Assembly (NCBI RefSeq): GCF_030519375.1
Contig: NZ_JAUMKB010000019.1
Location: 1-64,000 of the forward strand
DNA length: 64,000 bases
Direction: 5' to 3'
Origin: Mucilaginibacter tolerans
GTDB taxonomy: Bacteria; Bacteroidota; Bacteroidia; Sphingobacteriales; Sphingobacteriaceae
In this document: in pieces, positions 1 to 64,000 of the stretch
Position numbering within the stretch: position 1 is the first letter of the stretch
Layout: each line of letters starts with the position of its first letter
Notes under the pieces: model-generated
What the model was told of the DNA's origin: nothing
The model's input: only the letters and a program-made list of their open reading frames with translations
Database searches by the model: none
Translations under genes and position numbers: made by a program

Positions 1-38
1 AAATTTTACTCCATGCTTTCTGTTTTTTGCCATAAAAA

Positions 39-71
39 TGCCCCCAAATAGTGTCTAACTTTTTGGGGGCA
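39..71. terminator. Inverted repeat, possible terminator
   Basis: TGCCCCCAAA at 39-48 pairs perfectly with TTTGGGGGCA at 62-71, giving a 10-bp GC-rich stem with a 13-base loop. A run of A precedes the left arm, so a U-tract would follow the hairpin on minus-strand RNA; on the plus strand the flank is not T-rich. It probably marks the 3' end of a gene lying left of the window, but the direction is uncertain. Confidence 0.4.
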
Positions 72-117
72 GTGCATTTACCGGGGGCTTTTTATTTGCA
101 AAAAACTAAGCGTTTAG

Positions 118-148
118 TTGCTTTTATAGCCAGAGTTTTGTATCTTTA
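118..148 (+). promoter_or_regulatory. Putative promoter of blaI-blaR1
   Basis: TTG at 118-120 is followed after 20 bp by TATCTTTA at 141-148, one base off the Bacteroidota TAnnTTTG element. It lies about 55 bases before the BlaI-family start codon. BlaI-type repressors usually bind their own promoter; no clear operator dyad was seen here. Confidence 0.45.
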
Positions 149-201
149 AGTTACCCAATTGTACTAAGTGCCTATAAACGGCAAAATAAACTCGAAACAT
201 C

Positions 202-573
202 ATGGAAATAAAAGAACTAACTCGTGCGGAAGAACAGATTATGCAGGTGCTTTGGCAGCTCAAGAAAGGGTTTGTAAAGGATGTGATTGATGCCTTACCT
301 GAGCCTAAGCCTGCATATAATACCGTGTCTACGTTCATTCGCATCCTCGAAGCCAAGGGCTTTGTGGGCCATACGGCTTTTGGCAAAAGCCATGAATATT
401 TCCCTGTTATCAGCAAGGAACAATACCAGGGTTTTGCTACGGAAAAGCTGTTAAGCGGATATTTTGACAATTCAGTAAAACACATGTTTTCCTTTTTTGT
501 GAAGAAGGAAAAAATAGACCTGAAAGAAGCTGATGAGATCATGAAACTGATCGAAAAACTCAAAGAAAAATAA
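202..573 (+). CDS. BlaI/MecI/CopY-family transcriptional repressor
   Basis: This 123-aa protein has the length and layout of BlaI/MecI repressors: an N-terminal winged helix (LTRAEEQIMQVLWQ near residues 6-19, then the recognition helix around YNTVSTFIRILEAKGF at 39-54) and a charged C-terminal dimerisation helix. The family binds operators as a dimer and is removed by proteolysis started by a partner M56 membrane protease. That partner is the next gene, 4 bases downstream, so the two form a repressor/antirepressor operon. No beta-lactamase gene is nearby. In Bacteroidota such pairs often control envelope-stress or unrelated targets, so the regulon cannot be named. The assignment is firm at family level. 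Confidence 0.93.
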   Translation: MEIKELTRAEEQIMQVLWQLKKGFVKDVIDALPEPKPAYNTVSTFIRILEAKGFVGHTAFGKSHEYFPVISKEQYQGFATEKLLSGYFDNSVKHMFSFFVKKEKIDLKEADEIMKLIEKLKEK

Positions 574-577
574 AAAT

Positions 578-2269
578 ATGAGCTGGTGGCAATACCTATT
601 GCTGGTAAACCTTTACCTGGTACTATTTTACGGTTTTTACTCTCTGTTACTTCGTAAGGAAACCTTTTTCCACCTCAATCGTATTTACCTTGTTTCAACT
701 TCCATTTTTTCTTTTTTTATCCCTGTAATTCATTCTGATTGGGTAAAAAACCTGTTTATTACACAAAAGGTAGAGCATACGCTATCTACCTATGGCGCTC
801 CGATATTAATCTACCGTTTAAAAAATATTGAAGAACGCCATATTACTATCGGGCAAATTTTGATGATTATCTATGCTATCGGCGCCGCTATACTAATCAC
901 AAGGTTTATTTGGCAACTGATATCACTTAAAAAAATTATAGATGAACCGGAAGAAACGTCCGGAGCGTTTTCATTCTTCAGGAGCATTAAGCTTGGGGAA
1001 AATCTCGACAATCTCGAAATAATAACGGCTCATGAACAGGCACATGCTAACCAATGGCATACTGTTGATGTATTATTGATAGAAGCAGTAGCCATCATCA
1101 ACTGGTTTAATCCTGTGGTGTACCTGTATCGTCTCGAAATCAAACATATTCACGAATATATAGCAGACAGGCATGCATTAGAAAACGGTATTGACAAAGC
1201 CGAATATGCCATGCTGCTGCTGAATCAAACCCTAAAAACACCGCATGAACTGGTGACCCCGTTTTTTAACCATAGCCTTTTGAAGCAACGGATAATCATG
1301 CTTCAAAAGAACCGTTCGCGGCGTACTGCTCTTTTGAAATATGGCCTATCTGCCCCCTTGTTTGTGCTGATGATGATCCTGGCTTCGGTTTCTATTAGTA
1401 AAAGCAATACAATAAAAATAATCGCGAGTAAAGCAGAGCATATATTAGAAACAGCAGCAGTTTCATTTACCCCGGCTACAACAGTTAAAAAGCATGTAAA
1501 TGCTGTCAGCTACCACCGTGGTCAAGAAAAACCGGTTATAAAGGATTCGGCCTATGTGTTGAATAATCTAGAAACAGCACCTGCATCCGTTGCAGTTAAA
1601 CACAACGATGATCCTGCATTTATTACAGTGGAAGAAGAACCTCAGTTTAAAGGAGGAATGGCTGCGTTTTATCGTTTCCTGAGCAAGAATATTGAATACC
1701 CTGAGGCTATGCTTAATAAAAATGTACAGGGTAAGGAATTGATCACAATGACGGTAGAAACAGATGGGTCACTGTCGGATATAAAAGTAGTAAAAGACCT
1801 TGGTTGTGGGGCCGCAAAAGAAGTTATCCGGGTATTGAAGCTATCGCCAAAATGGGAACCGGGGTATCAAAATGGCCAAAAGGTAAGAGTAAGGTATACT
1901 ATTCCAATCAATTTTAATATCTCGAAGGAACCTGCACCGGATACTACCGCAGAAGCCATGACTGAGAAAACCAAAGTTGTTATTCCTGACAAAGTAACGT
2001 ATATCGTTCCGCATGATACCATCCAAAATACAGGCACCGTTCTCCTCGGTCTGGATACTAACATGGATCCGCTTTATGTGGTAGACGGCAAGGCCGTTCA
2101 CGATCTTAATAGTTTGAATCCAAACAATATTGCATCTATCCGGGTACTTAAACAACAACCCGCAAAAGAAGTATATGCCGGTATTTATGGTAAAAAAGCC
2201 TTAAATGGTGTTGTGGTTATTCAAACCAAGGAGGCTGCTCAAAAAGCACAGGCGAATCTCAATAAATAA
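578..2269 (+). CDS. BlaR1-type M56 antirepressor with TonB C-terminal and plug-like tail
   Basis: This 563-aa membrane protein begins with hydrophobic helices (about 4-24, 37-51 and 93-115). It then carries the M56 zinc-protease site HEQAH at 152-156, with a likely third ligand Glu in HEYIAD near 192-197, and another membrane helix near 258-274. A periplasmic TonB C-terminal-like domain follows (about 352-447, PQFKGGMAAF...YPEAM). The last 60 residues (DPLYVVDGK, then NNIASIRVLK and YGKKALNGVVVI) resemble the plug region of SusC/TonB-dependent receptors. M56 proteins sense a signal and inactivate BlaI, here the gene 4 bases upstream. The TonB-like and plug-like tails replace the penicillin-binding sensor of classical BlaR1, so the signal is unlikely to be a simple beta-lactam. 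The protease assignment is strong; the sensory role is inference. Confidence 0.9.
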   Translation: MSWWQYLLLVNLYLVLFYGFYSLLLRKETFFHLNRIYLVSTSIFSFFIPVIHSDWVKNLFITQKVEHTLSTYGAPILIYRLKNIEERHITIGQILMIIYAIGAAILITRFIWQLISLKKIIDEPEETSGAFSFFRSIKLGENLDNLEIITAHEQAHANQWHTVDVLLIEAVAIINWFNPVVYLYRLEIKHIHEYIADRHALENGIDKAEYAMLLLNQTLKTPHELVTPFFNHSLLKQRIIMLQKNRSRRTALLKYGLSAPLFVLMMILASVSISKSNTIKIIASKAEHILETAAVSFTPATTVKKHVNAVSYHRGQEKPVIKDSAYVLNNLETAPASVAVKHNDDPAFITVEEEPQFKGGMAAFYRFLSKNIEYPEAMLNKNVQGKELITMTVETDGSLSDIKVVKDLGCGAAKEVIRVLKLSPKWEPGYQNGQKVRVRYTIPINFNISKEPAPDTTAEAMTEKTKVVIPDKVTYIVPHDTIQNTGTVLLGLDTNMDPLYVVDGKAVHDLNSLNPNNIASIRVLKQQPAKEVYAGIYGKKALNGVVVIQTKEAAQKAQANLNK

Positions 2270-2390
2270 TAGTCCATTATTTCTTACCCGTTGATAATTA
2301 GGTTTTTATGAATGCTTTTATTATATTTAATAATCCATTTATAAATTATTGTTTAAACAACTGACACCCTTTCACTAAAATTCCCTTACT

Positions 2391-2801
2391 ATGAACTGGA
2401 AAATTATTTTTCAATTGTCCGTATTCGGCCTGATTATGGCCATCGGTACAGTATCCCTTATTCCTGAAAAAGTAGAACCGATATTCTGGCTTGCAATCTT
2501 TGTCTTTTGTGCATACATTATTGCACGGGTTGTTGGCAGAAGACATTTTTTGCATGGTTTTTGTGTGAGCCTGGTAAATTGTATCTGGATAACAGCAGCG
2601 CACATACTTTTTTACAGCACTTACATCGCTAATCATCCCAGCGTGGTCAAAATGTCGTCGGAGCACCCGTTTTTGCCAAGCCATCCACGGCTTGCTATGC
2701 TGATCATGGGGCCATTGTTTGGAATTGCATTTGGCTTAGTATTAGGACTATTTTGTTTTATAGCTTCGTTTATCGTTAAGAAAAAGGTTGCTGCATATTA
2801 A
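2391..2801 (+). CDS. Small integral membrane protein, unknown function
   Basis: This 136-aa protein has four predicted membrane helices (about 4-24, 29-48, 54-76 and 103-128) separated by short loops, and ends in a basic KKK tail. No catalytic motif is visible. It lies 120 bases after the antirepressor gene on the same strand, and a clear terminator follows it. Co-transcription with blaI-blaR1 is possible, but the spacing also allows its own promoter. I do not recognise a family. Confidence 0.7.
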   Translation: MNWKIIFQLSVFGLIMAIGTVSLIPEKVEPIFWLAIFVFCAYIIARVVGRRHFLHGFCVSLVNCIWITAAHILFYSTYIANHPSVVKMSSEHPFLPSHPRLAMLIMGPLFGIAFGLVLGLFCFIASFIVKKKVAAY

Positions 2802-2828
2802 ATAAATACATTAGCTGATACCAACCAG

Positions 2829-2860
2829 GGCTATATTTACGGATATAGCCTTTTTATTTT
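2829..2860 (+). terminator. Rho-independent terminator
   Basis: GGCTATA at 2829-2835 pairs with TATAGCC at 2844-2850 and is followed by TTTTTATTTT. It lies just downstream of the four-helix membrane protein gene on the plus strand. Confidence 0.8.
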
Positions 2861-2879
2861 AAAAGCATTAAAGTTTAAG

Positions 2880-2909
2880 TTGTAAACTTTAGAATAAACA
2901 TTAATTTTG
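2880..2909 (+). promoter_or_regulatory. Bacteroidota-type promoter of the SPW-repeat gene
   Basis: TTG at 2880-2882, a 19-bp spacer and TAATTTTG at 2902-2909 match the Bacteroidota primary sigma consensus exactly. The start codon is 21 bases downstream, and the preceding gene is closed by a terminator. Confidence 0.75.
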
Positions 2910-2930
2910 CGCTGTTAACATATTTAAAAA

Positions 2931-3359
2931 ATGAAACCTTTTGTATCAACATCAACTTACGGATTATTAAACTGGGTGGTGGCTATAACCCTGATGTCTT
3001 CTCCATGGCTTTTCGGGTTTTCTCACGTGGGTGGAGCATCATTCTTTTTACCATTAATCTTCGGATGGTTGCAATTGATCATGGCTATTTTTAGCAAGCA
3101 CAAATTTGGTATCATGAACGTGTTCCCGGTTCCAATGCATTGCTTTATTGATGTAGTAGGAGCGTCGTTCCTGCTGGCATCGCCATGGGTATATGGCTTT
3201 GCAGACCGTGTATTCTGGCCACAATTGTTGATTGGCGGTTTGATATTCTTTTTGGGGGTATTTACCAAAACGTCTCCGTTTACTGACAAGCCAGAACACG
3301 TATTTAAAGATGGGTTGGGTAACATCACCGACTTGGATGAGCCAATGGCACACGAATAA
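2931..3359 (+). CDS. SPW-repeat membrane protein
   Basis: This 142-aa protein contains two copies of the SPW repeat: SSPWLFGF near 23-30 and ASPWVYGF near 84-91. Each is embedded in a pair of membrane helices, giving four helices in all, and the tail (about 113-142) is hydrophilic and acidic. SPW proteins are small inner-membrane proteins of unknown role found in many bacteria. The gene stands alone between its own consensus promoter and a bidirectional terminator, so it is a single-gene transcript. Family assignment is confident from the duplicated motif; function is unknown. Confidence 0.82.
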   Translation: MKPFVSTSTYGLLNWVVAITLMSSPWLFGFSHVGGASFFLPLIFGWLQLIMAIFSKHKFGIMNVFPVPMHCFIDVVGASFLLASPWVYGFADRVFWPQLLIGGLIFFLGVFTKTSPFTDKPEHVFKDGLGNITDLDEPMAHE

Positions 3360-3380
3360 TCAATATTTTAAATCATATAA

Positions 3381-3415
3381 AAAGGCATGTATTTGATTAA
3401 TACATGCCTTTTTCA
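3381..3415. terminator. Bidirectional terminator
   Basis: AAAGGCATGTATT at 3381-3393 pairs perfectly with 3399-3411 around a 5-base loop, with A-rich and T-rich flanks. It sits between the convergent SPW gene and the minus-strand gene starting at 3753, so it can serve both. Confidence 0.85.
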
Positions 3416-3432
3416 CTTTCGCTGGATTGTGT

Positions 3433-3753
3433 TTAGCGGTGCATTTTAGGATTAAAAGCTATAAGATGTCTTAGATTTTTATGGTCGCCTGGATCAGCAT
3501 CAAATCCATATTCTTGCTTACTTAATGGAAGAAGCAGTTTGCCCTTAACCAATCTTAAAAACTCAAACAGACCTTCTTGTTCTGGATGGGCTGATATGGT
3601 AGGATAATATTCTTTCTCAATCCTGGTCTTTTCCAGATCGGTAACTAAGCTAAATTGCCAACCCTCCAGGTTATTAAAACCAAATTCGCTTGCGCGGTTT
3701 TTCAGATCGTACACATACTCTCTTGCCTGGAATTCAATAGTTCTGCTTATCAT
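3433..3753 (-). CDS. Hypothetical protein
   Basis: This 106-aa soluble protein is mostly charged and has no signal peptide or membrane segment. No motif was recognised. Its start codon lies 5 bases after the stop codon of the 44-aa basic protein (3759-3893) on the same strand, so the two are likely co-transcribed and end at the shared terminator near 3381-3411. The codon pattern and the clean head-to-tail spacing support a real gene. Confidence 0.6.
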   Translation of the reverse strand: MISRTIEFQAREYVYDLKNRASEFGFNNLEGWQFSLVTDLEKTRIEKEYYPTISAHPEQEGLFEFLRLVKGKLLLPLSKQEYGFDADPGDHKNLRHLIAFNPKMHR

Positions 3754-3758
3754 ACTTG

Positions 3759-3893
3759 TTATTTTTTCTTTATGGGAGTTAAATCTAATTTAGATACCGA
3801 AGATTTGCTTGCCTGATAATCCGAAGGAGCTTTTTTTCCAAGCGGATTAGCGGGTTTCTTTTTATCCTTCATCATTTGTCTGTCTTTGCTCAT
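3759..3893 (-). CDS. Small basic protein with SDYQA motif (paralog of 31852-31983)
   Basis: This 44-aa protein begins MSKDRQMMKDKKKPA and contains GKKAPSDYQASKSSVS. It is very Lys-rich and hydrophilic. A second gene in the window (31852-31983, 43 aa) shares its plan: MSKD start, KKAP, SDYQA-x-K-x-x-V-S and a basic end. That conservation is the main evidence that both are real genes. A nucleic-acid-binding or ribosome-associated role would fit the composition, but nothing shows it. It lies directly upstream of the 106-aa gene ending at 3433. Confidence 0.68.
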   Translation of the reverse strand: MSKDRQMMKDKKKPANPLGKKAPSDYQASKSSVSKLDLTPIKKK

Positions 3894-4121
3894 GGTAGTT
3901 TTATATAAAAGTTTTATCAGGATGCCCGTTTAATATTGATCGGGTTAAATCTTAAAACAGCCAAAATAGAAGATGGAGAAAGGATTTGCAGTAGAAGAAT
4001 AGAGCAGGCCTTTGCGACTATGTTATCGATTTTACGAAAGGTACGCTTTATATAATGAATAGGAGCACGTTAGCCGGAATATATTTTATAGCTAAAGTTC
4101 TATGCCATTATTTTGCGCAAC
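3894..4121. other. Intergenic region, no gene seen
   Basis: These roughly 230 bases separate two minus-strand genes and presumably hold the promoter of the 44-aa gene. No coding, RNA or repeat signal was recognised. Confidence 0.4.
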
Positions 4122-4150
4122 AAAAAAGGCGGCATCTAATGATGTCCGCC
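4122..4150 (-). terminator. Terminator of the DinB-like gene
   Basis: GGCGG-CATC at 4128-4136 pairs with GATGTCCGCC at 4141-4150, with one bulged base. On the minus strand the hairpin is followed by six T (4122-4127). It lies 22 bases after the stop codon. Confidence 0.8.
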
Positions 4151-4172
4151 CCTTACTCTTATAAGGATCTGT

Positions 4173-4688
4173 TTAGAATAGCATTTCTCCCGGAGGTGTA
4201 ACGCCTTTTAAACGAAGGTAAACAGTGGTTTGCCCGCGATGGTGTGTCTGGTGCTCAAACGCTTTATTAAATCCAACCTGTTTGGTGATGTCTTTGCCAG
4301 CTACCTTTACCATGTCCTGCAATTGAGCTGAGGTAACATTCTGCAATGCGGCTATTACATAATCATAACTATCCATTGTAGCCTTTGTAGTAGCCTCTTT
4401 GGTTTGGGCCACAGTTTTTTCGGCTGATTCCTTGCCAAGTGGACCGGGCTTTCCGGCTATAGCGCCTACAAGGAAATAATTACCATCAGCCAGGTGCAGC
4501 ATCTGCCCGGCAAAAGAGCGCATCTCGGGGGTTGGTTTAAATCCGTAGCCGTCTTCCGGCATTGCATCCAGATAGGCTTTGGTGTAATTTTTAGCCCGCT
4601 GCCAGTCGGCAATCATCTGATCTTTGGTTTGTGCATTAACGCCGACAAAGGCAATTAATAAGGTAAATAACAGTGCTAGCTTTTTCAT
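4173..4688 (-). CDS. Secreted DinB-family protein
   Basis: This 171-aa protein starts with a cleavable signal peptide (MKKLALLFTLLIAFVGVNAQ, cleavage after VNA-Q). The rest looks like a DinB/YfiT four-helix bundle, with candidate metal-binding histidines in QMLHLADGNYFL (near residue 67) and FEHQTHHRGQTTVYLRLKG (near 147-152). DinB-like proteins are metal-binding and often act as thiol-dependent enzymes; the substrate here is unknown. Periplasmic export is common for this family in Bacteroidota. It forms a single-gene unit bounded by a terminator. The family call is good and the function is unassigned. Confidence 0.83.
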   Translation of the reverse strand: MKKLALLFTLLIAFVGVNAQTKDQMIADWQRAKNYTKAYLDAMPEDGYGFKPTPEMRSFAGQMLHLADGNYFLVGAIAGKPGPLGKESAEKTVAQTKEATTKATMDSYDYVIAALQNVTSAQLQDMVKVAGKDITKQVGFNKAFEHQTHHRGQTTVYLRLKGVTPPGEMLF

Positions 4689-4778
4689 GAGTTAAATAAT
4701 TTAGGTGTGTGATTTAGCCTAAAGTTATCAAATATATTTTCCAATAAGTTGAAGTAATTCGAAATGTGAATTTGATAA

Positions 4779-4806
4779 CAAAAAACCCCGACTAAAAAGC
4801 CGGGGC
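4779..4806 (-). terminator. Terminator of nrdJ
   Basis: CCCCG at 4786-4790 pairs with CGGGG at 4801-4805, and on the minus strand the hairpin runs into a T tract at 4781-4785. It is about 90 bases downstream of the nrdJ stop codon. Confidence 0.75.
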
Positions 4807-4897
4807 TTCACACACATTAACCATTATAAAACTGAGCTTAACAGCCAATTTTATTAATAGCTTGTTTCTTTACGCATTCACGCTGCCTTTTCAGCTA

Positions 4898-7800
4898 TTA
4901 AGAGCAACCCATTGAGTTACCGCAGTTCAGGCATTTGTAGCAAGTGCCTGAGCGCACAGTAGTGTGACCGCAAACGTTACATGCCGGTGCATCGCTTTGC
5001 ACGCCCATGCTCAAATCAAGACTGAGGCCTTGTTTTTTGCTGCCTGTTGCATCCGAAGATACTTTTGCAGGTGATGGCTCGTAAACGTTGGTAGTATCAG
5101 GGTTGATGTCTTCATCATCCATCTGCGGGTTGCCTACCACACCCCTTTGTTCGGTTATTACATGAACCAGGTCGCTACGGTCTAAATACTCATAACCAAG
5201 CATCCTGAAGATATAATCGATAATTGAGGTGGCGCTTTTAATGTTGGCGTGACCGATTACCATACCTGCAGGTTCAAAGCGGGTAAAGGTGAATTTCTCT
5301 ACATATTCTTCCAGTGGAACGCCGTATTGTAAACCTACTGAAACCGCGATAGCAAAGCAGTTCATTAGCGAACGGAAGGTTGCACCTTCTTTGTGCATAT
5401 CCACGAAGATCTCGCCCAATGTTCCGTCTTCATACTCACCTGTGCGAACAAACACCGTTTGTCCGTCGATGCTTGCTTTTTGAGTATAGCCACGGCGTTT
5501 GTAAGGTAAGCTCTTCTTCTGTACTACACGCGATAACTGACGCATGAAGTGGGTATCTTTAGATTTCTCCATAATAGCCACTGCTGCTTCTAATACTTGT
5601 TCAGGTGTCAGGTCACTTAGTTTTACATTAGCTGCTTCGCCTAATACTTCTTCTACACTATCCAGTTTTTCATCCGCTTCTTCTTTCTTATCAGATTTGG
5701 TCGACAATGGCTGAGATAGTTTGCAACCATCGCGGTAAAGCGCATTGGCTTTCAAACCTAATTTCCATGACAACTCGTAGCAATCTTTTATTTCTTCAAC
5801 TTTAGCCTCATTTGGCAGGTTGATGGTTTTTGAAATAGCTCCCGAAAGGAACGGTTGTGCAGCAGCCATCATTTTAATGTGGCCGTGTGCATGGATATAA
5901 CGTTCGCCTTTAGCTCCGCATTTGTTGGCACAGTCAAATATCGGGTAGTGTTCCAATTTAAGGTATGGAGCGCCCTCAAGGGTCATCGTACCGCAGATGT
6001 ATTCATTAGCTTCAGCAATTTGTTTTTTGGTGAACCCTAATGCACGCAATACATTGAAATCCGGTGAATTATATTGTTCGGCCGTTAATCCCAGGCGTTT
6101 CATGCAATCTTCGCCTAATGACCAGATGTTGAATGCAAAGCTGATTTCGAATGCTGATACCAGGCCCTTATCCAGTTTTTCCAGCTCAGCTTCGGTAAAG
6201 CCTTTTGCTTTAAGCGTATCCACATTGATATGCGGTGCACCTATTAAGCTTGCAGACCCCTTTGCATAATTTACAATGGCTGTTACTTCATGCTCCTGGT
6301 AGCCCAGGTTTTTCAATGCAGCAGGTACCGCCTGGTTGATGATTTTGAAGTAACCACCGCCTGATAGTTTTTTAAACTTAACCAGTGCAAAATCAGGCTC
6401 GATACCGGTCGTGTCGCAATCCATTACCAAGCCGATTGTTCCGGTAGGAGCTATAACGGTGGTTTGGGCATTGCGGTAGCCGTATTGTTCACCCATTTCA
6501 ACAGCCTTGTCCCATGCATTGCATGCTGCAGAAAGGAGGTAGTCTGGACATTGTTTCTGATCAATTCCCGGAGGCAGGATATCCAGGCCTTCGTAATTTT
6601 CAGTTGAGTTATATGCAGCATAGCGGTGATTGCGCATTACACGCAACATATGTTTCTTATTTTCTTCGTAGCGGGTGAACGGACCTAATTCGCGGGCTAA
6701 TTCAGCCGAGGTGGCATAAGCAGTACCGGTCATGATAGCAGTGATAGCACCACCGATAGCACGTGCTTTGTCGCTATCATAAGGAATACCGTTCACCATC
6801 AAGGCAGAGCCTAAGTTAGCATAACCTAAACCTAAGGTACGGTAGTCATATGAAAGCTGAGCTACTTCCTTTGAAGGAAACTGTGCCATCAATACAGATA
6901 TTTCCAGAACGATGGTCCAGATACGGCATGAATGCTCAAAACCTTTTACATCAAAAGTGCGGGTGTTTTCGTCAAAGTAATGTGCAAGATTGATAGATGC
7001 CAGGTTACATGCGGTATTATCCAGGAACATATACTCAGAGCATGGGTTTGATGCATTGATGCGGCCGCCTTCAGGGCAGGTATGCCATTCGTTGATGGTG
7101 CTGTCATATTGTATACCTGGATCAGCACATGCCCATGCAGCAAATGATATATCATCCCAAAGTTTTTGTGAGGATATGGTTTTTACAGTTTTACCATTCA
7201 TACGGCCTTTCAGTTCCCAGTCTCTGCCTTCTTGCAATGCATAGAAGAACTCGTTAGGTACACGTACAGAGTTATTAGAGTTTTGGCCAGATACGGTGCG
7301 GTAAGCTTCGCCTTCATAATCTGAAGAATAACCTGCAGCTATTAAAGCGGCTACTTTTTTCTCTTCTTCTACTTTCCAGTTTACGAAACCTTCAATTTCA
7401 GGGTGATCCAGGTCAAGGCAAACCATTTTGGCAGCCCTGCGGGTAGTACCGCCTGATTTGATAGCTCCTGCAGCGCGGTCGCCTATTTTCAGGAATGACA
7501 TTAAGCCTGATGAATAACCACCACCTGAAAGCTTTTCGTTTTCTCCACGAATCTTGGAGAAGTTGGTACCCACGCCTGAGCCATATTTGAAGATACGGGC
7601 TTCGCGAACCCAAAGGTCCATGATACCGCCTTCGTTTACCAGATCATCCTCGACAGAAAGGATAAAACAAGCATGCGGCTGTGGGCGTTCGTAAGCCGAT
7701 GTCGATTTGCTTAACACTTCAGTAATCGGGTCTACATAGTAGTGACCTTGTGGTTTTCCGGTGATACCATAAGAGGTATGCAAACCAGTGTTGAACCATT

Positions 7801-8230
7801 GAGGCGAGTTTGGTGCAGCTAACTGACCAACGATAGTATACACAATTTCGTCATAGAATACTTCGGCATCTTGTTTTGATGCGAAATAGCCATAACGCAT
7901 TCCCCAGTCTTTCCAGCAATTAGCCATACGGTGGGCAACCTGCTTAATGCTTTTTTCGGAACCTGTTGTACCATCGGGTTGAGGAACCATCGCCTTGCGG
8001 AAATATTTCTGCGCAAGGATGTCTGTTGCTACCTGCGACCATGACGCGGGTACTTCAACATCGTTCATTTCAAACACAGCGTCGCCCGAAGGGTTACGGA
8101 TCACCGACGAGCGTTTCTCGTACTTGAACAGGTCATACACGTTCTTTCCTTCTTTGGTAAAGTATCTCCCGACCTTTAACCCTCCTTTTCCGCTTGAAGC
8201 GGTTGCTTTTTTTGAAATGTTTTTGCCCAT
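4898..8230 (-). CDS. nrdJ: Adenosylcobalamin-dependent (class II) ribonucleotide reductase
   Basis: This 1110-aa enzyme reduces ribonucleotides to deoxyribonucleotides using a thiyl radical generated from adenosylcobalamin. Visible features are the active-site finger loop NPCSE with Asn395, radical Cys397 and Glu399; probable reducing cysteines in HACFIL (Cys188) and TACNLAS (Cys408); and the nucleotide-binding stretch APTGTIGL near 616-623. The C-terminal zinc-ribbon-like tail (CNVCGH, then CYKCLNCGNSMGC) is typical of this long NrdJ type and probably shuttles reducing equivalents. It is a monocistronic gene with a consensus promoter and a terminator. It works in air and does not need NrdB-type iron. 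No oxygen-dependent or anaerobic RNR lies in the window, and no cobalamin riboswitch was seen upstream. Confidence 0.96.
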   Translation of the reverse strand: MGKNISKKATASSGKGGLKVGRYFTKEGKNVYDLFKYEKRSSVIRNPSGDAVFEMNDVEVPASWSQVATDILAQKYFRKAMVPQPDGTTGSEKSIKQVAHRMANCWKDWGMRYGYFASKQDAEVFYDEIVYTIVGQLAAPNSPQWFNTGLHTSYGITGKPQGHYYVDPITEVLSKSTSAYERPQPHACFILSVEDDLVNEGGIMDLWVREARIFKYGSGVGTNFSKIRGENEKLSGGGYSSGLMSFLKIGDRAAGAIKSGGTTRRAAKMVCLDLDHPEIEGFVNWKVEEEKKVAALIAAGYSSDYEGEAYRTVSGQNSNNSVRVPNEFFYALQEGRDWELKGRMNGKTVKTISSQKLWDDISFAAWACADPGIQYDSTINEWHTCPEGGRINASNPCSEYMFLDNTACNLASINLAHYFDENTRTFDVKGFEHSCRIWTIVLEISVLMAQFPSKEVAQLSYDYRTLGLGYANLGSALMVNGIPYDSDKARAIGGAITAIMTGTAYATSAELARELGPFTRYEENKKHMLRVMRNHRYAAYNSTENYEGLDILPPGIDQKQCPDYLLSAACNAWDKAVEMGEQYGYRNAQTTVIAPTGTIGLVMDCDTTGIEPDFALVKFKKLSGGGYFKIINQAVPAALKNLGYQEHEVTAIVNYAKGSASLIGAPHINVDTLKAKGFTEAELEKLDKGLVSAFEISFAFNIWSLGEDCMKRLGLTAEQYNSPDFNVLRALGFTKKQIAEANEYICGTMTLEGAPYLKLEHYPIFDCANKCGAKGERYIHAHGHIKMMAAAQPFLSGAISKTINLPNEAKVEEIKDCYELSWKLGLKANALYRDGCKLSQPLSTKSDKKEEADEKLDSVEEVLGEAANVKLSDLTPEQVLEAAVAIMEKSKDTHFMRQLSRVVQKKSLPYKRRGYTQKASIDGQTVFVRTGEYEDGTLGEIFVDMHKEGATFRSLMNCFAIAVSVGLQYGVPLEEYVEKFTFTRFEPAGMVIGHANIKSATSIIDYIFRMLGYEYLDRSDLVHVITEQRGVVGNPQMDDEDINPDTTNVYEPSPAKVSSDATGSKKQGLSLDLSMGVQSDAPACNVCGHTTVRSGTCYKCLNCGNSMGCS

Positions 8231-8285
8231 ATCTATGTATCTAATAAGTTATTATAGTGTTAAAAAATCCTTAGGGGTTTTTAAT

Positions 8286-8316
8286 CAAATTTATTGTTCA
8301 ATATAGTCCAATTCAA
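8286..8316 (-). promoter_or_regulatory. Putative promoter of nrdJ
   Basis: Read on the minus strand, TTG (8314-8316) is followed after 20 bp by TAAATTTG (8286-8293), a full match to the Bacteroidota -7 element. Transcription would begin roughly 50 bases upstream of the nrdJ start codon. Confidence 0.6.
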
Positions 8317-8807
8317 TTTGGAGTTTTCCACACCGTGTTGGGTTGAACCTGATTATCATTATTGTGTTGCTATAAATATTTGATTTATAGTTTATTGTAT
8401 CTGTGGAAAACTAAAAAATGAAAAAAAATCGAAGAATTTTCAGTTAATTTTGTTATGTTTTTCGCTTAATAGTGAAGTGATAGATTATTTTAAAGATACG
8501 AAAAATTTTAGCAAAGGGCAAAGGAGCAAACCGACGCCATTTTTTCTTTAATATTTAAGTAATAATTAAACCCTGGCATCGTTTGTGGTTCTTATACAGG
8601 ATACCAAAACTTACTGAGATGAGGAAAATGATTGAAATTTATTGGGACTATTACTTTGTCAATCTCGACAAGTTATTCCTGAAAGTTTGTGAAGCAGCGG
8701 TGTATTAGGTTGGATAAGTGGTTGATTAGGTTGAACAAGTTCATTTATCTGGGAATCATCAATGAACATTGTCTAAGTTAGTGACAGCATTTTGACCAGA
8801 TAGTATA
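8317..8807. other. Intergenic region, no gene supported
   Basis: These roughly 490 AT-rich bases lie between divergent nrdJ and the 274-aa gene. A GGTTG-rich stretch at 8708-8742 resembles one arm of the GTTG-word palindromes found elsewhere in the window. A 29-codon frame starting at 8619 has no supporting signal. No riboswitch, tRNA or regulatory dyad was recognised. Confidence 0.5.
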
Positions 8808-9632
8808 ATGGACACATCAAAACTTTTAAGACGACCCCTCAAAGTTGAAAACATGTTTGGGGTAGATACGGAAACTACTCAATCAGTTATTTCACCGGAT
8901 AAAAAATCTAAAGTAGTTTTTTCCCATTCCCAGGAAATTAGGATGGGGTCATATGAACATTTATTTAGTTTGCTCGACAGCGACGACAATCTTATTGATA
9001 ATTTTGAACCGTTAATAGCAATTAGCAACCATTGTTGCTGGAAACCTGACTCAAGTTATTTTGGATTAGCAATAAGGTTTGAAAAAATTTATGGGTTCCT
9101 TCTAATCCACTGGCCTTCCTTAAATTTTACCTTCATTAAAGTCTTTAATCCTTATCCGCTTGATATTTCTTTTAAGAACCATGATTTTGTAATTAGTTAT
9201 AATGACCAACAAGTTGCTGCTGCAAACACAAGTCAATTATTCGGTGGAGGGACAACTGAGCTTCCTTACAAGAAATATTTTAAGCCTGCAGATATTTTGT
9301 TCAATTTAGCAGAACTAAAGTTTTATTCTAGAGATCGTTTAGAAGATATCCCTGATATAATAGAAAGTGATAAAGAGTATAAATTCGATTTGATTGATGG
9401 GGGCTTTAACGAATTTCATGGAACATTTCCGCAAGACACTATAACAGGGTACAACAGACGAGCATTTGAGGTTTACCAGCTTGAAGCATTCGCCGCATAT
9501 GGCGATAAAGTTTCCAAATTTTGGCTCGAAGAAATACAACGTAAGACGAATAACAAATACAATAAGTGGAATAAAGTTTCAGATTACATCGGACATCGCA
9601 GACGCCAAGAAGATGAAAAATCATTAATATAG
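8808..9632 (+). CDS. Hypothetical protein
   Basis: This 274-aa protein has no signal peptide, no membrane segment and a strongly basic C-terminus (YIGHRRRQEDEKSLI). Much of it alternates short hydrophobic and aromatic stretches (for example SSYFGLAIRFEKIYGFLLIH around residue 83), which suggests a beta-rich fold. The gene is visibly more AT-rich than nrdJ and pyk on either side and stands alone, ending at a bidirectional terminator. It could be a transferred accessory gene. I do not recognise the family. Confidence 0.65.
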   Translation: MDTSKLLRRPLKVENMFGVDTETTQSVISPDKKSKVVFSHSQEIRMGSYEHLFSLLDSDDNLIDNFEPLIAISNHCCWKPDSSYFGLAIRFEKIYGFLLIHWPSLNFTFIKVFNPYPLDISFKNHDFVISYNDQQVAAANTSQLFGGGTTELPYKKYFKPADILFNLAELKFYSRDRLEDIPDIIESDKEYKFDLIDGGFNEFHGTFPQDTITGYNRRAFEVYQLEAFAAYGDKVSKFWLEEIQRKTNNKYNKWNKVSDYIGHRRRQEDEKSLI

Positions 9633-9643
9633 CTTAAAACAAA

Positions 9644-9666
9644 AAATCCCGGATTATCCGGGATTT
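9644..9666. terminator. Bidirectional terminator
   Basis: AAATCCCGGA at 9644-9653 pairs perfectly with TCCGGGATTT at 9657-9666 around a 3-base loop. It separates the convergent 274-aa gene and pyruvate kinase gene and has A/T runs on both sides. Confidence 0.85.
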
Positions 9667-9723
9667 CATATTACAGGTTAAAATAACTTTTCAACTTTAC
9701 ACCATTCCAACCTTGCAACGGTA

Positions 9724-11160
9724 TTATTCTACCACAGAAACCTTAAGCATATTAGTTTTGCCCTGTTTGGTGATAGGCACTGACGCCGTGTTGATCACTA
9801 CATCACCTACTTCAATCAGGTTTTCCGCTTTCAAAATTTCGTTTACATCAGCAATAGTCTGATCGGTGCTTTCCAGTTTGTCATAATAGAAGGCACGTAC
9901 TCCCCAAACCAGGCTTAAAGCTTTCAGCAGGTTCTTGTTCGATGTAAATATATAAGTGCCGGCTTTTGGTCGGTGGCTGGATATTTCGAATGCGGTATAA
10001 CCGGATACGGTCATAGAAATGATACCTACTGCATTGGTGTGTTCAGCCAGGTAAACTGCTGATCCACACAACGCATCGCTCAGGAAATTAGCAGGGGCAT
10101 GTGGAAATTCTGGTACCAGCGTAGTATTAAAAGGATAACCCAGTTCTTCCACATTTCGCACAATTTTAGCCATCGTTTCGATAACAATCACCGGGAATTC
10201 ACCAACCGAAGTCTCACCACTTAACATCACAGCATCAGCACCATCGAGAACTGAGTTGGCAACGTCGTTCACTTCGGCGCGGGTTGGGCGTGGGGTAGTG
10301 ATCATTGATTCAAGCATCTGGGTAGCTACGATAACCGGTTTTGAGGCTTCGCGGCATTTGCGGATGATCATTTTTTGCAGCAATGGAACCTCTTCCAATG
10401 GCATTTCAACACCCAGGTCACCACGGGCAACCATCACACCGTCCGTTGCAGCAACAATGGCGTCAATATTATCTATAGCTTCAGGTTTTTCAACTTTGGC
10501 TATCACACGGGCTGATTTTCCGCTACGTGCGATGATGCGTTTCAGTTCTACAATATCCTCGCCGGTACGGACAAAGGAAAGGCCGATCCATTCTACATCA
10601 TTCTGCAATGCGAATTCAAGGTTTACCAGATCTTCCTCGGTTAAGCTTGGGATAGATACTTTAGTATTGGGTAGGTTCACGCCCTTGCGTGAGGTCAAAA
10701 TACCGCCGTGCACCACTTCACAAAGCACTGAGTCCTTACGGTTGGTTTCAATAACGCGCATCTGGATTTTACCGTCATCTAAAAGGATGATCTCGTCTGG
10801 CCTTACGTCCTGAGGGAAGGTTTCGTATGTAATATATATACGGTTATCGTCCCCTACACATTCGTGTGTAGTAATATGTATTTGTGAACCGTTTACCAGG
10901 TGAATACCGCCGTCTTTCACCAGTCCGATACGGATCTTCGGGCCTTGCAAGTCGGCAAGAATACCCACATTTACTTTATATTGTTCGTTTATTTCACGAA
11001 TAGTATCAATAGTTTTCTGATGATCAGAAGGCCTTCCGTGCGAAAAATTGAGGCGGCATACATTAACACCTGCCTTTATCATTGACAAAAGGATGTCCTT
11101 ATTGGTTGATGCCGGACCCATTGTGGCAACAATTTTAGTACGGTTGTAAGATAATTTCAT
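9724..11160 (-). CDS. pyk: Pyruvate kinase
   Basis: This 478-aa glycolytic enzyme transfers phosphate from phosphoenolpyruvate to ADP. Recognisable are the N-terminal KIVATMGPAS and CRLNFSHG motifs with the substrate-site Arg, LADLQGPKIRIG, and the signature VIAKVEKPEAI with the catalytic Lys. Further along are MVARGDLGVEMPLEEVP for metal and substrate binding and VATQMLESM. The length matches bacterial homotetrameric pyruvate kinases. It lies 77 bases downstream of the IPExxxVDY gene on the same strand, a pairing typical of Bacteroidota, and may be co-transcribed with it. Confidence 0.97.
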   Translation of the reverse strand: MKLSYNRTKIVATMGPASTNKDILLSMIKAGVNVCRLNFSHGRPSDHQKTIDTIREINEQYKVNVGILADLQGPKIRIGLVKDGGIHLVNGSQIHITTHECVGDDNRIYITYETFPQDVRPDEIILLDDGKIQMRVIETNRKDSVLCEVVHGGILTSRKGVNLPNTKVSIPSLTEEDLVNLEFALQNDVEWIGLSFVRTGEDIVELKRIIARSGKSARVIAKVEKPEAIDNIDAIVAATDGVMVARGDLGVEMPLEEVPLLQKMIIRKCREASKPVIVATQMLESMITTPRPTRAEVNDVANSVLDGADAVMLSGETSVGEFPVIVIETMAKIVRNVEELGYPFNTTLVPEFPHAPANFLSDALCGSAVYLAEHTNAVGIISMTVSGYTAFEISSHRPKAGTYIFTSNKNLLKALSLVWGVRAFYYDKLESTDQTIADVNEILKAENLIEVGDVVINTASVPITKQGKTNMLKVSVVE

Positions 11161-11237
11161 ATTTATCAGGGTTAAACTGGCTGTTTTCTTATTAGGGTAT
11201 CTAAATTAGTGTAGCCCATACACTTTTAAAATCGGCG

Positions 11238-11681
11238 CTAAAATAAAAGATTTTCGCGTGATTTAATTTTTTTTGGATCAATCTTTACTGCTGCTACGAT
11301 TTCGGGTATGCGGTTAAGCCCCGAAATCAGCTGTTCCAGGTCAACGTCATCAATATAATTTCTAATCAACAAAAAGTAATCGGCCTTGCGCATTTCGGGT
11401 ACAAGATAACCCTCTGATCCCTTATTAGCTATAAAATAAAAATCAGTCTCGCTGGCCTCCCAATGATGCTGGAACAATGAGAAATAAACCGGTTGGGCCC
11501 CGGGAAGTAAATCCACCTCCAGGTCGGCACTTCGGGTAAAACCAAATCTTAAATGCTTGTTTATATGATGGCAAATACGATAATCTTTTAGTGATGTGGT
11601 GATGGCGATCAGCACAAAATCTAAATCGATCTCAAACTTTAATGTTTTCCTGTTCAAAATCACTACTTTTGCCCGGCTCAA
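11238..11681 (-). CDS. IPExxxVDY-family protein
   Basis: This 147-aa cytosolic protein of unknown function has the family's hallmark near its C-terminus in the degenerate form RIPEIVAAVKIDP. Members in Bacteroidota are commonly encoded beside pyruvate kinase, as here. The frame opens with TTG at 11681. That TTG overlaps a TATTTTTG string (11679-11686, minus strand) that itself matches a -7 promoter element, so the true start may be slightly downstream, for example the GTG in AKVVILN. It shares the minus-strand transcription direction with pyk. Confidence 0.82.
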   Translation of the reverse strand: MSRAKVVILNRKTLKFEIDLDFVLIAITTSLKDYRICHHINKHLRFGFTRSADLEVDLLPGAQPVYFSLFQHHWEASETDFYFIANKGSEGYLVPEMRKADYFLLIRNYIDDVDLEQLISGLNRIPEIVAAVKIDPKKIKSRENLLF

Positions 11682-11742
11682 AAATACAAATAGAAACTCT
11701 GGTGGTAAAATTTTGTTAATGTAAATGCCAAAAGTTTTTAGA

Positions 11743-11773
11743 TTTGTTATTTGATAGATTTTATTTTTCTTTG
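11743..11773 (+). promoter_or_regulatory. Putative promoter of acpP-fabF-rnc
   Basis: TTTG at 11743-11746, a 19-bp spacer and TTTCTTTG at 11766-11773 (one mismatch to TAnnTTTG). The acpP start codon is 35 bases downstream. Confidence 0.55.
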
Positions 11774-11808
11774 CACTGAATTTTATTAATCATTAAACCA
11801 TTAAAAGT

Positions 11809-12045
11809 ATGTCTGATATCGCTTCAAGAGTAAAAGCTATTATCGTAGAAAAATTAGGTGTTGACGAAAGTGAAGTAACACCTGAAGCTAGCTTCACCAA
11901 CGATCTTGGTGCAGACTCGTTAGACACCGTGGAACTAATCATGGAGTTTGAAAAAGAATTTAACGTGGCTATTCCTGACGATCAGGCTGAAACTATAGGT
12001 ACTGTAGGCCAGGCTATCGCTTACCTTGAAAAAAACGTTAAATAA
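11809..12045 (+). CDS. acpP: Acyl carrier protein
   Basis: This 78-aa acidic protein carries growing acyl chains in type II fatty-acid synthesis. The phosphopantetheine attachment site is the Ser in [10 protein letters not shown] (near residue 39), preceded by the conserved NDLGADSLD. Length and composition are typical. It is the first gene of an acpP-fabF-rnc operon; fabF starts 18 bases after its stop codon. Confidence 0.97.
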
Positions 12046-12063
12046 GCTCCCCAATCTTATTAA

Positions 12064-13317
12064 ATGGAGTTTAAAAGAGTTGTAGTAACCGGGCTTGGAG
12101 CACTTACTCCGATTGGCAACAGCGTTCCTGAATATTGGAACTCTTTGATCAATGGAGTGAGTGGCGCAGCCTTGATTAAGAGTTTTGATACTACAAATTT
12201 CAAAACAAAGTTTGCATGCGAGGTGAAAAATTTTGATGCCGACGCATTCTTGGGCCGCAAAGATGCCCGCAAACTTGATCCCTTTGTTCAGTACGCTTTA
12301 TACTCTACCGAGGAAGCTGTAAAAGATGCAGGATTAGACTTTTCGAAGCTTGATGTAAACCGTATCGGTGTGATATGGGGATCAGGCATTGGTGGTTTAA
12401 AAACCTTCCTAGACGAGGTGGTTGCTTTTGCTAAAGGCGACGGTACACCGCGTTTTAATCCATTCTTTATTCCTAAAATGATAGCGGATATCGCCCCAGG
12501 CCATATCTCTATTAAATATGGTTTAAGAGGACCAAACTTTACCACTGTTTCCGCTTGTGCTTCATCAAACAATTCGCTTATTGATTCATTTAACTATATC
12601 CGCTTGGGTAAAGCTAACATGTTCATAACCGGTGGTTCTGAAGCCATTATTAACGAAGCAGGAATCGGTGGTTTTAATGCGATGCACGCGCTTTCAACCC
12701 GAAATGATGACCCGGCTACCGCTTCTCGTCCGTTCGATCTTGACCGCGACGGTTTTGTTGCCGGCGAAGGTGCAGGAACGATCATACTGGAAGAACTGGA
12801 GCACGCCAAAGCACGCGGTGCCAAAATTTATGCTGAAATGATAGGCGGCGGTATGAGTGCCGATGCTTATCATATGACGGCCCCGCACCCTGAAGGTTTA
12901 GGCGCTGCGTTGGTGATGAAAGCCGCTTTGGAAGATGCAGGTTTAACCCCTGCTGATATTGACTATGTAAACGTTCACGGAACATCGACCCCTATTGGTG
13001 ATCCGCAGGAAGTTAAAGCAATACAAGATACGTTTGGAGAAGATATTTATCGTGTAAATATCAGCTCTACAAAATCAATGACGGGCCACTTGCTGGGCGC
13101 CGCTGGTGCAGTTGAGGCCATTGCTGCTATTTTGGCCACTAAAAACGACATTATCCCACCAACGATCAATCACTTTACTGATGATCCGGCTTTTGACCCG
13201 AAAATTAACTTTACGTTCAACGTTGCGCAGAAAAGAGTAGTTAGGGTAGCACAAAGCAACGGATTTGGCTTTGGCGGCCATAACGCTTCAGTTATATTCA
13301 AAAAGTACGAAGATTAA
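12064..13317 (+). CDS. fabF: Beta-ketoacyl-ACP synthase II
   Basis: This 417-aa condensing enzyme elongates acyl-ACP with malonyl-ACP. The catalytic triad is visible: Cys165 in VSACASSNN, His305 in VHGTSTPIGD and His342 in KSMTGHLLGAAG. The C-terminal GFGFGGHNAS glycine-rich motif is also present. It sits directly after acpP, its substrate carrier, and 9 bases before rnc, so the three are almost certainly one operon. Confidence 0.97.
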   Translation: MEFKRVVVTGLGALTPIGNSVPEYWNSLINGVSGAALIKSFDTTNFKTKFACEVKNFDADAFLGRKDARKLDPFVQYALYSTEEAVKDAGLDFSKLDVNRIGVIWGSGIGGLKTFLDEVVAFAKGDGTPRFNPFFIPKMIADIAPGHISIKYGLRGPNFTTVSACASSNNSLIDSFNYIRLGKANMFITGGSEAIINEAGIGGFNAMHALSTRNDDPATASRPFDLDRDGFVAGEGAGTIILEELEHAKARGAKIYAEMIGGGMSADAYHMTAPHPEGLGAALVMKAALEDAGLTPADIDYVNVHGTSTPIGDPQEVKAIQDTFGEDIYRVNISSTKSMTGHLLGAAGAVEAIAAILATKNDIIPPTINHFTDDPAFDPKINFTFNVAQKRVVRVAQSNGFGFGGHNASVIFKKYED

Positions 13318-13326
13318 GTAGATTGA

Positions 13327-14052
13327 ATGCCAATCACACGGTTCTATAAGCTTTATTTATCGCCTAACAGAAAATACGTAAAATCTTTAAAGAATTTGCT
13401 CGGCTTTGTTCCGGGCAATTTGTCTTTATACAGATTGGCTTTTCGTCATAAGTCAGTAGCGCAAAATGTAAAGAAGGGCGTTAAAAACAGTAATGAACGC
13501 CTAGAATTTTTGGGTGATGCGGTATTGGGCAGTGTGGTAGCCGAAGTGCTTTTTAAGTTGTATCCTTTTGAGGATGAGGGTTTCCTGACAGAATTGCGCT
13601 CGAAGATTGTAAATCGTGGGAATCTAAACCAGCTGGCCCGTAAGCTGGGTTTCGAGCAATTGATCCAGTATGATAACCGAATGGTAAATTCAACACGGCA
13701 GGGCTCCTTGTTAGGCGATGCCTTTGAAGCTTTGATAGGGGCTATCTATTTGGATAAGGGCTATGATTTTACCAAAAACTTCCTGTTGAGCCACATTATC
13801 AAACCCCATATTGATATTCATAAACTGGAACAAACAGAAACTAATTTCAAGAGCAAACTGATTGAGTGGTGCCAGCGTCATGGAAAGGATATCACTTTTG
13901 AGCTGATAGAAAACCAGGACGGCGAAAGCAATAAGCTGTTTACCGTACAAGCCAGCGTTGATGGCGAGATCATGGGCCAGGGCAAGGAGTTCAACAAAAA
14001 GAATGCGGAGAAGCTGGCTGCCGAGAAGGCTTGCGAAGCGCTGTCTATTTAA
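13327..14052 (+). CDS. rnc: Ribonuclease III
   Basis: This 241-aa double-strand-specific endoribonuclease has the signature NERLEFLGDAVLG (near 55-67), which contains acidic residues for Mg2+. A second acidic cluster, LLGDAFEALIGAIYLDKG, follows. The C-terminal third is a dsRNA-binding domain (FKSKLIEWCQ to EKLAAEKACEAL). It processes rRNA precursors and structured mRNAs. It is the last gene of the acpP-fabF operon. The long imperfect hairpin just downstream (14054-14138) may define the 3' end. Confidence 0.95.
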   Translation: MPITRFYKLYLSPNRKYVKSLKNLLGFVPGNLSLYRLAFRHKSVAQNVKKGVKNSNERLEFLGDAVLGSVVAEVLFKLYPFEDEGFLTELRSKIVNRGNLNQLARKLGFEQLIQYDNRMVNSTRQGSLLGDAFEALIGAIYLDKGYDFTKNFLLSHIIKPHIDIHKLEQTETNFKSKLIEWCQRHGKDITFELIENQDGESNKLFTVQASVDGEIMGQGKEFNKKNAEKLAAEKACEALSI

Positions 14053-14053
14053 G

Positions 14054-14138
14054 TCGGAAAGACGTAAAGTCCGTAATACCGAAAGATGATGATAGTGTTT
14101 TTCTTGCCGACTTCCTGACTTACGTGGACATTCGGACT
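14054..14138. repeat. Imperfect palindrome of the GTCCGAAAG word family (copy A)
   Basis: The left arm (from 14054, GTCGGAAAGACGTAAAGTCC...) and the right arm (ending CATTCGGAC at 14138) form a long imperfect hairpin with arms of about 33 bases. It lies between convergent rnc and the gene ending at 14140. A related element is at 14926-15003. Confidence 0.6.
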
Positions 14139-14139
14139 A

Positions 14140-14877
14140 CTAATATAACTTCTGCAATTTCGCCTCCGGTCTGTCTTTGTTTTTCTGATAATAGGCAAAT
14201 TCTTTCTTGATATACTGTATCAATTGGTAATCATTCCATTCTTTCACATTTTCATAGGACGGCCTGAAAGCTACCATAAATTTATCGATCTCGTCATCCG
14301 GCATTTTGGTGACACTTTTTACTAATTCCTTAGTGTATCTTTTATCAACTGCACTGGCCTCCTGTTCATTTTTTGCATACTCGGCGAAGCGGCGGGCTTG
14401 TGCCGGCGCCTTCCCGAACAGGTTGTAAAAAGCTGTGATCGGTGAATTGATAAATTGCCAAACCGGAAGAGACTTGCCATTATTAAAAATACCCTGGCTG
14501 CGGTATTCTTTCATTACCTCGTTAAGCTCCTGTTGTTTGGATTGACCCTTGATCGTCACCTGGTTTAGTTCGATAACCGGTTGTAAGTAAACCACCAGGT
14601 CGCTGTTGTTGACAACTGCAATTTTTTGCGGAGTATATCCGGCTTTGGCGATCTGTAATGTATCGCCGATTGAAGCTTTAATGCTAAAACCACCCAGCTC
14701 ATCACTCATCATTAGTGTCTGGGTTTTCAGGTCGGTTACTATGGCCTGTGATATCCTGTCGGGCGTGCTTTTTTTAAATATAATGCCCTTTATAGTCAAT
14801 GTTTGTTGCGCATAGCTTAGGCGACACAATAAGCAAAGCATTAAAGTACAGCATATTAGTTTTTGGGAGAAACGCAT
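14140..14877 (-). CDS. Secreted carboxypeptidase-regulatory-like domain protein
   Basis: I chose the ATG at 14877, which gives 245 aa starting MRFSQKLICC; an upstream in-frame ATG at 14907 would add ten residues before the signal sequence. A signal peptide (about 22 residues, ending LSYAQ) is followed by a CarboxypepD_reg-like beta-sandwich (TLTIKGIIFKK...DELGGFSIKASIGDTLQIAKAGY). This module is common in Bacteroidota surface proteins. The charged alpha-helical C-terminal half (about 120-245) has no recognised motif. An envelope-associated role is likely; the specific function is unknown. Confidence 0.75.
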   Translation of the reverse strand: MRFSQKLICCTLMLCLLCRLSYAQQTLTIKGIIFKKSTPDRISQAIVTDLKTQTLMMSDELGGFSIKASIGDTLQIAKAGYTPQKIAVVNNSDLVVYLQPVIELNQVTIKGQSKQQELNEVMKEYRSQGIFNNGKSLPVWQFINSPITAFYNLFGKAPAQARRFAEYAKNEQEASAVDKRYTKELVKSVTKMPDDEIDKFMVAFRPSYENVKEWNDYQLIQYIKKEFAYYQKNKDRPEAKLQKLY

Positions 14878-14925
14878 TCCTGCAAAAATATACAATGTAA
14901 AACGCAAAAAATGTAAAAAGATGTT

Positions 14926-15003
14926 AAAGAAGTCCGCAAGTCCGCAAAAGTCGGGAAGACCGAAAGATTTTACTTGCGGACACCGGACTTGCCGACTTTC
15001 GGA
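14926..15003. repeat. Imperfect palindrome of the GTCCGAAAG word family (copy B)
   Basis: AGTCCGCAAGTCCGCAAAAG at the left pairs imperfectly with CTTGCCGACTTTCGGACT at the right, forming arms of about 34 bases. It fills the divergent gap between the 14140-14877 gene and yicC. It shares the GTCSG-AAAG vocabulary with the element at 14054-14138. Confidence 0.62.
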
Positions 15004-15020
15004 CTAAAAATCTATCTTTG
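14989..15020 (+). promoter_or_regulatory. Putative promoter of yicC
   Basis: TTG at 14989-14991 and a perfect TATCTTTG at 15013-15020 are separated by 21 bp. The ATG of yicC begins only 3 bases after the -7 element, so the transcript may be leaderless. The TTG overlaps the right arm of the palindrome at 14926-15003. Confidence 0.5.
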
Positions 15021-15023
15021 CGC

Positions 15024-15899
15024 ATGATAAAATCAATGACAGGGTATGGGATTGCCAGTTTTGATTCAGGCAGTACAAAATATACTGTTGAAATCAAATC
15101 CCTGAACAGCAAATTTCTCGAATTATCGCTTCGTATTCCAAAATCATTCTCGGAAAAAGAATTCCAGTTACGTAACGAGTGCAATAAGCAGATCGAACGC
15201 GGAAAGGTTAATCTGTCTATCAATGTTGAGCAAGCAGATTCATCAGTAAAAGCCGCGGGCATCGATAACGATTTATTGAAAAACTACTACAATCAGCTTA
15301 AAGCTGTGAGTGAAGAACTGGGCGAACATGGGGGCAATTTGCTGCAATTGGCTCTTGGTTTACCAGAGGTGGTGAAGTATGATGAAGAGTCAGTTTCAGA
15401 AGAGGAGTGGAAGATAGTGGAACGCACCTTTCAGCAGGCGCTATCCGCCTTTCAAAAATTCAGGGCCGATGAAGGTAATGTGCTGGAGCAGGATGTGAAA
15501 ATGCGTATTGGGTCTATCCTGAAAAACCTGGAACTAGTGGAGATTGAAGAACCTAAACGCATCCCGGTAATCCGTGAACGTTTAGCTCTGTTTTTGAATG
15601 ATTCAGTTGGCCGCGAAAATGTAGATCAAAATCGTTTTGAACAGGAATTGATCTATTATATTGATAAACTGGATATTACCGAGGAAAAGATCCGCCTGAA
15701 AAGCCACTGCGACTATTTTATCGAAACGCTAAAGAACGCTGACGCCAATGGCAAAAAGCTGGGTTTTATTTCGCAGGAGATCGGACGCGAGATCAACACC
15801 TTAGGCTCAAAAGCTAATGATGCCAACATTCAGAAGCTGGTAGTAGGCATGAAGGAAGAATTGGAAAAAATAAAGGAACAACTACTTAATGTGCTGTAG
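15024..15899 (+). CDS. YicC-family endoribonuclease
   Basis: The protein starts MIKSMTGYG, the conserved N-terminus of the YicC family, which fixes the start at 15024; an in-frame TTG at 15018 is part of the promoter -7 element. At 291 aa it has the usual length, with the N-terminal YicC domain (KYTVEIKSLNSKFLE) and the C-terminal DUF1732 domain (KSHCDYFIETL...GKKLGFISQEIGREINTLGSK). YicC proteins have been reported as RNA endonucleases. It is upstream of gmk, the common pairing in many bacteria, separated by a repeat-filled 109-base gap. Confidence 0.92.
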   Translation: MIKSMTGYGIASFDSGSTKYTVEIKSLNSKFLELSLRIPKSFSEKEFQLRNECNKQIERGKVNLSINVEQADSSVKAAGIDNDLLKNYYNQLKAVSEELGEHGGNLLQLALGLPEVVKYDEESVSEEEWKIVERTFQQALSAFQKFRADEGNVLEQDVKMRIGSILKNLELVEIEEPKRIPVIRERLALFLNDSVGRENVDQNRFEQELIYYIDKLDITEEKIRLKSHCDYFIETLKNADANGKKLGFISQEIGREINTLGSKANDANIQKLVVGMKEELEKIKEQLLNVL

Positions 15900-15903
15900 T
15901 TAG

Positions 15904-16006
15904 TTGAAGAGGTTGTAAATGTTGTAGTGGTTGAAGTAATTATAGCTCCGACATTTACAACCATTACAACCATTACAACCATTACAACCATTACAACCAT
16001 TACAAC
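15904..16006 (+). repeat. GTTGTAA-word palindrome with CATTACAAC tandem repeat
   Basis: The right side (15962-16006) is five exact tandem copies of the 9-mer CATTACAAC, preceded by the variant CATTTACAAC. The left side (15904-15936) contains GTTGAAGAGGTTGTAAATG and related words that can pair with the tandem array. The array ends 2 bases before the gmk ATG. Confidence 0.85.
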
Positions 16007-16008
16007 GA

Positions 16009-16581
16009 ATGCCAGAAGAAGGTAAACTCATCATATTTTCAGCACCGTCCGGAGCAGGTAAAACAACCATTGTGCAGTATCTGCTTACTAAAATTCCTGA
16101 TCTTGAATTTTCTATTTCGGCAACAACCCGGCCGGCGCGTGGCGATGAAAAACATGGTAAAGACTATTATTTTATCAGCAAAGAAGAGTTTCTGCATAAG
16201 ATTGCCAAAAAGCACTTTGTGGAATTTGAAGAGGTTTACAGTGGTACTTTTTATGGGACATTGCGCGAGGAAATAGAGCGTATCTGGGCTAACGGTAAAG
16301 CTGTGATATTTGATATCGATGTGGAGGGCGGCTTACACCTGAAACGTAAATATGGTGAAGCAGCTCTCGCTATCTTTGTTCAACCACCGTCGTTAGAGGT
16401 TTTAAAAGAGCGTTTAACGGGTCGTGGTACGGATAGTAAGGAGAAATTGCAGGAACGGTTTGCAAAAGCTGAAAAAGAATTGAATTATGCCCCTCAATTT
16501 GATATTATCCTGAAAAATCACGATCTTCAGACGGCATGCATTGAGGCGGAGCAGTTGGTGAGTGATTTTCTTCGGAAATAA
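16009..16581 (+). CDS. gmk: Guanylate kinase
   Basis: This 190-aa enzyme phosphorylates GMP to GDP. The P-loop SAPSGAGKTT lies at residues 10-19. The GMP-binding stretch SISATTRPARGDEKHGKDYYF follows near 35-55, and then VFDIDVEGGLHLKRKY. The length is typical. Its translation-initiation region consists of CATTACAAC tandem repeats, with no Shine-Dalgarno sequence. It is followed by nadD after a repeat-bearing 143-base gap. Confidence 0.96.
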   Translation: MPEEGKLIIFSAPSGAGKTTIVQYLLTKIPDLEFSISATTRPARGDEKHGKDYYFISKEEFLHKIAKKHFVEFEEVYSGTFYGTLREEIERIWANGKAVIFDIDVEGGLHLKRKYGEAALAIFVQPPSLEVLKERLTGRGTDSKEKLQERFAKAEKELNYAPQFDIILKNHDLQTACIEAEQLVSDFLRK

Positions 16582-16720
16582 GTTCATAGTTAATGGTTCA
16601 TAGTTCATGGGCCGTACCCGGATCCGGGTTAAATAGATTGAATTCTTCTCGGTCTATACTATAGAATATAATGCCACTTGATAATTAATTGCTATGATCT
16701 ATGAACTACTTACCATGAAC
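16582..16720 (+). repeat. GTTCATAG-word palindrome
   Basis: The left arm 16582-16610 (GTTCATAGTTAATGGTTCAT...) matches the reverse complement of the right arm 16691-16720 at most positions. The centre holds a perfect 14-base palindrome around GGATCC (16616-16629). The right arm ends 4 bases before the nadD ATG, and the left arm begins at the gmk stop codon. Confidence 0.75.
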
Positions 16721-16724
16721 TGAC

Positions 16725-17303
16725 ATGAAGATAGGCTTATTTTTTGGTTCATTTAACCCTATACACATCGGACATTTGATCATCGCCAATTATATGGCGA
16801 ACCATACTAACCTCGATAAGGTTTGGCTGGTAGTATCGCCGCAAAACCCCCTGAAAAAATATGGCGATTTGATCAATACCTACGACCGTCTGGAGATGGC
16901 AAAACTGGCTACCGATAATTCAAGAAATATTGCAGTAAGTGATGCGGAACTTCGCCTGCCGCAACCATCATATACCATTGATACCTTGACCCATTTGAAA
17001 GAGAAACACCCGGAGCACGAATTTGCTATCATCATGGGTTCTGATAACCTGGGTACACTGCATAAATGGAAAAATTATAAACTTATTCTGCGCGATTACC
17101 GCATCTATGTTTATCCACGCCCCGGCTATGAGAACGCCGAATTTGCATCGCACCCGTCAGTCACTATTACCATGACTCCGCTGATGGAACTCTCTGCCAC
17201 ATTCATCCGTAAATCCATCGCAGAAAAGAAGAATGTTCAGTATTTTGTGCCTGATCCGGTATTGGAATTTATTGAGAGCAAAGGTCTGTACCGCCATGGG
17301 TGA
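16725..17303 (+). CDS. nadD: Nicotinate-nucleotide adenylyltransferase
   Basis: This 192-aa enzyme adenylates nicotinate mononucleotide in NAD synthesis. The nucleotidyltransferase signature GSFNPIHIGHL (residues 8-18) carries the HxGH motif, and SATFIRKS near 161-168 is the ISSTxIR-type motif. GSDNLGTLHKWKNY is the middle substrate-binding stretch. It lies downstream of gmk; the intervening palindrome occupies its leader. Confidence 0.95.
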   Translation: MKIGLFFGSFNPIHIGHLIIANYMANHTNLDKVWLVVSPQNPLKKYGDLINTYDRLEMAKLATDNSRNIAVSDAELRLPQPSYTIDTLTHLKEKHPEHEFAIIMGSDNLGTLHKWKNYKLILRDYRIYVYPRPGYENAEFASHPSVTITMTPLMELSATFIRKSIAEKKNVQYFVPDPVLEFIESKGLYRHG

Positions 17304-17375
17304 TTAAGTTTATAACATTCAGAACTTTTGATGCGTCTAATGCGTAATAGACAACAAATTAGTCAGTTAAGTATT

Positions 17376-17558
17376 ATGCAGCTTTCAAAAGACAACTTGC
17401 AGCACTTTGTAAATAACATGCCTGAGAAGATCGACGTTCTGGAGCTTTTTGATAAGCTATTGTTAATGGCCAAGATTGAGAATTCAACCCATCAGGAAAA
17501 AGCACAAACCCATGTGCACGAGGAAGAATTGGAAAAAGAAATTGATCTATGGGGATAG
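17376..17558 (+). CDS. Small hypothetical protein, antitoxin-like size
   Basis: From the ATG at 17376 this encodes 60 aa beginning MQLSKDNLQHFVNNMPEKID; an ATG at 17328 in frame would give 76 aa with a low-quality N-terminal extension. The product is acidic and helical (LDLFDKLLLMAKIEN-like segment near 24-36) and ends EEELEKEIDLWG. Its size and plan resemble small bacterial addiction-module or prevent-host-death-like components, but no toxin partner is adjacent. It follows nadD by about 70 bases on the same strand. Confidence 0.55.
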   Translation: MQLSKDNLQHFVNNMPEKIDVLELFDKLLLMAKIENSTHQEKAQTHVHEEELEKEIDLWG

Positions 17559-17645
17559 GTTATAAAATACAAAACCCTAATCTCTAAATTCTAAATTTCG
17601 GAGCGGCTTTCACCTTTGCCCTTTTACCTTTCACCTAAATAACGG

Positions 17646-17653
17646 TATTTTTG
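17646..17653 (+). promoter_or_regulatory. -7 element next to the miaE-like start
   Basis: TATTTTTG matches TAnnTTTG exactly and ends 4 bases before the GTG start. No TTG at the expected -33 distance was found. The upstream stretch 17608-17636 instead contains TTTCACCTTTGCC-like repeated words. Confidence 0.4.
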
Positions 17654-17657
17654 CGTC

Positions 17658-18257
17658 GTGAGCGAAAGAACCATCCTTAAACTGCAGTTGCCAACAGACC
17701 CATTGTGGGTAAAAAATGTTGTTGAAAGCAATATCGAAGAGATCTTAACTGATCATGCTTTTTGCGAGCAGAAGGCTGCGAGCAATGCCATAACGCTTAT
17801 CGTACAAAACCCCCAACTGTCTGACCTGGTTCAGGAGATGGCCGCATTGGTGCAGGAGGAGATGGATCACTTTAAACGGGTGCACGATATCATTCTTGAA
17901 CGTGGTTTTATTTTGGGCAGGGAACGCAAGGACGATTACGTGAACGAGCTTCGTAAATTTCTGTCTTCGGGAGGCAGTCGTTCTTCTCAATTGATCGATC
18001 GCCTGTTACTTTCTGCCATGATCGAGGCACGAAGTTGTGAGCGCTTTAAGGTAATGTCAGAACATATCGACGATCCACAGCTATCAGAGTTTTATCACGA
18101 ATTGATGATCAGCGAAGCTACCCATTATACTACATTCATCCGTTTAGCTAAAAAGTATGCAGATGGTATTGATGTGGATAAACGCTGGAAGGAGTTCCTT
18201 GACTATGAAGCTCAGGTAATCCAAAACTACGGGAAAAGCGAGACAATACACGGCTGA
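17658..18257 (+). CDS. MiaE-like tRNA hydroxylase (diiron)
   Basis: This 199-aa protein resembles tRNA-(ms2io6A)-hydroxylases, which hydroxylate the isopentenyl side chain of modified A37 in tRNA. Ferritin-like diiron ligands are visible in CEQKAA, QEEMDHF, EARSCERF and SEATHY. It begins at GTG 17658. A TATTTTTG element ends 4 bases before the start, which suggests a leaderless message. It is flanked by the small gene upstream and the histidine kinase gene downstream on the same strand, but probably has its own promoter. Confidence 0.87.
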   Translation: MSERTILKLQLPTDPLWVKNVVESNIEEILTDHAFCEQKAASNAITLIVQNPQLSDLVQEMAALVQEEMDHFKRVHDIILERGFILGRERKDDYVNELRKFLSSGGSRSSQLIDRLLLSAMIEARSCERFKVMSEHIDDPQLSEFYHELMISEATHYTTFIRLAKKYADGIDVDKRWKEFLDYEAQVIQNYGKSETIHG

Positions 18258-18326
18258 TTCATCTATACAAACGCCCCGGTTACCGATACTTCTTCAAATA
18301 ACGAACTGAAATATGTTGATTTGCAT

Positions 18327-19565
18327 ATGTTTAAGTTCAGGGCCTACCAAATAATTTTTCATATAGCAGGCTGGCTGCTGTTTATGGCTCTTCCGCTGTT
18401 GTTTCTCAACGGTGGACAGGATGATCTCGCTTTGATACTCGGTAAACCGCTTTATTGGGTCTTTTGTATAACCTATGTTTTTCTTTTCTACCTCAATTCG
18501 TACATACTTATACCACATCTTTTTTTAAAGAAAAAATATACACTTTATGTAATAGTTATACTTGCTTTACTGGCCGGTACTTATTACCTGAAACCTTATG
18601 ACAGGTTAATAAGGAGTCAAGGGAGGCTAAATCCGGCGTATAAGGACTGGTCGCCAATGCGCGACCGGTTATTAGGAAAAACTATGCCGGGTCCACCGCA
18701 CGGCGGGCATATGTACAGCCATGAAGATGGCCTGGGTGGACCGCCTCCTGAAGATTCTGCTCGCAGATTTGGCCCTCCACCAGGGTTGCGTACCGATAGC
18801 GTGCAAAGGCTGGGGCCATATGGGGGTGATGGGCCTCGTTTTGTGCGTCAAGAGGGTTTTGGGCATCATCGCCCATTTGATGTGATCAGCTTTTTCATTT
18901 TCTTAATGATTGTAGCATTGAGTACTGCGATGAAGATCATGGAGCAATGGCGAATGACAGAAAAGCGTGCCATTCAGGCTGAATCGGATAAGGCAAGTGC
19001 TGAACTTTCTTTCCTTAAAGCGCAGATCAACCCCCATTTTTTATTTAATACCCTGAACAACATCTACACGCTGACTTTGATGAAAGACGATCATGCGCCG
19101 GATAGTATTTTGAAATTGTCTAATATTATGCGGTACGTAACCGATGATGCCATGGCCGATTTCGTGTCGCTACAGCAGGAGGTAGATTGTATTTATGACT
19201 ATATCGAACTGCAGCGTTTACGCCTGGGTGAAAAAACCGAAGTCGAGGTTGAAATTTCAGGAGACATTGATGAAAAAAAGGTTCCGCCTTTGATACTGAT
19301 GACCTTTGTAGAAAATGTATTCAAATACGGTGTAAGCAAACACCATAAATCAAGTATCATTATTAAATTGGATGCAGATAAAACGGGTATAAACTTTTTC
19401 TGCCAGAACAGCATCTTCCCCGAAAAGAATGAGAAACGACGTGTTGGAATCGGGCTAAAAAATACCAAGCAGCGGCTTGAGCACCTGTACCCCAACAAGC
19501 ATATCCTGGATATAAACACGGATAATCAAATGTACAGCGTTAAACTTACCCTGCAAACAGCATGA
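18327..19565 (+). CDS. LytS-type sensor histidine kinase
   Basis: I chose the ATG at 18327 over an in-frame TTG at 18321. The 412-aa protein has four membrane helices. Between helices three and four lies a roughly 100-residue extracytoplasmic loop rich in Gly, Pro and His (GPPHGGHMYSHEDGLGG and similar). The cytoplasmic His_kinase domain contains AQINPHFLFNTLNNIYTL, whose His is the likely phosphoacceptor (about residue 237), and a HATPase region (FVENVFKYGVSKH, RRVGIGLKNTKQRLEHLYP). It overlaps the response regulator by ATGA, so the two are translationally coupled. The loop may bind a metal or ligand; that is inference. Confidence 0.93.
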   Translation: MFKFRAYQIIFHIAGWLLFMALPLLFLNGGQDDLALILGKPLYWVFCITYVFLFYLNSYILIPHLFLKKKYTLYVIVILALLAGTYYLKPYDRLIRSQGRLNPAYKDWSPMRDRLLGKTMPGPPHGGHMYSHEDGLGGPPPEDSARRFGPPPGLRTDSVQRLGPYGGDGPRFVRQEGFGHHRPFDVISFFIFLMIVALSTAMKIMEQWRMTEKRAIQAESDKASAELSFLKAQINPHFLFNTLNNIYTLTLMKDDHAPDSILKLSNIMRYVTDDAMADFVSLQQEVDCIYDYIELQRLRLGEKTEVEVEISGDIDEKKVPPLILMTFVENVFKYGVSKHHKSSIIIKLDADKTGINFFCQNSIFPEKNEKRRVGIGLKNTKQRLEHLYPNKHILDINTDNQMYSVKLTLQTA

Positions 19566-20266
19566 CAAGGCTAAAATGTATTGCCATAGATGACGAGCCA
19601 TTGGCTCTGAAACTGATTGCGAGGTATGTGCACCAGTTCCCGGAGCTGCAATTGGTACAGACATTTGAAGATGCTATATCGGGAGCAGAATATTTAAAAC
19701 AGGGAACAATCGATCTGTTGTTTATCGATATCAATATGCCCGATGTAAGCGGGTTAGAGTTGGTGCGTTCACTGGATAAAAAGCCGCTTATTATTTTCAT
19801 TACGGCCTATAGAAACTTCGCTTATGAGGGCTTTGAGCTCGAGGCATTAGATTATATCCTGAAACCCATAGACGCCAAACGTTTTGCAAAAGCCGTTGAT
19901 AAAGCGATTGACTACTATAAATTTAAAAATAATGATGCCGGGGGAAAAACGGATAACAGCCTGTACGTTTACTCAGAATACCGGATGGTGAAGATCAACC
20001 TGGATGATATCGAGTACATTGAGAGCATGGAAGATTACATTAAGATTCATGTTCATAATGCCAAAACTATACTCACCCTGATGCCTTTGAAAAAGGTATT
20101 GGAAAAGCTCCCTGCCGACAAGTTTCAGCGCATACACCGCAGCTTTATAGTAGCTGTAGATAAGATCAAATCTATCCATAACCGCAAGGTGCAATTGGCT
20201 CATGCAGAGCTGCCAGTAAGCGAAAGTTATATGGATTTCGTGCGCAAATGGATGAAATTTAAATGA
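19562..20266 (+). CDS. LytTR-family response regulator
   Basis: This 234-aa protein has an N-terminal receiver domain with phosphoacceptor Asp56 in LLFIDINMPDVSG, an acidic pocket at IDDEP and a conserved Lys in YILKPIDAKRF. The C-terminal LytTR DNA-binding domain includes YIESMEDYIKIH and RIHRSFIVAVDKI. LytTR regulators bind direct repeats upstream of target genes. It overlaps the kinase gene by 4 bases, forming a two-component pair. The operon's target is not evident; the intradiol dioxygenase gene starts 118 bases downstream. Confidence 0.95.
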   Translation: MTRLKCIAIDDEPLALKLIARYVHQFPELQLVQTFEDAISGAEYLKQGTIDLLFIDINMPDVSGLELVRSLDKKPLIIFITAYRNFAYEGFELEALDYILKPIDAKRFAKAVDKAIDYYKFKNNDAGGKTDNSLYVYSEYRMVKINLDDIEYIESMEDYIKIHVHNAKTILTLMPLKKVLEKLPADKFQRIHRSFIVAVDKIKSIHNRKVQLAHAELPVSESYMDFVRKWMKFK

Positions 20267-20383
20267 AAAAGGTCTTTTTATCGGCACAAAACAACGATTA
20301 ACCGATACACCATCAGCTGCGCTAACCTGTAACGATAATTTTACGTCAGTAAATAAAATTATCAAACGCAAATTGATTAGCCG

Positions 20384-21136
20384 ATGGAACGCAAGAATTT
20401 TCTAAAAACATTCGCCCTGATGGCAGCCGCCGGGCCGATGATTATTGATGGTTGTAAAAAAGATGCTACGACCAAAACTTCCTCTACCACCGGGACGAGC
20501 AGTTCTTCTACCAGTACATCCAGCACTTCAGGCAGTTGTATTGTAACCGCCGATGAAACGGAGGGGCCATACCCTTATGTAGGTGGAGAAAGTACCAATC
20601 CGCTGGATCGCAGCGATGTGACCGGTGGTCAGACTGGTGTGCCCCTTACCTTGAGTTTTTTAGTGGTAGACGCAGGCAACAGTTGTAACGTAGTAAGCAA
20701 TGCCCGGGTGGATATATGGCACTGCAATAAAGATGGCTACTATTCCGGTTATGCTAATCAGAACAGCTCACTGGGTGTTAAAAGCTATGTAGGCGAAACC
20801 TGGCTGAGAGGATACCAGTTAACCGACTCAACTGGTGTGGCAAAATTTACCACCATTTATCCGGGCTGGTATTCCGGCAGGGCCACACATATTCATATTG
20901 AAGTTTATGTGAATGGCGTAATGAAGAAGACCACGCAGATCTGTTTTTCTGAATCGACAAATGGTGTAGTTTATGTCAGTTCGCTGTACTCGGCACACGG
21001 GGTAAACCCGATAACCAACGAAGCTGATAGCATTTTGGGTAATTCAACGACCGACCTGGCCAACGAGACAGTAAGCCTGACCGGCAGTGTGAGCGAAGGT
21101 TATAGCGGATCGTACACCATAGGGATCAAATTATAA
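20384..21136 (+). CDS. Secreted intradiol dioxygenase-like lipoprotein
   Basis: This 250-aa protein opens with a basic, hydrophobic leader ending in IIDGC at residue 24, a plausible lipoprotein cleavage site. A roughly 25-residue Ser/Thr linker follows (about 29-50), then the dioxygenase domain. Intradiol enzymes cleave catechols using Fe(III) held by two Tyr and two His. The expected ligands are present: Tyr near 119-120 in CNKDGYYSGY, Tyr163 in YPGWYSGR, and His169 and His171 in THIHIE. Secreted intradiol-like proteins occur in several Bacteroidota and fungi. The physiological substrate is unknown. Confidence 0.88.
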   Translation: MERKNFLKTFALMAAAGPMIIDGCKKDATTKTSSTTGTSSSSTSTSSTSGSCIVTADETEGPYPYVGGESTNPLDRSDVTGGQTGVPLTLSFLVVDAGNSCNVVSNARVDIWHCNKDGYYSGYANQNSSLGVKSYVGETWLRGYQLTDSTGVAKFTTIYPGWYSGRATHIHIEVYVNGVMKKTTQICFSESTNGVVYVSSLYSAHGVNPITNEADSILGNSTTDLANETVSLTGSVSEGYSGSYTIGIKL

Positions 21137-21155
21137 AATTTGAAAATATAAGGCG

Positions 21156-21686
21156 ATGAGTAAGGCAAAGATCAAAATAGTTTACAGGCAGGCAATTGAT
21201 GAGTCGTGTTCCAGCGCTTTTGAAAAAGCTATTTTCCAGGCATCGTATGATGAGTTCCTGTTAAAATCGCAGGCTTATAACAGCGAGGGTAAGTTTAAAA
21301 CCTTCAGCAAGATCAAAGCGAATGATGGTCGGGCCAACTCATTGCATTACAAGCTGAGCTTTTCGGTGGGGCATTTTATTGCACAACTGAATAATAAAAT
21401 ACCTGTGATTAAGGATAACAAAGGCAACAAGATTTCCTTTGAGGTGGCAAATTTTGAATTGATCGAATCGCATATTGAAGATGCATCCTTTCATAAAGTC
21501 GCGATCAATTATGAAACGGGTTTGCTATCGTTGATCGAGATCATGGGCGAATACCTGTTACTTGCCAACGATGATCTTCCCGAACATGGCCCTACAGATA
21601 CTTTTGTTCTAAGAATGCAACCCGACCTGTCTATTGTAAGCTACCATGAGATGAATCAACCTCGGATCATATTAAATGCATCCTGA
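21156..21686 (+). CDS. Hypothetical protein
   Basis: This 176-aa soluble protein (MSKAKIKIVYRQAIDESC...) has no signal peptide or membrane segment. It begins 19 bases after the dioxygenase stop codon on the same strand, so co-transcription is likely. Alternating charged and hydrophobic residues suggest a mixed alpha/beta fold. No motif was recognised. Confidence 0.6.
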   Translation: MSKAKIKIVYRQAIDESCSSAFEKAIFQASYDEFLLKSQAYNSEGKFKTFSKIKANDGRANSLHYKLSFSVGHFIAQLNNKIPVIKDNKGNKISFEVANFELIESHIEDASFHKVAINYETGLLSLIEIMGEYLLLANDDLPEHGPTDTFVLRMQPDLSIVSYHEMNQPRIILNAS

Positions 21687-21733
21687 CAAAAAATTATTTT
21701 ACTCCCCTTTTTCATAACTGTGTTTTAATTTGG

Positions 21734-21759
21734 GCGTCTGCAATTAACCCGGCAGGCGC
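21734..21759. terminator. Hairpin between convergent genes
   Basis: GCGTCTGC at 21734-21741 pairs with GCAGGCGC at 21752-21759 (one G-U pair), followed on the plus strand by TTCTTATTTTT. It lies between the 176-aa gene and the minus-strand monooxygenase gene. The T tract overlaps the monooxygenase stop codon. Confidence 0.5.
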
Positions 21760-21762
21760 TTC

Positions 21763-23370
21763 TTATTTTTGAGGAATTACACCAGCAACGTTTTGCAGGT
21801 AGTTATCGAGCATGCCCAAATCAACCACATCGTTCATGTAGCCGATGTGCATATCGGGCCTTACAATGATAGCCATCTGGCGATGAGGATCAGCCTCGAA
21901 AGCATCAAAAACATTTACATTTTTCCCTGATGGCGGCAGATAGAAGAAATTGAGTACGCCCGGATATTTGGTAGTGATCCATTTGGCGATAGTGAACAGA
22001 AACATCTTGTCAAATTTGCCAAATATGATAAGTGTAAAGCCCGGCTTGGCGCACCATTCGTGCAGATCGGTTTCTGTTTCTTTTTTCTCGTCGTACACTT
22101 TCAGGTAAGGCACCCTGTCGCCTGCACGCACTTTGGTACTTTTACTGAGATGTAAGTTTATACTGCTGTCGCGATAAGAAATACCTGTTTGGGAAACTAT
22201 CCTGAAAAAGAAGGTTTTTAGCTTTTTGCTTCTCCAGGCAATGTTCAAAAGTCTTGGCAGTATCCATTTTCTGTAGATATTGGTAAACCAACTTTTGGAC
22301 ATAACAATTTTAAACGCCTTATCGGTAGTGTTTAATAGTCTTTTTGCTACCGGCATACGCTCATCGGCGTAACTATCCAAAATGCTTTCTTTTATTTGCC
22401 CATTGATCACCCCTGCCAGTTTCCATGCCAGGTTATAAGCATCCTGCAAGCCCGTGTTCATTCCCTGACCGCCTACGGGCGAATGGATATGCGCCGCATC
22501 CCCGATAAGGAAACATCGTTGTTCGCGAAACCTTTCTGCCATACGGTGATGAAGTTTATAGATAGTAAACCAATTGTTCTGTTCTATTTTTATGGCTGAT
22601 TTGGTGAGGCTGATCATATACGGCAATACATCTTCCGCTACTACATCTTCTATTTCATTAAATTCCGGTGGCAGATTGCCGATTATGCGATAGCTGTCTT
22701 TTTCGGGTAGCGGAAAAAAGCCGGCAAGATTATCCTTATCAAGATACAGCCGGATATAATCACCCGTTAAAAAATCGGTATCCAGTTTCAGATCGGCGAG
22801 GTAAAAGAAACTGGGGTAAGTGTCCCCCTTAAAGGGGATTTGTGATTGTTTACGGACCATGCTATGAGCCCCGTCCGCACCGATAACCCAGTCACATTTC
22901 AGGTTATATTCACCCTCTTCATTTTTTATTTGGGCGGTTACTGATCCTGGTTCTTGTTGCAATGAAATCAGCGAGGTATTCCAGTAAACAGGGCAGCAGT
23001 TTTGAGTCAGATTTTCCAGCAGTACACGTTCATTTTTACTTTGCTGATATAGAAACACGTAGGGGAACGGTGTCATTCCTTCGCCAACATTGCTTAGCGA
23101 TAAGGATGCCATTTGCCTGCCACCCTGGTTAAAATTCAACCCCTGTGTAGGCTTGCCGTTAGGGATAACCTGGTTGATGATACCCATTTGCCGGTATATC
23201 TCAAGGGATCGTGCCTGCACTGCCAGGGCTTTCGATTGATCCGTCGGCCCCAGCTTATCGTCAATAATGATGGGTTGAATGCCATAGCGAAGCAGTTGCG
23301 CAGCCATCATCAGTCCCGAAGGTCCTGCGCCTGAGATCAGCACTTTGGTATGTCGTTCGGTGATCACCAT
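21763..23370 (-). CDS. FAD-dependent aromatic monooxygenase (PHBH/phenol-hydroxylase type)
   Basis: This 535-aa flavoprotein has the FAD-binding Rossmann motif GAGPSGLMMAAQL (near 13-25), the DG motif WVIGADGAHSMVRK and the second FAD motif GDAAHIHSPVGGQGMNTG. After about residue 400 a C-terminal domain looks like the thioredoxin-fold tail of phenol hydroxylases. Such enzymes hydroxylate aromatic rings using NAD(P)H and O2. It lies two genes from the intradiol dioxygenase but on the other strand, so a shared catabolic pathway is possible and not proven. The minus-strand start is 5 bases from the stop of the upstream methylase gene. Confidence 0.9.
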   Translation of the reverse strand: MVITERHTKVLISGAGPSGLMMAAQLLRYGIQPIIIDDKLGPTDQSKALAVQARSLEIYRQMGIINQVIPNGKPTQGLNFNQGGRQMASLSLSNVGEGMTPFPYVFLYQQSKNERVLLENLTQNCCPVYWNTSLISLQQEPGSVTAQIKNEEGEYNLKCDWVIGADGAHSMVRKQSQIPFKGDTYPSFFYLADLKLDTDFLTGDYIRLYLDKDNLAGFFPLPEKDSYRIIGNLPPEFNEIEDVVAEDVLPYMISLTKSAIKIEQNNWFTIYKLHHRMAERFREQRCFLIGDAAHIHSPVGGQGMNTGLQDAYNLAWKLAGVINGQIKESILDSYADERMPVAKRLLNTTDKAFKIVMSKSWFTNIYRKWILPRLLNIAWRSKKLKTFFFRIVSQTGISYRDSSINLHLSKSTKVRAGDRVPYLKVYDEKKETETDLHEWCAKPGFTLIIFGKFDKMFLFTIAKWITTKYPGVLNFFYLPPSGKNVNVFDAFEADPHRQMAIIVRPDMHIGYMNDVVDLGMLDNYLQNVAGVIPQK

Positions 23371-23375
23371 TTATA

Positions 23376-24086
23376 TCAGGAATGAAATAAAAGGAAAATT
23401 GTTGGCCGCTTATGCAAATCAGGAACCTTCTGCTTCCACTCGGCAATGGTTTTTGTTTGCACGAGCTCGTCTTCTGCTGTCAGGTTGCAGGCAATGCAAA
23501 GCCTGGTTTTGGGTGAGCACGACCGTAATATTTCCTCCACCATTGGGTTGTTACGGAAGGGGGTCTCGATAAACAACTGCGTTTGGTTATGACGTTGTGC
23601 AAGCGTTTCCAGTTCCTTTATCTTCCGGCTGCGCTCGATTTTATCAATCGGCAGGTAGCCATGAAAGGTAAAGCTCTGCCCGTTAAATCCTGATGCCATT
23701 ACCGCTAACAAGATCGAACTCGGCCCAACCAGCGGTACCACTTTGATGCCTTTGCGATGTGCCTCGGCCACAATATCCGCTCCAGGATCAGCTACACCGG
23801 GGCAACCTGCTTCGCTCATCAGGCCTACATCATTACCCGCAACCAATCCGTTAAAGAACTCGTTAATAGGTATATCGCGGTTGTGTTTGCCATAATCGTG
23901 AATGATGAGTTCGCTTTGCGGTGTGCGTAATCCGGCTTCTTTCAAAAAGCGGCGCGCAGTCTTTTCGTTCTCTACAATGTATTCCTTTACCTGGTTAATA
24001 GTATCCACCAGGTAGGGGGTGAACGATTTGGCAGCTGCCTGTTCGGCAAGTGGTACAGGGATTAAAAAAAGCGTTCCGGCAGGCAT
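23376..24086 (-). CDS. RsmI-like SAM-dependent methyltransferase (tetrapyrrole methylase fold)
   Basis: This 236-aa protein has the tetrapyrrole-methylase signatures of the YraL/RsmI group: the N-terminal GTLFLIPVPL, the loop GLMSEAGCPGVADPG, and VVPLVGPSSILLAVMASGFNGQSFTFHGYLP. RsmI 2'-O-methylates C1402 of 16S rRNA. Bacteroidota often carry a second divergent copy like this one, which lacks the classic N-terminus, so the exact substrate is uncertain. It overlaps neither neighbour and lies 5 bases before the monooxygenase start, suggesting co-transcription. Confidence 0.85.
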   Translation of the reverse strand: MPAGTLFLIPVPLAEQAAAKSFTPYLVDTINQVKEYIVENEKTARRFLKEAGLRTPQSELIIHDYGKHNRDIPINEFFNGLVAGNDVGLMSEAGCPGVADPGADIVAEAHRKGIKVVPLVGPSSILLAVMASGFNGQSFTFHGYLPIDKIERSRKIKELETLAQRHNQTQLFIETPFRNNPMVEEILRSCSPKTRLCIACNLTAEDELVQTKTIAEWKQKVPDLHKRPTIFLLFHS

Positions 24087-24142
24087 ATTGCAAAGTTGGT
24101 TTTTTTGTTGTAAATTAAGACATCTGATTTTTGTTTATAAAA

Positions 24143-24859
24143 ATGAAATCGTTAGGCATCAATTGGTTTATAGAAGGGTCCATAGATTTCGAGCATAAGA
24201 AATATATTCTGCTTGATTATCTGCAGGAGATCAACCGCCATTTTGATCGCAGCCGGCTGTATCCGAACCTCACCGACCTGATATTTCATTACAACAACCT
24301 GCTCGATTTTAAGCGTACCAAATCTATTGTGCAACAGGCCTTTCCGCAACGAATGACACAAGCGGATATCGAAGCGGTAAAGCTCACTTACGAAAAGATT
24401 ATTCAGGATGATGCCTCCATGCAGGAGATCGAAAGCATTATTTCATACGCACTGTATAAAATGAATCCTGCGATACAAACAGGCAAGGAGATATATGATT
24501 TTGTAGAAAGCCACCTGAATATCGACCCGGTTGGACTTGTGCCGCTAATGCCATACAGCGGCTATTTTTCGCTGCGTAATGGCAAGGAGCGTACCAACTG
24601 GGTGTACGAATACCAGATCACCATTTTTGAAAATAAGGACGATAAATTCAGGGGGATCAATATTCAGTTTGTGGATACTTATGAGCAGAGCATTACTACT
24701 ACACCGGAGTTTATTAAACTCGATTTGATCAATAAGCACAGGCACCTGCCCAACCCGGCAGTGTATTATGTTGCCAGCGATATCAGCTTCCCGTTAGAGC
24801 AAACCTTGTTGCCCGTAGCTAAAAGAAGTTTGGTGAAATATATTTCGAAAGCGGCGTAA
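24143..24859 (+). CDS. Conserved hypothetical protein
   Basis: I prefer the ATG at 24143 (MKSLGINWFIEG...) over an in-frame TTG at 24131. The 238-aa product is soluble. N-terminal helices include ILLDYLQEINRHFDRSRLYP. The C-terminal part is beta-rich and includes WVYEYQITIFENKDDKFRG and NPAVYYVASDISFPLEQTLLP. No catalytic motif was identified. It is divergent from the RsmI-like gene. Confidence 0.65.
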   Translation: MKSLGINWFIEGSIDFEHKKYILLDYLQEINRHFDRSRLYPNLTDLIFHYNNLLDFKRTKSIVQQAFPQRMTQADIEAVKLTYEKIIQDDASMQEIESIISYALYKMNPAIQTGKEIYDFVESHLNIDPVGLVPLMPYSGYFSLRNGKERTNWVYEYQITIFENKDDKFRGINIQFVDTYEQSITTTPEFIKLDLINKHRHLPNPAVYYVASDISFPLEQTLLPVAKRSLVKYISKAA

Positions 24860-24877
24860 AACAATACCAAAACGACA

Positions 24878-24992
24878 TTGTGAGGAGTGCGCGACGAAGC
24901 AATCCCTGATTAGCAGAGCAGCTATGCAAGTTCGACGCCTTTCTATTCGCTCTGTATAGTTTGCGGTTGCCACACTGCGTTCGCAATGACAA
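24878..24992. repeat. Imperfect palindromic interspersed repeat (CATTGCGA type)
   Basis: The left end reads GACATTGTGAGGAGTGCGCG and GACGAAGCAATC; the right end, reversed, reads TCATTGCGAACGCAGTGTGG and GCAACC. The two ends form an imperfect inverted repeat of about 30 bases across a 115-base element. Similar sequences built on CATTGCGAnGnAC and GAAGCAATC are dispersed in many bacterial genomes. It lies between the convergent 238-aa gene and the OmpH-like gene. Confidence 0.7.
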
Positions 24993-24995
24993 GAG

Positions 24996-25577
24996 TTATT
25001 TCCCCGGATTTTCCTTTTTATACTCCTCATTCAAACCGACAAGCACGTCCTGTGTTACATCCAGGCTTTCATCGCCAAACAGCATTGCAGGGTTAGCTTT
25101 TGAGTAGGTAAGTACAATTTTGTAGCCTTTTGTTTTGCAGTAGGTTTTCAGGTAAGCTGCCAGTTTATCGTATAGTTTGGAGTTTTGGGCTTCTTGCTCA
25201 TCTTGTAATTGCTTAGCGGTATTTTGACTAAGCTCCTGTAAGTCCTGTTGTTTTTTTGCCAGGCGTTTTTCAGTTGCGGTACGCTGAGCCAGGTTCAGGC
25301 TGTTCGCACTTTTCTGGTAAGCAGCTACTTCTTTCTGGAAGGCCTGCCCTTTGGCAGCCAGTTCTGTTTGCGCGCCCTGCGATAAAGTTTGCAGCCTGGT
25401 TTTTATAGCTGCGTAATACGCGTATTTGCTCAGCAGGGTATCCGAGTTGATGTATACAATACCGCCTTTGTTATCGGTGCTTGGAGCAGGCGCAGTAGTG
25501 GCAGGTGCAGGAGCAGTTTGTGCATTAGCTGCAACAGTAGCCAGTATGATAGATAATGTGATGATTAATGATCTCAT
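24996..25577 (-). CDS. OmpH/Skp-family periplasmic chaperone-like protein
   Basis: From the ATG at 25577 the 193-aa product has a signal peptide (MRSLIITLSIILATVAANAQ). A Pro/Ala/Thr-rich linker (residues about 21-33) and a long coiled-coil region follow, typical of Skp/OmpH (GIVYINSDTLLSKY, then ALRTRLQTL-like helices). An in-frame ATG at 25631 would put 18 residues before the signal peptide and is less likely. Skp holds outer-membrane proteins during transit through the periplasm. In Bacteroidota several OmpH copies occur, often next to bamA; this one stands alone. Confidence 0.85.
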   Translation of the reverse strand: MRSLIITLSIILATVAANAQTAPAPATTAPAPSTDNKGGIVYINSDTLLSKYAYYAAIKTRLQTLSQGAQTELAAKGQAFQKEVAAYQKSANSLNLAQRTATEKRLAKKQQDLQELSQNTAKQLQDEQEAQNSKLYDKLAAYLKTYCKTKGYKIVLTYSKANPAMLFGDESLDVTQDVLVGLNEEYKKENPGK

Positions 25578-25785
25578 ATTATGTGCGTTTGGTAAAAGCT
25601 GCGAATTTACAGTTTTAAAATAAACGAGCAAATGATGAAGATTATTGGGTTGATGTGTTTCAGTGTTTTAAATGTGGGTATTCTTTGCGGGGAAACATTG
25701 AAACGAAGCAAGTATAAAAAGTGTGGTTTTTCACAAATATGGGTTTTTGTATCTTTAGCGAAACTAAACCAGTTCACTAATTTTT

Positions 25786-26259
25786 ATGAATGCTTTCTCA
25801 ATACACCATCAGCTTGCCTTTAAGGAATACAGAAGAATTTACTTCACACTTTTATACAATCAAGTATGGATGATTTTGATTCCCGTGGCTGCACTTCTGC
25901 TGATCCTTTCCGAAGTAATATTTCGACTTACTAAAAATTACGAGATATTAGGTAATGATTACTATCAGTTTGCTTTGACAATAATTTCTTTTGTAGCTAT
26001 TTGGACACCATTAATTTCGCTTTACCAAGTCAAGAGAAATTTTAAAAGTACCTATAAATTAAGTGAGCCAACTACATACGAGTTTTCAGATGAGGGGTAA
26101 ACTGCAACTGGTGTATCTTATGATAGTATATCGGATTGGTCAAAGGTTTACAAAGTTCAAATAATAAAGGGATGGCTGATACTAGATCATCGCCGTTATG
26201 CAGCGAATAGGGTAAAAATTGAACCCAGCAACGAGAATAATATCGAGGTGCTAAAGTAA
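25786..26259 (+). pseudogene. YcxB-like membrane protein gene interrupted by one in-frame stop
   Basis: The first part (25786-26100) encodes 104 aa with two membrane helices (about 26-46 and 60-80) and ends FSDEG-stop. The same frame continues without another stop for 52 codons to 26259, reading TATGVSYDSISDWSKVYKVQ and ending NNIEVLK. The combined protein fits the YcxB-like plan: two N-terminal helices, then a C-terminal domain with DEG...W..I/V-KV and a basic loop. One nonsense codon (TAA at 26098-26100) therefore separates two halves of one gene. It could be a recent mutation, a sequencing error or, less likely, readthrough. Confidence 0.72.
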
Positions 26260-26625
26260 TTCCTTAAGGCTGGTCATTTCAAAGCGAAACTTAAATGGTA
26301 AACCTTGTTTCGCTGTTCACTCCACTGAATCCAAACACACTGGAACGCCTGAAACAATTAAACACACCAGCCAAAACCTATAACGTAATACTCAAACGTG
26401 CAACCTTACTGCAGCTTCACCCCCGCTAGTGCGAGTATGACAGGCAGGACTAAGCGTAAAAGCTACCCGTAACTTTTATTTAGACACGAGTACCCCGAAC
26501 CCCGGCAATTTTGCGCTGCATACTCGCTCTGGTTAGAGGAAAAATGCCTCGTGGATAAAGCCAATATTTTGATATTTTCGTAATAAAACTCAAATTGAAC
26601 ATTTTACCAGATAAATCAATGAATT
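26260..26625. other. Intergenic region, no gene supported
   Basis: These 366 bases follow the interrupted YcxB-like gene. A 44-codon frame (26295-26429) has no homology signal or ribosome-binding site and is not called. The sequence is heterogeneous and has no clear repeat, RNA or promoter, so it may contain eroded coding sequence. Confidence 0.5.
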
Positions 26626-27033
26626 ATGAAATTAAAACTAATTGTATTGTTTTTTCTTTTATCTGCTTGCATTACTGCGTTTAGTCAGGAGAAGAACAAC
26701 ATTACTGCTGTTGAAAAAGGCCTGATTAAAGTATCTGTTATGTACCCTTATGCCGAAGGTAAAACCTTTAATATGGAGTATTATGAAAGTAAGCACATGC
26801 CTATGGTGGCAGCGTTTTTAGGATTAAACCTGGTTAAATACACCATTGAAAAAGGGCTTGCCAGTGGTATACCTAACCACCCCCTGCCTTTTATGGCTAT
26901 TGGCACATTTTATGTAAAAAGCCTGAGCGACTATCAAACCGCTATCGGGCCGCACAGAGACGCCATTCGAGCGGATTTTTCCAACTATACCAATATCAGT
27001 CCTGTTATTTTGGTAAGTGAGGTGGTAAAATAA
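26626..27033 (+). CDS. Secreted EthD-family protein
   Basis: This 135-aa protein begins with a signal peptide (MKLKLIVLFFLLSACITAFSQ). The mature part has the EthD dimeric ferredoxin-like alpha/beta-barrel pattern, including IKVSVMYPYAEGKTFNMEYY and YESKHMPMV, and ends VSEVVK. EthD proteins are typically cytosolic and linked to ether or aromatic degradation; a signal peptide on one is less common. It is a single gene, with a TGTTACA-word palindrome about 65 bases after its stop. Confidence 0.85.
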   Translation: MKLKLIVLFFLLSACITAFSQEKNNITAVEKGLIKVSVMYPYAEGKTFNMEYYESKHMPMVAAFLGLNLVKYTIEKGLASGIPNHPLPFMAIGTFYVKSLSDYQTAIGPHRDAIRADFSNYTNISPVILVSEVVK

Positions 27034-27096
27034 ATGTTATAACGGATGGCCTTCTCCGTACATTGACCGCTAAGGGTCTTTTTCAGGACGAGTCAT

Positions 27097-27123
27097 AGTG
27101 TTACACCTGTAACATGTAACACC
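27097..27123. repeat. TGTTACA-word inverted/tandem repeat
   Basis: AGTGTTACACCTGTAACATG, continuing to TAACACC, contains the word TGTAACA twice in tandem and its reverse complement once. The result is a short hairpin abutting the aminotransferase stop codon. Confidence 0.55.
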
Positions 27124-28379
27124 TATTTCAGCTTCGCCAATGCTTCTTTAATCCTTGGAACAACGCTTCGAATATCCTCCAGCGTACTTGCACCTACCGA
27201 TACACGGAACCAGTTGACCTCTTCTTCGGTACCAAATGCGGAGAATGGAACCAAAGCTACTTTGGCTTCTTTGATCAAATAGAAGTTAATATCGGTTGAG
27301 GTTTTAAGCACATCGCCGGCAGGAGTGGTTTTGCCTGCGTAATCTACTTTTATGGTAAGGTAGATAGCGCCCATTGGTTCAATAGAGTCGACATTATAGC
27401 CTTCGGACTTTAGTTGCTGAAAGCCTTCGTGCAGCGTATTCAGGCTGTTTTGCAGCTTTGTTTTGATGTCGGCCAGGTAGGCATTTACTTCGCCTTCGTC
27501 CTTCAGGAAATTAGCCATAGCCATTTGCTCTGGCTTTGGCGACCATGCACCCATGTGCCCCACTATGGCTTTCATATTATTGATCACCCCTGCCGGACCG
27601 AATCCCCAGCCCACACGTACACCTGTCGAAGCAAAGCATTTGGATGCGCCGTCAACAAATATCACATGGTCCTTCAGTTCAGGACGCAGGCTAACCGGGT
27701 TGAAGTGCTCATGATTCCCAAAAGTTAATTGAGAATAGATCTGATCGTAAAGCAGGTATAATGGCTTTTCGCCTGCTACGCGGCTTTTATTTTCGGCGAT
27801 TACCAAATCGCAGATTTCTTCCAGGTCCTTTTTGTTGAACATGGTGCCGGTAGGGTTCAACGGCGAACACAAAGCCAGCAAAGCAGCGCCTTTCAGATGC
27901 GGGCGAAGCTCGTCAGCCGTCGGCATAAAGTTATTTTCAGGCCTGGTCTCAATCATTACCGACTGGGCATTCAGCAAATCGCAATAATGATTATTGTTCC
28001 ACGACGGGGTAGGGAAAACCACCTTTTCGCCGGGGTTTACCACAGCCAGGTAGATAGAGTAGATCAGCGGACGTGACCCGCCGGAGATCAGTATCTGGTT
28101 GGGCTTATACTCTAAATCGTACCGTTTCTTCAAAAATTCCGAAACACTTTCGCGCAGGTTCAGCATACCATCAGCCGCAGGGTAGTTGGTTTGGTTGGCG
28201 TTGTAAGCCTCAATAATTCCTGCTTTTAATGGTGCCGGTATTGGGTAGATGCTGGAATCAAAATCGCCAATAGTAAGGTTGGCAATGTTTTGTCCCTGTC
28301 TTTTTAACTCATTGATCTCGCCTGCGATCTTGATAATTTCGGAGCCCCTTAAATTCTGGGCCAGTTTAGAAACGGTCAT
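27123..28379 (-). CDS. PLP-dependent class I/II aminotransferase
   Basis: This 418-aa fold-type I aminotransferase carries the PLP lysine at Lys247 in VDGASKCFASTGVRVGW, NPTG at 175-178, YDQIY with Asp212 and an Arg in STGVRVGW. Such enzymes interconvert amino acids and 2-oxoacids. The closest relatives by plan are the AspB/bacterial aspartate-type enzymes, but the substrate cannot be read from sequence alone. Its leader (28385-28480) is filled with ATGTGCAA tandem words. Confidence 0.92.
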   Translation of the reverse strand: MTVSKLAQNLRGSEIIKIAGEINELKRQGQNIANLTIGDFDSSIYPIPAPLKAGIIEAYNANQTNYPAADGMLNLRESVSEFLKKRYDLEYKPNQILISGGSRPLIYSIYLAVVNPGEKVVFPTPSWNNNHYCDLLNAQSVMIETRPENNFMPTADELRPHLKGAALLALCSPLNPTGTMFNKKDLEEICDLVIAENKSRVAGEKPLYLLYDQIYSQLTFGNHEHFNPVSLRPELKDHVIFVDGASKCFASTGVRVGWGFGPAGVINNMKAIVGHMGAWSPKPEQMAMANFLKDEGEVNAYLADIKTKLQNSLNTLHEGFQQLKSEGYNVDSIEPMGAIYLTIKVDYAGKTTPAGDVLKTSTDINFYLIKEAKVALVPFSAFGTEEEVNWFRVSVGASTLEDIRSVVPRIKEALAKLK

Positions 28380-28384
28380 TTCGG

Positions 28385-28480
28385 ATATGCAAATTTTGGA
28401 TGTGCAAATGTGCAGATTTTAATTTGAAGATGTGCAAATGTGCGGATATGCAAATGTGCAAATGTGACGATGTGCAGATG
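28385..28480 (-). repeat. ATGTGCAA-word tandem repeat array
   Basis: The sequence is made of variants of GATGTGCAAATGTGC and GATATGCAAATGTGC over roughly 95 bases, ending 5 bases from the aminotransferase start codon. It is a degenerate minisatellite; there are no evenly sized unique spacers, so it is not a CRISPR array. Confidence 0.8.
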
Positions 28481-28531
28481 TTGGACCTCAATAATTTAAT
28501 AATTCGAAATTGTATGTTCGAAATTCGAAAT

Positions 28532-28561
28532 AAAAAAAGCCATTCCGTACTGGAATGGCTT
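28532..28561 (-). terminator. Terminator of the PA2169-family gene
   Basis: AAGCCATTCC at 28537-28546 pairs perfectly with GGAATGGCTT at 28552-28561. On the minus strand it is followed by seven T (28532-28538). Confidence 0.9.
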
Positions 28562-28585
28562 CTACCATTATAATTAACTATGAAG

Positions 28586-29044
28586 TTAACTAGCGCTGTC
28601 GCGTAGCGATTTGATGCGGTCATGTGAAGCGTTAATGCTTTGCTGCTGACGAAGTAAAATCGGGATCACCTCGGCAGATAAATCGTTTTCAGGGGACAAG
28701 GCATCGCGGTAAGCTTTCTTGATGGCATCTTCGCCACGCTCACATTCTGCCAGGATGCCTTTGCGGTCGTGACCGGTAAACGATGCTTTAACGTCGATCC
28801 ATGCACGGTGTAGTGCACCGGTATTGCTCGTATCATTTTCGGCATGACCGCCTAAATGGTTTACTTCGTCGCGCAATTGCTGGCTGAACTGTTTACTTTC
28901 CAGCGAGCAATTCAGGAATATACCTTGAAGGTCCATATCGGTCGGATCAAGGTCCTGTGCCGCTTTCCCAAATCCCTCTGCACGGTCGTTATTGATCTCT
29001 ATCAGATCGTTTAAAACTTCAACTGATTTTTCGATGGTTTCCAT
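28586..29044 (-). CDS. PA2169-family four-helix-bundle protein (DUF2383)
   Basis: This 152-aa protein has the DUF2383/PA2169 plan: VEVLNDLIEINNDRAEGFGKAA, then LRDEVNHLGG, LHRAWIDVKASFTG, LAECERGEDAIKKAYRDAL and LLRQQQSINASHDRIKSLRD. These are ferritin-like helices, and members are stress-associated in several bacteria. No cofactor site is certain. It is a single gene closed by a strong terminator. Confidence 0.88.
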   Translation of the reverse strand: METIEKSVEVLNDLIEINNDRAEGFGKAAQDLDPTDMDLQGIFLNCSLESKQFSQQLRDEVNHLGGHAENDTSNTGALHRAWIDVKASFTGHDRKGILAECERGEDAIKKAYRDALSPENDLSAEVIPILLRQQQSINASHDRIKSLRDSAS

Positions 29045-29121
29045 AATGATAAATTTAATAAGTGTTCAATTGAAGAACACCCGGTTATCATTATGGTTTC
29101 ATAAATTAATTTTTAACTAAA

Positions 29122-30138
29122 TTATTTACCTAAATTGAACTGTTCGGCCAGGTATTGATACGATTTTAGTCTGTCGGCAAAATCCTCGGCAATAGTAACG
29201 GCGATGATTTCGTCCACGTCATAATCATCAGCGAGCTTGGTTAGCTGCTGTTTTATTTCGGCGGGTTTCCCGGTGATCATTCGTTTACGATGGTGTATCA
29301 TGCGTTCCAGCTCATACACGGTATAGTCTATGTCTTTAATATCGTCATAAGTCACCGGTAAAATTCCTTTGCCCTGCTCCAGTTGGTTAAAGCGGAACTC
29401 CATCAGTGCCTGGTGTTGGCGTATTTTTTCTTCATCTTCTGAACAGAAAACAAAGATGGCTACACTGGCGGCAGGTTCTGCGCGGTCTTCCGAGGGTTGG
29501 AAACGTTCGCGATAGCGCGCCACAGCTTCAGGCCCACCAATAGGGTTGATAAAATGGGCGAAGGATAATCCCATTCCAAAATGGGCAGCGAATAAACCGC
29601 TTTCGCCGCTTGAGCTCAGTAACCACATGTCAGGTACGGTTTGTATTTGGGGAATGGCCCTGATCTTTGACAAGGGCGTTCCCGGATCACCGCGATCATG
29701 GAAGTAATTGTTCAAATCATAAAGCTGGTTGACAAAGTCCTGTTCACGGAATTGGTTGGATGGGTTCAGCATAGCTGCAGTTAGCCTGTCGGTCCCCGGT
29801 GCACGGCCCATGCCCAGATCTACACGACCGGGGAACAAAGCTTCCAGCATACGGAAGTTCTCGGCAACCTTTAAGGCGCTGTGATTAGGCATCATCACAC
29901 CACCAGAGCCAATGCGGATGTTTTTGGTCTGACTACCTAAGTATGCCAATAAAACTTCGGGTGTTGAACCTGCAAGACTGCCGGTATTATGATGTTCGGA
30001 TACCCAAAAGCGGGTATAGCCTAACTGGTCGGTATAACGGGCAAGCTCGGCAGTTTCCTGTATAGCTTGCGCGGCAGTAACACCTTTACGTACCGGCGAT
30101 TGGTCCAATACGCTCAGGCGGATATGTTTTGTGCTCAT
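29122..30138 (-). CDS. LLM-class flavin-dependent oxidoreductase
   Basis: This 338-aa enzyme belongs to the bacterial luciferase-like family. Visible segments are RLSVLDQSPVRKGVT at the N-terminus, RFWVSEHHNTGSLAGSTPEVLLAYLGS, IRIGSGGVMMPNHSALKVAE and FPGRVDLGMGRAPGTD. Members use reduced FMN for monooxygenation. The specific substrate is unknown. It is probably monocistronic. Confidence 0.92.
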   Translation of the reverse strand: MSTKHIRLSVLDQSPVRKGVTAAQAIQETAELARYTDQLGYTRFWVSEHHNTGSLAGSTPEVLLAYLGSQTKNIRIGSGGVMMPNHSALKVAENFRMLEALFPGRVDLGMGRAPGTDRLTAAMLNPSNQFREQDFVNQLYDLNNYFHDRGDPGTPLSKIRAIPQIQTVPDMWLLSSSGESGLFAAHFGMGLSFAHFINPIGGPEAVARYRERFQPSEDRAEPAASVAIFVFCSEDEEKIRQHQALMEFRFNQLEQGKGILPVTYDDIKDIDYTVYELERMIHHRKRMITGKPAEIKQQLTKLADDYDVDEIIAVTIAEDFADRLKSYQYLAEQFNLGK

Positions 30139-30199
30139 AGATCAATAAAAACACAAAACTACAGAAGGGGTTGTGGACGGAATGTAAAGATTTAAAGCA

Positions 30200-30229
30200 A
30201 GACCGCCACACTAAATAGCATGGCAGTCT
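30200..30229 (-). terminator. Probable terminator of the lipoprotein gene
   Basis: AGACCGCCA at 30200-30208 pairs with TGGCAGTCT at 30221-30229, with one G-U pair on the minus RNA, followed by a short T-rich tract. It lies 27 bases past the stop codon. Confidence 0.5.
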
Positions 30230-30255
30230 GTGGTTTATTGTGAGTTGTCGTTAAT

Positions 30256-30906
30256 TTATTTAACAGTATAACCGGTAATGGTTTCCACTTCATATGGCGA
30301 TCCTGAAACACTGGTATCGTTTTCGATCATACCTACACCCTTTGCCAGGTAGATATCATAAACAGCAACGCTCTGAAAGCCGGTACCAAGATCATATTGA
30401 AGATCGATCTGCGTATGGATCACATTGTTAAAGGTCTTTCCATTCACAACTTTGGTTATGCCTTTTTCTTTGATGGTATTCACAGTTTTTGCGGGGACAC
30501 CGGCAACGGTACCGTTATCAGTCGGAGAGGTTGTCCAGCTATAGCCAACGTTCTGTTCATCGTTCCCCATTTGCAATTCTATGGTTATCCCTGCAGCAGC
30601 CGAGGTAGCACGGAATGAGTAAAAATGGTTGCTGGCATAAAAGTAACCCGTGCTTGTTCCCTTTGCTGGGGACACGCTGGTGCCTGCATAATAAGTCTTT
30701 CCGCCAATTATGCTTGTAGCGCCGGTCATTGTAATGGTCAGCTGACTGGAATTGCCGCCTACTACATCATTATAGGTCCATGTACTGCCGGAGCTAACCG
30801 GTAAGTAGCTGTCAGCCGAAGCTGATGGTCCCGGGTTATTCTTTTTGCTGCATCCTGCAGCAAGTATTGCCCCGCCAATAATCATTATCGCAAATATCTT
30901 TCTCAT
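30256..30906 (-). CDS. Lipoprotein of unknown function
   Basis: This 216-aa protein has a lipoprotein signal peptide ending LAAGC (Cys19), then a Ser/Lys/Asn-rich linker and a beta-rich domain of many Thr/Ser-rich strands (for example SSGSTWTYNDVVGG and VNTIKEKGITKVVNG). It is most likely anchored in the outer membrane. No enzymatic motif was recognised. The gene ends at a hairpin near 30200-30229. Confidence 0.75.
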   Translation of the reverse strand: MRKIFAIMIIGGAILAAGCSKKNNPGPSASADSYLPVSSGSTWTYNDVVGGNSSQLTITMTGATSIIGGKTYYAGTSVSPAKGTSTGYFYASNHFYSFRATSAAAGITIELQMGNDEQNVGYSWTTSPTDNGTVAGVPAKTVNTIKEKGITKVVNGKTFNNVIHTQIDLQYDLGTGFQSVAVYDIYLAKGVGMIENDTSVSGSPYEVETITGYTVK

Positions 30907-31047
30907 GCCCCCGAAGGTAGTTCAAGAAAAATGATAGGAAATGAATAAAGTTTCCACTTACTAACAATGACCGTTGATTGGGGTGATTGAATGATTTCGT
31001 TAATAGATAACTTTTCAATCTTAAAACATTCCAACTTTACAACAATA

Positions 31048-31509
31048 CTAGGCATTAAAATGGTACAGAAAAACCACTTCGCCTGTGTAAGCCGGCTTTT
31101 TCTGATCTTCAATCTCCATTTCAACACCAATTGTAGCCTTAGTGATGCCCCTTAAATTTACTATTGCTGCAAGCTTTGCTTTTAATCTTACACGCGTATC
31201 CACCAATACGGGCTGCCCGAATTTGATGTTGTCAATAGCATAATTGATCTGCATCTTCAGGTTTTGCACGTCTGCTATCTGGTGCCAGAAGTAGGGCAGC
31301 AACGAAACAGTCAAATACCCATGCGCGATGGTTGCTCCAAAGGGACCTTCATTTTTAGCCTTTTCCTCGTCAGTATGTATCCACTGGTGGTCCAGCGTTG
31401 CATCGGCAAACTGGTTGATCTGCTGTTGGGTGATGGTATGCCAGTCGGATATCCCCAGTTCCTGACCTAAATAAGATTCAAATTCAGCATGATCTTTAAT
31501 AATTATCAT
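31048..31509 (-). CDS. MaoC-like hot-dog dehydratase
   Basis: This 153-aa protein has the R-specific hydratase 2 motif: FADATLDHQWIHTDEEKAK with the likely catalytic Asp/His pair, then GATIAHGYLTVSLLP. MaoC-like enzymes hydrate enoyl-CoA or enoyl-ACP. The length is that of single-domain members. It is isolated; the desaturase gene lies upstream on the same strand, separated by a terminator. A role in fatty-acid or polyketide-type metabolism is likely. Confidence 0.88.
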   Translation of the reverse strand: MIIIKDHAEFESYLGQELGISDWHTITQQQINQFADATLDHQWIHTDEEKAKNEGPFGATIAHGYLTVSLLPYFWHQIADVQNLKMQINYAIDNIKFGQPVLVDTRVRLKAKLAAIVNLRGITKATIGVEMEIEDQKKPAYTGEVVFLYHFNA

Positions 31510-31633
31510 TTTGTTGGTTGTTGATTTGAGTGAATGACGGCGTTAGTGCGGGGTAAAAATAACAAATGGAGGGGGATTTAAAAATCATTGGGAATACTAT
31601 CCAGGATGAAGTTAAACCTAAATTGAAGTAATT
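31510..31633. other. Intergenic, no gene seen
   Basis: This AT-rich stretch upstream of the MaoC gene presumably holds its promoter. No clear consensus, RNA or repeat was recognised. Confidence 0.35.
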
Positions 31634-31661
31634 AAAAAAAGCGGGTAACAGGTTTAACCGC
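31634..31661 (-). terminator. Terminator of the small-protein/desaturase transcript
   Basis: GCGG-TAA arms at 31641-31648 and 31654-31661 form a hairpin with one mismatch, followed on the minus strand by seven T (31634-31640). It lies about 190 bases past the stop codon of the 43-aa gene. Confidence 0.7.
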
Positions 31662-31807
31662 ATTAATCAGAATTTAATGATGAAAGGATAGGAAAATTAA
31701 AGCGGGTGTAAAAGATTTTTTGCGGGGGCGCGGAGGCCCAGCCTTGCAAATGCTACACCGCTGATTTAAGGAAGCCCGGAGGCAAATTTGAGGGCATAGC
31801 CCTGCCT

Positions 31808-31829
31808 CAGTTGGGTATATACCCAACTG
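31808..31829. repeat. Perfect 22-base palindrome
   Basis: CAGTTGGGTAT (31808-31818) is followed directly by its exact reverse complement. It lies in the probable 3' untranslated region of the 43-aa gene and is not followed by a T tract. It could be a protein-binding dyad or an RNA hairpin. Confidence 0.7.
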
Positions 31830-31851
31830 CAGAGTCCGATAGATAACGTGT

Positions 31852-31983
31852 CTACTTCTTTCTGCCTATAGCAATCTCGTCTCTGGAGACGGTTTGTTTT
31901 CCGGCCTGGTAATCGGACACCATTTTTTTACCCACTGCAGCCGGGGCCTTTTTTACATTTTTACCGCCTTTATCTTTACTCAT
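31852..31983 (-). CDS. Small basic protein with SDYQA motif (paralog of 3759-3893)
   Basis: This 43-aa protein begins MSKDKGGKNVKKAPAAVGKK, continues MVSDYQAGKQTVSRDE and ends IAIGRKK. It shares MSKD, KKAP, SDYQA-x-K and VS with the 44-aa protein at 3759-3893. Recurrence of this plan 28 kb away supports both as genes. It lies 18 bases downstream of the desaturase gene on the same strand and is probably co-transcribed with it. Function is unknown; the composition suggests binding to nucleic acid or membrane. Confidence 0.72.
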   Translation of the reverse strand: MSKDKGGKNVKKAPAAVGKKMVSDYQAGKQTVSRDEIAIGRKK

Positions 31984-32001
31984 GATAGCTTGTTTTTATA
32001 G

Positions 32002-32733
32002 TTAATATGTCTTTCTTAAAGTAATGATGCGCATCCAGTGCATCAGTTTCATCACCGGGTAAACCGGGTCAATCTCGAACCAGCGTTCACCAAAGTTGGC
32101 GCTGTTCGGATGTTTATGGTGATTATTCTGGAACAATTCGCCGAGCATCAAAAAGTCAAACGGCGTGGTGTTTTTTGATTTATCATTATTGTCGAAATTC
32201 CTGTAGCCATATTTGTGACCGCACCAGTTAACTATAGCGCCATGTATGGGTCCCATCATAAAGTGTATCGGTAATAGCAGGAACAACCACCAGTGCGCCG
32301 CAAAAAAGATGTAAAAGGTGGTGTAAGCAGCGCCAAATATTAAACGGGAAGCAATCGAAGAACCCATACGGTCAATTAGCGGCCATTCAGGATAATGACC
32401 GGGGAACTTCGCTTCAGGATCTTTAATGCGTTTCACATAATCACCAAAAGTGCTGATCGTTGCTTTCATCATCTGATAGATATCTACGAAAAAATGAGGT
32501 GAGTGCGGGTCCTGGGCGGTATCGCTGTAGGCATGATGGGCGCGGTGCATCAGCGCATAGGCACGCGGGTTTAAGAAAGATGTGCCTTCAAAAAGATAGG
32601 CCATCAGATAAAAGATACGCTCCCAGGTCTTACTGGTTGTAAACATCCGGTGCGAGGCATAACGGTGCTGGAAGAAGGTTTGAAAAAACAGCGATAGAAA
32701 CCAGTGCGCTATAAAAAAAACTAAAATGATCAT
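32002..32733 (-). CDS. Acyl-CoA/acyl-lipid fatty-acid desaturase
   Basis: This 243-aa integral-membrane desaturase has the three histidine boxes of the family: HRYASH at 23-28, HRAHH at 63-67 and NNHHKHP near 204-210. Four hydrophobic segments flank them. It introduces a cis double bond into acyl chains (delta-9 type), probably to keep membranes fluid at low temperature. It is shorter than many desaturases, but all the boxes are present. The 43-aa basic protein gene follows directly. Confidence 0.92.
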   Translation of the reverse strand: MIILVFFIAHWFLSLFFQTFFQHRYASHRMFTTSKTWERIFYLMAYLFEGTSFLNPRAYALMHRAHHAYSDTAQDPHSPHFFVDIYQMMKATISTFGDYVKRIKDPEAKFPGHYPEWPLIDRMGSSIASRLIFGAAYTTFYIFFAAHWWLFLLLPIHFMMGPIHGAIVNWCGHKYGYRNFDNNDKSKNTTPFDFLMLGELFQNNHHKHPNSANFGERWFEIDPVYPVMKLMHWMRIITLRKTY

Positions 32734-33019
32734 AAAACTAAAATAAATTACTGTGTATCAACACAGGGTTAGAATCGATAAGAAGCGGGGAAAGGTTTTA
32801 TATTCCTGTCAACCTGGACTGCTTGAGCGTAGACGCAACATGAGTTTTGGAATGCGTCTGGAAAACGAGTGTATAAACTGTTTTGACTAAATGCAGGTGC
32901 TTTTTATTGAAGATATATTTATTTAACGCCGTAGAGCAGCATTTGTTTTACGTCTCTGCGAGAAACTCTGAGGAGAGAAAGGCCTAACAGAAAATAAGTA
33001 ATACGGAATAAAATTTTGA
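32734..33019. other. Intergenic region with a CTCTGCG-word stretch
   Basis: These 286 bases separate two minus-strand genes. The segment around 32951-32985 (GTCTCTGCGAGAAACTCTGA) resembles a CTCTGCG-type dispersed intergenic repeat. No coding or RNA feature was found. Confidence 0.4.
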
Positions 33020-34261
33020 CTAAAAGGATTCGCCCAAATTCAAAACAATGGTACGATAGCCCTTACTAAAAGCATAGTCCAGCCCGATATTGGTATTAGA
33101 GCCTTTGTTAAACTTAATTCTCAGACCACTGCCGGCAGCGGGATGCCAGGCAGAAAAGAAGGTTCCCGAACCGCTAACGGTGTTGACATTGGCAAATATC
33201 ACAGCTCCCACTAAACCATTGGCAGTAATATCACGCCGGTACTCGCCTTCCAGGTAAAATAAACTTCTACCCCGGTACCTGCTCTGATCGATGCCTTCGC
33301 CTGAACGGTTATAAGGGTCCCAGCCAATAGCAGGAAGGTCGAGGTATGGCGCCGGGCTGTTAAAGACCGTCCAGAAATAGCTCCAGAATGCCAGCGTATT
33401 CTGCTGATTAGGTTTTTCACGATTCATAGAAATATATTTCCGGACATCGATATACAATGAATTCCAGTTGTTATTACTTCCCATAAAAACGGGGTTTATC
33501 CGGTAAACGACATTAACATAGGAACCGGGCATTGGGTTAATAGAATTGTTGCGGGTATCATATATCATGTTCAGGCTAACTCCGGAGGAAAAAGAATTTC
33601 CCTGAAGCCCGCCATGATAATCTGCAAATTGGGCCAGATTAATAGCAGGATCATCGCTGTGAATATTGCTTCGATAGTCAAGATTATAGCCTAACCCAGC
33701 AAAAAAATAGGAGGTGATCCGCTTAAGGGCGCTCTGATAAAAACGTGTATAGTTCTCATCAACAAGGGCTTTATCAGAATAACTATGATTACTTCCCAGG
33801 CCCCAGGTGTACTGAGGATAGACTAAGAAACGCATATCGCCCTGTATGGTCCAGGTATTGTTGGGAAGCCAGATGCTGGTTCTCAGCGGCAAGCCGAAAC
33901 GCCCCTTGAAATTCCAGTATGGGGCAAAAACGGCACTGGAAAGATTGGTTGTACTTCGCTGACCCAGATAGATAGCTGCGGTTGTACTTGTAATCAACGC
34001 CCTGCCGCCACCGCCCGGAATTGCACCGCTTATGGGCAGAATTGAAAAATAGACCTTTTTTTCACGCTGCTCCCTTGCATGTTGAGGAGCTATATGAAAT
34101 ACACCCTTTGCCACGTCGATCAGGTCGGTCTGGCGGCTTGTATCCTTGATTTGTTTGTTGACCGGGACGACATCTCCTGCATTCTGCGCGAATAAGGCTG
34201 CCGGGAAAATGCAGCAGGAAATGATGATGAATGATTTATAAAAAATAATTGGTGTTTTCAT
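33020..34261 (-). CDS. BamA/TamA-like outer-membrane beta-barrel protein
   Basis: This 413-aa protein has a signal peptide (about 25 residues, ending ALFAQ). A soluble N-terminal region of about 60 residues is followed by a barrel of amphipathic strands typical of the bacterial surface antigen (D15) superfamily (VYFSILPISGAIPGGGGRALI; LGLDYAFSKGYRTIVLNLGESF), ending in the terminal aromatic Phe that barrel-assembly machinery recognises. It lacks visible POTRA domains, so it is a lone barrel with unknown cargo. Confidence 0.8.
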   Translation of the reverse strand: MKTPIIFYKSFIIISCCIFPAALFAQNAGDVVPVNKQIKDTSRQTDLIDVAKGVFHIAPQHAREQREKKVYFSILPISGAIPGGGGRALITSTTAAIYLGQRSTTNLSSAVFAPYWNFKGRFGLPLRTSIWLPNNTWTIQGDMRFLVYPQYTWGLGSNHSYSDKALVDENYTRFYQSALKRITSYFFAGLGYNLDYRSNIHSDDPAINLAQFADYHGGLQGNSFSSGVSLNMIYDTRNNSINPMPGSYVNVVYRINPVFMGSNNNWNSLYIDVRKYISMNREKPNQQNTLAFWSYFWTVFNSPAPYLDLPAIGWDPYNRSGEGIDQSRYRGRSLFYLEGEYRRDITANGLVGAVIFANVNTVSGSGTFFSAWHPAAGSGLRIKFNKGSNTNIGLDYAFSKGYRTIVLNLGESF

Positions 34262-34476
34262 GGATACTGATGGGCAAACGGTTGAGAGACCCGCGCTGGA
34301 AATGAACCTCGCTCAATGGGTCAAACGTCTGATAAACATCAATACACCAAGCATCTCTTCTATATCAACCACTAACAGGACGTTTTGTTAGACCGTAGGA
34401 TGGATTTGACGTAAACAGATTTATCGATATTGGTGAATTGACTCTCTGCAGGAGAACCTGCGGGGTTGGAAGTAAA

Positions 34477-34510
34477 TAAAAAAATCCCTCTGGACAAAGC
34501 CAAAAGGGAT
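34477..34510 (-). terminator. Terminator of the 80-aa gene
   Basis: ATCCCT at 34484-34489 pairs with AGGGAT at 34505-34510, extended by CTGG/CCAA, with a seven-base T run on the minus strand at 34477-34483. Confidence 0.8.
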
Positions 34511-34534
34511 CCATGCAAAAAGTTAAGGTCTCGT

Positions 34535-34777
34535 TTACGAATAATGAATTCTTATTCCATTGACAAGCTGCTTCAGTATATCAGCGCTTAGCCTGTAATG
34601 TTCGAGTACAGCGTTAAAGTGCTTGTTAAAATCAAACTTACCAAGCACGGTGCCCTGGTCAAGTATCAAAAATTGCCCCTTTCTATCGGGCAAAACAGTT
34701 ATGCTGCGTTCATCATCATCAAAATTAATAAGCAAATGAAACTGTTGTTGAAGGGAAAAATTTGATTTTTTAAACAT
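34535..34777 (-). CDS. Small hypothetical protein
   Basis: This 80-aa soluble protein (MFKKSNFSLQQQFHLLINFD...) has no signal or membrane segment. A central stretch (RSITVLPDRKGQFLILDQGT) suggests beta-strands, and the C-terminus is helical. It follows the coiled-coil protein gene by 30 bases on the same strand and ends at a clear terminator, so the pair is likely co-transcribed. Confidence 0.6.
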   Translation of the reverse strand: MFKKSNFSLQQQFHLLINFDDDERSITVLPDRKGQFLILDQGTVLGKFDFNKHFNAVLEHYRLSADILKQLVNGIRIHYS

Positions 34778-34807
34778 GGCGATTAATTTTATAAACGTAA
34801 GGTGTAA

Positions 34808-35287
34808 TTATTGTGGTTTAGCCGGCAGCTGTGCATAAATAGCTTTTCGCATCACATCAAGATCTTTTAAACGCTCCTGCTTCTTGGCTATATTTTTATT
34901 AAGCGCCCGTATTTTTTCATTTTGTTTGCCGACATTGTTATTAGCCGACCGGGAATCCTTTGCCTTGTCATACGCATTATTGGCGCTGTTTTTTGCATCC
35001 TTCGAGTCGCTTAAGCTGCCGTTCGTAGCTTTTGAGGCATCCTGGCTGCTGGAGGTTGCCGCAGCTTGCGCGTCGGAGCCGGCAGAAGTCGCCTTTGACT
35101 GAAAACCGGGCAGGTTATTTTGGGCGATGGATAATTGTGCATTAAGGTCGGCAATATCATTTTGAACTTTAACGTATTCTTCATTTAGCTTACCGGTATC
35201 GGCAGGCACTTTATATTTCTGCGCAGTGGCGGACATAGCAAAAGTTAACAGTATTACTGTACATAACAGTTGGCTAATAAATTTCAT
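34808..35287 (-). CDS. Secreted coiled-coil protein of unknown function
   Basis: From the ATG at 35287 the 159-aa product has a signal peptide (MKFISQLLCTVILLTFAMSA, cleavage about residue 22). Two coiled-coil segments (LNEEYVKVQNDIADLNAQL and IRALNKNIAKKQERLKDL) flank a Ser/Ala/Asn/Lys-rich linker (about 70-115). An in-frame ATG at 35368 would add 27 residues and is less likely. Periplasmic placement is likely; no motif was recognised. Confidence 0.75.
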   Translation of the reverse strand: MKFISQLLCTVILLTFAMSATAQKYKVPADTGKLNEEYVKVQNDIADLNAQLSIAQNNLPGFQSKATSAGSDAQAAATSSSQDASKATNGSLSDSKDAKNSANNAYDKAKDSRSANNNVGKQNEKIRALNKNIAKKQERLKDLDVMRKAIYAQLPAKPQ

Positions 35288-35575
35288 GATTTTCCTTTTA
35301 GTAGAAGTGTGGTACGCGAAAAGGCTTAATGCCATATATCGCTCAGAGAATGATGTAAAGGTACACATTTAAGTATGGTATATGTCATCACTAACACATA
35401 TTCGGTCATTTGATGGTTTATTAAACCGGGTGGTGAAGTTATTTATCAGAAACAGGCGAACATCGGTTTTTAATGTGTATATTTAAAAAAATCCCACAAA
35501 GAGTTATACTCCACTTAGACATTGCTTAATTCTGATAGGTAATATTTAAGCTTCACGCTGCTAAAATTACTTATC

Positions 35576-35968
35576 ATGAGAAAGTACAAATACATTAAGT
35601 TTTACCGCGTTTTCAAGAATGAAACAGCTGTTACCGAAATATCGGTAAATAACTTTATCCCTGTTGCCCCAAGGAAGCTTAATAAAGATTCTGCTGGAAA
35701 TGGAGCAATTGACGCAAACTGTTCATTTCCATACATTCAGTATTCACTGCCATCCGATGAAAAAATGTACTATGGTTATATAGATAAAGCAACCGCGATG
35801 GAGAAAGCAAAATCCGGAGCATTATTTCACATCAACCAGATGATCGCTGAGCTCGACCTGGGAATAAAAAAACTGGTACAATACCGGAATGATCATTATG
35901 ATGACTTAAATATAAACCTGTTGGACTCCAATATCCAGCGGATTAAAAGAGAAATTTACAGTAAATAG
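35576..35968 (+). CDS. Hypothetical protein
   Basis: This 130-aa soluble protein has a basic N-terminus (MRKYKYIKFYRVF) and a charged alpha-helical C-terminal half (LFHINQMIAELDLGIKKLVQY and later SNIQRIKREIY). No motif was recognised. It is followed 28 bases later by a 61-aa gene on the same strand. Confidence 0.6.
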   Translation: MRKYKYIKFYRVFKNETAVTEISVNNFIPVAPRKLNKDSAGNGAIDANCSFPYIQYSLPSDEKMYYGYIDKATAMEKAKSGALFHINQMIAELDLGIKKLVQYRNDHYDDLNINLLDSNIQRIKREIYSK

Positions 35969-35996
35969 AATTGCAAATACGCACCAATAAAAAACC

Positions 35997-36182
35997 ATGC
36001 CATATAAAGAGATAAAATTATTTGCAGGTCAGAATCTGCGCTATTTAGGCAAGGGCTTCCCTGGTTTTGTTAAGGGATCACCTTATATGACTTTCATAGA
36101 CCATCACAATTCCACTCAGTACCTCGCTAACTACAATGGTATACAGGTGATTGTCAATAAACGTTTCGCGATACCCGTTTGA
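35997..36182 (+). CDS. Small hypothetical protein
   Basis: This 61-aa protein (MPYKEIKLFAGQNLRYLGKG...) is Gly/Tyr/Asn-rich and basic, has no membrane segment and looks beta-rich. It follows the 130-aa gene by 28 bases on the same strand. Support is limited to frame, start codon and spacing. Confidence 0.45.
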   Translation: MPYKEIKLFAGQNLRYLGKGFPGFVKGSPYMTFIDHHNSTQYLANYNGIQVIVNKRFAIPV

Positions 36183-36362
36183 TAACGTATCCACCACGCC
36201 TATAAATTCATAGGTATGTGGCATAATTACCAAGGCCGACAGAGGCCCGCGTAATTAGTTATGTTCATGTGCAGCAATTAGGTTTTGCGACCAGCCTGGA
36301 TAACGCAAAAACCACTCACTCAATCGCCCTAATCTCACTCAATCAACTAAACACAAATTCTA

Positions 36363-36393
36363 TTTGCAAATAATACGAAAACCCGTATCTTTG
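36363..36393 (+). promoter_or_regulatory. Bacteroidota-type promoter of rplM-rpsI-rpsB
   Basis: TTTG at 36363-36366, a 19-bp spacer and TATCTTTG at 36386-36393 match the consensus fully. The leader then forms a short hairpin (CCCG at 36399-36402 with CGGGG) before the rplM start, which may have a regulatory role. Confidence 0.75.
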
Positions 36394-36447
36394 CAGTCCC
36401 GATTTTACGGGGTATAATAAACGTTTAATAAATTTAATTTTAAGCAA

Positions 36448-36885
36448 GTGAATACGTTAAGTTACAAAACTGTCTCAGCCAATAAAAAGACCGTTAACAA
36501 AGAATGGGTTGTTGTTGACGCTCAAGGCGAGATTTTGGGGCGCTTGTCTTCTAAGATTGCAATGATCATTAGAGGAAAACACAAGCCAGGGTTCACCCCA
36601 CACGTAGACTGCGGCGATAATGTAATAGTTATTAATGCAGACAAGGTAAAACTGACCGGAAACAAATTCAGCGCAAAGCAGTATGTTTCTTACACTGGTT
36701 ACCCAGGTGGTCAGCGTTTCATTTCTCCTAAGGAGTTAATGGCAAAACATCCAGAGCGTGTGGTTGAAAAAGCCGTACGCGGTATGTTACCTAAAAATCG
36801 TTTGGGCCGCGCCTTATTCGGCAATCTGCATGTATATGCAGGTGCCGAGCATCCTCATGCAGCACAAAACCCGAAAGCCATTTAA
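36448..36885 (+). CDS. rplM: Large-subunit ribosomal protein uL13
   Basis: This 145-aa protein has typical uL13 features: WVVVDAQGEILGRLSS, RGKHKPGFTPHVDCGD and MLPKNRLGRALFGNLHVYAG. It starts with GTG (LSYKTVSANKKTVNKEW follows), as often seen in this family. It heads the rplM-rpsI-rpsB operon; rpsI begins 24 bases after its stop codon. Confidence 0.97.
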   Translation: MNTLSYKTVSANKKTVNKEWVVVDAQGEILGRLSSKIAMIIRGKHKPGFTPHVDCGDNVIVINADKVKLTGNKFSAKQYVSYTGYPGGQRFISPKELMAKHPERVVEKAVRGMLPKNRLGRALFGNLHVYAGAEHPHAAQNPKAI

Positions 36886-36909
36886 TTATCAATTTAAAAG
36901 AGAAAAGAA

Positions 36910-37296
36910 ATGCCAACAACTAACACTTCAGGCAGAAGAAAAACCGCTGTTGCACGCATCTACTTGAGCGAGGGCAATGGCGCCATTATCGTAAACGGTA
37001 AAGATTACAAAGAGTACTTCCCTACCTTGCCTTTACAATACATCGTTACCCAGTCTACAGAAGTATCTGGTTCTGCAGGTAAATATGATGTACAGGTAAA
37101 CGTAGCAGGTGGTGGTGTAAAAGGACAGGCAGAAGCCGTTCGTTTAGCTATTGCTAAAGCTATTGTTGAACTTGATGCTGAAAAGAAACCAGCATTGCGC
37201 GCTAAAGGTTTAATGACCCGTGACGACCGTATGGTTGAGCGTAAAAAACCAGGACGCAAGAAAGCACGCAAGAGATTCCAATTCAGTAAACGTTAA
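36910..37296 (+). CDS. rpsI: Small-subunit ribosomal protein uS9
   Basis: This 128-aa protein has the uS9 hallmarks TSGRRKTAVARIYL near the N-terminus, VNVAGGGVKGQAEAVRLAIAKA in the middle, and the Lys/Arg-rich tail MVERKKPGRKKARKRFQFSKR, which reaches into the P site. It lies between rplM and rpsB and is certainly co-transcribed with them. Confidence 0.97.
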   Translation: MPTTNTSGRRKTAVARIYLSEGNGAIIVNGKDYKEYFPTLPLQYIVTQSTEVSGSAGKYDVQVNVAGGGVKGQAEAVRLAIAKAIVELDAEKKPALRAKGLMTRDDRMVERKKPGRKKARKRFQFSKR

Positions 37297-37316
37297 TCAT
37301 CAAGGAGGACAACAAA

Positions 37317-38183
37317 ATGGCAAGAACAACATATCAGGATTTACTGGATGCAGGTGTACACTTTGGTCACCTTACCCGCAAATGGGATCCGAAAATGTCA
37401 CAGTACATTTTCATGGAGCGCAACGGTATCCACATTATCGATCTTAACAAGACTTTAACTAAAGTTGAAGAAGCTGCTTCAGCTATAAAACAAATTGTAA
37501 AATCAGGCCGTAAGGTATTATTCGTAGCTACAAAGAAACAAGCGAAAGATATCGTAGCTGATTATGCGAAATCAGTAAACATGCCTTTCGTAACCGAACG
37601 TTGGTTAGGTGGGATGTTAACTAACTTCGCTACGGTTCGCAAGTCGATCAAAAAGATGTCAAACATCGATAAATTGACTAAAGACGGTACTTACAGCAAC
37701 CTTTCTAAAAAAGAAAGACTGATGATCCAGCGTGAGCGAGTGAAACTGGAAACTTTGTTGGGCGGTATTGCCGACCTGAACCGTTTACCGGCCGCACTGT
37801 TCCTGATCGACGTTAAGAAAGAGCACATCGCGGTTTCAGAAGCTTTAAAGTTGAATATCCCAACCTTTGCAATGGTGGATACCAACTCTGACCCTTCAAA
37901 CATCGATTTCCCTATCCCTGCTAACGATGACGCTACCAAATCAATCTCATTGATCACCGGTATCATCATCAAAGCGATAGAAGAAGGTTTGGATGAGCGC
38001 AAACGTGAGAAAGAAGAAGAAGCAGAAAAAGAAGCTGCTGCTGCAAAAGCGAAAGCGGATGCGCCTAAAGCAGATAAAGCTGAAGCTGGCGCCCCTGCAG
38101 AAGGTGGTAAAAGAAAAAGAGTAGCTGCTGAAGCGGAAGCTGAGGCTCCGGCTGCACCTGCTGCTGAAAAAACAGAAGAGTAA
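37317..38183 (+). CDS. rpsB: Small-subunit ribosomal protein uS2
   Basis: This 288-aa protein has the uS2 N-terminal motif DAGVHFGHLTRKWDPKMSQYI and NRLPAALFLIDVKKEHIAVSEAL, and is 20 bases from rpsI. The family is usually about 230-260 aa. Here a C-terminal extension from about residue 225 is low-complexity, rich in Ala, Glu and Lys (EAEAEAPAAPAAEKTEE at the end). Such tails occur in Bacteroidota uS2. tsf follows after a GTTGTAA-word palindrome. Confidence 0.97.
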   Translation: MARTTYQDLLDAGVHFGHLTRKWDPKMSQYIFMERNGIHIIDLNKTLTKVEEAASAIKQIVKSGRKVLFVATKKQAKDIVADYAKSVNMPFVTERWLGGMLTNFATVRKSIKKMSNIDKLTKDGTYSNLSKKERLMIQRERVKLETLLGGIADLNRLPAALFLIDVKKEHIAVSEALKLNIPTFAMVDTNSDPSNIDFPIPANDDATKSISLITGIIIKAIEEGLDERKREKEEEAEKEAAAAKAKADAPKADKAEAGAPAEGGKRKRVAAEAEAEAPAAPAAEKTEE

Positions 38184-38189
38184 TATTTT

Positions 38190-38265
38190 GGTTGTAAGGG
38201 TTGTAGAGGTTGTAAAAGTTTATAACCCCTGCAACCTTTATAACTTCTACAACATTTAAAACATA
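38190..38265 (+). repeat. GTTGTAA-word palindrome before tsf
   Basis: The left part (GGTTGTAAGGGTTGTAGAGG...) and the right part (CTTTATAACTTCTACAACAT...) form an imperfect hairpin with arms of about 25 bases. It occupies nearly all of the gap between rpsB and tsf and ends about 6 bases before the tsf start codon. Confidence 0.65.
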
Positions 38266-38270
38266 TAAAA

Positions 38271-39122
38271 ATGTCAACATTACAAATTAGCGCGTCTGAC
38301 GTTAACAAACTGCGCCAGCAAACCGGCGCAGGTATGATGGATTGCAAAAAAGCTTTAACCGAAACAAACGGTGATTTCGAAGCTGCAATTGACTACTTAA
38401 GAAAAAAAGGTGCTAAAGTGGCTGCAAGCCGCCAGGACCGTGAGTCGAACGAAGGCGTGGTTATTGCACGTACTTCTGAAGATGGCAAACGTGGTGTGAT
38501 CATCGAGCTGAATTGCGAAACTGACTTCGTTGCTAAAAACGCAGAGTTCATCGCTTTCGCTAACCAAATCGCTAATACAGCTGTTGAGAACAAACCTGCT
38601 GACCTGGCTGCATTAACTCAATTACAAGTTGATACTGATGTAGACCGCGTAACTATTGCTGAAGCTATTACCGAAAAAACCGGTAAGATCGGTGAGAAAA
38701 TTGGGGTATCTAAATACGAAATAGTAGAAGGCGAAAAAGTGATCGCTTACATCCACGGTAATTTCCGTTTAGGTGTATTGGTTGGTTTAAGCGCTAACGT
38801 TGCCGGTGCTGAAGAAGCAGGTAAGGATGTAGCTATGCAAATTGCAGCTATGAACCCTGTCGCTATCGATAAAGACGGTGTTGATGCTACTACTATTCAG
38901 CGTGAATTGGAAATTGCAAAAGAGCAGATCCGTGCCGAAGGCAAACCGGAAGAAATGGTTGAAAAGATTGCTGCCGGTAAGCTGAACAAATTCTACAAAG
39001 ACTCAACCCTGTTGAACCAGGAGTTTGTAAAGGATTCTTCAAAGAGCGTTGCTCAGTTCCTGAGCGGCGTTGATAAAGGATTAACCGTTACCGCATTTAA
39101 ACGGGTAGCCTTAGGAGCTTAA
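38271..39122 (+). CDS. tsf: Translation elongation factor Ts
   Basis: This 283-aa protein carries the EF-Ts N-terminal signature VNKLRQQTGAGMMDCKKAL and CETDFVAKN near 77-85, followed by the core domain with VIAYIHGNFRLGVLVGLSAN. It exchanges GDP for GTP on EF-Tu. It closes the ribosomal cluster and ends at a strong terminator. Confidence 0.96.
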   Translation: MSTLQISASDVNKLRQQTGAGMMDCKKALTETNGDFEAAIDYLRKKGAKVAASRQDRESNEGVVIARTSEDGKRGVIIELNCETDFVAKNAEFIAFANQIANTAVENKPADLAALTQLQVDTDVDRVTIAEAITEKTGKIGEKIGVSKYEIVEGEKVIAYIHGNFRLGVLVGLSANVAGAEEAGKDVAMQIAAMNPVAIDKDGVDATTIQRELEIAKEQIRAEGKPEEMVEKIAAGKLNKFYKDSTLLNQEFVKDSSKSVAQFLSGVDKGLTVTAFKRVALGA

Positions 39123-39127
39123 TGATT

Positions 39128-39162
39128 AAATCCCCCTCGTATTGACGAGGGGGATTTTTTTT
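39128..39162 (+). terminator. Strong terminator of tsf
   Basis: A 13-base perfect stem (39128-39140 with 39145-39157, core CCCCCTCGT) with a 4-base loop is followed by a run of T ending at 39162. Confidence 0.95.
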
Positions 39163-39180
39163 GCAATAATATTTTTGTTA

Positions 39181-39206
39181 TAGAGAAACAATGCATTGCA
39201 TCTCTA
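39181..39206. repeat. 26-base palindrome, TAGAGA..ATGCAT..TCTCTA class (copy 1)
   Basis: TAGAGA, two bases, CAATGCATTG (perfect inner palindrome), two bases, TCTCTA. It lies between the tsf terminator and nagA. The same architecture and length recur at 45745-45770. Confidence 0.8.
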
Positions 39207-39221
39207 TGTAATATTGTAGCC

Positions 39222-40331
39222 ATGACAACAGCACTTCACAACCTGCAGATCATATCGGATGGTCAGATCACCAAAGGCAAAGCAATTTTAATTTCAGGCG
39301 GAAAGATTTCGGGCATCATCGCGGACAATGCTATTCCGCAGGATGCTGAGAAGAAAGATATGCAAGGTGCTTACGCAGCGCCCGGATTGATTGATCTGCA
39401 ATTGTATGGCAGTGGGGGCAGGCTGTTGAGTATTGATACAGACGAAGCTACTTTGCTTCAAATGGAAACTGACTTGCTTGCTCTAGGTACTACAGGTTTC
39501 TTCCCGACCATTTCAACCAATACGGATGAGGTGATTGAGCAAACGATCCGTGTGGGCAGGTCATATCGTGATAAAGCCAAAGGGAATTTCCTGGGCATAC
39601 ACCTGGAAGGTCCATTTCTGAACCCGGTTCGGAGAGGTGCTCACAACAAGGATTTTATTAAAAAGGCCTCGCTCGGCCTTGTGAAAAAATGGCTGGATAT
39701 GGCTGAAGGTGTGGTAACTATGATGACCATTGCTCCCGAATTGCAGGATCAGGAAGTAATCGATTACCTGCACAATAGTGGTGTGATCTTGTCATCAGGA
39801 CATAGCAATGCTACCTATGCCGAGGGTAAACGTTTCTTAAATAAACCAATTCCTGCGGTAACCCATATTTACAACGCTATGCCGCAAATGCACCATCGCG
39901 ATCCTGGATATATCCCAGCTATTTTTGAGGAAAGACCTTATACCAGTATCGTACCCGATGGTATCCATGTAGATTTTGTGATGGCAAGGTTAGCGAAACG
40001 CGAGTTGGGTGATAAACTTTTTTTTATTACTGATTCAGTTACTGAAACTAATCACGGCCCTTACCAGCATAAGTTTACAGGCGACCGCTACGTATTGCCG
40101 GATGGTACCTTGTCCGGTTCATGCCTCACCATGCTAAAATGTATAGAGAATGGCGTGAAGCATTTTGGCATCAGTCTGCCCGAATCCGTTAACATGGCAA
40201 CTTTATACCCGGCTCAATTGGTTAAACTTAATAAGGGCAAAATAGACGCGGGTTATGATGCTGATTTGACCTTTTTTGACGAGAACTATACGCTGAAAGG
40301 AACGTACCTGGCTGGTAAACAGGTGAATTAA
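39222..40331 (+). CDS. nagA: N-acetylglucosamine-6-phosphate deacetylase
   Basis: This 369-aa amidohydrolase-fold enzyme removes the acetyl group of GlcNAc-6-P. Visible family motifs include HLEGPFLNPVRRGAHN, GHSNATYAEG, THIYNAMPQMHHRDPG, PDGIHVDF and the catalytic ITDSV. The length is typical. It is placed between tsf and pyrH with no other nag gene beside it, so it probably serves cell-wall or chitin sugar recycling. Confidence 0.92.
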   Translation: MTTALHNLQIISDGQITKGKAILISGGKISGIIADNAIPQDAEKKDMQGAYAAPGLIDLQLYGSGGRLLSIDTDEATLLQMETDLLALGTTGFFPTISTNTDEVIEQTIRVGRSYRDKAKGNFLGIHLEGPFLNPVRRGAHNKDFIKKASLGLVKKWLDMAEGVVTMMTIAPELQDQEVIDYLHNSGVILSSGHSNATYAEGKRFLNKPIPAVTHIYNAMPQMHHRDPGYIPAIFEERPYTSIVPDGIHVDFVMARLAKRELGDKLFFITDSVTETNHGPYQHKFTGDRYVLPDGTLSGSCLTMLKCIENGVKHFGISLPESVNMATLYPAQLVKLNKGKIDAGYDADLTFFDENYTLKGTYLAGKQVN

Positions 40332-40385
40332 AACACGCTATTTTAACACTCAATTTAAATCGATATTTTTGACAAACTACCCTCA

Positions 40386-41090
40386 ATGAAATATAAACGC
40401 ATTCTTCTCAAATTAAGTGGTGAGTCGTTAATGGGCGACAGACAATATGGCATCGATAACAGTCAGGTTATTCAGTATGCAAAGGACATTAAAGCTGTTT
40501 ATGATAAAGGAATAGAGATTGCCATTGTAGTGGGCGGAGGCAATATCTTCAGAGGATTAAGCGCTGAAAAATCTGGTATGGATCGTGCACAGGCCGACTA
40601 TATGGGTATGCTGGCGACCGTAATCAACTGTATGGCTCTGCAAAATGCACTGGAAAGTATTGGTGTAGAAACCCGTTTGCAATCGGCCATAAAAATGGAG
40701 CAGATCTGCGAGCCGTATATCCGCCGCCGTGCTATGCATCACCTCGAATTAGGCAAGATTGTGATCTTCGGCGCAGGAACCGGTAACCCATATTTTACAA
40801 CCGATACAGCGGCATCTTTACGCGCTATCGAGATCAAAGCCGATGTAGTGCTAAAAGGTACCCGTGTAGATGGCATCTACACAGCCGATCCTGAAAAAGA
40901 TCCTAAGGCAACCCGTTACGACGAAATCACTTTCCAGGAAGTATTCGACAAAGGATTGAATGTAATGGACATGACCGCGTTTACGCTTTGCCATGAAAAT
41001 AAATTGCCGATCATTGTATTCGACATGAATAAACCGGGCAATTTTGTGAAGATAGCCAATGGTGAGCACATAGGGACACTCGTTAGATAA
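40386..41090 (+). CDS. pyrH: UMP kinase
   Basis: This 234-aa amino-acid-kinase-fold enzyme converts UMP to UDP. It has [13 protein letters not shown] at the N-terminus, [10 protein letters not shown], and [21 protein letters not shown] near 132-153. A TATTTTTG element (40364-40371) lies 14 bases before the start. Next on this strand is frr, the usual partner, but a minus-strand lipoprotein gene sits between them. Confidence 0.97.
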
Positions 41091-41096
41091 ATTATC

Positions 41097-41579
41097 CTAA
41101 TGAGTAAATGTCTGAATTAAACCAGCGTAGGTAATACCATTGTATTGATAAAAATCTGTTACCCTTAAAACAAGTGAATAATCGCTAAGAAAAGTGATGA
41201 TGCCGTCTACTTTGTCGGTATTGTTACCGTTTATGTGAACAAGCAGATGTGATCCGCTTAATTTCCATGTTAGTCCATTGGCGGTAAGTCCGTTAGGGTT
41301 ATTGGTATCAACGGCTGTCCCGTCCGCGTAAAACGTTACGTTATATAGTAAAATGGTTTTAAGGAAAGGGTCATTACTGGCCAGCACAAGCGAGGTGCTG
41401 TCAGCTGCTATTAGCGTAGCGCCTGTAGTATGCCATTCACCCGACTGCACTAATATATCAGCTTGAGTTGGCTTTGGTATAGGGGTGACATCCGCATGCG
41501 ATGAGCAAGCTGAAATCAGCACTATGTAGCTAAATGCAGCAATCAGTTTTTTGCAGAAAATAGTGATTCCCGCTTTCAT
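41097..41579 (-). CDS. Lipoprotein of unknown function between pyrH and frr
   Basis: This 160-aa protein has a lipoprotein signal (IAAFSYIVLISAC, Cys near 25). The mature part is beta-rich and resembles lipocalin-like or YbbR-like extracellular modules only loosely (WKLSGSHLLVHINGN; YSLVLRVTDFYQYNG). It lies antisense to the pyrH-frr pair, 6 bases from the pyrH stop codon. Likely an insertion into an otherwise conserved order. Confidence 0.65.
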   Translation of the reverse strand: MKAGITIFCKKLIAAFSYIVLISACSSHADVTPIPKPTQADILVQSGEWHTTGATLIAADSTSLVLASNDPFLKTILLYNVTFYADGTAVDTNNPNGLTANGLTWKLSGSHLLVHINGNNTDKVDGIITFLSDYSLVLRVTDFYQYNGITYAGLIQTFTH

Positions 41580-41728
41580 CCTTATATTAATAAATACATT
41601 TAAATTACGCTGGTTTTTAACTAAACGTTGCCTGTTTCAGATTTCATTTTTTATTCAATTATAGTACGAGTATTTAGATGAGGTAAAATGATACTTTTTA
41701 TTATTTTTGACAGCAAATTTCAAAAGCG

Positions 41729-42292
41729 ATGAGCGAACTCATTAAAAAACAAGTTTCTGAAGCAAAGGCTTTGATGGATAAAGCCATTGAGCATTGCGAC
41801 GGTGAATTACAAAAGATACGTGCCGGCAAAGCAAGCCCAAGTATGCTGGATGATATATTGGTTGAATATTACGGCGCGCCAACACCTTTGAACCAGGTGG
41901 GCAGCGTGAACACGCCTGATGCCCGTACCATCGTGGTACAGCCATGGGAGAAGTCACTATTGGGCGCTATCGAAAAGGCCATTATGGAGGCAAACCTGGG
42001 TGTTAATCCTCAGAACGATGGTGTGATCATCCGGATTAATGTGCCACCGTTAACTGAAGAGCGTCGTCGCGACCTGGTGAAGAAGGCAAAAGCTGAAGCT
42101 GAAACTGGAAAAGTAGCTATCCGTAATATCCGTAAGGATGCCAACGATAAGATCAGAAAGCTAAAATCAGAAGGTGTTTCTGAGGATGAAATGAAAACTG
42201 GTGAAGGAGAAATTCAGAAGTTGACCGATATACACATCGCAAAGGTTGACCAGTTATCTGAAGCTAAGGAAAAAGATATCATGACAGTATAA
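41729..42292 (+). CDS. frr: Ribosome recycling factor
   Basis: This 187-aa protein splits post-termination ribosomes with EF-G. It has LQKIRAGKASPSMLDDI near 27-43, YYGAPTPLNQVGSV and the tail ERRRDLVKKAKAEAE with KEKDIMTV at the end. Length is typical. A TATTTTTG element (41702-41709) upstream may give it its own promoter. Confidence 0.97.
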   Translation: MSELIKKQVSEAKALMDKAIEHCDGELQKIRAGKASPSMLDDILVEYYGAPTPLNQVGSVNTPDARTIVVQPWEKSLLGAIEKAIMEANLGVNPQNDGVIIRINVPPLTEERRRDLVKKAKAEAETGKVAIRNIRKDANDKIRKLKSEGVSEDEMKTGEGEIQKLTDIHIAKVDQLSEAKEKDIMTV

Positions 42293-42313
42293 AGACCAGA
42301 GTATTGTCAAATT

Positions 42314-42355
42314 AAAGGGAATGAGCTATTTATAGCCATTCCCTTTTTTTATTTT
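42314..42355 (+). terminator. Terminator of frr
   Basis: AAAGGGAATG at 42314-42323 pairs with CATTCCCTTT at 42337-42346, with an inner AGCTA/TAGC stem, and a long T-rich tail follows. It ends 9 bases before the next start codon. Confidence 0.92.
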
Positions 42356-42363
42356 TACCGGGC

Positions 42364-44118
42364 ATGAACGTACTAATCTCATATCTCAAAAAACATAAAT
42401 GGGTTGTGGTCACTGCTTTATTGTTGGCAGCAGTCAATATCGGCTTTTCCTTACTAGACCCTTATATCACCGGTAGGATAGTGGATAAGGTCATTGAACA
42501 ACGCAATGTTCTTCAATACAATGAATATATCGGTACTGTGCTTAAGCTGATAGGTATGGCCATAGGTGTGGCTATGGTATCGCGAATAGCCAAAAACTTC
42601 CAGGACTATTATACCAATATTATCACTCAAAAAGTGGGTGCCGAAATGTATGCCGACGGTTTGAGGCATTCGCTTGAACTGCCTTACCAGGTTTTTGAAG
42701 ACCAGCGCAGCGGCGAGACCTTGGGTATTTTGCAAAAGGTGCGCCAGGACTGCGAAAAATTTGTTACCTCTTTTATCGGGATATTGTTTGTCAGCCTGGT
42801 GGGTATGGTGTTCGTTATTGTGTATTCGGTTTCGGTAAGTTATAAAGTAACGCTTGTATATTTTGCAGCTATCCCCGTGATCGCTTTGGTAAGTACGCTT
42901 ATGAGCCGGAAGATTAAACGCATTCAAAAAACCATAGTTGCTGAAACTACTGCATTAGCCGGATCAACCACGGAGTCGTTAAGAAATATCGAACTCGTAA
43001 AAAGTTTAGGCCTTGCCAAACAGGAAATAGAGCGTTTAAATAAAACCACCTACAAAATACTCGATCTTGAGTTACGTAAAGTGAAATATGTGCGTAGCAT
43101 GAGTTTCGTACAGGGGACTACCGTGAACTTTGTTCGTAGCGTGATGGTAGTGGTACTGCTTATTCTCATCTTTCATCAAACTATTTCACCTGGACAGTAC
43201 TTTAGCTTTTTATTCTATTCATTCTTTCTGTTTAATCCATTGCAGGAATTGGGGAATGTGATCCTTTCCTGGCGCGAAGCCGAGGTTTCCCTGGGCAATT
43301 TCAAACGCATACTAAGTATCCCGATTGATGCCAAGCCAGAGAAACCAGCTCTTTTAGAGGACGTAAGGAAGCTCTCTTTTAATAATGTAAGTTTCAAGCA
43401 CCTCACGGCTAACAGGAATGCGCTGAACAATATCAGTTTTGAAACAAGAGTTGGGGAGACCATCGCATTTGTTGGTCCTTCAGGGTCAGGAAAGACGACA
43501 TTGGTTAAACTGTTGGTTGGTTTATACCAGCCATTGGACGGCGATATTTTATACAACGATATTCCAAGCAGGGAGATAGACCTGGATGAGCTTCGAGAAA
43601 AAGTTGGTTTTGTAACGCAAGATACGCAATTGTTTTCAGGAACTATTCGGGAAAACCTATTGTTCGTCCGACCGGATGCCACCGATGAAGAATGTATGGA
43701 AGTTCTGCAACGAGCAGCTTGCCAGACTTTGCTGGCACGTGCACCACAGGGCTTGAGTACAGTGATCGGTGAAGGTGGTGTAAAAGTATCCGGCGGTGAG
43801 AAACAACGCTTGTCCATAGCCCGAGCTTTGCTGCGCAGACCCGACCTGCTCGTATTTGATGAAGCTACCTCATCGCTTGATTCCATAACCGAAGAAGAAA
43901 TAACCGAAACTATCAGGGATGTGTCCGTGTTAAAAGATCATGTAACTATTTTGATTGCTCACCGTTTATCTACTATCATGCACGCCGATACCATTTATGT
44001 CCTGGAGAAAGGGCATATTGTTGAATCGGGCAGGCATGACGAGCTCTTACTTCAAAAAGGTCTGTATTATGCAATGTGGCGTCAGCAGATTGGTGAGAAA
44101 GTAACCGCTGATTATTGA
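42364..44118 (+). CDS. ABC exporter, fused permease-ATPase
   Basis: This 584-aa half-transporter has six membrane helices in the N-terminal half (first near 15-35) and a nucleotide-binding domain with Walker A GPSGSGKTT at 371-379, signature VSGGEKQRLSIARAL and Walker B LLVFDEATSSLD. It is a homodimer-forming exporter of the MsbA/lipid or peptide type. The substrate is unknown. It is followed 18 bases later by a small PLDc_N-like membrane gene. Confidence 0.93.
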   Translation: MNVLISYLKKHKWVVVTALLLAAVNIGFSLLDPYITGRIVDKVIEQRNVLQYNEYIGTVLKLIGMAIGVAMVSRIAKNFQDYYTNIITQKVGAEMYADGLRHSLELPYQVFEDQRSGETLGILQKVRQDCEKFVTSFIGILFVSLVGMVFVIVYSVSVSYKVTLVYFAAIPVIALVSTLMSRKIKRIQKTIVAETTALAGSTTESLRNIELVKSLGLAKQEIERLNKTTYKILDLELRKVKYVRSMSFVQGTTVNFVRSVMVVVLLILIFHQTISPGQYFSFLFYSFFLFNPLQELGNVILSWREAEVSLGNFKRILSIPIDAKPEKPALLEDVRKLSFNNVSFKHLTANRNALNNISFETRVGETIAFVGPSGSGKTTLVKLLVGLYQPLDGDILYNDIPSREIDLDELREKVGFVTQDTQLFSGTIRENLLFVRPDATDEECMEVLQRAACQTLLARAPQGLSTVIGEGGVKVSGGEKQRLSIARALLRRPDLLVFDEATSSLDSITEEEITETIRDVSVLKDHVTILIAHRLSTIMHADTIYVLEKGHIVESGRHDELLLQKGLYYAMWRQQIGEKVTADY

Positions 44119-44135
44119 TTTAAACATTTTCTGCT

Positions 44136-44345
44136 ATGTATCTGATTACATCCACCATCGGGGGGACCTTCGGTTTAATATTTTTGTTAGCCTGGGTTCT
44201 GTTAGGCATTTATAGCTTCTTCAATATACTCAGGAATAGGAATATCAATAGCGGCGCCAAGCTGTTATGGATAGCAATTATAGCAGTGGTACCCATTTTG
44301 GGTTCACTTACCTATTTATTCCTGAGGAGTTTAAAAACGCTTTAA
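44136..44345 (+). CDS. PLDc_N-like small membrane protein
   Basis: This 69-aa protein has two membrane helices (about 10-32 and 42-64) with KLLWIAIIAVVPILGSLTYLF, typical of the phospholipase D N-terminal-like (PLDc_N) small proteins. It follows the ABC exporter by 18 bases on the same strand. Its last 4 bases overlap the stop end of the convergent MFS gene. Confidence 0.75.
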   Translation: MYLITSTIGGTFGLIFLLAWVLLGIYSFFNILRNRNINSGAKLLWIAIIAVVPILGSLTYLFLRSLKTL

Positions 44346-45646
44346 GCCGTGGCAGGCTTTTCTTCCCCTACTTCAATCGTATGAATATCGCTTACCTTAA
44401 GAGGGAGCAGGTTTTTGGTTTTGAAATAGGTAATAATAACGATCAGCATGGTTATACTGCCGCCCAACAGCACAGCGGGGACAGTCCCAATCCAATTAGC
44501 CATAACACCCGATTCAACATCCCCAATCTCGTTGGAGGAGCCAATAAACATTGAATTGACCGCAGACACGCGCCCGCGCATATGGTCAGGGGTCAATAGC
44601 TGTACTAAAGTGCCGCGTATGATCACACTTATACTATCGAAAGCGCCCTGGCCGAATAAGAAGAGGACAGTTAGCAAAAAACTTCGTGATAACCCAAACC
44701 CGATGATGCAAAGGCCAAAGCCTGTTACCGCGATGAGCAGATTGCGCCATGGTTTATTCAATGGCGAATAGCGAACCATTATGACCATGGTTAAGGCTGC
44801 ACCCAAGGACGATGCCATTTTCATTACGCCAAATCCTTGCGCACCAACATGTAGAATATCTAATGCGAATACAGGCAGCAAGGCTACCGACCCGCCAAAG
44901 AAAACAGAAAACAGGTCGAGGCTCATTGCTGCCACCATCATTTTCGTTTTAAAAACAAAACCCACACCTTCAGAAAGGCTTTTCCATATACCCTCTTTGG
45001 GCACAAAAACCGCAGGATACTTTCTAAGTGTAAATACCAGAACAAGAGTTAGTAGCAGGAAAATTAAGATCACGAGGAAGTTCCCTGTAATCCCACCGCC
45101 GAATGCATAAATAAAACCACCGGCAAGTGGACCTAAAATTGATGCAATCTGCCAGCTTGTGCTGCTCCAGGTACTGGCATTGGGATAAATTTCGCGGGGG
45201 ATACTATTAGCATATACCGTAAATATAGCCGGTCCGAAAAAAGCGCGGGCGACACCGTTACAAAATATCATGCCGTAAAGTATCGGCAGTATCCAGCTTG
45301 TATGAATATAGCCGCTCATGCCTTTAAGAGTGGCGATGAACATGACGAACGACGAAAAGAAAACACCGCTGAAAATCAGCAATAACATTTTTCGCTTTTC
45401 ATACTTATCAGCAATATAACCACCGTAAAGTGCAAGACCAATGGCCGGTATGGCTTCACTTAGCCCAATCCAGGCAAGGGCAAGCTTGCTGTGAGTAATA
45501 TCGTAAATGTAATATCCCAGGGCTGCTGTTTGCATCTGGTAAGCAAAGGTGAAGAAAAACCGCAGGCTCAGATAAGTACGAAAATCCTTGAATCGCAATG
45601 CTGCGAAAGAATCTTTTTTGGGCTGACTATGACCTTCTTCGGACAC
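44342..45646 (-). CDS. MFS transporter (EntS-like)
   Basis: This 434-aa protein has about twelve membrane helices and loop motifs such as GGYIADKYEKRKML near 82-95, a variant of the MFS loop 2-3 motif. It resembles enterobactin-exporter type MFS proteins. It starts at GTG 45646. Substrate is unknown. It is convergent with the PLDc_N gene, with a 4-base overlap. Confidence 0.9.
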   Translation of the reverse strand: MSEEGHSQPKKDSFAALRFKDFRTYLSLRFFFTFAYQMQTAALGYYIYDITHSKLALAWIGLSEAIPAIGLALYGGYIADKYEKRKMLLLIFSGVFFSSFVMFIATLKGMSGYIHTSWILPILYGMIFCNGVARAFFGPAIFTVYANSIPREIYPNASTWSSTSWQIASILGPLAGGFIYAFGGGITGNFLVILIFLLLTLVLVFTLRKYPAVFVPKEGIWKSLSEGVGFVFKTKMMVAAMSLDLFSVFFGGSVALLPVFALDILHVGAQGFGVMKMASSLGAALTMVIMVRYSPLNKPWRNLLIAVTGFGLCIIGFGLSRSFLLTVLFLFGQGAFDSISVIIRGTLVQLLTPDHMRGRVSAVNSMFIGSSNEIGDVESGVMANWIGTVPAVLLGGSITMLIVIITYFKTKNLLPLKVSDIHTIEVGEEKPATA

Positions 45647-45744
45647 TATTGCTATTTATAGGTTAATGCTCCGCAATTTACAATTAAGCATTAAAAGTAT
45701 CATTGCAGATTTACATAATTATATAATAATGTGGTATGTTATTA

Positions 45745-45770
45745 TAGAGACGCGATGCATCGCCTCTCTA
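45745..45770. repeat. 26-base palindrome, TAGAGA..ATGCAT..TCTCTA class (copy 2)
   Basis: TAGAGA, two bases, CGATGCATCG, two bases, TCTCTA. The design and length match the copy at 39181-39206. It lies between the M28 peptidase and MFS genes. Confidence 0.82.
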
Positions 45771-45780
45771 CAGGGACAGG

Positions 45781-47163
45781 TCAATTAAACCCGTGCTGAT
45801 CGATAAGGTAAATCAATGAAGCCATTGATGCCGAACCCAATTCCAGCTCACGCTTGTTCACATTCTCAAATATATCATTCGGTGTATGGTGCACATCAAA
45901 ATAGCGTTGTGAATCGGAATCGAAACCTATTAGTACGACACCCGAAGTTTTTTCCTTCAACGGACCGATATCACTACCGCCACCACCCGCAACAAACCGG
46001 CTTGAACCATAAGGTTCAAAAAGTTGTTTCCATGGCCCAAGGTTTTTAAATTGCTCAGCCGTCAAACCCGAAAAGCCAAAACCACGCGGGGTAAATCCGC
46101 CTAAGTCTGATTCGATAGCTGCGATATGTTCTTCTTTATTTTGAACGGCCAATTCAGCATATTTTATGCCGCCCTTATCGCCATTTTCCTCATTCATAAA
46201 GAATACCACCCGTATGGTATTTTTTGGATGATAGCCTAAAGCTTTTAAAATTCGAACTGCTTCCAGTGATCCCATCACACCGGTACCATCATCATGCGCG
46301 CCTTCAGCCAAATCCCACGAATCCAGGTGGCCGCCAACAGTGATAAACTTGTTTGGATTTTCAGAACCTTTCAATTCTCCCACCACATTATAGGATAGGG
46401 TATCAGGCCGCATCTCACAGTTCTGTTTGAAATAGAATTTGATCTGCGGCAATTTCTTTTGCTTTAACAAAGCACTCAGTTGATTAGCGCCTTTAGTTGA
46501 TATAGCCGCAGCCGGGATATTCAGGCCGCCGGGCGTAAAGCGTGTTGCACCGGTATGTGGATAGTCGTCCAGGCTTTCTGTTAATGAGCGGACAATTACC
46601 CCGACAGCGCCATATTTAGCAGCCGCAGCCGGGCCAGCATTGCGTTGATCGCCGGCAGTACCGTAAGAGCGTATAGTCTCGATAAAGCGTGGGTCAAATG
46701 GACGGTTAAAGAATATGATCTTTCCTTTTATAATTTTCTCGCCTAAGGTATCGAGCTCTTTCAGACTATGTACTTCGATCACCTCAGCAGTGATACCTTC
46801 TTTTGGAGTGGCGACAGACATGCCCAGCGCTGCAATCGGAACAGATATTTTATTGTTGCCGTCAATGATCGTTCCAACTTCTTTCGCTCCGCGTACCCAG
46901 TGTGGCACCATTACTTCCTGCAGGAAAACATGGTCGAAGCCGTAGCTTTCCATTAGCTTTTTACTCCATTCTACTGCCTTTTGGGCATTTGGAGAACCGC
47001 TCAAACGTGCACCGATATTCTTGCACAAATGATGGAGATTGCTATAGCATTGCCCATTCACCAAAGCTTCATCGTAAATTTTACGAAGCATTAATGAGTC
47101 CTGGGCTTTCAGAAAGGTAGTAGAAAACACAAGTGACAGGATAGTAAAGAATTTCAGTTTCAT
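45781..47163 (-). CDS. Secreted M28-family aminopeptidase
   Basis: From the ATG at 47163 the 460-aa protein has a signal peptide (MKLKFFTILSLVFSTTFLKA-Q). Metal-ligand motifs of M28 peptidases are visible: GGHLDSWDLAEGAHDDGTG, MNEENGDKGG, ESDLGGF and DVHHTPND. A protease-associated-like insertion lies in the N-terminal half. It is a zinc exopeptidase exported to periplasm or surface. Start M1 at 47187 would place extra residues before the signal. Confidence 0.92.
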   Translation of the reverse strand: MKLKFFTILSLVFSTTFLKAQDSLMLRKIYDEALVNGQCYSNLHHLCKNIGARLSGSPNAQKAVEWSKKLMESYGFDHVFLQEVMVPHWVRGAKEVGTIIDGNNKISVPIAALGMSVATPKEGITAEVIEVHSLKELDTLGEKIIKGKIIFFNRPFDPRFIETIRSYGTAGDQRNAGPAAAAKYGAVGVIVRSLTESLDDYPHTGATRFTPGGLNIPAAAISTKGANQLSALLKQKKLPQIKFYFKQNCEMRPDTLSYNVVGELKGSENPNKFITVGGHLDSWDLAEGAHDDGTGVMGSLEAVRILKALGYHPKNTIRVVFFMNEENGDKGGIKYAELAVQNKEEHIAAIESDLGGFTPRGFGFSGLTAEQFKNLGPWKQLFEPYGSSRFVAGGGGSDIGPLKEKTSGVVLIGFDSDSQRYFDVHHTPNDIFENVNKRELELGSASMASLIYLIDQHGFN

Positions 47164-47216
47164 GTTGAGAAGAGTGCTTTTTAACAAATGTAATATTTTG
47201 AAGGAATATTGTCAGA

Positions 47217-49325
47217 TCAGGAAATTTTATCCCAGCTTAAGCCTGCATTTTTTGCCTGGAATGCCAGTTGGAGGACTTGATTTTCGGGATGAGCTAATGC
47301 TGGGTCCTTTACAAATATGTCTTCCACACATTTACGTGCCTGCAATAACAAAGCCTGATCAGTCGTCAGGTCGGCGACTTTCAGGTCGACCACACCGCTT
47401 TGCTGCGTTCCTTCAATATTACCCGGTCCGCGTAATTGAAGGTCAATCTCTGATATCTCAAAGCCATTATTGGTTTTTACCATAGTATCCAGCCTGATTT
47501 TGCCATCGTAGCTTAGTTTGTGACTACTCATCAGAATGCAGAAGGACTGTTCTGCACCACGTCCCACGCGACCACGCAACTGGTGCAATTGCGAAAGACC
47601 GAAGCGCTCAGCATTTTCAATGATCATGACAGAGGCATTCGGGATATTCACGCCAACTTCGATCACGGTGGTCGCCACCATGATCTGCGTTTCATGCTTC
47701 ACAAAACGTTGCATCTCAAAATCCTTATCCTTTGGCGGCATTTTGCCGTGAACAATACTGATCTGGTATTCAGGCATCGGGAACTCATGGCGCATAGTTT
47801 CAATACCGTCCTCCAGGTTTTTCAAGTCGAGCTTTTCGCTTTCCTGTATCAGCGGATATACTACGTAGATCTGACGCCCTTTATCAATCTCCTGCTTCAT
47901 AAAGCCAAACATCCGCAGGCGCTGGTTCTCATAATAATGAACGGTCTGTATCGGTTTTCTCCCCGCCGGTAGCTCGTCGATTACTGATACGTCCAGATCG
48001 CCGTAAAGTGTCATAGCCAATGTTCGAGGGATTGGAGTTGCTGTCATTACCAAAACATGCGGCGGTATGTTATTTTTTCGCCAAAGCTTTGCTCGTTGTT
48101 CTACACCAAATCGATGTTGCTCGTCGATCACCACAAAACCCAGGTTTTGAAACTGTACTTTGTCTTCAATTAAAGCGTGGGTACCAATTAGTATCTTTAA
48201 CTCACCGTTTTCCAAACGTTCATGAAGTACATTTCTTTCCTTCTTTTTGGTTGAACCTGTTAACAAAGCCACTTCAATAAAACCATCACCTACAAGGCTT
48301 TTTATGGTTTGATAATGTTGATTGGCAAGTATTTCGGTAGGGGCCATAATGCAGGTTTGAAAGCCATTATCAATGGCAATCAGCATACTCATCAGGGCAA
48401 CCACCGTCTTACCACTGCCAACATCGCCTTGCAGTAGCCGGTTCATTTGTACGCCGCGCTGGGTATCCTGGCGTATTTCACGTAGCACCTTTTTCTGTGC
48501 GTTGGTTAGCTCGAATGGAAGTTTATGGTGAAAGAATTCGTTAAAATAATCACCAACCGTTTCAAATACGTGCCCTTTGAATTTTTGGATACGGAGTAGT
48601 TTATTTTTGAGTAGTTTGAGCTGGATGAAGAATAGCTCTTCAAACTTCAATCTACGGATAGCTTCATTCAGCATGTTCGCATCTTCGGGAAAATGCATAT
48701 TGCGGTAAGCATCCGCACGGCCCATCAGCCTGAATTGGTTCAGAACATGCATGGGCAGGTTTTCGTGAATATCCTTGGCATGTTGATCCAGTAAAGGTTC
48801 TGTAAGCTTCTGAATTCCCTTGCTGTCCAGTCCGAATTGCTTTAATTTTTCTGTCGAACTGTAAGCGGGCTGCAGGGTCATATTGCCCTTTTGCTTCATG
48901 GTAGCAGGGGAATAAAGCTCCGTTTCGGGATGGGCCATTTGAGGCTTCCCGTTAAAAGAGCCGGGCTTGCCAAATAGAATATAAACCTTCCCCGGTTGCA
49001 GGTATTTCTCTATCCACCGCACTCCCTGGAACCATACCAGCTCCATTACGCCGGTGTCATCCTGAACTTGAGCTACAAGACGTTTGGTATGTTTCTCGCC
49101 AAGAATCTCTTTGTTGGTTAACCGGGCTAAAACCTGAACATAAGGCAAGTCAGGATTTACTTCCCTGATCTTATAGAACCGTGTCCGGTCGATATGTTTA
49201 TAAGGAAAGTGGCGCAGCAGGTCCTCGAACGTAAATATTCCCAATTCCTTTTTAAGGAGATCAGCTCGTGATACGCCGACACCCTTTAAATATTCAATAG
49301 GAGTTTGAAATACCAGCCTGTTCAA
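47217..49325 (-). CDS. recG: ATP-dependent DNA helicase RecG
   Basis: This 702-aa helicase reverses stalled replication forks. It has the N-terminal wedge/OB domain (YVQVLARLTNKEIL), Walker A LLQGDVGSGKT, VVIDEQHRFGVEQR (a DEQH-type box) and MVATTVIEVGVNIPNASVM, ending with QLHQLRGRVGRGAEQSFC. RidA precedes it on the same strand, 9 bases away. Confidence 0.96.
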   Translation of the reverse strand: MNRLVFQTPIEYLKGVGVSRADLLKKELGIFTFEDLLRHFPYKHIDRTRFYKIREVNPDLPYVQVLARLTNKEILGEKHTKRLVAQVQDDTGVMELVWFQGVRWIEKYLQPGKVYILFGKPGSFNGKPQMAHPETELYSPATMKQKGNMTLQPAYSSTEKLKQFGLDSKGIQKLTEPLLDQHAKDIHENLPMHVLNQFRLMGRADAYRNMHFPEDANMLNEAIRRLKFEELFFIQLKLLKNKLLRIQKFKGHVFETVGDYFNEFFHHKLPFELTNAQKKVLREIRQDTQRGVQMNRLLQGDVGSGKTVVALMSMLIAIDNGFQTCIMAPTEILANQHYQTIKSLVGDGFIEVALLTGSTKKKERNVLHERLENGELKILIGTHALIEDKVQFQNLGFVVIDEQHRFGVEQRAKLWRKNNIPPHVLVMTATPIPRTLAMTLYGDLDVSVIDELPAGRKPIQTVHYYENQRLRMFGFMKQEIDKGRQIYVVYPLIQESEKLDLKNLEDGIETMRHEFPMPEYQISIVHGKMPPKDKDFEMQRFVKHETQIMVATTVIEVGVNIPNASVMIIENAERFGLSQLHQLRGRVGRGAEQSFCILMSSHKLSYDGKIRLDTMVKTNNGFEISEIDLQLRGPGNIEGTQQSGVVDLKVADLTTDQALLLQARKCVEDIFVKDPALAHPENQVLQLAFQAKNAGLSWDKIS

Positions 49326-49334
49326 TTTTGTCTA

Positions 49335-49715
49335 TCAGGAATTTATTGCGATAACTGAAATTTCGACATTTACATTTTTAGGTAAGGCCGCAACCTGAAC
49401 AGTCTCACGGGCCGGAAACTGATCGGTAAAATAAGTACCGTATACTTCATTTACCTGGCCGAAGTTCCCCATATCTGTCAGGAAAATGCTTGTTTTAACA
49501 ATATTGCTGAAGTTAAGGCCCGCTTCGGTCAATATAGCTTTGATATTCTCCATTACCTGTTTTGCCTCCGCTTTAATATCGTCCGAAACTATTTCGCCGG
49601 TAGCAGGGTTGCTGGGTATTTGTCCAGAAACAAAAAGAAAACCGCCCGCAGCAACGGCTTGACTGTAAGGCCCGATCGGAGCAGGGGCGTTCTTGGTATT
49701 GATCACTTTTTTCAT
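49335..49715 (-). CDS. ridA: RidA-family enamine/imine deaminase
   Basis: This 126-aa protein has the RidA features NAPAPIGPYSQAV near 8-20, GGFLFVSGQIP and FPARETVQVAALPKNVNVEI, which carries the active-site Arg. It hydrolyses reactive enamines from PLP enzymes. It is 9 bases upstream of recG, so the two are likely co-transcribed. Confidence 0.93.
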   Translation of the reverse strand: MKKVINTKNAPAPIGPYSQAVAAGGFLFVSGQIPSNPATGEIVSDDIKAEAKQVMENIKAILTEAGLNFSNIVKTSIFLTDMGNFGQVNEVYGTYFTDQFPARETVQVAALPKNVNVEISVIAINS

Positions 49716-49757
49716 AGGATATTATAAGAGTTAGATGCAAAAGCACATTCTGCACCA

Positions 49758-49901
49758 TTACTTTTTCAGTATAAACCAATCAATCAGTTTCCAGATAATC
49801 CCCGCCAGGAACATAATGATAGCGATAGCATTGATAGCGTGCATCACCTTCAGGTTAAAACTGGTTGGCCGGTTTGGATCTTTTTTTCTGAAAAAATACA
49901 T
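49758..49901 (-). CDS. 47-aa single-helix membrane protein
   Basis: Reading the minus strand from the ATG at 49901, the product begins MYFFRKKDPNRPTSFNLKVM. A hydrophobic helix follows (residues 21-37, HAINAIAIIMFLAGIIW), and it ends KLIDWFILKK. The basic N-terminus suggests an inside-in orientation. Support comes from the coherent membrane-protein pattern and from its location between ridA and an OmpA terminator on the same strand. Bacteroidota often carry such short conserved proteins. Confidence 0.6.
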   Translation of the reverse strand: MYFFRKKDPNRPTSFNLKVMHAINAIAIIMFLAGIIWKLIDWFILKK

Positions 49902-49916
49902 GAACAAATTTAATAA

Positions 49917-49951
49917 AAAAAAGAAGGCTCTCCGAAACCGGAGAGCCTTCT
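49917..49951 (-). terminator. Terminator of the OmpA-family gene
   Basis: AGAAGGCTCTCCG at 49922-49934 pairs perfectly with 49939-49951, and on the minus strand a T run follows. It lies 22 bases past the stop codon. Confidence 0.92.
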
Positions 49952-49972
49952 GAAATTATTGCAAATGAATAA

Positions 49973-51382
49973 TTATTTTTTGAATTCAACACGACGGTTC
50001 AGGATACGACCTTCTTCCGTTGAGTTGTCAGCAATTGGGTGAGTTTCACCGAATCCTTTTACTTTAACACGTTTTGCATCAACACCAGAGTTAACTAAGT
50101 AAGTTTTTACTGAGTTAGCGCGGTCTTTAGATAAACGCATGTTGTGAGCAGCAGTACCTTCTGATGAAGCGAAACCGTCTAATTCGATCTTAGCACCAGC
50201 GTTTGAACGCAGATCAGCTGAAGTAGCGTCAAGTACTGGGTAAGAAGAAGTTCTCAATACTGAGCTATCGAATTCGAACTGGATGTTAGAGTAAGCTTTT
50301 GCTTCACCTGGTTTTGGTTTCATTACGAATAATGAAGTATCAATTTTAGGGAATACAATTGGACAGCCAGATCCGTCAACAACAGTACCTGCAGGAGTGT
50401 TAGGGCATTTGTCGAATTGATCAGCAACACCGTCACCGTCAGAATCTTTCTTCAGGTCGTTAACTGCATTTTCAACATTGCCAACACGGCCTTTCAAAGC
50501 TTCTACTTCCTGACGAAGAGCTGCATCATACAACTCGTCATACATCATAGCTACTGGGTTTACCCAATCCAGGTTTGGTTTTGATTTCGGACCGAAAGTA
50601 TACTCTAAACCAGCATAGCCGTAAGAATACTTGTTAGAAGCTGGGTAGTCAGCGTGAACACCAGTGAAGTTAAATCCATCGATGAAGTTTTCAGTGTAGC
50701 CAACGTTCAGTGCAAATTGATCAGATAGTTTGAATTTAACACCTGCACCTACTGGAATAACTAACTCTTTAATGCGTGATCCTGTACCATCAGTACCGGT
50801 ATGCCCTTTGTAATCAAATAGCAGGGTACCTTGTGAATTGTCAGAATACACTTTTGGAGAATAGAATGCTAAACCAGCGCCACCGTGTAAGAAGAAATTA
50901 ATAGCGTTGGTGCGGTGAAGGAAGCTCAACGAGCCAACATTAACAACACCGCTTAAAGTAGCCTGATAGAAAGAAGTTTTAAAGCTTCCGACCTGGCCGA
51001 GCGATGGGTCAACTACATAACCCGGGTTGCTGAATTTTGCTTCTTCGCTGCCTTTTACACTACCGCCTCTTACATCTAATTGTAAGCCGAATGCGTGCGA
51101 TAATTGATCTCTCAAGCTAACTCCGTAGCCCAAGCTTGGTTGATTGTGGTTAAATACGTTAACTCCACCTGTTGCAACAGAAGGAGCGGTGACTCCAACG
51201 TTTACGCCAACACTCCATGTGTTGTACTGTTTCGTACCACCAAATACCTTGGCAGTACCTGTTGCTGCTGATGCCTTCGTCGAATCTGTTTTTGCAGCAT
51301 CAGTCTGGGCATTTACCACACTGACAGCCAACAAAGACGCGAATGAAAGGGCGACTGTTTTTTTTAATGTAGAATAGTTCAT
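49973..51382 (-). CDS. OmpA-family outer-membrane protein
   Basis: From the ATG at 51382 (MNYSTLKKTVALSFASLLAV) the 469-aa precursor has a signal peptide of about 25 residues. It has an N-terminal beta-barrel domain, a helical segment (EVEALKGRVGNVENAVNDLKK), a thrombospondin type 3-like calcium repeat (DSDGDGVADQFDKCPNTPAG) and a C-terminal OmpA peptidoglycan-binding domain (LDGFASSEGTAAHNMRLSKDRA). It links the outer membrane to the wall. Start M1 at 51400 adds six residues and is less likely. A TAATTTTG element lies upstream near 51420-51427. Confidence 0.93.
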   Translation of the reverse strand: MNYSTLKKTVALSFASLLAVSVVNAQTDAAKTDSTKASAATGTAKVFGGTKQYNTWSVGVNVGVTAPSVATGGVNVFNHNQPSLGYGVSLRDQLSHAFGLQLDVRGGSVKGSEEAKFSNPGYVVDPSLGQVGSFKTSFYQATLSGVVNVGSLSFLHRTNAINFFLHGGAGLAFYSPKVYSDNSQGTLLFDYKGHTGTDGTGSRIKELVIPVGAGVKFKLSDQFALNVGYTENFIDGFNFTGVHADYPASNKYSYGYAGLEYTFGPKSKPNLDWVNPVAMMYDELYDAALRQEVEALKGRVGNVENAVNDLKKDSDGDGVADQFDKCPNTPAGTVVDGSGCPIVFPKIDTSLFVMKPKPGEAKAYSNIQFEFDSSVLRTSSYPVLDATSADLRSNAGAKIELDGFASSEGTAAHNMRLSKDRANSVKTYLVNSGVDAKRVKVKGFGETHPIADNSTEEGRILNRRVEFKK

Positions 51383-51533
51383 AGTTTTAAGATTAAACAA
51401 TTTAATTGTGATTTTTTTTCAAAATTAGTAATTATGTTTGACTTCATTACCAAACATTGTTCCAAAATTTGTCTTTTGGTAATACAAATAAATAAAAATA
51501 ATTGTTTGCAAAAAATTAATTATACCGATAATA

Positions 51534-52823
51534 ATGAAATATCTACCTATAGATAAAAAATTATTTACTTCTAATAGAAAAAATTTCTCCAAAAGAACAA
51601 AAGGTAATTCGATAGCTGTATTTCATTCTAATGATGAATTTCCGAGAAGCGGTGATCAGACTTTTATATTTAAGCAAAATGCCGACTTTTTTTACTTAAC
51701 AGGTATAGATCAAGAACAAAGTATACTGGTTTTATATCCCGATTGTCCTAATCCTTCATACAAAGAAGTACTCTTTTTAAGACAAACCAATGAGCACATT
51801 GCGGTGTGGGAGGGTCATAAATATACCAAAGAGGAGGCACGCGCAGTATCGGGCATCGAAAACATACAGTGGCTCAACGAATATGATGCCATACTGCACA
51901 GTATTATTAATTATGCCGATAACATCTATATCAATACGAATGATAACGACCGGTATGGTTATTCGGTGCCATACAGGGATTTGAGGATGTATGAGCAACT
52001 GAAACAGAAATATCCTTTGCATAACTATGAGCGTTCCGCAGTTATTTTACGCGACCTCAGGTCGGTGAAATCGGATATTGAGGTTGAATTAACTAAAAAA
52101 GCTTGTGAAATTACCCGGGACGCCTTTGTGCGTGTGCTGAAGTTTGTAAAGCCCGGCGTTACGGAGTATGAGATAGAGGCTGAAATCACCCATGAGTTTT
52201 TGCGGCAACGGGCTACCGGCCACGGCTACAATCCGATTATTGCTTCGGGACCAAATGCAAATGTGCTGCATTATATAGATAACAACCAGGTTTGTCAGAG
52301 CGGTGATATAATGTTGCTCGATTTCGGTGCGGAATATGCTAATTATAATGCAGATATGACCCGGTCTATACCTGTTAGCGGGCGCTTCACTAAACGTCAG
52401 CGGGAAGTATACGATGCTGTATTGCGGGTAATGAAAAATGCGATCGGTATGATAAAGGCCGGAGCAGTATTAACCGGATATCAGGAAGAAGTTGGTAAAA
52501 TAATGACCAGCGAACTGATTGGTTTAAAACTGCTGGATAAGCACGATGTATCAAAGCAGGACCCGAAAATGCCACTATATAAAAAGTATTTTATGCATGG
52601 CACATCGCACCATTTAGGACTGGATGTACACGATTTCGCTAACCGGTACGCTCCTTTTCAGGTCGGGAATGTTTTAACATGCGAGCCTGGAATATACATT
52701 CCGGAGGAGGGATTAGGCATACGATTGGAAAACGATATCCTGATCACTAAGGGTGGAAACATAGATCTGATGGCCGATATCCCGCTTGAAGCAGAGCATA
52801 TTGAGGAGATAATGAACAGTTAA
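51534..52823 (+). CDS. Xaa-Pro aminopeptidase (M24B)
   Basis: This 429-aa metallopeptidase removes N-terminal residues before proline. The dinuclear metal ligands are Asp263 (LLDFGAE), Asp274 (NADMTRS), His359 (GTSHHLGLDVHD), Glu384 (CEPGIYIP) and Glu399 (RLENDI), spaced like E. coli PepP. The N-terminal AMP_N domain is present. It is convergent with meaB; the genes are 4 bases apart. Confidence 0.95.
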   Translation: MKYLPIDKKLFTSNRKNFSKRTKGNSIAVFHSNDEFPRSGDQTFIFKQNADFFYLTGIDQEQSILVLYPDCPNPSYKEVLFLRQTNEHIAVWEGHKYTKEEARAVSGIENIQWLNEYDAILHSIINYADNIYINTNDNDRYGYSVPYRDLRMYEQLKQKYPLHNYERSAVILRDLRSVKSDIEVELTKKACEITRDAFVRVLKFVKPGVTEYEIEAEITHEFLRQRATGHGYNPIIASGPNANVLHYIDNNQVCQSGDIMLLDFGAEYANYNADMTRSIPVSGRFTKRQREVYDAVLRVMKNAIGMIKAGAVLTGYQEEVGKIMTSELIGLKLLDKHDVSKQDPKMPLYKKYFMHGTSHHLGLDVHDFANRYAPFQVGNVLTCEPGIYIPEEGLGIRLENDILITKGGNIDLMADIPLEAEHIEEIMNS

Positions 52824-52827
52824 GGCC

Positions 52828-53766
52828 TCAGATGTCGGAGAACTTTTCAGCAAATGAATAAATATTGAACCCCGGCTCCTGACTGGCTTTTAAAACCATT
52901 TGGTATAATTCGATTTTATTGATATTTCCCATCCGCTTTTGCTGAATGAGTTTGTAGGCCTTTTCAGCCAGTAAGTATTCTTTGTGGCTGTTTTTCTTTT
53001 CGGCAGAATTCAAAATAAAATCAACAATTTCAACAATGCCCTTATTTTCAGAGGCTATTGTTTTAAATACAGGTATTTCAGCACCTTTTTGCTGAACCAT
53101 TTTTTTCAGGTTATTGGCGAACAGATCCGCGCCTTCCCGGTCGGTTTTGTTGACGATGAAAGCATCTGCGATTTCCATTAGGCCCGATTTGATGTTTTGT
53201 ATTTCGTCACCACCCTCAGGAACTAAGACGACGAAAGTAATGTCGGCTAGTCCGGCTATTTCAACTTCCGATTGCCCGACACCTACCGTTTCTATCAACA
53301 CATAGTCAAAACCTGCGGCGCGTAATACATCAGTCATTTCGATCGTTTTTGCAGATAATCCGCCCAATGAGCCTCGTGTAGCTAATGACCTGATAAATAC
53401 ATTGGGATGATTGAAATGCGATGCCATCCGTATCCTGTCGCCAAGCAACGAACCAAAATTAAATGGTGATGTTGGATCAATGGCTAAAACAGCTACTTTC
53501 TTATCCTGACTGGCGAGTTTGGCAATTAGTGCATTTACCAAGGTGCTTTTACCCGCTCCAGGTGGACCTGTTATACCTATGACAGGAGTGCTTTTATCAA
53601 AATTTAACCCTTTTAATAATTGATCTGCTCCTTTAAGATCGTTTTCAACAATGGTTAAAGCCCGCGCAACTGATTTAAAATTATCACAATGTATTATTAA
53701 AGATGTGTTGGTTGCAGGAGCCACTTTGGAGTTTTTGTAGATGCAAATGAATAAAATTATCAGCAC
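52828..53766 (-). CDS. meaB: MeaB/ArgK-type GTPase, methylmalonyl-CoA mutase chaperone
   Basis: This 312-aa G3E-family GTPase has P-loop GITGPPGAGKSTLVNALI, the switch region ETVGVGQSEVEIAGLAD, and NKTDREGADLF for guanine recognition. It gates cobalamin loading and protection of methylmalonyl-CoA mutase, whose gene is not in the window. The first 14 residues (MLIILFICIYKNSK) are oddly hydrophobic for a cytosolic GTPase. A GTG at 53724 (VAPATNTSL...) is a plausible alternative start. Confidence 0.92.
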   Translation of the reverse strand: MLIILFICIYKNSKVAPATNTSLIIHCDNFKSVARALTIVENDLKGADQLLKGLNFDKSTPVIGITGPPGAGKSTLVNALIAKLASQDKKVAVLAIDPTSPFNFGSLLGDRIRMASHFNHPNVFIRSLATRGSLGGLSAKTIEMTDVLRAAGFDYVLIETVGVGQSEVEIAGLADITFVVLVPEGGDEIQNIKSGLMEIADAFIVNKTDREGADLFANNLKKMVQQKGAEIPVFKTIASENKGIVEIVDFILNSAEKKNSHKEYLLAEKAYKLIQQKRMGNINKIELYQMVLKASQEPGFNIYSFAEKFSDI

Positions 53767-53835
53767 ATAAATTAATATATCTTCATATAATTGCAGCTTT
53801 AAAATTCCCTCTCAATAGTAATATTTTGATATAAA

Positions 53836-54891
53836 ATGTCGAAACCCGCTGTATTAGTTACATTCGATTCAATGAAAAATCCTAATTCGGGTTATTTTTC
53901 ATTTGGAAAGGGTTTGGGCAATGCCTTACTTAAGCAGAATCTGGGAAGATTTAAGTTAACATATTATCTCTTCAGACGAACGACCTTTTTTAATGGAATG
54001 GTTGATATCATACATCTTTTAAGATTTCACCGAATATTCTTTCCGTGGTATAATAAATTTGATGTTATTCATTTTACTGACCAAACGTGCAGGCTAAGGC
54101 CATACAGGGTAAAAGGGAAAAAGATCATGACCATACATGATATTAATAAGGTGCATTTGCAGTTCAGTCCTCAAAAAAAAATTGATGCACATATTAATAA
54201 GATACGAAAATTTATATCTCTCTGCGATAAAGTGGTTACCATATCCGAATTTGTGGCAAAGGATATCGTACGATTTATCCCTGAGGCAGCCGATAAATTG
54301 AGTGTGATCTATAACGGAGCCGATAAGTTGGAAGTGGCGGATGATCACAGCCCTCAGTATCTGCCGAAAAAGCCGTTTTTATTCACCATAGGATTGTTAT
54401 CACCCCAAAAGGGATTTCATTTGCTTCCGGCTCTATTGGAAGGCAATGATTATGAACTGGTTATTTCAGGGATTGAAACCCCCCATAAACAGAAGATTAT
54501 AGAAGAGGCGCAAAAATTCAATTGCGAGAAAAGAGTAATCGTCACCGGGCCTGTTTCCGATGATGACAAAGCTTGGTATTTTAAAAATTGCAGCGCTTTT
54601 TTGTTTCCTTCAATTGCAGAAGGATTTGGTTTGCCGGTAATTGAAGCTATGCATTTTGGCAAGCCGGTATTTTTGGCAAAGTATACGTCTCTGCCCGAAA
54701 TTGGGGGAGATGTGGCCTATTACTTTGATAATTTTGAACCTAAGCACATGCAAGAAGTTTTTGCTAAAGGCATGGACGATTTTCACAAAGGCGACCGTTC
54801 GGCTAAAGTGATGGCCCACGCCGATAAATTTTCATGGGAGAAAACAGCAGAGCAATACTTCAAATTATACGAGAATTGCCTGAACGGTTAA
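53836..54891 (+). CDS. Glycosyltransferase family 4
   Basis: This 351-aa GT-B enzyme has TIHDINKVHLQF near 94-105, TIGLLSPQKGFHLLPALLEG, and the C-terminal donor-binding motif FPSIAEGFGLPVIEAMHFGKP with the E-x7-E retaining signature. It adds a sugar to a growing glycan. It opens the surface-glycan cluster and is convergent, with a 4-base overlap, with the GT2 gene. Confidence 0.88.
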   Translation: MSKPAVLVTFDSMKNPNSGYFSFGKGLGNALLKQNLGRFKLTYYLFRRTTFFNGMVDIIHLLRFHRIFFPWYNKFDVIHFTDQTCRLRPYRVKGKKIMTIHDINKVHLQFSPQKKIDAHINKIRKFISLCDKVVTISEFVAKDIVRFIPEAADKLSVIYNGADKLEVADDHSPQYLPKKPFLFTIGLLSPQKGFHLLPALLEGNDYELVISGIETPHKQKIIEEAQKFNCEKRVIVTGPVSDDDKAWYFKNCSAFLFPSIAEGFGLPVIEAMHFGKPVFLAKYTSLPEIGGDVAYYFDNFEPKHMQEVFAKGMDDFHKGDRSAKVMAHADKFSWEKTAEQYFKLYENCLNG

Positions 54892-55649
54892 TCAGAAGAA
54901 TTATTTACAGGTCTCTTAAATAGCCTTTTAAATCTCCAAAATAGGTACCGAAGCCATATTGTAAAACTGAAATTTTCATAGATCAAACTACTCTGGTCTT
55001 TTTCAAATTGTTCATCAATGTAATTATTTGATAGCCCTTCGTGGTTAAATTTGGCTATGATATAATCTTTAAATATAAAATGGAAGTCCTTGTCTTTAAC
55101 GCATTTTATATTTAACACATGATCAGCACGTACTTTGTACTTAGTATCGTAAGCGTATTTTTCAAATACAGCTTTAGGATAAATAACGGCCTGGTGGAAA
55201 ATACCATATTTGGCAATAATATACTCAGTTACAGCTCCCCGGCATTTTCTGTTATCACTCAAAACACTACCATAGTAGATTGCGTCAGGCTCTTTTAACT
55301 CATTTGCCATTACCGAAAAATCATCCAATAACTCATCATCAGCGCCCAAAAAATACACCCAATTACCGGTAATGTGCTTCAGCCCTTTGTTCATAGCATC
55401 GTATATGCCATTATCCTTTTCGCTTTGCCAGTAATGGATATTATCTGAATTTGCCTGTAATATTTTTACCGTATCATCTGTGCTTTGGCCGTCAATAACT
55501 ATGATCTCAATAGCCGGATACTTTTGCCTGTAAATGCTGTTTAAGCAGTTTTGCAAAGTTGGGGCGGCATTATAGGTAACAATAATAACAGATATTTTGG
55601 GTAGTCTGTTGTTATTATTAACAGTACTGTTTTCGCCCTCAGATAACAT
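54888..55649 (-). CDS. Glycosyltransferase family 2
   Basis: This 253-aa GT-A enzyme has the family-2 N-terminus ISVIIVTYNAAPTLQNCLNS, then VIDGQSTDDTVKIL and the DxD-like motif YFLGADDELLDD near 93-104. A basic C-terminal region (FWRFKRLFKRP) is consistent with membrane association. It lies inside the cluster on the opposite strand from its neighbours. Confidence 0.88.
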   Translation of the reverse strand: MLSEGENSTVNNNNRLPKISVIIVTYNAAPTLQNCLNSIYRQKYPAIEIIVIDGQSTDDTVKILQANSDNIHYWQSEKDNGIYDAMNKGLKHITGNWVYFLGADDELLDDFSVMANELKEPDAIYYGSVLSDNRKCRGAVTEYIIAKYGIFHQAVIYPKAVFEKYAYDTKYKVRADHVLNIKCVKDKDFHFIFKDYIIAKFNHEGLSNNYIDEQFEKDQSSLIYENFSFTIWLRYLFWRFKRLFKRPVNNSSD

Positions 55650-55755
55650 ATTTTCAATTAATTTTTAATGATACTGTATATTTGACCATTGGCTAACAGT
55701 GCGAAGTAAACTATTATTTTACAATAAAGCATGTAGCAACCTTTAGTTTTATTTA

Positions 55756-56847
55756 ATGATTAAGATACAATTTGACCACCAGGCATTTTCAATGCAGCAC
55801 TTTGGTGGCATATCGCGGTATTTTGCCAATATTCAAAAACATTTAAGCCAATATGATTCCTTTAGCTTTAACAAGGGTGTTCTATTTACCAATAATAACT
55901 ACCTTAAAGATCAAAAATTTCCCGTACCTCATGCGTTTTTAAAGCCATGGTATAAAAAGGATAAAAAGATATATAAGCTGAATGAAAAATATGCAAAGTA
56001 CTGTCTTAACAAACACGATTATGATGTTTTTCATCCAACTTACTATGATCCGTATTTTTTAGATATTGTTAAAGCCCCATTTGTTTTAACTGTTCATGAT
56101 TTTATCCATGAAAAGTTCCCCGAGTACTTTCCAAATACCGACAGTACCGTGCATAATAAAAGATTATTAATAGAAAAGGCAACTCATTTTATCACAATTT
56201 CAGAGTCAACCAAAAATGATCTGCAAAAGATCTATAACATCCCTGACAGCAGGATAAGTATGATCTATCATGGATATGATACATCCACGGATTTGTTAAT
56301 TAATGATACCAAGATTCCTTATTCAAATTACGTGTTGTTTGTAGGAGACCGCTGGGCTTATAAAAATTTCTTCAGGTGGTTGACAGCCATAGCGCCATTA
56401 TTAATTAAATATGATATAAACGCAGTGTGTGCAGGCGGCAAATCTTTTAGCAGCACCGAGCTGGAATTTATTAAGCGTTTGGGCATCACAAATAAAATAT
56501 CACAGTTGCAGGCAAGCGAGGCTGAACTTAAAGCTTTGTACCGAAATGCCTTATTGTTTGTGTATCCGTCATTGTATGAAGGATTTGGCTTGCCAATATT
56601 GGAAGCCTTTGCTAATGGCTGCCCCGTGGCAGTTAGTAATACAAGTTGTTTTAAGGAAGTTGGCGGAGATGCCGTGTCATACTTTGATCCTTATTCCGTT
56701 TATTCTATGACATCGGTTATAGAAGGACTGATCCTTCATACGGACAATGCAAATAAATTACGTGTTGCCGGGAAGGGGCAGTTGGAGAAATTTACCATGC
56801 AGAATTGTATGGAACAAACGGTAAATGTTTATCAATCGATAATTTAA
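55756..56847 (+). CDS. Glycosyltransferase family 4
   Basis: This 363-aa GT-B enzyme opens MIKIQFDHQAFSMQHFGGIS with an acceptor-side HFGGISRYFANI, continues VLTVHDFIHEKFPEYFP and ends with YPSLYEGFGLPILEAFANGCP, the retaining E-x7-E donor motif. It is the first of three plus-strand genes (to 58911) that look like one transcript: gaps are 13 bases, then a 4-base overlap. Confidence 0.88.
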   Translation: MIKIQFDHQAFSMQHFGGISRYFANIQKHLSQYDSFSFNKGVLFTNNNYLKDQKFPVPHAFLKPWYKKDKKIYKLNEKYAKYCLNKHDYDVFHPTYYDPYFLDIVKAPFVLTVHDFIHEKFPEYFPNTDSTVHNKRLLIEKATHFITISESTKNDLQKIYNIPDSRISMIYHGYDTSTDLLINDTKIPYSNYVLFVGDRWAYKNFFRWLTAIAPLLIKYDINAVCAGGKSFSSTELEFIKRLGITNKISQLQASEAELKALYRNALLFVYPSLYEGFGLPILEAFANGCPVAVSNTSCFKEVGGDAVSYFDPYSVYSMTSVIEGLILHTDNANKLRVAGKGQLEKFTMQNCMEQTVNVYQSII

Positions 56848-56860
56848 AGATACAAAGAAC

Positions 56861-57736
56861 ATGAAAGTAGCGGGTTTTACTTTTATTCGTAACGCTGTAA
56901 AAAATGACTATCCTATTGTTGAAGCTATCACTTCCATTCTGCCAATTTGTGATGAATTTGTGGTGGCTTTAGGTAACAGCGAAGATGAGACCGCTCAGTT
57001 AATACAAGCAATAAACTCGCCCAAAATAAAAATAATCAATACGGTTTGGGATGATACTTTACGGGATGGGGGCGCAGTATTCGCAGTCGAAACGGACAAG
57101 GCATTTAAAGCCATATCTCCTGATGCTGATTGGGCTTTTTATATCCAGGGGGACGAATGTGTTCACGAAAAATATCTTCCACTTATCAAAAGGGAGATGG
57201 AAGATAATTTAGACAACAAGGAAGTTGAAGGTCTTCTGTTTAAATATCTGCATTTTTATGGTTCGTATGATTATTACGGGCATTCGCGCAGGTGGTACCG
57301 TCGTGAAATACGCATATTGCGGAATAACAAAGCTATCCATTCATACCGCGATGCGCAGGGTTTCAGGTGGGATGGCCGTAAAATTAATGTTAAACTTATT
57401 GATGCTTATATTTATCATTATGGCTGGGTAAAGCCACCTGCAGGTTTAAAAAATAAATTACGGAATTTCAACCAGTTTTATCATGATGATGCATGGCTTG
57501 CTGAAAATTTGCCGGAAACGTTTGAATTTGATTATAAAAATGCTGACAGGTTATTGCATTTTGATGGCGACCATCCTGAAGTAATGAAAAAGCGAATTGC
57601 GGTAACTAACTGGAACCTTAATATTGATTTGACGCAATTGCACAAAAAGATGACTCTCCGCAGAAAGACCTTGCAAAAGCTAGAAGACCTGACCGGCTGG
57701 CGACTGGGAGAGTATAAAAACTATAAGTTGCTATGA
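56861..57736 (+). CDS. Glycosyltransferase family 2-like protein
   Basis: This 291-aa protein has a GT2-like start (VAGFTFIRNAVKNDYPIVEAI) and a likely DxD-type metal site in YIQGDECVHEKYL near 94-106. A C-terminal basic region (KKMTLRRKTLQKLEDLTG) may contact membrane or acceptor. The donor and acceptor are unknown. It overlaps the next gene by ATGA (57733-57736). Confidence 0.83.
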   Translation: MKVAGFTFIRNAVKNDYPIVEAITSILPICDEFVVALGNSEDETAQLIQAINSPKIKIINTVWDDTLRDGGAVFAVETDKAFKAISPDADWAFYIQGDECVHEKYLPLIKREMEDNLDNKEVEGLLFKYLHFYGSYDYYGHSRRWYRREIRILRNNKAIHSYRDAQGFRWDGRKINVKLIDAYIYHYGWVKPPAGLKNKLRNFNQFYHDDAWLAENLPETFEFDYKNADRLLHFDGDHPEVMKKRIAVTNWNLNIDLTQLHKKMTLRRKTLQKLEDLTGWRLGEYKNYKLL

Positions 57737-58911
57737 TGAGAATATTATACTTCTTTCCTGATAATATAACTGAACAAAACGCGGGGAATAAAACTAGGGC
57801 ACTGTACCTGTTAAAGTATTTTAGTCAAAATGGATTTATAGTAGATTATGTAAGTATTAGAGATGAAAAGGCCGGAAAGAACTATAACGAGCAAACCGAA
57901 GAGATATTAAAAGCTGGTAATTTAGCAAGTAATGTTTACCTATTACCCAGGAAACAGGGGAAAACCAACCCGATAGTTTATTTTTTGCGATATAAATTAT
58001 GGGACCTGCTGTACTATCTAATAACCTATCCGCTCAGATCAAATATTCCTACCTATTTAACGCTCGCGCTAAAAAAGGCTTTTAAAAATATACTTAGGAC
58101 AAACACTTATGACTATATAATTATCAGTTATGTGCATAGCGCTGATCTGATAGCTGATACGGCCTTGTTAGGCGGAGCTAAAACGATAATTGACACTCAT
58201 GATTTTTTAACCGCTCAGTTTAAGGATAAAAGAGACTTCAACCTGGGTGTAACTTTTGAGGATGAAATAAGCAGGCTGAACCTTTTTGATGAAATATGGG
58301 CAATATCACCTGAAGAGGAGTATGTATTTAATCAGTTCTGCACTTCAAGAGTCAGGTTGGTTCCTATGATGATGGATGCTCCGGCGTCAGCTTTAACGCC
58401 TTTTAAGAATAAAAAATACGATCTTATTTATGTTGGTAATGACAATATCCACAATATTATCTCCATAAAATGGTTTTTTGATAAAGTCTATCCCTTACTG
58501 CCTGCAGGGCTAAACCTATGTGTTATTGGTAAGATCAATAATCACGTCACTGAGGCATATAATAGTATAAACAAGATTTTATTCGCTGAAAGTTTGGAGT
58601 CTTTTTATAATGATTCAAAAATTGCCATTTGCCCCATGCTGCGGGGAACCGGGGTAAAGGTAAAAGTGGTTGAAGCATTGGCATTTGGTTTGCCTGTAGT
58701 ATGCACTTCGCGGGGTACCGACGGATTGCCTAACAAGCAGAGTAACGGATGCCTGGTAAGTGATGACCCAGTTAAGTTTGCTGAAAATATAATATCGCTT
58801 TTACAAGATGCATCGTTATATGAGGAGCAAAGTAGATTAGCAAAAGATACGTTCAAAAACAGTTTCGACAAAAGCGTGACCTTTAAGATATTGGATAATG
58901 TGTTTGAATGA
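57733..58911 (+). CDS. Glycosyltransferase family 4-like protein
   Basis: This 392-aa protein has a GT-B plan: an N-terminal acceptor domain (NAGNKTRALYLLKYF), IDTHDFLTAQF near 158-168, and a C-terminal donor domain with ICPMLRGTGVKVKVVEALAFG near 297-317, the divergent equivalent of the E-x7-E motif. It overlaps the preceding gene by 4 bases, so translation is likely coupled. Confidence 0.85.
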   Translation: MMRILYFFPDNITEQNAGNKTRALYLLKYFSQNGFIVDYVSIRDEKAGKNYNEQTEEILKAGNLASNVYLLPRKQGKTNPIVYFLRYKLWDLLYYLITYPLRSNIPTYLTLALKKAFKNILRTNTYDYIIISYVHSADLIADTALLGGAKTIIDTHDFLTAQFKDKRDFNLGVTFEDEISRLNLFDEIWAISPEEEYVFNQFCTSRVRLVPMMMDAPASALTPFKNKKYDLIYVGNDNIHNIISIKWFFDKVYPLLPAGLNLCVIGKINNHVTEAYNSINKILFAESLESFYNDSKIAICPMLRGTGVKVKVVEALAFGLPVVCTSRGTDGLPNKQSNGCLVSDDPVKFAENIISLLQDASLYEEQSRLAKDTFKNSFDKSVTFKILDNVFE

Positions 58912-59009
58912 TTCGCTTTACACCTTTCGTAGGTTTATGATAAGCCTATACCAATGAGCTTGTCGCTAATTAATTATTTACTGTTAGCTTTGTATTTTTA
59001 TAAATTTTA

Positions 59010-60863
59010 ATGAAGACTTACTTCCGGCTGTTATCTTTTGCCAAACCAATTGAAAAATTTGCTATCCCTTATATCATCTTTACGTTACTTTATGTTCTTT
59101 TCAGTTCGATGGTATATGTATTGCTCCCGTCACTGCTGAATACACTTTTTGGGAATAATGCTATCGATGCTTCCAATGTTACCCATGCTGTAAAACATGC
59201 AGCCTTTGTAAAGCAACCAGGTTGGCTAGACCTAAGTGGTTGGTTTAAATATTATTTGAACTATTTTATAAATACGCACGGGCAATGGGGGGCCCTGCAA
59301 TTCGTATGCGCGCTTATCGTCGTTACCATATTGGTAGGCAACTTTTTCAGGTACCTTTCAGCTCGTACTATGGAAAATCTCAGAGTGCATACCTTATTAA
59401 ACTTGCGCCGTAAGGTCTTCAATAATGTAATGGATATGCACCTGGGTTATTTTAATAACGAACGGAAGGGGGATATCATTTCCAAAATAGCATCGGATGT
59501 TCAGGTGGTGCAATTTTCAGTTACTGCAACTTTACAAGTCATTTTTAAGGAGCCTGCAACAATGATCGCCTTTTTGACGATACTTTTTATCTATTCCGTA
59601 AAGCTTACTTTATATTCTTTACTCGTAGTTCCTGTATCGGCTTTTATTATTTCTAAGATTGTAAAGCGCCTCAAATCGCAGGCTGCATCAGCACAGCAAA
59701 CTTATGGCAATATGATAAGCTACCTTGACGAAGCATTGTCGGGCGTTAGGGTCATAAAGGCATTTAATGCTTCTAATTTTATCAAAAAGCGTTTTGATAA
59801 TGAGAACATCAGGTATTCAAAAATACTACGTTCAATGGCAAAACGTCAGCAATCAGCCTCGCCTGTTTCTGAAACGTTGTCCGTTACCATGATTTCATGT
59901 ATCGTATTATATGGTGGATATCTGATACTTAACAATAGGTCTACGTTGAACGGCGGCCAGTTTATTGCCTATATCGCCGTATTTTCACAATTGATGCGCC
60001 CGGCAAAAGCCATTTCAGATTCGTTCAGCAATATACACTCAGGTATAGCAGCGGGTGAGCGCGTACTGGCACTTATTGACGAAAAACCCGCGATTACTGA
60101 TGCGCCCGATGCAAAACCTATACAGGAATTTAAAGAAAACATCAGCTTTAAAAATGTATCATTTGCTTATGGTGAAAAAACGGTACTTTCAAACATTAAT
60201 TTAACGGTACCTAAAGGAAAAACAATTGCGCTTGTAGGCCCATCCGGCGGGGGGAAATCGACACTGATTGATCTTATACCGAGATTTATCGAGCCAAAAT
60301 CGGGCGAGGTATTGGTTGACGGCGCGAACATACAAACAGTAACCACCGACTCATTAAGAGCATTGCTGGGAATTGTAAACCAGGAATCTATTTTATTTAA
60401 CGATACTATATTCAACAACATCGCTTTCGGTAAATCAAATGTTACACGGGAGGAAGTTGAAACCGCCGCTCGTATTGCCAATGCCCATAACTTTATTATT
60501 GAAACTGAAGCCGGGTATCAAACAAATATTGGTGACCGCGGCACAAAACTCTCAGGCGGCCAAAGGCAGCGTATTTGTATTGCAAGGGCAGTTTTAAGTA
60601 ACCCGCCTATTATGCTTCTTGACGAGGCTACGTCGGCTTTGGATACGGAATCTGAGAAGCTGGTGCAGGACGCTTTAAATAACCTGATGAAAAACCGGAC
60701 GTCGCTCATCATTGCACATCGTTTAAGCACCATTCAAAATGCCGATATAATTATAGTGCTTGAAAACGGAAAAATAGTGGAACAGGGAACACATAACCAA
60801 TTGTTGATCAGCAATGGACTTTATCGAAAATTGATCGATATGCAAACTTTTAACGCAGATTAA
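59010..60863 (+). CDS. MsbA-like lipid/LPS ABC exporter
   Basis: This 617-aa half-transporter has six membrane helices and Walker A GPSGGGKST at 410-418, signature LSGGQRQRICIARAV and Walker B IMLLDEATSALDTES. Its plan matches MsbA-type exporters that flip lipid A-core. A TAGCTTTG element at 58985-58992 with TTG at 58960-58962 gives it a likely own promoter. It is the only exporter in the glycan cluster. Confidence 0.88.
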   Translation: MKTYFRLLSFAKPIEKFAIPYIIFTLLYVLFSSMVYVLLPSLLNTLFGNNAIDASNVTHAVKHAAFVKQPGWLDLSGWFKYYLNYFINTHGQWGALQFVCALIVVTILVGNFFRYLSARTMENLRVHTLLNLRRKVFNNVMDMHLGYFNNERKGDIISKIASDVQVVQFSVTATLQVIFKEPATMIAFLTILFIYSVKLTLYSLLVVPVSAFIISKIVKRLKSQAASAQQTYGNMISYLDEALSGVRVIKAFNASNFIKKRFDNENIRYSKILRSMAKRQQSASPVSETLSVTMISCIVLYGGYLILNNRSTLNGGQFIAYIAVFSQLMRPAKAISDSFSNIHSGIAAGERVLALIDEKPAITDAPDAKPIQEFKENISFKNVSFAYGEKTVLSNINLTVPKGKTIALVGPSGGGKSTLIDLIPRFIEPKSGEVLVDGANIQTVTTDSLRALLGIVNQESILFNDTIFNNIAFGKSNVTREEVETAARIANAHNFIIETEAGYQTNIGDRGTKLSGGQRQRICIARAVLSNPPIMLLDEATSALDTESEKLVQDALNNLMKNRTSLIIAHRLSTIQNADIIIVLENGKIVEQGTHNQLLISNGLYRKLIDMQTFNAD

Positions 60864-60882
60864 TTAAGCCTTCTTAAACTGA

Positions 60883-61695
60883 TCAACTATTTAATTTGTC
60901 TTTAATATATTGCCAGTCTGCCATTAATAGACTTTCCATCTTGCCATACTTACTTTCATCTGCTTTTTTTACTATTTTTTTTGTTTTTCTGAGTAAAAAA
61001 TTATCTCTGACGGGTTTCAAAATATCCTGATTAAATAATTGCTTGCTAAAAAGGTGTAAAAATTTTCCGTCGGTATAAAATTTATAACCCAAATGTTTAG
61101 CTATGTAAGCTAAAGATTCAACATTATAAAATGCAATGTGCTGCCCTGTTTCCTGAGACAAGTACCACCAGTTGTTAATATCAGCCAATTGCTTAGGTTG
61201 CAGTTCAGTTGTAAAAAGCAGATTATCTGAAAGTTCAAGCATTTTTTTTATTTCTTCAATCGGGTTAGGTAAATGCTCAAATACTTCAAAGGCACTCACT
61301 ACTTCAAAAGTTGTACCGGGCGGCAGGTCGGTGAAGTCGAAATGCTCGGCAAACAAATTCTGGCAATATTTATCGGTGTGATAAAAATTAAAACCCTTAT
61401 CACGCATTAAACGCGTAAATAAACCATACCCTCCAGCATAATCCAGGAAAATACCCTTTCTATTAAATTTAGTAGCTAAAAGCTTGCTGACCCTTACAGA
61501 TAAATCAATGTTGCGGGATGGCAAACCAATATCCAGCTTTGTTATTATGGATGAGTAAGCTTCCTCCAGCCAAAAGGGGTGCTCCGTTTGTATAAAGCCG
61601 GTTTCGTTGCATCTGTAATATTTAACTTCATACTTATTGAGGACCAATTTGGTAAACAATAAGGTAGTATCCCTCCCGGTGATCTTACTTTGCAT
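60883..61695 (-). CDS. Class I SAM-dependent methyltransferase
   Basis: This 270-aa protein has a short N-terminal region (YYRCNETGFIQTEHPFWLEE) with Cys/His-like positions, then a Rossmann methyltransferase core: FLDYAGGYGLFTRLMRDKGF as motif I, and FEVVSAFEVFEHLPNP as the post-I/motif region. Similar enzymes methylate sugars or end-cap O-polysaccharides. Its target is unknown. It lies antisense within the glycan cluster. Confidence 0.85.
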   Translation of the reverse strand: MQSKITGRDTTLLFTKLVLNKYEVKYYRCNETGFIQTEHPFWLEEAYSSIITKLDIGLPSRNIDLSVRVSKLLATKFNRKGIFLDYAGGYGLFTRLMRDKGFNFYHTDKYCQNLFAEHFDFTDLPPGTTFEVVSAFEVFEHLPNPIEEIKKMLELSDNLLFTTELQPKQLADINNWWYLSQETGQHIAFYNVESLAYIAKHLGYKFYTDGKFLHLFSKQLFNQDILKPVRDNFLLRKTKKIVKKADESKYGKMESLLMADWQYIKDKLNS

Positions 61696-61772
61696 ATTTT
61701 ATTTAGGTGTTTTTGTAAAAAAACAGGTACTAAGTAGTACATTTTTCGTGCTAAAATAAACAAATTTGCAGC

Positions 61773-62738
61773 ATGAAAATAGTTACGGACGAGCCTTATG
61801 ATATAAAATCAGCTGTACTATTCATCATATTTAACAGACCGGATACCACTAAAAAGGTTTTTGACCAAATAAAGGCTGGTAAACCGGGGCGGTTATACAT
61901 AGCGGCAGACGGGCCGCGAATGAACAGACCGGGAGAAGAGGTGCTTTGTAGACAAACCAGAGAAATTATTAATGATGTTGACTGGCCTTGCGAAGTAAAA
62001 ACGCTTTTCAGGCAAACTAATCAGGGATGTAAGGAAGCGGTATCATCAGCAATAGCCTGGTTTTTTGAAAACGAAGAAGAAGGTATAATATTAGAGGACG
62101 ATTGCCTGCCTAACAATAGTTTTTTTAGGTTTTGCGATACACTTCTGGAAAAGTATCGTTTTGATAATCGGATAGGGCATATTTCGGGATGTAATTTTCA
62201 GCATGGAAAAAAATGGGGAAGTGCAAGTTATTACTTCTCCAATATGACGCATGTATGGGGATGGGCAAGCTGGAGAAGAGTGTGGAAGGGATACAGCAAA
62301 GACCTTAAAAAGTTCAGTGAAAAAGAAATAAGAAAACAATTGAAAAATGTATTTGATGATAATTTTATCGTCGATACGTGGGTGCAGATATTCAACGATA
62401 CAAAAGCCGGCAAAATAGATACCTGGGATTATCAATTAGCGTTAACCAATTTTTTCAATGGAAGCCTCTCTATTATCCCTAACAGTAATTTGATAAGTAA
62501 CATCGGTTTTGGTAATAATTCAACGCATACTGTTGATGTGGATAGCCCTAATGCCAATATTCCATTACAGGATATTGGCGAGATAGCGCATCCGGAGTGT
62601 GTTCTCCCTGAAAAAAAGGCTGATTTGCTTACACTGCACTATGATTTTGATGTTGAACACCAAAGGCCCAAACATAATTTATTGAGGCGAAGGTTTAAAA
62701 GATGGGTAAAATCGTTGTTCAGATCGAAGAATAGTTAA
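61773..62738 (+). CDS. GT2-like nucleotide-sugar transferase (HlpA-like)
   Basis: This 321-aa protein begins with a GT-A-like segment (AVLFIIFNRPDTTKKVFDQI) and carries EEGIILEDDCLPNNSFFRFC, an acidic EDDC motif that could bind metal and nucleotide sugar. Related proteins are annotated as nucleotide-diphospho-sugar transferases or hemolytic protein HlpA-like. A basic tail (NLLRRRFKRWVKSLFRSKN) suggests membrane association. It closes the cluster. Confidence 0.82.
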   Translation: MKIVTDEPYDIKSAVLFIIFNRPDTTKKVFDQIKAGKPGRLYIAADGPRMNRPGEEVLCRQTREIINDVDWPCEVKTLFRQTNQGCKEAVSSAIAWFFENEEEGIILEDDCLPNNSFFRFCDTLLEKYRFDNRIGHISGCNFQHGKKWGSASYYFSNMTHVWGWASWRRVWKGYSKDLKKFSEKEIRKQLKNVFDDNFIVDTWVQIFNDTKAGKIDTWDYQLALTNFFNGSLSIIPNSNLISNIGFGNNSTHTVDVDSPNANIPLQDIGEIAHPECVLPEKKADLLTLHYDFDVEHQRPKHNLLRRRFKRWVKSLFRSKNS

Positions 62739-62740
62739 TA

Positions 62741-62830
62741 AACTTAGAGACTGTTCAAATTTTGTGCAATCATAACTTATTGGTGCTAAAAGCATGGATT
62801 TCGACAATAAATTTAAACAGACTCTAAGTT
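62741..62830. mobile_element. 90-bp MITE-like element with 22-base terminal inverted repeats
   Basis: AACTTAGAGACTGTTCAAAT (from 62741) and the reverse complement of the right end (62809-62830) agree at 20 of 22 positions. The ends resemble insertion-sequence termini of the type AGAGNCTGTTNAAATTT. There is no transposase inside, so it would be a non-autonomous element or an IS remnant. It lies between the convergent HlpA-like gene and the PorT-like gene. Confidence 0.6.
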
Positions 62831-62854
62831 AATAATAACTAAATTCCGTGTGTT

Positions 62855-63517
62855 TTACTGAAACTTAATCCCTATACCAAACTGCCAAACCTGGTTACGA
62901 TAGTCGGAGATTGGAGAATTCTGGTCATAAGTATTGGACGTAAGATCGATCAGGTAACGGGCGTGTATATCAACGTTCTGGTTAAGATCGATGCTGACGC
63001 CAAAAGCTCCTGAGATATAGCTTTTGTTGGTGGCATCATCGTAATAACTTTCACGGCTCACAGTAAATCCATTATCAAACGTGGTAGTGCTGGCTAATGG
63101 AATATTGATTTGCGGCCCTACCAGGAAATTGAAGCCGCGGACAATACGGAACTTCGCCAGCAAAGGGATATCGATATAATTATTGCGCTGCGTTAAAACC
63201 CCATCGGTCGTATTAGCCTGGTAGCCTTTCTGTGAAAACAATACTTCTGGTTCGAATGATAATGGATATATCACGGGAATATTAGCAACTAAGCCGGCAT
63301 TAAAACCCACGATACCACTTGTGCTATAGCCGGTATTGTAGGAAGATACTGTATTGGCAAGGCTAACACCTCCTTCTATTCCAACACTTGGACGATTAAA
63401 GTCGTCTTGCTGACGTTGTACAGGGCGACGGTGAACACGACGCGGGCCATAATAAGTTTGAGCGCTTACAGATCCTGCAACCAGCAGGCATATAGCTAAA
63501 ATAAAAATGTGTTTCAT
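62855..63517 (-). CDS. PorT-like outer-membrane beta-barrel protein
   Basis: This 220-aa protein has a signal peptide (MKHIFILAICLLVAGSVSA-Q), a short basic linker (RRVHRRPVQRQQDDF) and an eight-strand-like barrel (NRPSVGIEGGVSLANTV, NIPVIYPLSFEPEVLFSQKGYQ-like strands), ending WQFGIGIKFQ. Such barrels include PorT and relatives in Bacteroidota. The exact role is unknown. Confidence 0.85.
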   Translation of the reverse strand: MKHIFILAICLLVAGSVSAQTYYGPRRVHRRPVQRQQDDFNRPSVGIEGGVSLANTVSSYNTGYSTSGIVGFNAGLVANIPVIYPLSFEPEVLFSQKGYQANTTDGVLTQRNNYIDIPLLAKFRIVRGFNFLVGPQINIPLASTTTFDNGFTVSRESYYDDATNKSYISGAFGVSIDLNQNVDIHARYLIDLTSNTYDQNSPISDYRNQVWQFGIGIKFQ

Positions 63518-63609
63518 TGGAGTAAGTTTTTATAGTTTATTGACTTTTTAGAGTGAAAGACAACAAATAGGTTTAGTTGTTTATCGAAATTTTTTTAATT
63601 AGGGTTTAA

Positions 63610-63698
63610 TAGTGGTTGAACAGGTTGTAGTTCAACTGTTATAAAGGTTTTTTAGCAATAACTTTTACAGCCTTTCAACATTTCTAACATTTACAACT
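63610..63698 (+). repeat. GTTGTAA-word palindrome before the GH3 gene
   Basis: GGTTGAACAGGTTGTAGTTC on the left and CTTTCAACATTTCTAACATT with TTACAAC on the right form a loose inverted repeat of about 89 bases. It uses the same words as the elements before gmk and tsf. It lies 30 bases before the start codon of the GH3 gene. Confidence 0.5.
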
Positions 63699-63711
63699 AA
63701 TTTGCAATAGC

Positions 63712-63719
63712 TACATTTG
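63712..63719 (+). promoter_or_regulatory. -7 element of the GH3 gene
   Basis: TACATTTG matches TAnnTTTG and ends 8 bases before the ATG at 63728. No clear -33 TTG was found at 19 bp. Confidence 0.4.
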
Positions 63720-63727
63720 AAACCTCT

Positions 63728-64000
63728 ATGAATCAACTTAAAAAAGGGTTAAGCTTTACTTTCCTGTGTGTGTTGTTAGTGAGCGGCCTTTCTGTTGACG
63801 CTCAGCAAAAAATTAGTTATATCAATCTGTTAAGCCATCAAAACCATTGGGTCGATTCGGTTTATAAAAAACTCAGCCGTAAACAACGTGTAGCGCAATT
63901 ATTTTTTGTCAGGGCACATACCAACCGGGGACAGGCCTATGAAGATTCCGTAGGGAATGTGATCAAAGATCAGCAAATCGGTGGTTTGGTGTTTTTTCAA
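63728..64000 (+). CDS. Glycoside hydrolase family 3 protein (5' end, cut by window)
   Basis: The first 91 codons are present. A signal peptide (MNQLKKGLSFTFLCVLLVSG to VDA-Q) is followed by WVDSVYKKLSRKQRVAQLFF and QQIGGLVFFQ. This matches the N-terminus of NagZ/GH3-type beta-N-acetylhexosaminidases found in Bacteroidota, which are often fused to a serine hydrolase domain. The gene continues past base 64000. Active-site residues lie beyond the window. Confidence 0.72.
   Translation, partial: MNQLKKGLSFTFLCVLLVSGLSVDAQQKISYINLLSHQNHWVDSVYKKLSRKQRVAQLFFVRAHTNRGQAYEDSVGNVIKDQQIGGLVFFQ

Follow-up and report, generated by a model that had tools for sequence, protein, structure and literature searches.

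Translation at gene junctions can be governed by mRNA structure. In the ribosome termination structures (RTS) of Chemla et al. (2020) (PMC7518266), a stable structure located directly 3' of a stop codon is proposed to govern re-initiation, acting as insulation. RTS are found mainly where the next gene lies at least 25 nt away, and they are defined by folding energy over ~40 nt, with no sequence make-up described (PMC7518266). In translational coupling by RNA unfolding, a hairpin at the downstream start can be opened by the upstream ribosome; known cases are particular hairpins, and none has been described whose arms consist of tandem words exchanged in the course of evolution (reviewed in PMC12548453). 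Bacteroidetes lack Shine-Dalgarno signals, and initiation in this phylum is tuned by structure and upstream adenines (PMC6847099). This reliance on start-site structure adds to the relevance of the setting described here. Stop-proximal hairpins are thought to control operon translation, and their origin and persistence are unclear.

Short tandem words in bacterial spacers form a second set of related systems. Cyanobacterial STRR heptamers resemble the words reported here in that they are degenerate 7-bp units, repeated in tandem and restricted to non-coding DNA; they are not known to occur as matched inverted arms running from stop to start. Direct repeats of the heptamer TAACTGA stand before starts, including those of some Bacteroidetes (MacGregor 2015, PMC4679880); a role in translation has been suggested for them, and the array adjoins the start codons of presumably essential genes (PMC4679880). 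TAACTGA is a single fixed heptamer in direct repeats, with one indirect repeat reported (PMC4679880), whereas in the system reported here, seen in front of gmk in Mucilaginibacter tolerans, the arms pair with each other, a single genome holds many words, and the word at one fixed locus is replaced between species. The words found here (GTTGWA, GTCATT, GTTCATT, GTTCATRG and others) form inverted arms and are not exact TAACTGA repeats. REP/BIME palindromes (PMC3733652) are likewise dispersed, intergenic and of high copy, and roles in mRNA stability or termination have often been suspected for them. However, REPs bear a conserved GTAG or CGTC tag (PMC3733652), while the word-hairpin arms listed in this work share only the word-array design and have no common sequence. 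Unlike RTS, the gmk hairpin is built of tandem words, covers the whole spacer together with the next start, and has words that turn over between species.

The tandem array and the fold of the gmk leader

The window, by which we mean the whole 64,000-nt stretch of M. tolerans DNA that was analysed, was inspected from 15300 to 16700. The word CATTACAAC is present there as five exact copies, preceded by a variant first copy of 10 bases with one extra T (Table 1). The array is followed by GA and then by the gmk ATG, leaving a gap of 2 nt. Tandem Repeats Finder described the array with a period of 9, 5.8 copies, 100% matches and a score of 104. The initial annotation had reported five exact 9-mers and one variant ending 2 bases before this ATG, which the sequence and Tandem Repeats Finder both confirmed, and had regarded the array as the translation-initiation region of gmk, a view that our results support; its further interpretation found partial support. 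A pattern search of the 5.2 Mb genome found an exact adjacent pair of CATTACAAC at one other site only (C13:16239), and the long perfect run is therefore unique to the gmk leader. We take the upstream gene to be yicC because yicC and gmk are neighbours in a conserved order; the same yicC C-terminus stands before gmk across the family.

Complementary words (GTTGAAGAG, GTTGTAAAT, GTTGTAGTG and GTTGAAG) lie 5' of the array at 15903-15936. The 134-nt leader folded with an energy of -34.6 kcal/mol, compared to -18.7 +/- 3.3 kcal/mol for shuffled sequences (z = -4.9; 0/200 shuffles). The array forms the 3' arm of a hairpin occupying the entire yicC-gmk spacer: the left arm begins 3 nt past the yicC stop codon, and the right arm ends 2 nt before the gmk start. 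Since the words are identical, several pairing registers compete in the leader. In the full-span register the right arm comprises 15965-16006, while in the minimum-energy register the left arm pairs with the inner copies, the stem extends over 15903-15988, and the last two copies and the GA before the ATG are unpaired, so that the last 20 nt 5' of the gmk ATG are free in the minimum-energy fold of this genome. The suggestion that a stem covers the start thus held for the pairing with upstream complementary words, but in the minimum-energy fold not for these last two copies and the GA. The right arm appears to have expanded recently, its five perfect copies going past the pairing capacity of the left arm. 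Rfam 15 covariance models gave no match at the gathering score in 15600-16800.

A long stem past a stop codon could also attenuate or terminate transcription at the yicC-gmk junction, and similar hairpins do occur in convergent spacers. However, the stem is A+T-rich (~37% G+C), and GA-ATG comes straight after the right arm, with no U-run. True terminators in our genome sample differ in having a G+C-rich stem and a U-run (for example, L126:3639). An intrinsic terminator was rejected because of the missing U-run, and we consider attenuation or termination at this junction extremely unlikely.

Table 1. Coordinates of features in the window that are discussed in the text
Feature	Position	Strand	Basis
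yicC-like gene, C-terminus ...EQLLNVL; stop TAG 15897-15899	15024..15899	+	ORF, gene calls
Left (5') arm: four degenerate GTTGWANNG words, G+T-rich	15903..15944	+	inverted-repeat alignment, fold
Loop in the full-span register (other registers, other loops)	15945..15964	+	fold, inverted-repeat alignment
Variant first copy, CATTTACAAC	15952..15961	+	sequence
Five exact CATTACAAC, most of the right (3') arm, A+C-rich	15962..16006	+	sequence, TRF
gmk (guanylate kinase), 190 aa	16009..16581	+	ORF; 108 relatives by sequence
Second word hairpin, GTTCATRG words, fills gmk-nadD spacer	16582..16724	+	
rpsB-tsf spacer, GTTGTANNG word hairpin, comparison case	38184..38270	+	

The yicC-gmk junction in Mucilaginibacter and beyond

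We compared the window with 50 relatives, using one genome per species (51 loci in all). Most of the relatives are titled Mucilaginibacter, and the rest are unclassified MAGs placed among them on the tree. A word hairpin filling the yicC-gmk gap was found in 51/51 loci, and its persistence at this junction across species is therefore clear. The spacers were 70-174 nt long, mostly <110 nt, with a median arm of 32 nt; the left arm lay a median of 4 nt from the stop codon, counted from its first base, and the right arm a median of 3 nt from the ATG. The fold z of the spacer had a median of -5.1 and was below -3 in 44/51 loci, compared to a median of -1.2 and 1/30 for comparable gmk-nadD spacers from the same loci. 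Beyond these loci, the hairpin is likewise carried by the genomes G061, G065, G070 and G011, the G065 spacer being identical to that of L070; G070 has kept it, yet 100 kb of its sequence elsewhere showed no word hairpin. The promoter element TAHHTTTG was absent from all 51 yicC-gmk spacers, and a promoter of gmk's own in the spacer was rejected on this basis. The GTTCATRG hairpin between gmk and nadD is unrelated to the yicC-gmk one; it is missing in most relatives and recognisable in a minority only.

The words themselves, which are 7-9 bp long, differed by species and included GTTGWA (period 8 or 9), GTCATT, GTTCATT, GTTCATRG, GTTATTG and GTTGATT. When mapped on a yicC+gmk tree, the word classes required a minimum of 24 changes with the hairpin present throughout, and at least 11 when GTTGWA was set against all other classes. 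The tree is a quick protein tree with several weak forks, and the word classes are rough, some of them being alike, so that 11 is the safer figure. The nearest two relatives (~95% identity in both proteins) carry period-8 GTTG words, as against the period-9 array seen here. Words in the relatives are degenerate, and perfect multi-copy runs are not their rule. The gmk start codon falls inside a word copy in 12 species. Word, period and copy number do vary extremely between species, as a hypervariable leader would predict, but since the same architecture occurs in 51/51 loci and many similar hairpins occur genome-wide, the array is no isolated hypervariable repeat before one gene.

With a hairpin in every species examined and a sequence replaced repeatedly, the shape of the hairpin appears to count for more than its sequence does. 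It is possible, if doubtful, that the junction holds a structure-first element, in which one hairpin shape is inherited across the genus and the word is disposable, being replaced from words circulating in the genome. Word replacement would then go through arm-to-arm copying of DNA.

In a sample of other genera of the family, the two genes were close to abutting in many cases, with stop-start distances of -1, 1, 1, 3, 5, 6, 11, 14, 14, 17 and 18 nt. In five genera (g3, g13, g14, g18 and part of g5) the gap was 61-104 nt and held a stop-to-start hairpin composed of different words, and a few others had gaps of 32-69 nt without a clear hairpin. In this family survey, therefore, spacers of 18 nt or less had no hairpin, and clear hairpins were found in spacers of at least 61 nt. 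The distance was 17-27 nt in Olivibacter, and in three flavobacteria the yicC stop and gmk start codons overlapped or abutted. The short distances in many relatives would suit coupling of the two genes. In E. coli and Haloferax, coupling by re-initiation is reported to fail at distances above ~20 nt (PMC10666635), and a stem able to close the gap by folding would therefore be an attractive way to hold the codons together. As in RTS, the gmk structure is stable and stands directly past the stop codon, and its absence from the short spacers and presence in long ones agrees with the 25-nt limit of RTS, though some spacers of 32-69 nt are bare. In L237 (genus g8), a long AACTTTGAACTTTAAACTTTGAAC array was seen 5' of gmk, with no long upstream ORF within 500 nt.

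Word hairpins across the genome and the rpsB-tsf comparison

We sampled 864 kb of the 5.2 Mb genome (the window and 40 further stretches; 85% coding). Genes were called with a simple in-house finder, and spacers of 35-350 nt were searched for inverted repeats with tandem-word arms. Word hairpins had a density of ~5.7 per 100 kb in this genome, and the values for three Mucilaginibacter were 5.7, 3.0 and 0 per 100 kb. They were found in 37/329 tandem, 6/87 convergent and 6/102 divergent spacers, where ~1, 0 and 2, respectively, were expected from shuffles. The difference between tandem and divergent spacers was not significant (p = 0.13), and we therefore rejected orientation enrichment as proof of coupling. 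In tandem spacers the hairpin started a median of 4 nt past the stop codon and filled a median of 77% of the gap; 27/37 had their start no more than 7 nt from the stop, compared to 14.4 +/- 2.2 for random placement.

The words varied (GTTGTANNG, GTTCATRG, GTCATTA, GAGATTTGAGATATGAG, GTTGATTAAG and others) and were common to unrelated loci of the genome. Their occurrences in non-coding and coding DNA were 36:2, 5:0, 15:0, 22:1 and 13:1. A three-word GTTG pattern had 47 matches genome-wide and none for the reversed control, which led us to reject the reading of a lone repeat. The exact GTTCATRG triple-word pattern was patchy across genera (6/25 and 3/12 in the family and order, respectively), and a single word is therefore no marker of the hairpin class. 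Within the window, the gap that separates yicC from a minus-strand gene (14800-15023) is an example in divergent orientation, with inverted AGTCCGCA-type words of 8 bp that end 18 nt upstream of where yicC is called to start. At 28380-28585, 8-bp ATGTGCAA / GGATATGCAA words and complementary words adjoin minus-strand genes, and similar words are present on contig C13 (L151:3113).

Complementarity of the arms may be kept in the RNA or may arise in the DNA. We applied two tests, namely the count of G-T against A-C mismatches and the stability of the sense against the antisense fold. Non-word short-loop hairpins gave 28 G-T and 32 A-C mismatches; the wobble test is therefore low-powered in near-perfect stems, and these hairpins were dropped as its positive control. 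The rpsB-tsf spacer, which has the same word-hairpin design and is rich in mismatches, was used instead. Its arms (38191-38220 and 38233-38262) are set back from the tsf start. Mismatches at rpsB-tsf were 79 G-T and 16 A-C in 29 species (24 loci against 2, p = 1e-5), and the sense strand was a median of 8.6 kcal/mol more stable than the antisense. Given this G-T excess and the better folding of the sense strand, the rpsB-tsf hairpin is kept as sense-strand RNA. It lies ~25 nt before the tsf start, which it does not cover, and its sequence and words change across the 29 related species.

This sense-strand signature, also expected of an RTS, was absent at gmk in both tests: mismatches were 45 G-T and 55 A-C, and the sense strand was no more stable than the antisense (22 against 29 loci). 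The 37 other tandem word hairpins similarly showed no sense-strand bias (19 against 18). When the word order of the right arm was permuted, a mean of 0.41 of permutations reached the real score at gmk, compared to 0.18 at tsf; in-register pairing at gmk is weak. As shuffling of word order hardly lowers pairing, complementarity at gmk is carried by the words and not by individual pairs. The pattern is consistent with arms being rebuilt at the DNA level more quickly than selection sorts mismatches. Chiefly on this account, our confidence in an RNA role at gmk is no more than moderate.

Maintenance of the word array by DNA-level mutation is thus a serious rival explanation. Inverted word arrays would originate and multiply in intergenic DNA through slippage with template switching between the arms, or by copying of other arrays, and fill spacers up to edges set by neighbouring genes, being functionless at gmk. 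The missing sense-strand bias at gmk and at the 37 other tandem hairpins points this way, as do the near indifference of gmk pairing to word order, the strictly intergenic words common to unrelated loci, the word hairpins in convergent spacers, the uneven density among genomes and the free loss of the gmk-nadD hairpin. We regard such a by-product as a real possibility, somewhat short of an even chance. However, presence in every one of the 51 loci, together with the genome that has no word hairpin elsewhere in 100 kb, is hard to account for without some retention. Hairpins also hug the stop codon more than random placement allows, though the fixed start regions opposite could contribute. With clear RNA-level constraint at rpsB-tsf in a hairpin of the same design, the two junctions make 'structure kept, sequence not' comparatively testable in a culturable genus.

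A possible translational role of the stop-proximal hairpin

Beyond the presence and anatomy of the hairpin, we infer a role in translation. The reading that we favour, tentatively, is that an RTS-like stop-proximal hairpin masks the gmk start and ties gmk translation to ribosomes finishing yicC. On a yicC-gmk mRNA, the hairpin would cover the gmk start region, which lacks a Shine-Dalgarno sequence, and its base would set the yicC stop and gmk start codons side by side. Free initiation at gmk would be damped, and a ribosome ending yicC would melt the base of the stem and so allow initiation. The arms may change length via slippage, and words may be replaced through DNA-level copying, either arm to arm or from other arrays, such that the structure would outlive its sequence.

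In silico, the median probability of being unpaired in the start region was 0.32 for gmk and 0.68 for tsf. Blocking the stop-codon footprint, as a terminating ribosome would do, lowered the predicted cost of opening by >1 kcal/mol in 25/51 gmk loci and in 1/18 tsf loci, the effect at gmk being small (median 0.8 kcal/mol) and absent or reversed in half of the loci. Word hairpins occur in convergent and perhaps also in divergent spacers, where no coupling can take place, and this counts against coupling, as do the missing sense-strand signature at gmk, the weak in-register pairing and the 20 free nucleotides before the ATG in the minimum-energy fold of this genome. Moreover, since the published stop-proximal structures insulate, the sign of the effect on gmk could be the opposite. 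The hairpin would then act as a translational insulator of the classic RTS type, blocking re-initiation after yicC, with gmk freshly initiated on the A/C-rich right arm. Placement directly past the stop codon in spacers of >25 nt is as in published RTS (PMC7518266), and the last 20 nt of the right arm are 45% A and 8% G. Nevertheless, the right arm that fresh initiation would need is itself predicted to be paired in most species, and RTS elements are reported to be depleted inside operons. Insulation is an unlikely role for this hairpin.

Five perfect copies are prone to slippage, and the leader might be a contingency locus in which slippage of the 9-bp array shifts copy number within populations and tunes gmk expression. 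Folding of the window leader in silico gave opening energies of ~15 kcal/mol for 0-1 copies, 5.7 kcal/mol for five and 3.5 kcal/mol for six. The predicted direction of this effect differs from the picture in the initial annotation: copies of CATTACAAC beyond the capacity of the left arm (~five) free the gmk start region in the model, and surplus copies would therefore be predicted to raise, not lower, gmk output. Against a contingency locus stand the degenerate words of the relatives, in which perfect multi-copy runs are not the rule, and the fact that gmk is a housekeeping gene; we consider it very unlikely. Word repeats adjoining start codons need not be phase-variation switches. Perfect GTTCATGG arrays of >10 copies were observed in the related genome G020 (C22:222242-222331 and C29:428864-428960), and are possible places to seek copy-number variation.
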